This document shows positions 1 through 16,639 of a stretch of 16,639 bases of DNA, one piece after another. The stretch's first letter is position 1; each line of letters starts with the position of its first letter. Source of the stretch: Sedimentisphaerales bacterium (GTDB taxonomy: Bacteria; Planctomycetota; Phycisphaerae; Sedimentisphaerales; SG8-4); the NCBI GenBank assembly GCA_016928975.1, contig JAFGJR010000246.1, positions 1-16,639 of the forward strand. Reading direction: 5' to 3'. Both the position numbers and the translations under genes were made by a program. Below the pieces are notes generated by a model. It had not been told where the DNA came from, made no database searches, and was given only the letters and a program-made list of their open reading frames with translations.

Positions 1-201
1 AGTCAGGTTTCGACCCGTGTTTCTGGGGCAAAACCAGGGATCAGGTCGGCCGAGCCGGACTTTTGTCGTGGGCGTCTTGTTTCGCAGAGTCGGCACGTTG
101 GATTTGTGAGGACCTCCCAGGTTCCACGACCGGGACGCGCAGCGCCCGTAGAATGAGACGACAACCTTGTTCGTTGGCGGTGTTCGAATTGTCGCCACCA
201 T
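1..201 (-). CDS. Possible partial ORF leaving the left edge
   Basis: An ATG at 201 (minus strand) opens a frame with no stop through the left edge, 67 codons seen. What supports it is the expression context rather than the protein: a perfect AGGAGG (209-214) lies 7 nt before the ATG, and a consensus-like promoter lies about 35 nt further upstream. The visible peptide (starting MVATIRTPPTNKVVV, rich in Arg, Thr and Pro) resembles no family I know, and codon choice is not clearly coding-like. The other two minus frames both reach stops near the edge. It may be the start of a real gene, a leader peptide, or an untranslated transcript. The plus strand is also open over 1-275 but has no start signals. 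Confidence 0.33.
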   Translation of the reverse strand, partial: MVATIRTPPTNKVVVSFYGRCASRSWNLGGPHKSNVPTLRNKTPTTKVRLGRPDPWFCPRNTGRNLT

Positions 202-242
202 CCGTGTGCCTCCTCAAGGGCTCTCTATTCTGTTATGGCATC

Positions 243-271
243 ATCATACAGGCCAGCGAGTTTTCTGTCAA
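243..271 (-). promoter_or_regulatory. Sigma-70-type promoter, minus strand
   Basis: On the minus strand there is a perfect -35 TTGACA (266-271), a 17-nt spacer and a -10 TATGAT (243-248, five of six consensus bases). Transcription would start near 236, giving a leader of about 35 nt before the ATG at 201, with AGGAGG in between. This is the best-matching promoter in the window. Confidence 0.6.
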
Positions 272-306
272 CTGAAATTCGGGCAGTTTGAGCATCTGAT
301 TGGATG

Positions 307-369
307 GTGACGGTCACAGGTAAACCCTTATGGCACGAGGACTTACGGCCGGTCCCCGGCTGCCGGCCG
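307..369. promoter_or_regulatory. Two palindromes between divergent promoters
   Basis: A perfect odd palindrome GTGAC-G-GTCAC sits at 307-317, and an inverted repeat CGGCCGG / CCGGCCG with a 10-nt loop at 346-352 and 363-369. Both lie between the minus-strand promoter and the weaker plus-strand promoter. They could be operators, but GC-rich DNA produces short palindromes by chance, so regulator binding is only a guess. Confidence 0.25.
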
Positions 370-377
370 ATTCGTGT

Positions 378-406
378 TTGCCTTTTCACCGATTTGGTCC
401 TACGAT
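378..406 (+). promoter_or_regulatory. Candidate promoter for the cytochrome gene
   Basis: TTGCCT (378-383), a 17-nt spacer and TACGAT (401-406, four of six -10 bases) would start transcription near 413 and leave a leader of about 70 nt before the ATG at 483. It is a modest match, supported by correct spacing and position. Confidence 0.35.
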
Positions 407-482
407 ACGGCTGTGGAGTTGATGGATCTCTGTTGATGATGGACGCAAGGGATGGTGTTTCTTCGATGCCGCTGTTGAGGCT

Positions 483-2954
483 ATGAGATTGCACATTCGC
501 CATCTTCTCATCGTCGTCGTGCCGGCGACCTTCTGTCTTGCCGAGACGATCTCTCTCGCATCATTGCAGGAGTCTTATGTGGGGTCGGCCCGGTGTCGGC
601 AGTGCCATGAGTCGTTCTATCAACTGTGGGCGCCGTCGCATCACGGCCTGGCGATGCAGCCGTACACGCTCGAATTCGCGCAGGCGAATCTGACGACTCA
701 GCAGACGCCCATCACGATCGGTGGGCGCGAATACACCGCTTGCGTCGGGCAGGGGGAGGGTTGGATTCTGGAGAAGGGGCCGGACGGCCGGAAGCAATAC
801 CGGATCGCGCACGTGATGGGCGGCAAGAACGTCTACTACTTCCTGACACCGATGGAACGCGGGCGATTGCAGACTCTGCCTGTGGCATATGACGTTCGGG
901 CCAGGACGTGGTTCGATACGGCCGCCAGCGGCGTGCGGCATTTCCCCGGCGCCCGAGCCGATGCGCCTGTGCACTGGACGGACCCGATGTACACGTTCAA
1001 CACCTCCTGTCACGGTTGCCACGTGAGCCAGTTGGCCACGAACTACGATCTGAAGACCGACACCTATCACACCACGTGGGCCGAGCCGGGGATCAACTGC
1101 GAGGCCTGCCACGGCCCTGCTCAGGAACATATCCAGGTCTGCCAGGCAGTCGCACGTGGCGTCGGCGTCCCGCCCATGAATCCCGGAAGTGTTCACGGGC
1201 GAGATGCCCGTGCTACTCATGGGCGGGACGCCGACGCCACGGGAACGCCTCGCGGCGTCACTACAAGCGTGCAAGACCTCAAGATCATCATCACCAAGTC
1301 CTTCACGGGTGACCAGATCAACTCCATGTGCGGATCGTGTCACGCCAAGATGAGCCCCTTGAGCGCATCCTTCAGGTCCGGAGAGCGATTCCTCGATCAC
1401 TTCGATCTGACTGCTCTGGAGCATCCGGACTTCTACCCGGATGGGCGCGACCTGGGCGAGAATTACACGATGACCAGTTGGCGCATGAGCCCGTGCGCCA
1501 GGAGCGGCAAGCTGGATTGTGTGCACTGTCACACATCCAGCGGACGTTATCGATTCAAGAACGATCCAAGACCAGATGCGGCCTGCCTGCCCTGTCACCG
1601 GCAGCGGGTGGAGAACGCGACGGAACATACGCACCACAAGGCAGACGGCACGGGGAGCCAGTGTGTCGCCTGTCACATGCCCATGACCGAGTTTGCCCGG
1701 ATGACCCGCAGCGATCACTCGATGCGTCCGCCCACGCCGGCTGTTACGGTCAGGTTCAAGTCCCCGAATGCATGCAACATTTGCCACAGTGACAAAGACC
1801 CCGCCTGGGCGGATCAACACGTGAGGCAGTGGCACGATGACGACTATCAGAAACCCGTTCTGGAGCAAGCCTGGCTCGTGGACGCCGCACGGCGGGGCGA
1901 TTGGCGGCGATTGAGCGACATCCTGGCATACATCGGCTCGAAGGATCGTGACGAGATCTTCGCCGTGTCGCTGATTCGGCTGCTGTATCATTGCGGGTCG
2001 CAGGCCAAGTGGCCGGTCGTGATCGAAGCTCTACGCGAGGATCCTTCCCCGCTCGTACGTGCGGCGGCGGCCCAGGCACTCGACGGGTACGTTGCGGAGG
2101 AATCCGTCAGGGCACTGGCCAATGCGACGAGTGACGAGTATCGTCTCGTCCGTGTGCGGGCTGCCAGCGCCCTCGCCGCCGTCCCTGTAGAGACGCAAAA
2201 TCTTGCGTCTCTGCCAAGCGAGCAGCAGACAGCGGTCCGACGTGCCACGGCGGAACTGCTTGAGGCACTCCGTGCCCGGCCCGATGACTACGCATCCCAC
2301 TACAACCTGGGCAACTTCTTCATGCAGCGTGGGGACTCGGGAAAGGCGCTGGCTTCCTACGAGAGCGCGATCAAGCTAAGGGCCGACTTCGTCCCGCCTT
2401 ACGTGAACGTTGCGTTTGTCTACAACGCCCGGGGCGAGAACGACAAAGCGGAAGCCTCTCTGCGCCAGGCCAGCGTGCTGGACCCGAACAATCCGGCTGT
2501 CCATTTGAACCTCGGGATGCTCCTGGGCGAGAGGAAGCGCATGAAAGAGGCGGAACAGGCTTTTCGCAGGACACTCGAGATCGACCCCAATTCCGCGGCC
2601 GCCGCGTATAACCTCGCCGTCTGCCTGGCCGCGGACCGGCCGTGGGAGTCGTTGCGACTGTGTCAGAAGGCCTACCAGTTGCACCCGGAAGAGGGCAAGT
2701 ACGGCTACACCTACGCATTTTACCTGCATCAGCGCAGAGAGACGGATGAGGCCGTGGAGGTTCTCAAACAAATGGTCCGTCGCAATGTGCCGTACGGTGA
2801 TGCCTACGCGTTGCTTGGCAGGATTCACCTCGAACGGGGCGAGCTGGAAGAAGCCGCTGACGTATATCGGTCCGCCTGTAGCAATGGCAATCTGACGCAG
2901 GGCGAACACGACAGCTTCCGAGCGATGCTGCGCAGACTGGAGCAAGGGTATTGA
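483..2954 (+). CDS. Octaheme c-type cytochrome with HEAT and TPR domains
   Basis: The 823-aa product is an exported multiheme cytochrome, presumably an electron carrier or a scaffold in a respiratory complex; the redox partner is unknown. ATG 483 is the first in-frame start after a stop at 420; GAGG lies just before it. A signal peptide fits residues 1-20 (basic n-region, hydrophobic LLIVVVPATFCLA). Eight CXXCH motifs begin at residues 38, 176, 206, 283, 346, 368, 394 and 431. Residues about 480-570 look like HEAT repeats and about 590-800 hold five or six TPRs (for example YNLGNFFMQRGDSGKAL), suggesting protein docking. Two stretches are palindromic repeat DNA read in frame: residues 225-253, between hemes 3 and 4, and 569-577, between HEAT and TPR. 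The gene converges on a sulfatase with a 15-nt gap and has no visible terminator. Confidence 0.93.
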   Translation: MRLHIRHLLIVVVPATFCLAETISLASLQESYVGSARCRQCHESFYQLWAPSHHGLAMQPYTLEFAQANLTTQQTPITIGGREYTACVGQGEGWILEKGPDGRKQYRIAHVMGGKNVYYFLTPMERGRLQTLPVAYDVRARTWFDTAASGVRHFPGARADAPVHWTDPMYTFNTSCHGCHVSQLATNYDLKTDTYHTTWAEPGINCEACHGPAQEHIQVCQAVARGVGVPPMNPGSVHGRDARATHGRDADATGTPRGVTTSVQDLKIIITKSFTGDQINSMCGSCHAKMSPLSASFRSGERFLDHFDLTALEHPDFYPDGRDLGENYTMTSWRMSPCARSGKLDCVHCHTSSGRYRFKNDPRPDAACLPCHRQRVENATEHTHHKADGTGSQCVACHMPMTEFARMTRSDHSMRPPTPAVTVRFKSPNACNICHSDKDPAWADQHVRQWHDDDYQKPVLEQAWLVDAARRGDWRRLSDILAYIGSKDRDEIFAVSLIRLLYHCGSQAKWPVVIEALREDPSPLVRAAAAQALDGYVAEESVRALANATSDEYRLVRVRAASALAAVPVETQNLASLPSEQQTAVRRATAELLEALRARPDDYASHYNLGNFFMQRGDSGKALASYESAIKLRADFVPPYVNVAFVYNARGENDKAEASLRQASVLDPNNPAVHLNLGMLLGERKRMKEAEQAFRRTLEIDPNSAAAAYNLAVCLAADRPWESLRLCQKAYQLHPEEGKYGYTYAFYLHQRRETDEAVEVLKQMVRRNVPYGDAYALLGRIHLERGELEEAADVYRSACSNGNLTQGEHDSFRAMLRRLEQGY
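1155..1241. repeat. 87-bp nested palindrome inside the cytochrome gene
   Basis: Perfect 25-bp inverted arms at 1155-1179 and 1217-1241 enclose a second perfect 7-bp hairpin (CACGGGC 1194-1200, loop GAGAT, GCCCGTG 1206-1212). The length is exactly 29 codons, so the reading frame is kept; it encodes residues 225-253 (RGVGVPPM... HGRDARAT HGRDADAT). Because of the symmetry, the antisense strand reads similar RGVGVPPM and HGRDADAT peptides. From memory, HGRDARAT-type peptides recur in planctomycete and related proteins, pointing to a dispersed palindromic element. No target duplication is evident at the edges. Confidence 0.9.
2189..2212. repeat. 24-bp palindrome inside the cytochrome gene
   Basis: A perfect 10-bp inverted repeat (AGAGACGCAA / TTGCGTCTCT) with a 4-nt AATC loop. 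It is read in frame as part of VETQNLASL (residues 569-577), at the junction between the HEAT-like region and the TPR array. Similar short palindromes (GTAGAGACGC... class) occur in many bacterial genomes as I recall. It is unrelated in sequence to the 87-bp element in the same gene. Confidence 0.75.
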
Positions 2955-2969
2955 TCACCTGCACGGACC

Positions 2970-4364
2970 TCACCTGCTGCCGCGCGCGTCCCTGGCCTTT
3001 TTGCCCTTCCTGGCGCCGGGTGCGGCACGATCACTGCTCGTCCGGTCACCGCCCCAGAGGGGCTCGACATTCGCGGCGTTCCAGGTGTCCCATCTCGATT
3101 GAAGATCCTTTACCCTATCCGGCATCGTAGCGGACAGGTCGTTGCTCTCGCCGATGTCGGCAGCGAGGTCGTAGAGCCTGGCCGCGGTGACTGGCTGGTT
3201 GCGGGCGCCAGTGAGCGTGTCGGCGTTGCTGTCGTAGCGCACAAGCTTGTAGTCGCCGAGACGGATGGCCATCTGCTGGCCGAAACGCCAGTACAGCGGG
3301 TCATGAGGCGCGCCGGTCTTCTCGCCGGCGAGGAAGGGCAGCAGGTTGACGCCGTCGAGGTTCCAACTTGGGCTGACGCGTACGCCTGCCACTGACAAGG
3401 CAGTGGCAGTGAGGTCCAACTGGATAACGGGTCGGTCAGACACGCCCGGTTTCAAGCGGCCCGGCCACGATACGATGAACGGCACGCGGATGCCTCCTTC
3501 CAGGGTGGTGCGCTTGGACCCTCGCAAGGGAGTGTTGCGCGAGGCGTTGATCGTCGTGCTGGGCATGGTCGGCCCGCCATTGTCGCTGATGAAACAAACC
3601 AGCGTACTTTGTTCGAGGCCGGTCTCGAAGAGTTTCTTCCTCACGCGGCCGACGGCTTCATCCAGCGCCAGCATCATGGCGTCATACGTGCGGCGTTTCT
3701 CGTCGGCTTCATTGGCGAACTTCGCGACCCGCTCATGGGTGGCCTGCATCGGGGTATGGACTGCGTTGAACGCCAGGTAGAGGAACCACGGCTCGCTCTT
3801 GTGACGCTCGATGAAGGCAGCGGCTTCGCGCCCGAACGCATCGGTCGTATAGTCGAGCTGCGTCACTGCCTCCGTGCCGCGAAGGATGCCGGCCGGTTTG
3901 AAGTAGTCGTGAGCGCCTCCCAGGAAGCCATAGAACTCGTCGAACCCGCGCCTTTGTGGGTGGAACTCGCCTTGGGCTCCGAGATGCCACTTGCCGACCA
4001 GGCCGGTGACATAGCCGGCGGCCTTGAGGCGCTCGGCAATCGTCCGCTCAGTGAGGGGCAGGCCGCTGGTGCCGCCGGGGTTGAATTCGTGCCCGAACCG
4101 GGTCTGATACCGGCCGGTCATCAGGCCGGCCCGCGTGGGCGAGCAATACGGCCCGGAGACGTAGCCGCTGGTGAAGCGCACGCCCGATGCGGCGAGCGCG
4201 TCGAGATTCGGCGTGGGGATGTCCTTACATCCGTGGAATCCCGCGTCCGCATACCCCATATCATCCGCGACGATGAAGAGGATGTTGGGGCGAGCGGGCC
4301 CCGCAAGCCCGGCAGAGCAAACCTGCAACGTCAGAAGCATCACGATCAACGCTGTCCGTCTCAT
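2970..4364 (-). CDS. Exported sulfatase (formylglycine type)
   Basis: A 464-aa sulfatase of the arylsulfatase (S1/alkaline phosphatase fold) family, hydrolysing a sulfate ester of an unknown, probably carbohydrate, substrate in periplasm or outside the cell. The start at 4364 is chosen because GAGG (GAGGACAGGT before ATG) lies at good spacing and the product then opens with a signal peptide, MRRTALIVMLLTLQVCSAGLA; the longer frame to 4487 adds only basic non-family sequence. Visible motifs: RPNILFIVADD with metal ligands D34-D35; CSPTR at 74-78, whose Cys becomes formylglycine; GKWHLG; and SDNGG. The C-terminus is a basic tail (ARKGKKARDARGSR). It is transcribed away from the sulfatase operon at 4568, with its own candidate promoter. 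Substrate cannot be read from sequence. Confidence 0.95.
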   Translation of the reverse strand: MRRTALIVMLLTLQVCSAGLAGPARPNILFIVADDMGYADAGFHGCKDIPTPNLDALAASGVRFTSGYVSGPYCSPTRAGLMTGRYQTRFGHEFNPGGTSGLPLTERTIAERLKAAGYVTGLVGKWHLGAQGEFHPQRRGFDEFYGFLGGAHDYFKPAGILRGTEAVTQLDYTTDAFGREAAAFIERHKSEPWFLYLAFNAVHTPMQATHERVAKFANEADEKRRTYDAMMLALDEAVGRVRKKLFETGLEQSTLVCFISDNGGPTMPSTTINASRNTPLRGSKRTTLEGGIRVPFIVSWPGRLKPGVSDRPVIQLDLTATALSVAGVRVSPSWNLDGVNLLPFLAGEKTGAPHDPLYWRFGQQMAIRLGDYKLVRYDSNADTLTGARNQPVTAARLYDLAADIGESNDLSATMPDRVKDLQSRWDTWNAANVEPLWGGDRTSSDRAAPGARKGKKARDARGSR

Positions 4365-4458
4365 ACCTGTCCTCGCGCCTCTTGTACCTCGATGTGCCGT
4401 CTTGGTCGCCATCGACCTGGGGCGAAAGGCGACGGCAACGGCCTTGCGTCGTTTGCTG

Positions 4459-4487
4459 ATTCTAATGCGTCGCCACACGCCCGGCAA
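4459..4487 (-). promoter_or_regulatory. Candidate promoter of the minus-strand sulfatase
   Basis: On the minus strand TTGCCG (4482-4487), a 17-nt spacer and TAGAAT (4459-4464, five of six consensus bases) would start transcription near 4452, about 88 nt before the ATG at 4364. A further TACAAT (4491-4496, minus) lies upstream without a good -35. Confidence 0.5.
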
Positions 4488-4518
4488 TGTATTGTATGCT
4501 TCACACCGCGACCAGGCT

Positions 4519-4527
4519 TGTTATAAT
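4519..4527 (+). promoter_or_regulatory. Extended -10 promoter of the sulfatase operon
   Basis: TGTTATAAT at 4519-4527 is a perfect extended -10 (TGn plus TATAAT). The -35 position (about 4499-4504) is poor, as is usual for extended -10 promoters. Transcription would start near 4534, leaving about 34 nt before the ATG at 4568. It lies about 30-60 bp from the divergent promoter at 4459-4487, so both could share regulation. Confidence 0.55.
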
Positions 4528-4567
4528 CGCGACGTTGAATGACATGGATGTGCTGGAGTCACCGAAC

Positions 4568-7360
4568 ATGAAACGAGCGATTGTGTTCATCGGATTGGTC
4601 TTGTTGCTCCACCCGGCGGCTGTGCGCGCCGCCGACTCACCCCGACCCAACCTGGTCATCATCAATATCGACGATCTTGGCTACGGGGACATCGGGCCGT
4701 TCGGGTCCACGCTGAATCGCACGCCCCATCTGGATCGAATGGCGACGGAAGGGCGTCGGCTCACCACGTTCTACGCGGCGCCGGTGTGTTCGCCGTCGCG
4801 AGCGGCGCTAATGACCGGCTGCTATCCGAAACGCTCGCTGCCCATCCCTCACGTGCTCTTTCCCGGCAACGATGTCGGCCTCGCTCCCTCCGAGGTCACG
4901 GTCGCCGAGTTGCTCAAATCCGCCGGCTACGCCACAGGCATTGTGGGAAAGTGGCATCTCGGCGATCAACCTGAGTTCCTGCCTACGCGCCAGGGATTCG
5001 ACGAATGGTTCGGCCTTCCCTATTCGAACGACATGGGCCCGGCGGCCGACGGCGTCAAGAGCAGCTTCGGCGTCCCATTGCCGGCGGAGTCGAAGAACCC
5101 CCAGCCGCCGCTGCCGCTGATGAGAGGGGAGACGGTTGTCCAGCGGGTCCTCGCAACGGATCAGACGCAACTGGTCACGCGATACACCGAGGAGGCACTG
5201 CGGTTCATCCGTGCGCACAAGGATGAGCACTTCTTTCTCTACCTGGCGCACAACGCCGTGCACTTCCCGCTGTATCCGGGCGAGCCGTTCCGTGGCAAAT
5301 CCGCCAACGGCCTTTATGGCGATTGGGTCGAGGAGGTGGACTGGAGCGTGGGCGAGGTGCTCAACGCGTTGCGGACGCAGGGACTCGCAGAGAAGACTCT
5401 CGTCCTGTTTGTCAGCGACAATGGTGGCACGCCCCGTGCCGTCAACCGTCCGCTGCGCGGGTTCAAAGGCTCGACCTGGGAAGGCGGGGTGCGCGTCCCG
5501 GCCATCGCCTGGTGGCCGGGCAAGATCCCGGCGGGGACATCCAGCGACGCCATGTGCGGCATGTTCGACGTCCTGCCGACGTTCGCCGCCCTTGCCGGCG
5601 CCGCGGTCCCCGGCGACCGCAAGATCGACGGCCTGGACATCCGCCCCGTCCTCATGGGAGAGCCGGACGCGGCTGCGGCCCACGAGGTCTTTTACTACTA
5701 CCGAGGTCTTGAATTGGAGGCCGTCCGCGACGGTCGGTGGAAGCTGGTCCTGCCGTCTGCGGCCGCCAACGCCCGCAAGGCCAAAGCCAAAAACGCAGGG
5801 GGCGAAAAGGCAGCCCTCCTGTTCAATCTCAAGATGGACGTCGGCGAAAGCGCCGATGTTGCCGCCGAGCATCCGGAAGTCGTCGCGCGGCTGGAGAAGC
5901 TCGCGGCGGCGATGAAGGACGATCTTGGGACCAGCGGCCTGGGGCCGGGCTGCCGTCCTCTGGGCAAGGCGGCGAATCCCCAGCCGCTCATCGGTTACGA
6001 CGGCAAGGTGCGGCCGGGCTTCGAGCCAAAGTCAGCCGCGGCTGGCGGCCGAACGACGAGCAGGCCCAACGTGATCCTGATTCTGGCGGATGATCTCGGC
6101 TATGAGACGATCGGCGCCAACGGCGGCACGAGCTACCGGACGCCGCAACTCGACAAGCTGGCGGCCACCGGGGTGCGCTTCACCCACTGCTTCGTGCAGC
6201 CACTGTGTACGCCGACCCGCGTGCAGTTGATGACGGGGCGCTACAACGTGAGGAACTACATCCGCTTCGGGACCATGGACCCGCAGGCGGTCACGTTCGC
6301 CAATGTGCTTCACCAGGCCGGCTACGCCACGTGCATCGTGGGCAAGTGGCAACTGGGTCGCGACATCGACCTGCCGAAGAAGTTCGGATTCGACGAGTCT
6401 TGCCTCTGGCAGCACACCCGCCGGCCGCCTCGCTATGCGAATCCCGGCCTCGAAATCAATGGGGTGGAGAAGGACTATGCGCACGGCGAGTACGGGCCCG
6501 ACCTTGTGAACGACTACGCGCTGGACTTCATCACGCGCAAGAGGGACGTCCCGTTCTTTCTCTACTACCCGATGATGCTGACGCACGCTCCCTATCAGCC
6601 GACGCCGGACAGTCCGGATTGGGACCCGGAGGCGGTGGGCGAGCAGGTCAACACGAACGCGAAGCACTTCGCCGACATGGTCGCCTACATGGACAAGCTC
6701 GTCGGCAAGCTGGTTGCCAGGCTCGACTCGCTTGGCATCCGCGACAACACGCTGCTTCTCTTCGTCGGCGACAACGGTACAGGCCGTGGCGTGCGGTCGA
6801 TGATGGGCGACAGGCTCGTGATCGGCGGCAAGGGCACGACCACCGATGCGGGGATGCACGTGCCGTTGATTGCGAGCTGGCCCGGCCGGACCACGGACGG
6901 ACAGGTGTGTGCCGACCTGGTGGACAGCACGGACTTGCTGCCGACGATCCTGGACGCCGCAGGCGTAACTGCCCCGTCTGGTCTCAAGCTGGATGGCCGT
7001 ACGTTCCTGCCGCAGATCCTTGGCGCCAAAGGCCAGCCGCGCGACTGGGTCTACTCGTGGTATTCGCCGCGTCAGTCCGCCGACATGACCGTCCGGGAAC
7101 TTGCCTTCAACCATCGCTACAAGCTCTACCGCTCCGGCGAGTTCTTCGATCTGAGCAGAGACCCCGGGGAGAAGCACCCGCTGAAGGTGGCGGGTCTCGA
7201 TGGCGAAGCCGCCACTGCGGCCAAGCTGCTTCAAGGGGCGCTGGATCAATTCAACGACGCCCGGCCCCCGGCGCTCGATCGCGCCTCCGAGCAAGCGGAC
7301 AAGGGCAAGGCGAAGAGCCGGAAATCGACGACGAAAGCCAGGCGAAAGGGCAAGAAATGA
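4568..7360 (+). CDS. Double sulfatase: two catalytic domains in one protein
   Basis: A 930-aa exported protein with two complete sulfatase domains. ATG 4568 is preferred over the upstream ATGs at 4487 and 4544: GGAG (4555-4558) precedes it and a signal peptide follows ([21 protein letters not shown]). Domain 1 (about 26-490): D35-D36, CSPSR with C74, GKWHLG, SDNGG. Domain 2 (about 499-890): [11 protein letters not shown] with D508-D509, CTPTR with C547, then GKWQLG, where Gln replaces the usual His, and GDNGTG. The join ([15 protein letters not shown], then AAAGGRTTS) looks like a natural sulfatase C-terminus followed by a second sulfatase without its signal peptide, so a fusion of adjacent genes is likely. 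The tail is Lys/Arg-rich. The stop overlaps the next ATG (ATGA). Substrates are unknown; the two domains may act on different sulfate positions. Confidence 0.94.
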
Positions 7361-8835
7361 AACGTCGCACTCGATGGAGCCTGGGTCTGCTACTGCTCCT
7401 GTTCTGCTGCGACCTGCCGGCCTATGGCGCCGGAAAGCCGAATATCCTGTTTCTCTTCGCCGACGACCAGCGAGCGGACACCATCGCCGCGTTGGGCAAT
7501 CCGCACATCAAGACGCCAAACCTCGACAAGCTGGTGACTTCCGGCTTCACCTTCCGGACGAACTACTGCTTCGGTGGCAACAGCGGGGCCGTGTGTGTGC
7601 CCAGCCGGGCGATGCTGATGAGCGGCAAGACGTGGTTCCACATCGATACCGTGTCGCTCAAGGGTGTCAAGCTCCTGCCGGAGCTGCTTCAGGAGAACGG
7701 CTACGCGACGTTCGCCACCGGCAAATGGCACAACGGCCAGGGCTCCTGGCTGCGCGCCTTCCAGCAAGGAAAAGCCGTCATGTTCGGCGGCATGTCGGAT
7801 CATTCCAAGGTGCCGGTTCGAGACCTCGGCTCCGACGGCAAGCTGACGGCGGTGCGAACCGGCGAGAAGTTCTCCAGCGAGTTGTTCGCGGATGCCGTGA
7901 TCGAGTTCCTGCAAAAGCACGACGACAGCAAGCCCTTCTTTGCATACGTGGCCTTCACGGCGCCGCACGATCCTCGGATGCCGCCTCTGGCGTTTCGGGA
8001 ACAGTACTACCGTGACCTGCCTCCGCTTCCCGCGAACTTCCTTCCACAGCTTCCGTTCGACAACGGCATGATGAAAGGTGGTCGGGACGAGAACCTGGCG
8101 CCCTGGCCGCGAACGGAGGGCGTCATTCGTGACCAGTTGGCGGAGTACTACGGCATGATCACGCATCTGGACGGGCAGATCGGGCGGATTCTCGAAGCCT
8201 TGAAACAGACCGGCCAGGCAGACAACACCGTCATCATCTATGCCGCTGACAACGGTCTTGCCCTGGGCAGTCACGGCTTGCTGGGCAAGCAGAGCGTCTT
8301 CGAGCACAGCATGCGGGTCCCGCTGATCTTCATAGGTCCCGGCATTCCGCGGGGCAAATCCACTACGGCGTTCAGTTACCTGCTGGATGTCTTCCCGACC
8401 CTGTGCGACCTGATTGGGGTTCCGTGCCCATCGGACGTCGAAGGCGAGAGCCTGCGTCCCCTGTGGGAGGGCAAGAAAGACCGGGTTCGCGACTCCGTGT
8501 TCCTGCCGTACATCGAGATCCAGCGCGCCGTCCGGGACGAGCGGTGGAAACTGATCTGCTATCCGAAGATCAGCTACATGCAGTTGTTCGATCTGCAAGC
8601 CGATCCCGATGAGAAGACGAATCTCATCGACCGGGCAGAATCGGCGGAGCAGGTCGAGCGACTGCTCAAGCTGATGGGCCGGTGGCAGGCGAAAGTGGGC
8701 GACACGTTGAGACTGCCGACGGAGAACAAGCCGCCCGAGGCCGTCGATCTGACCGGGCGAAAGCGCGTCCCCGACCAGTGGCAGCCGGAGTGGATCGTGA
8801 AGAAGTACTTCGACGTGTCTGCGGCGGCGCGCTGA
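7357..8835 (+). CDS. Exported sulfatase, choline/iduronate-sulfatase-like
   Basis: A 492-aa formylglycine-type sulfatase. The start overlaps the previous stop as ATGA, with AAAGGG about 7 nt upstream, so translation is probably coupled. Signal peptide: [18 protein letters not shown]... AYGA. Motifs: [12 protein letters not shown] with D36-D37; CVPSR at 80-84 (Cys80 to formylglycine); [22 protein letters not shown]. The FADDQRADT opening and the GSHGLLGK segment resemble the iduronate-2-sulfatase/choline-sulfatase branch more than the arylsulfatase A branch of its neighbours, but the substrate is not deducible. It is the last gene of the two-gene operon; no U-tract terminator follows. Confidence 0.94.
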
Positions 8836-9081
8836 GGTCGCTGCTTCGAGCTTCGATGCGCGTCGGCCTGCGTCGACAGGGGGGTGACGGGCAAGGCAAG
8901 CTTTTGCAGCAGTTGGCAGAACATCTTGCCCGGCGAGGGGGTACTTGTTGGAAACTTGGGTCACGGACGCCCTTGGCGAGTCCCATAATGGTCGCCAGAG
9001 GCGCGTTGGCCTTGTCCGACTGCATCCGGTCGCGGCAATCATCTAACCGTGTGTTCCCGATTGCTTGGAGAAACCAGGACC
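8836..9081. other. Gene-free spacer with a long stem
   Basis: No gene is apparent. CGGGCAAG (8888-8895) pairs perfectly with CTTGCCCG (8925-8932), and an inner GCAA-GCTT-TTGC hairpin (8896-8907) sits in the loop. There is no T-run, so it is not a typical intrinsic terminator. I found no convincing promoter for the efflux genes; CATAAT at 8984 lacks a -35. Confidence 0.4.
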
Positions 9082-10314
9082 ATGAACAGAGCTACATCCG
9101 TAACGAGAATGGCTGTGTGGCAGACCGGCAAAGTGCTTGTGCTGGTGGCGGTGCTGATCGCATTGATGCTGTGGCTGTCAGGCGCGTTCATTCACAAGAT
9201 CCGTGCGGATACACCTATAGCAGCGAGTGAGACCCCACCGACGGTCGCGAAGAACGAGATGGCGCAGACGCGGGAGTTCCCGCTGATCGTGGAGCAGGTG
9301 GGCACAGTGCAGACGCGGACGCAGGCCCAGGTGGCCGGCCGGATCATGGCGCAAGTGCTGGAGGTGACCGTGCATGAGGGCCAAGCCGTGACGGGACCGG
9401 GCGGCGGGCCAGGCAGCGAGCCGACCGTGCTGGCCCAGCTCGATGCCCGCGATGTCGAAGCAAGGCTCCGGCAGGCCCAGATCCAGGTCACAGCCGCCGA
9501 GAAGGCCCTGGCCGGCGCGACGGCGCAGTTGGCGGGTGTCGAGGCCCAGCAGCAGGCGGCCGAAGCGCAAGCGGCGCGGGCCCTGGCGGACTTCAAGCGC
9601 ATGGAGGGGCTGTTCGCCAGCCAGGCGGTGAGCAGCCAGGACCTGGATCACGCTCGTGCCCAGAAGGACGTCACCGAGGCTCAGGTGCGCGCCGCGGTCC
9701 AGCAGGTGGCGGCGGTCCGCAACGATACGGCGCGCCTGGACGCCCAGAAGGAGCAGGCGGAGGCAGCCGTGCGCGAGGCACAGGTGATGTTGAGCTTCAC
9801 GACCATCGAGGCGCCTCTGAGCGGCCGGGTCGTCCGCAAGATGATTGACCCCGGCGACATGGTCACGCCCGGCCAGCCGCTGTTTGTCATCGAGACCCCT
9901 GCGGAGCCGGAGCTGCACGCCGTCGTGGGCGAGTCGCTCGTGGCGGGAATGAAGCCCGAACAGAAGCTCGACGTGCGGATCGATGCGATCCGCCAGACCT
10001 TGCAGGGGACAGTCCGGGAGATCGTGCCGCAGGCAGACCCGCGAACGCGGACAATGCTGGTGAAGGTCTCCCTGCCGCCGCAAGCGAATCTGGTCAGTGG
10101 ACAATTCGGCGTGCTGTCGGTCCCGACGGGGACGTACCAGGCGCTTGTCATCCCGGCCGTCGCGGTCCGGCAGGTGGGCCAGCTCCACCTCGTGGACGTG
10201 GTGGATGACAAGGGCGTCTCGCACCGGCGGTTCGTCACTCTCGGCCGATCGCACGACGATCTGGTCGAGGTCCTGAGTGGTCTCAAGCAGACAGAGCGCA
10301 TTGTCGTCCCCTGA
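9082..10314 (+). CDS. RND efflux periplasmic adaptor (membrane fusion protein)
   Basis: A 410-aa HlyD/AcrA-type adaptor linking the inner-membrane RND pump encoded next to an outer-membrane channel (no TolC-like gene is in the window). ATG 9082 is chosen over 9049: AGGA is close upstream, GGAG 11 nt upstream, and the N-terminal anchor follows (about residues 17-37, VLVLVAVLIALMLWLSG). Then come the first lipoyl half (VAGRIMAQVLEVTVHEGQAV), a long Ala/Gln/Glu-rich coiled-coil hairpin (about 125-235), the second lipoyl half (TTIEAPLSGRVVRK... GDMVTPGQPLFVI), a beta-barrel and a membrane-proximal domain ending IVVP. A Gly-Pro-rich insert (TGPGGGPGSEP) interrupts the first lipoyl region. The permease follows after 21 nt, so the two are probably cotranscribed. 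The transported substrate is unknown. Confidence 0.93.
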   Translation: MNRATSVTRMAVWQTGKVLVLVAVLIALMLWLSGAFIHKIRADTPIAASETPPTVAKNEMAQTREFPLIVEQVGTVQTRTQAQVAGRIMAQVLEVTVHEGQAVTGPGGGPGSEPTVLAQLDARDVEARLRQAQIQVTAAEKALAGATAQLAGVEAQQQAAEAQAARALADFKRMEGLFASQAVSSQDLDHARAQKDVTEAQVRAAVQQVAAVRNDTARLDAQKEQAEAAVREAQVMLSFTTIEAPLSGRVVRKMIDPGDMVTPGQPLFVIETPAEPELHAVVGESLVAGMKPEQKLDVRIDAIRQTLQGTVREIVPQADPRTRTMLVKVSLPPQANLVSGQFGVLSVPTGTYQALVIPAVAVRQVGQLHLVDVVDDKGVSHRRFVTLGRSHDDLVEVLSGLKQTERIVVP

Positions 10315-10335
10315 ACCATCCTTCGGTAAAGGACT

Positions 10336-13300
10336 GTGAGCCCACGCATGAGCAAACCAGTGGAACCTGAACAGAAAGCATCTTCGTCCACACCGGCAGA
10401 TCGCGACTGGATGACTCGGATCGTCGAGACGTTCCTCGGCGGCAATCTGTCGGTGCTGTTGATCCTCCTGAGCCTGTTCGCCGGGGTCGTCTCCCTGCTG
10501 GTCACGCCGCGAGAGGAGGACCCGCAGATCATCGTGCCCATGGCGGATGTCATGATCTCGATGCCGGGGGCCAGCGCCGCGGAAGTGGAGCGGCAGGTCT
10601 CGACCCGCTTGGAGAAGCTGCTCTACCAGATCCCCGGCGTGGAGTACGTCTATTCGACCAGCATGCCCGGCCAGGCCATCGTGACCGTGCGCTTCTACGT
10701 GGGCCAGGACCTGGAGCGAAGCTCGGTCAAGCTGCACAACAAGATCCAGGCCAACATTGACCAGGTGCCGCCGGGAGTGGCGGGCTGGGTCGTCAAGCCC
10801 ATCGAGATCGACGACGTGCCCATCGTCAGCCTGACCCTGTACAGTCCGACCTACAGCGACTATGAGCTTCGGCGAATGGCGGAGGAGCTGGAAATCCGGC
10901 TCCAGGGGGTCAAGAATGCGGGACGGACCTACGTGGTCGCCGGCCGGCCCAGGGAGATCACGGTGCACCTGTCGCCGGGCCGGATGGCCGGGTACAACGT
11001 CGCCCTCTCGGACATTCAGCGGTCCTTGCAGGGGGCGAACGTGTCCGTTCTTGGCGGCGAGCTCGTGCAGACGGACCGGGCGGTGCGCCTTCAGACGGGC
11101 CGATTCTTGACCACGGCCGAGGGGGTGGAGAACCTCGTCGTGAGCGTGAACGACCAGCGGCCGGTGTTTCTCAAGCAGGTGGCCGACGTCGAGGACGGTC
11201 CCGCCGAGCCGACGACGTACTCGCGGCTCGCCCTGGGCCCGCAGGCGTATACGCCGTACGATCCCCTGGCGGAAAAGACGGTGATGCCGGCCGGCATTGC
11301 CCGTTACGAAGACTACCCGGCCGTGACGGTAGCAGTGGCCAAGCGCAAGGGGACCAATGCGGTCACGGTGTCGGAGGACGTCAAGAAGGCCGCACGGACA
11401 TTCGCGGCGGAAGCTCTCCCAGAGGATGTCCACGTCCGGGTGACCCGCGATTACGGGCACACCGCCGACGAGAAGGTCAACGAGCTCATCGAGGCCCTGC
11501 TGGTGGCCATTGCCATTGTGGTGGCGTTGCTGGCATACAGTCTGGGCTGGCGCGAGGGATTGGTCATCGCCGTGGCGGTGCCGATCACGTTCAGCGTCAC
11601 GCTGCTGATCAACCTGCTGCTGGGCTACACGATCAACCGCGTGACGCTCTTTGCGCTGATTCTGTCCCTCGGGCTGGTCGTGGACGACCCCATCGTGGAT
11701 GTGGAGAACATTCACCGGCACTTCGCGATGCGTCTGCTGGACCCGTACCGGGCGATCGTGCGAGCGGTGAACGAGGTGCGGCCGCCGATCATTCTGGCGA
11801 CGCTGGCGGTCATCATCTCGTTCGTGCCGATGTTCTTCATCACGGGGATGATGGGCCCGTACATGGCTCCGATGGCCTTGAACGTGCCGATCGCGATGCT
11901 CATGAGCCTGGTGGTGGCGTTCACGATCACGCCGTGGCTGAGCTACCGGTGTCTGCAAGCCACCTCGAAACATGCGCACGGCAAGACCTTCGTTCTGGAG
12001 GAGAGCGGGCTGTACCGCTTCTATCGAGCCGTGATGATGCCGATCTTTGCCCGGCGGCTCCTGCAATGGGGAATCCTCGGGGCGATCGTGCTGTTGATGC
12101 TGTTCGCAGGTCTGCTCGTGCTGCTCCAGGCGGTGCCGCTCAAGATGCTTCCCTTCGACAACAAGAGCGAATTGCAGGTCGTGATCGATATGCCGGAGGG
12201 CACGACCGTGGAAACGACGGAGGCGGTCGCCCACGATCTTGCCGGCTACCTGCTGACGGTTCCGGAAGTGACGGACGTGACAGCGACCGTGGGGATGAGC
12301 AGCCCGATCGACTTCAACGGCCTGGTCCGGCACTACTACCTGCGACAGGGCGGCAACGTGGCGGACGTGCGGCTCAATCTCGTGGCCAAGAAGAAGAGAT
12401 CCCAGCAGAGCCACGCGATCGCGCTTCGCGTACGAAATGACCTTCAGGCCATCGCCTCACGGCATGGAGCGAGTATCAAGATCGTCGAGTCACCGCCGGG
12501 ACCGCCGGTGATCAGCACCCTCGTAGCCGAGGTCTACGGCTCCACGGGACAATCCTACGCCGAGCTGGCGACCGGCGCTCGCACGGTCCGACGGCTGATG
12601 GAGGAGACGGCAAACGTCGTGGACGTGGACGACATCCTGGTGGCGTCGCAAGTCCGGCAGCGGTTCGTGGTGGACCGCACGAAGGCGGCTCTCAATGGCA
12701 TCAGCACTGCGCAGGTAGCTGGGTTGCTGGGCGGCGCGGCGGAGGGGGCACGGTCGGCGTCGCTACGCTTGGACGACCAGGTGAATCCGGTATGGATCAC
12801 GCTTCGGTTGCCACGGGACCAGCGCCATCATACGAGTCAGCTCGGCCAGCTCACCGTGCGTGGTATCGGCGGCGAGGCGGTGCCGCTGGCGGAGCTGGGT
12901 CAGTTTGAGGAGACGACGATCGACCAGCCGATCTATCACAAGAATCTGCGGCGGGTCGTCTACGTCTTCGGCGACACGGCGGGTCTGCCGCCGCCGGTTG
13001 CGGTGTTTCAGTTGGGCCGCAAGGTCCGCAACGAGCCGACCCTGGCCAACTTCGCCGTCAACTGGGCAGGCGAAGGGGAATGGGAAATCACCCTTCGAGT
13101 CTTTCGCGATCTGGGGATCGCCTTCAGCGTGGCGGTGCTTGGCATCTATGTCCTGCTGCTGTACCAGACGGGCAGCTACCTGCTGCCGGCCATCCAGTTG
13201 GTCGCTCTGCCGCTGACGATCATCGGGATCATGCCGGGCTTCTGGCTGCTCAACGTGCTGACGGCGAAGGATGTGAGCGGCTGGCACGACCCGGTCTACT

Positions 13301-13650
13301 TCACCGCGACGGCGATGATCGGGATCATTGCCCTTTCCGGCATTGCCACGCGCAACGCGATCCTGCTCGTGGAGTTCGTCGAGGAGCGCAAGAAGGAAGG
13401 CAAGCCGCTCGTGCAGTCGCTGCTGGAGGCAGGCGCCCTGCGGACCCGGCCGATCCTGCTGACCTCTCTGGCCGCCATGCTGGCGGCCTGGCCGATCACG
13501 CTGGACCCGATCTTTTCCGGCCTGGCGTGGTCGCTGATCTTTGGCCTGCTCGTCTCGACGTTGTTCACGCTGGTCGTGGTGCCGATGATCTACTTCATGG
13601 CCTATGGCAGAATCTCGCCATGTCCCGCCGGCGCAAGATCAAGCTCGTAG
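10336..13650 (+). CDS. RND efflux permease (AcrB/MexB superfamily)
   Basis: A 1104-aa inner-membrane proton-driven pump. It is called from GTG 10336 (AAAGGA just upstream); ATG 10348 is an equally possible start. The expected 12 membrane helices are visible: one at about 38-57, large periplasmic porter domains, a block of helices near 380-570, a second porter region, and a block near 925-1095. The TM4 proton-relay motif reads GLVVDDPIVDVENIHRHF with D450-D451, matching the Asp pair of AcrB. The VDDPIVDVENI variant (Pro in place of Ala) belongs to a less-studied subgroup. The adaptor precedes it by 21 nt, and its last 31 nt overlap truA. The short tail RISPCPAGARSSS is where it overlaps truA. 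Substrate (drug, lipid or metal) is not identifiable. Confidence 0.94.
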   Translation: MSPRMSKPVEPEQKASSSTPADRDWMTRIVETFLGGNLSVLLILLSLFAGVVSLLVTPREEDPQIIVPMADVMISMPGASAAEVERQVSTRLEKLLYQIPGVEYVYSTSMPGQAIVTVRFYVGQDLERSSVKLHNKIQANIDQVPPGVAGWVVKPIEIDDVPIVSLTLYSPTYSDYELRRMAEELEIRLQGVKNAGRTYVVAGRPREITVHLSPGRMAGYNVALSDIQRSLQGANVSVLGGELVQTDRAVRLQTGRFLTTAEGVENLVVSVNDQRPVFLKQVADVEDGPAEPTTYSRLALGPQAYTPYDPLAEKTVMPAGIARYEDYPAVTVAVAKRKGTNAVTVSEDVKKAARTFAAEALPEDVHVRVTRDYGHTADEKVNELIEALLVAIAIVVALLAYSLGWREGLVIAVAVPITFSVTLLINLLLGYTINRVTLFALILSLGLVVDDPIVDVENIHRHFAMRLLDPYRAIVRAVNEVRPPIILATLAVIISFVPMFFITGMMGPYMAPMALNVPIAMLMSLVVAFTITPWLSYRCLQATSKHAHGKTFVLEESGLYRFYRAVMMPIFARRLLQWGILGAIVLLMLFAGLLVLLQAVPLKMLPFDNKSELQVVIDMPEGTTVETTEAVAHDLAGYLLTVPEVTDVTATVGMSSPIDFNGLVRHYYLRQGGNVADVRLNLVAKKKRSQQSHAIALRVRNDLQAIASRHGASIKIVESPPGPPVISTLVAEVYGSTGQSYAELATGARTVRRLMEETANVVDVDDILVASQVRQRFVVDRTKAALNGISTAQVAGLLGGAAEGARSASLRLDDQVNPVWITLRLPRDQRHHTSQLGQLTVRGIGGEAVPLAELGQFEETTIDQPIYHKNLRRVVYVFGDTAGLPPPVAVFQLGRKVRNEPTLANFAVNWAGEGEWEITLRVFRDLGIAFSVAVLGIYVLLLYQTGSYLLPAIQLVALPLTIIGIMPGFWLLNVLTAKDVSGWHDPVYFTATAMIGIIALSGIATRNAILLVEFVEERKKEGKPLVQSLLEAGALRTRPILLTSLAAMLAAWPITLDPIFSGLAWSLIFGLLVSTLFTLVVVPMIYFMAYGRISPCPAGARSSS

Positions 13651-14405
13651 TGGCCTATGACGGCACGGACTATCACGGCTGGCAGATCCAGCCGGGCCTC
13701 AGGACGGTCCAGGGAACACTCTGCGAAGCCGCCACCGTGCTGCTGCACCGCCCGACCCACGTTCAGGGAGCCAGCCGTACCGATGCGGGTGTCCACGCTC
13801 GCGGGCAAGTGGGCGTGATCGATACTATGGACTCCGTCTCGACAGGCGATCTTCACCGGGCTCTCAACGATCATCTGCCGCCGGATATCACAGTCCAGCA
13901 CGCGCAAGAAGTCGGGCTGGACTTCGACGTGACAGGAGATGTCATACGCAAGGTTTATCGATACACGATTCATGCCGGCCGATCGCGCCCGGTCCGCCAG
14001 AGCCGGTTCTGCTGGCATTTCCCGGCTTCGCTGGCCGTCGACGCGATGCAGGTGGCGGCTCAGCACCTCGTGGGATCACGGGACTTCCGCTCCTTTGGGG
14101 TGAGAATGGACGAGAACGAGAATACGGTTCGAACCGTGTTTCGTTGTGACGTCACGCGAGGCTTTGACGACGACCAGGATCGCGTTACCATCGACATCGA
14201 AGCCAGCGGTTTCCTGCGTCACATGGCTCGCATCATCACAGGAACCCTGGTCGCCGTCGGGCGCGGCCACTGGCGCCCTGAGTACACCGTCGATGTCCTG
14301 GAGGCTCGCAACCGCTTGACGGCAGGTCATCTCGCCCCGGCCTGCGGCCTGTGCCTGGAATGGATCCGGTACCGCCAGGATGATGAAGCTGACGTGAACG
14401 GCTGA
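13620..14405 (+). CDS. truA: tRNA pseudouridine(38-40) synthase
   Basis: A 261-aa TruA, converting uridines 38-40 of the tRNA anticodon stem-loop to pseudouridine in the cytoplasm. Motifs: KLVVAYDGTDYHGWQ at the N-terminus; GASRTDAGVHARGQV with catalytic D55; KVYRYTI; and FLRHMARIITGTLVAVG in the C-terminal half. Length is normal for the family. ATG 13620 overlaps the pump gene's end by 31 nt; the next in-frame candidate (GTG 13650) would remove the first beta strand, so the overlap appears real. The Shine-Dalgarno is weak, suggesting expression coupled to translation of the pump gene. Confidence 0.96.
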   Translation: MSRRRKIKLVVAYDGTDYHGWQIQPGLRTVQGTLCEAATVLLHRPTHVQGASRTDAGVHARGQVGVIDTMDSVSTGDLHRALNDHLPPDITVQHAQEVGLDFDVTGDVIRKVYRYTIHAGRSRPVRQSRFCWHFPASLAVDAMQVAAQHLVGSRDFRSFGVRMDENENTVRTVFRCDVTRGFDDDQDRVTIDIEASGFLRHMARIITGTLVAVGRGHWRPEYTVDVLEARNRLTAGHLAPACGLCLEWIRYRQDDEADVNG

Positions 14406-14490
14406 GTGCTCGCACGGGTAGGGCCGGAATATGGTGGCGATCCATGCGTCCTTGTGATGAGGTTTGAGAACGCGGGTCTTGACGATTCCC

Positions 14491-14508
14491 CTGGGGGCCT
14501 GCCCCCAG
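14491..14508. repeat. GC-rich hairpin CTGGGGGC-CT-GCCCCCAG
   Basis: Perfect 8-bp inverted repeat with a minimal loop, followed by ACCCCCGG rather than T residues. Its position 86 nt after the truA stop could suit transcript-end protection, but without a U-tract it is better called a repeat. The GGCCTGCCCCCAGACCCC form is one I recall as dispersed in several bacterial genomes. Confidence 0.55.
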
Positions 14509-14615
14509 ACCCCCGGCATTTGACGCTTTGGGCCAGCAGCATGAGCTGCGAGGCAAGCGGCCTCCACTGCCGCCTGAGGATCGCTCGGGTAGCGCTGCGA
14601 CCATCCTATCGGCCT

Positions 14616-14711
14616 TTGAATAGATAAATGAAATGGCCCGATCCGACCAGACGCGTTGATGCCTGCCGCACACCCAGCCCAGTCAGTAGGCTGTTTCATT
14701 TATCCATTCAA
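14616..14711. repeat. 96-bp element bounded by 23-bp imperfect inverted repeats
   Basis: The arms at 14616-14638 and 14689-14711 match as inverted repeats at 20 of 23 positions (core GATAAATGAAA). The arms are AT-rich while the surroundings are GC-rich. There is no coding capacity inside. It may be a MITE-like or REPIN-like unit, or a remnant of a larger element. No target duplication is evident. Confidence 0.55.
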
Positions 14712-14780
14712 CGATCAATGATTTGGCTGTCGCCATGCTTACGCCTTCCGCGCAAGCACGCGGTGTTCCGTTCGTGGAGT

Positions 14781-14859
14781 ATGCCCACGCGAGCGTGGGC
14801 ATGGCACCCGCAACCACCGTCTCAGGGTGGTCGATACAGTAGGGTGTGCCGTGCACACC
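14781..14859. repeat. Cluster of three adjacent hairpins
   Basis: Three perfect stem-loops follow one another: ATGCCCACG / CGTGGGCAT with CGAG loop (14781-14802), ACCACC / GGTGGT (14813-14831), and GGTGTGC / GCACACC with CGT loop (14843-14859). As best I recall, the first (followed by GGCACCCG) and the third (preceded by TAG) match dispersed bacterial palindrome types. None has a T-tract. Confidence 0.6.
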
Positions 14860-15081
14860 GTCCCCTCGGCAAGCACAGCATATCCGCGACGCAGAGGGTG
14901 TCTGGCGCGTTGCCGCTGCCGGTGGGGAGAGGCCCCCACGCCGCCGGGTCGCTCGGGAAAGGCGAGATCAGGAGGGACGAGGGATTTCCCTTCCCCCAAC
15001 ACCCTCGCGACCTCCGTCCGGCTTGGCAGATATTGAAAATGGAAAATCCTATGTGGAATTTCCTTGCCGCCATCCGCACGG

Positions 15082-15107
15082 TACAATAGAGTCGAGTTGG
15101 CAGGGAG
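15082..15107 (+). promoter_or_regulatory. Possible -10 box and Shine-Dalgarno upstream of the prepilin-like gene
   Basis: TACAAT (15082-15087) is a five-of-six -10 match without a recognisable -35. It is followed by AGGGAG (15102-15107), 5 nt before ATG 15113. That ATG is in frame with the prepilin-like gene 165 nt downstream, so these may be the gene's original expression signals, now separated from it by repeats. Confidence 0.35.
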
Positions 15108-15143
15108 AAACGATGACAGGCACAGGCACATCGCGAGAGACCG

Positions 15144-15199
15144 TTCGGGCCCACGCCCATCCGGGGAGTGTCTATGCCGCTCGCTCTTCACACATTCCG
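15144..15199. repeat. 56-nt dispersed repeat, copy A
   Basis: Matches 16584-16639 in direct orientation at 54 of 56 positions (the two differences are in the GCCC-rich 5' part). The 3' module GCTCTTCACACATTCCG also occurs at 16545-16561. It lies inside the in-frame tract upstream of the prepilin-like gene. Confidence 0.9.
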
Positions 15200-15220
15200 C
15201 GGGCGCGTCTTCATCCAGGT

Positions 15221-15277
15221 TGTCATTCCTGCGAAAGGCCTGCCCTCGACCTGATCGGGGGCAGGAATCCAGGAAGC
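15221..15277. repeat. Hairpin repeat (VIPAKAGIQ type), copy 1, long form
   Basis: Its ends are identical to copy 2 at 16172 (16 nt at the 5' side and 20 nt, including the following ATG, at the 3' side). It carries 24 extra nt (15237-15260) in the loop of the ATTCCTGC / GCAGGAAT stem; the extra segment creates a competing CCTGCCC / GGGCAGG stem. The repeat ends AGGAAGC and is followed at once by the ATG of the prepilin-like gene. Confidence 0.85.
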
Positions 15278-16150
15278 ATGAGGACGAAGAAGGCATTCAC
15301 CTTGATTGAGCTGCTGGTGGTGGTCTCGATCATCGCCCTGCTGATCTCGATCCTGCTGCCATCGTTGCAGCGGGTGCACAAGCAGGCGATGAGCATAGGC
15401 TGCCAGGCGAACCTGCGCCAGTGGGGCATCCTCTACGCGACCTACACGTCGCAGAATAACGGCTACCTGCCGCCTCTGCTCGATAGCGTACCCACCGACT
15501 GGGCTGCGTCCAACTGGATGGGGAGCTCCGGAATTCCCCACGCGCGTTTGTGCATCGCCGAAGGGGGGTCGTTCGCAGCCTTCAAGGGCATCTTCTGCTG
15601 CCCCTCGGCTGCAAAGCCCGGGTATCCAATTCTATTTCCGGCGCCAAAAGGAGGGACATTCCTGGCTTGGACCGTGGGTTGGTCAGCGGGCCCCAGTTCA
15701 TTGGCGGGCTGGTACAGCAGCTACGCCGCGAACCATCAGGCTCACTCGTGGTGGGGTGACAGGTCAGATCCGAGCATCGGTCCGAAGTTGCGTTTCACAT
15801 GGATGACCAGCGCGGTCAAGAACGCGGCGGCAGTCCCCGTTTTTCTCGATAGTATGTGGGCAGAGGTGATTCTCTACGACGATAAGTCGCCGCCCCCGCA
15901 GTGCGACGCCATTCCCACCCGAACCTTGGAGGATCCAACTCGTGTTGACGCGTATTCGGTCTGCATCAATCGTCACGAGGGCGGGATCAACAGCCTGTTC
16001 ATGGATTGGTCGGTGCGCAAGGCTGGTCTCAAGGAGCTATGGACGCTCAAGTGGTGGAGCGAGTACAACACGCAGGGCCCCTGGACCAAAGCCGGCGGGG
16101 TCAAGCCCGAGGACTGGCCGTTGTGGATGCGACGATTCAAGGATTACTGA
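15278..16150 (+). CDS. Prepilin-like protein with type IV pilin/pseudopilin N-terminus
   Basis: A 290-aa protein starting MRTKKA, then FTLIELLVVVSIIALLISI: the classic class III signal, cut by prepilin peptidase between A6 and F7, with the hydrophobic helix forming a membrane anchor or pilus core. The rest resembles the large planctomycete family of DUF1559/PulG-like surface proteins; the C-terminal NRHEGGINSLFMDWSVRKAGLKELW has Trp where many relatives have DG. Function within the family is poorly known (pseudopilus, cell-surface or secretion substrate). Start choice: ATG 15278 fits family length, but its AGGAAG lies only 1 nt away. ATG 15113 has AGGGAG at 5 nt spacing and would add 55 residues encoded by repeats. 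Direct copies of the hairpin repeat flank the gene. Confidence 0.88.
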   Translation: MRTKKAFTLIELLVVVSIIALLISILLPSLQRVHKQAMSIGCQANLRQWGILYATYTSQNNGYLPPLLDSVPTDWAASNWMGSSGIPHARLCIAEGGSFAAFKGIFCCPSAAKPGYPILFPAPKGGTFLAWTVGWSAGPSSLAGWYSSYAANHQAHSWWGDRSDPSIGPKLRFTWMTSAVKNAAAVPVFLDSMWAEVILYDDKSPPPQCDAIPTRTLEDPTRVDAYSVCINRHEGGINSLFMDWSVRKAGLKELWTLKWWSEYNTQGPWTKAGGVKPEDWPLWMRRFKDY

Positions 16151-16171
16151 TTTAGGAGTGACCACCCGATA

Positions 16172-16203
16172 TGTCATTCCTGCGAAAGCAGGAATCCAGG
16201 AAG
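16172..16203. repeat. Hairpin repeat (VIPAKAGIQ type), copy 2
   Basis: Perfect 8-bp stem ATTCCTGC (16176-16183) / GCAGGAAT (16188-16195) closed by a GAAA tetraloop, then CCAGGAAG. One frame reads YVIPAKAGIQEAW, a peptide signature I recognise from repeats dispersed in many bacterial genomes. Its AGGAAG (16198-16203) is placed as ribosome-binding site 7 nt before GTG 16211 of the GIY-YIG gene. Confidence 0.9.
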
Positions 16204-16210
16204 CATGGGA

Positions 16211-16639
16211 GTGAAGTGCTACTACGTATACATCCTGGCCAGTAAGAAGAACGGCACACTGTACATCGGTGTGACGAATGATCTGCTACGCCGCGTGCAC
16301 GAGCACAAGTGCGCCCAAGTGCCGGGCTTCACCAAGCGATACGGCGTGGACAAGCTGGTCTACTACGAGACCTTCACAAAGGTCTACGACGCTCTGACGG
16401 CGGAGAAACGCCTCAAGGCATGGAAGAGGCAGTGGAAGATCGAGCTGATCGAGAAGGACAATCCCGAATGGCACGACCTGTACGATGTCCTGACCGGACA
16501 AGTGGATTCCTGCTTCCGCAGGAATGACAGAGTCGGTTCCGGTGGCTCTTCACACATTCCGAGGTCACGTATTCGTCCGGCTTTTCGGGCCCGCGCCCAG
16601 CCGGGGAGTGTCTATGCCGCTCGCTCTTCACACATTCCG
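16211..16639 (+). CDS. Small GIY-YIG nuclease, open at the right edge
   Basis: A single-domain GIY-YIG endonuclease of the UvrC N-terminal/YhbQ-like group, cutting DNA at sites that cannot be predicted. From GTG 16211: YYVYILAS and LYIG form the GIY...YIG pair (residues 5-20), R27-R28 and H32 follow (DLLRRVHEHK), FTKRYGVDKLVYYE is the next conserved block, and E65 in AEKRLKAWKRQWK is the metal-binding Glu. The domain ends near residue 94 (NPEWHDLYDVL). GTG is preferred because AGGAAG lies 7 nt upstream and family members begin M-K-x-YYVYIL; ATG 16205 is two codons earlier. The frame stays open through the inverted repeat (VDSCFRRND) and the next repeats to the window edge, 143 codons, so the true stop is unseen. 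It follows the prepilin-like gene by 60 nt, filled mainly by the repeat. Confidence 0.88.
   Translation, partial: MKCYYVYILASKKNGTLYIGVTNDLLRRVHEHKCAQVPGFTKRYGVDKLVYYETFTKVYDALTAEKRLKAWKRQWKIELIEKDNPEWHDLYDVLTGQVDSCFRRNDRVGSGGSSHIPRSRIRPAFRARAQPGSVYAARSSHIP
16503..16529. repeat. Hairpin repeat, copy 3, inverted
   Basis: Reverse complement of copy 2 with one difference in 27 nt, located in the loop (TTCC on the plus strand, GGAA on the minus), so the 8-bp stem is preserved. It is read in frame by the GIY-YIG gene as VDSCFRRND. Confidence 0.9.
16545..16639. repeat. Repeat array with 78-bp period at the right edge
   Basis: GCTCTTCACACATTCCG occurs at 16545-16561 and again at 16623-16639, a 78-bp period, with the 56-nt repeat copy B (16584-16639) ending exactly at the window edge. 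Sequence after the first module (16562-16581) resembles, at 13 of 20 positions, that after copy A (15200-15219). The array probably continues beyond the window. The unit is too long and too internally related to be a CRISPR spacer-repeat unit. Confidence 0.7.

Follow-up and report, generated by a model that had tools for sequence, protein, structure and literature searches.

A subfamily of small GIY-YIG nuclease genes is paired by position with hairpin repeats of the CGTC-tagged REP type; the enrichment of these hairpins beside the gene is strong, and at an orthologous site in Bradyrhizobium the unit formed by gene and hairpins is in flux. The case from which the analysis started lies at the end of a stretch of 16,639 nucleotides from a Sedimentisphaerales bacterium (GenBank assembly GCA_016928975.1, contig JAFGJR010000246.1), which is called the window throughout. 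An earlier reading of the window (the original prediction) had proposed that its nuclease gene, bracketed by inverted hairpins, might be a minimal mobile or repeat-dispersing unit. On balance we favour the view that an Ssn-type nuclease gene sits inside a doublet of its own target and that cutting at the REPs, followed by repair, turns the unit over. From the patterns described below we infer that the nuclease recognises the hairpin, cuts it and has a causal part in the turnover.

The nuclease gene and its two hairpins

The open reading frame that starts with the ATG at 16205 belongs to the GIY-YIG superfamily, with a PF01541 score of 59.4 bits against a cut-off of 22.6. Across the window and its relatives, Y9, Y20, G22, R30, H34 and N86 are kept in 81 of 81 sequences and E67 in 79 of 81; Y9, Y20, R30, E67 and N86 we take to be the catalytic tyrosine, arginine and glutamate and the C-terminal asparagine of GIY-YIG nucleases. 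The description of the gene as a single-domain GIY-YIG nuclease with intact catalytic residues is thereby borne out. The subfamily is large, since at least 7968 proteins match the nuclease at 1e-10 or better among 8000 candidates scored. Among the 120 matches listed, the source names, where given, are "putative endonuclease" or "GIY-YIG nuclease family protein", with one "hypothetical protein". NCBIfam and PADLOC profiles gave only weak matches for the nuclease, with no usable name and no defence assignment. Two solved structures matched, PDB 1zg2 and 1ywl (28 and 18 bits), which are UPF0213 single-domain GIY-YIG proteins of the same domain and size; the similarity is low.

The gene does lie between inverted copies of one hairpin (Table 1). 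The two 27-nt copies are complementary at 26 of 27 positions (96%), for which the chance expectation in a sequence of the window's size and even base composition is about 6e-7. As single-stranded DNA, each folds at -7.8 kcal/mol into a stem of 8 bp that carries a 4-nt loop, a value matched by none of 200 shuffles. Both have the structure that defines CGTC-tagged REPs, TGTC-ATTCCTGC-GAAA or GGAA-GCAGGAAT-CCA with a stem beginning in AT, and in both the CCA tail faces the nuclease gene. The window contains two full copies of such REPs and one chimera, and the exact stem type is present in 1 to 37 copies per genome in eight genomes that carry relatives of the gene.

Table 1. Positions of the nuclease unit and of other repeats and genes in the window
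Feature	Position	Strand	Remarks
Cytochrome/TPR ORF	483-2954		
Perfect 25-nt inverted pair	1155-1241		inside the cytochrome/TPR ORF; in-frame region ...HGRDARATHGRDADATG...
First sulfatase ORF	2970-4487		
Second sulfatase ORF	4487-7360		two sulfatase domains in one frame
ORF following the sulfatase ORFs	within 2970-8835		resembles the sulfatase ORFs by eye
Imperfect 23-nt inverted pair	14616-14711		50 nt apart; between TruA-like (named from its translation) and pilin-like genes
56-nt direct repeat	15144-15199 and 16584-16639		96% identical
Chimeric hairpin relative	15221-15273	+	tag and left arm shared with the hairpin (TGTCATTCCTGCGAAAG), middle foreign, right arm shared (GCAGGAATCC)
Left CGTC-type REP hairpin	16172-16198	+	TGTC tag, 8-bp stem, loop GAAA, CCA tail toward the nuclease gene
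GIY-YIG nuclease, single-domain	16205-16498	+	conserved part, 98 aa; ORF still open at the window end, 16639
Right CGTC-type REP hairpin	16503-16529	-	inverse orientation; tag-strand loop GGAA; CCA tail toward the nuclease gene; in frame within the ORF

The homology of the relatives to the window ORF ends near 16498, so that the right hairpin is read in frame, as DSCFRRNDR, past the conserved domain; the earlier statement that the right copy is read into the ORF was correct. The companion statement, that the left copy supplies the ribosome-binding site, is no more than plausible: an AGGA (16198-16201) stands upstream of the nuclease ATG, and it begins with the base that ends the CCA tail. The 20 nt GCAGGAATCCAGGAAGCATG before the nuclease gene start also precede the pilin-like ORF at 15261, and these two genes thus have the same repeat-derived start region; the chimeric hairpin (stretch 15221-15289) stands directly before the ATG of the pilin-like ORF.

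Several further features of the window were noted in their own right. The window end falls inside the second copy of the 56-nt direct repeat, so the contig may have stopped at this repeat. The perfect inverted pair in the cytochrome/TPR ORF is an intragenic palindromic repeat of a different kind, and the two sulfatase ORFs and the imperfect inverted pair are included in Table 1.

Hairpins beside the nuclease gene in relatives

Hairpins of the CGTC type (tag, stem and tail) were scored within 250 nt of the gene at 81 loci, namely the window and the best 80 of 584 relatives. A tail-inward hairpin was found upstream in 55 of these loci and downstream in 54; in either orientation, 69 loci had a CGTC-type hairpin within 250 nt and 12 had none. 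Among control ORFs of these loci that lie over 700 nt from the gene, 31 of 464 had a hairpin on the right, and for all other ORFs of these loci the counts were 52 (left), 59 (right) and 10 (both sides) of 631. From the hairpin density in the remainder of these loci, 0.047 would be expected per 250 nt; the hairpin finder returned 308 hairpins, compared with 15 on reversed sequence. Since 18 of the 80 loci have titles in Bradyrhizob*, many of them syntenic, counts are also given for one locus per genus-level group: both sides were flanked in 23 of 48 groups. A hairpin-flanked case is present in 14 of 17 named phylum labels. A simple inverted-flank score of at least 15, reached in 48 of 81 loci versus 3 of 1021 control placements, was superseded by the CGTC-REP definition, which also detects flanks with two differing hairpins.

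Plain coincidence, in which REPs that are common between genes happen to bracket the nuclease gene, can point to the hairpins that do occur near other genes (on the left of 29 of 464 control ORFs). It is ruled out by these ORF controls, as tail-inward hairpins stand on both sides in 42 of 81 loci versus 9 of 464 and at least one side is flanked in 37 of 48 genus-level groups, and we give it practically no credence. The enrichment of the hairpin beside this subfamily relative to other genes, on which the original prediction had staked its case, is confirmed.

The association also distinguishes this subfamily from other GIY-YIG genes. Control-set genes at least 49% identical to that of the window had any hairpin in 13 of 29 cases and tail-inward hairpins on both sides in 7 of 29, a lower share with any hairpin than in the 81-locus set, and 16 of 29 had none. 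At about 32-45% identity, a flanking hairpin was found in 0 of 29. Six genomes with the hairpin but no close gene had 30 PF01541 loci, of which 23 were scored, none with a hairpin beside it; the seven unscored loci had no alignable match, and the 23 include short alignments, long multidomain proteins and two overlapping loci. Combined, GIY-YIG loci of other kinds thus had a hairpin beside 0 of 52 scored. In the control sets, 2 of 60 loci were without a match.

These comparisons bear on a further explanation, namely that the nuclease does not recognise the REPs, whose sole role would be that of signals for the gene in RNA or DNA (termination, mRNA stability or translation start). Most flanking hairpins do lie some tens of bases from the start and end of the match, and the window repeat borders the ATG, both of which would suit such signals. 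However, among the sets compared the hairpin accompanies this subfamily only, the copies on either side stand in inverse orientation with conserved tag and tail, and elsewhere such repeats occur as doublets without the gene, so that we consider a pure signal function quite improbable.

Co-occurrence of gene and hairpin in genomes

In both groups tested, the hairpin is more frequent in genomes that bear the gene. In the Bacteroidota family of the L078 genome (titled Winogradskyella; 149 genomes), the exact hairpin ATTCCTGCNNNNGCAGGAAT was present in 46 of 71 genomes with the gene versus 20 of 78 without it at the preset match cut of 1e-12, which gives the main count. It was present in 13 of 13 genomes with a match of 1e-30 or better, a cut picked after the table had been seen, and the next genome (1.9e-30) was without the hairpin. 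In the phylum of the L009 genome (titled Phycisphaerales; 199 genomes), a longer exact form of the hairpin was found in 7 of 17 genomes with the gene versus 6 of 182 without it, the patterns in the two groups being of different length. Fisher p values were 1.3e-6 for the L078 family and 1.1e-5 for the L009 phylum, without correction for kinship. Some genomes without a close gene are nevertheless rich in the hairpin (45 copies in G363 and 48 in G382), which means that the repeats can persist without a close gene, or that the gene was lost or missed. In the six checked hairpin-bearing genomes without a gene match at 1e-12, the PF01541 matches were all of other kinds.

Relation to known nucleases and repeats

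The closest known counterpart is presumably the Ssn family, which the window nuclease appears to resemble in description. Ssn proteins, reportedly presented in Nature Communications in 2025, are said to be GIY-YIG site-specific single-strand nucleases that were found via a Neisseria repeat and have thousands of homologues. They were reportedly described from Neisseria meningitidis with the NTS repeat, as single-domain GIY-YIG proteins with a cognate repeat in many copies and with homologues that each have their own sequence, and in Neisseria they are said to tune DNA uptake or recombination by cutting at repeats. Both cases combine a GIY-YIG gene with a paired repeat, the pairing here being by position only. 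The nuclease-repeat pairing is therefore probably already known as the Ssn family: if this account of Ssn is right, the window holds a further member. To our knowledge, gene mobility was not part of the Ssn work. The present work then connects the pairing to CGTC REPs as a class and adds the data on turnover. A literature search for GIY-YIG nucleases with REPs, covering one limited collection, found no paper.

The repeats themselves belong to a described class. As characterised in the sections of PMC3733652 on CGTC-tagged REPs, these have a CGTC or TGTC tag, an 8-9 bp stem starting from AT, a 4-5 nt loop and a CCA tail, and they are reported in several phyla. The hairpins of the window agree with them in tag, stem, loop and tail, and inverted dimers and occurrence in Bradyrhizobium are shared as well. 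They differ in that those sections report no dedicated transposase, Di Nocera and co-workers leaving open what makes or moves the repeats, whereas here a GIY-YIG gene lies inside the dimer. The same sections discuss SbcCD and deletion at inverted repeats and describe RAYTs as tyrosine transposases that act on GTAG REPs (PMC3733652). REPIN/RAYT systems, as outlined in parts of PMC3116915, likewise have inverted REP doublets beside a gene for a DNA-cutting enzyme, but they combine a tyrosine transposase with GTAG REPs, whereas here a GIY-YIG nuclease is combined with CGTC REPs. The main text of a 2006 survey of GIY-YIG proteins (PMC1564403) does not contain the terms YhbQ, UPF0213 or palindrom.

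Two known kinds of unit were considered and rejected. A RAYT or REPtron does not agree with the domains found, which include GIY-YIG and T5orf172 only and no HUH tyrosine transposase gene, nor with the tag, which is TGTC and not GTAG. A classical homing unit does not agree with the hairpins, which as candidate targets are intact on both sides in the window and in the loci flanked on both sides.

Turnover at an orthologous site in Bradyrhizobium

In Bradyrhizobium (the genus of L010), the unit lies between RmuC-like and AmpG-like genes, both named from their translations. The AmpG-like gene was found in 97 genomes, from which 80 sites were taken, 79 of them with both flanking genes; of the 17 genomes left out, several were close to the end of a contig or far down the list, and the states of the L010, L044 and L030 genomes were known before the sites were sampled. 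The nuclease gene is present at 35 of the 79 sites and absent from 44. Occupied and unoccupied orthologous sites, whose comparison had been proposed as a check, therefore both exist, and they alternate between close species. A tree built from the RmuC-like flank requires 27 changes to account for the presence of the gene, versus 26.1 for shuffled labels; at least 9 of the changes are forced by starred branches, and recombination of the flank may add to the count.

Gene-bearing sites have the order hairpin-gene-hairpin or doublet-gene-doublet, several with one side unrecognised, and at the site of L156 no hairpin was recognised on either side. One or more REP hairpins were recognised at 22 of the 44 gene-less sites, mostly as doublets of two kinds, and none at 18. 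Four others (L086, L100, L129 and L145) have one hairpin with a tag at both ends (nearly so in L086). Such double-tag hairpins look like excision scars from which all that lay between two hairpins has been removed; the exact form occurs in 10 of 98 genomes, three of which have it, by position, at the Bradyrhizobium site (G228, G230 and G256). L089 and L093, with the same flanks, differ by the gene and one doublet, and within L089 the two doublets form direct repeats of 91% identity. In L142, L157, L109 and L116 the gene-less allele has unrelated sequence in place of the unit, and there is no clean empty site. L030 and L075 carry the unit in the opposite orientation with respect to their two flanks. 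L044 contains an additional copy elsewhere; at that second site other species show a doublet, some other sequence or next to nothing. Inspection by eye of the sites compared revealed no target-site duplication.

Direct doublets and inverted hairpins would allow the unit to be gained, lost or inverted through ordinary recombination or slippage, with no part for a nuclease. Another explanation is that the nuclease serves the host: putative cutting of incoming or looped single-stranded DNA at REPs, its working sites, would tune uptake or recombination, and the turnover would be a by-product of recombination. The role reportedly assigned to Ssn in Neisseria speaks for this, as does the contrast between doublet-gene-doublet and a single doublet, which is expected from plain recombination between flanking doublets. 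A further link to Neisseria comes from the sections of PMC3733652 that equate CGTC-1 repeats with dRS3 of that genus. The number of presence/absence changes, as high as for shuffled labels, is however unlike a stable host function, and some gene copies have internal stops, which together make service to the host, in our judgement, unlikely though far from negligible.

Loop, stem and strand features

Four-base loops have the form GNNR on the tag strand in 118 of 130 hairpins and the reverse form in 0 of 130, and five-base loops are mostly CTTGA (71 of 108). The GNRA pattern noted originally holds for the two loops of the window, GAAA and GGAA, and has to be relaxed to GNNR for the family as a whole. 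The finder has no rule for the loop, so that its fixation on one strand is not built in, although many copies are related; conservation of the stem is partly built in, because the finder requires complementarity. Stem sequence varies widely between lineages while tag and tail are constant, which is only suggestive, as tag, stem and tail are all required by the finder. A loop that is fixed on one strand fits better with recognition of a folded single strand than with recognition of duplex DNA.

The class of hairpin also follows the nuclease. At the Bradyrhizobium site (35 genes), the hairpin class beside the gene tracks the gene tree with 3 changes versus 11.7 for shuffled labels, none of 500 shuffles being as low, and among the 53 of 81 loci that could be labelled, the loop class tracks the protein tree with 9 changes versus 17.5 (0 of 500). 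Both matches are confounded by linkage and kinship, a gene and a hairpin at one site being linked in any case, so a shared tree agrees with matched recognition and is no proof of it.

Proposed mechanism and implications

In the reading that we favour, the protein encoded at 16205 would be an Ssn-type single-domain GIY-YIG nuclease with the CGTC-tagged REP hairpin as its predicted target, extruded in single-stranded DNA during replication, conjugation or DNA uptake. The features predicted to be recognised, all on the tag strand, are the TGTC tag, the stem, the loop with its leading G and the CCA tail. Once a REP had been nicked or cut, the ends could be repaired by copying from, or recombining with, other REP-flanked stretches, and in this way REP sites would gain, lose, invert or exchange the gene together with its bracketing REPs.

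In a bolder form of this reading, CGTC REPs would form one half, the repeats, of a mobile system of wide distribution: a GIY-YIG nuclease of about 100 residues would move itself and REP doublets without a transposase. Putative cutting of single-stranded hairpins and repair copying into REP sites would then produce doublet-gene-doublet arrangements, inversions and collapsed double-tag scars. We regard this form as tentative and doubt it somewhat more than we credit it, because plain recombination between direct doublets, as well as slippage or cleavage at inverted repeats, would yield these products even if the nuclease played no part. The original tie of nuclease and hairpin in a mobile or exchangeable unit thus survives in part: the enrichment and the alternation of sites agree with it, whereas recombination between repeats could explain much of the picture in Bradyrhizobium, many gene-less alleles there are not clean, and six hairpin-bearing genomes that were checked have no close gene.

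For the CGTC REP family, the association names one candidate enzyme. Since most close relatives, in many phyla, have a hairpin of the same kind beside the gene, the nuclease is a leading candidate for the missing partner of these repeats, as judged from gene neighbourhoods. The association also predicts which nuclease pairs with which hairpin, and the Bradyrhizobium site provides a natural system with occupied, unoccupied and collapsed states. If the nuclease moves repeats, REP-like repeat populations would have a second way to arise, one that needs no transposase.
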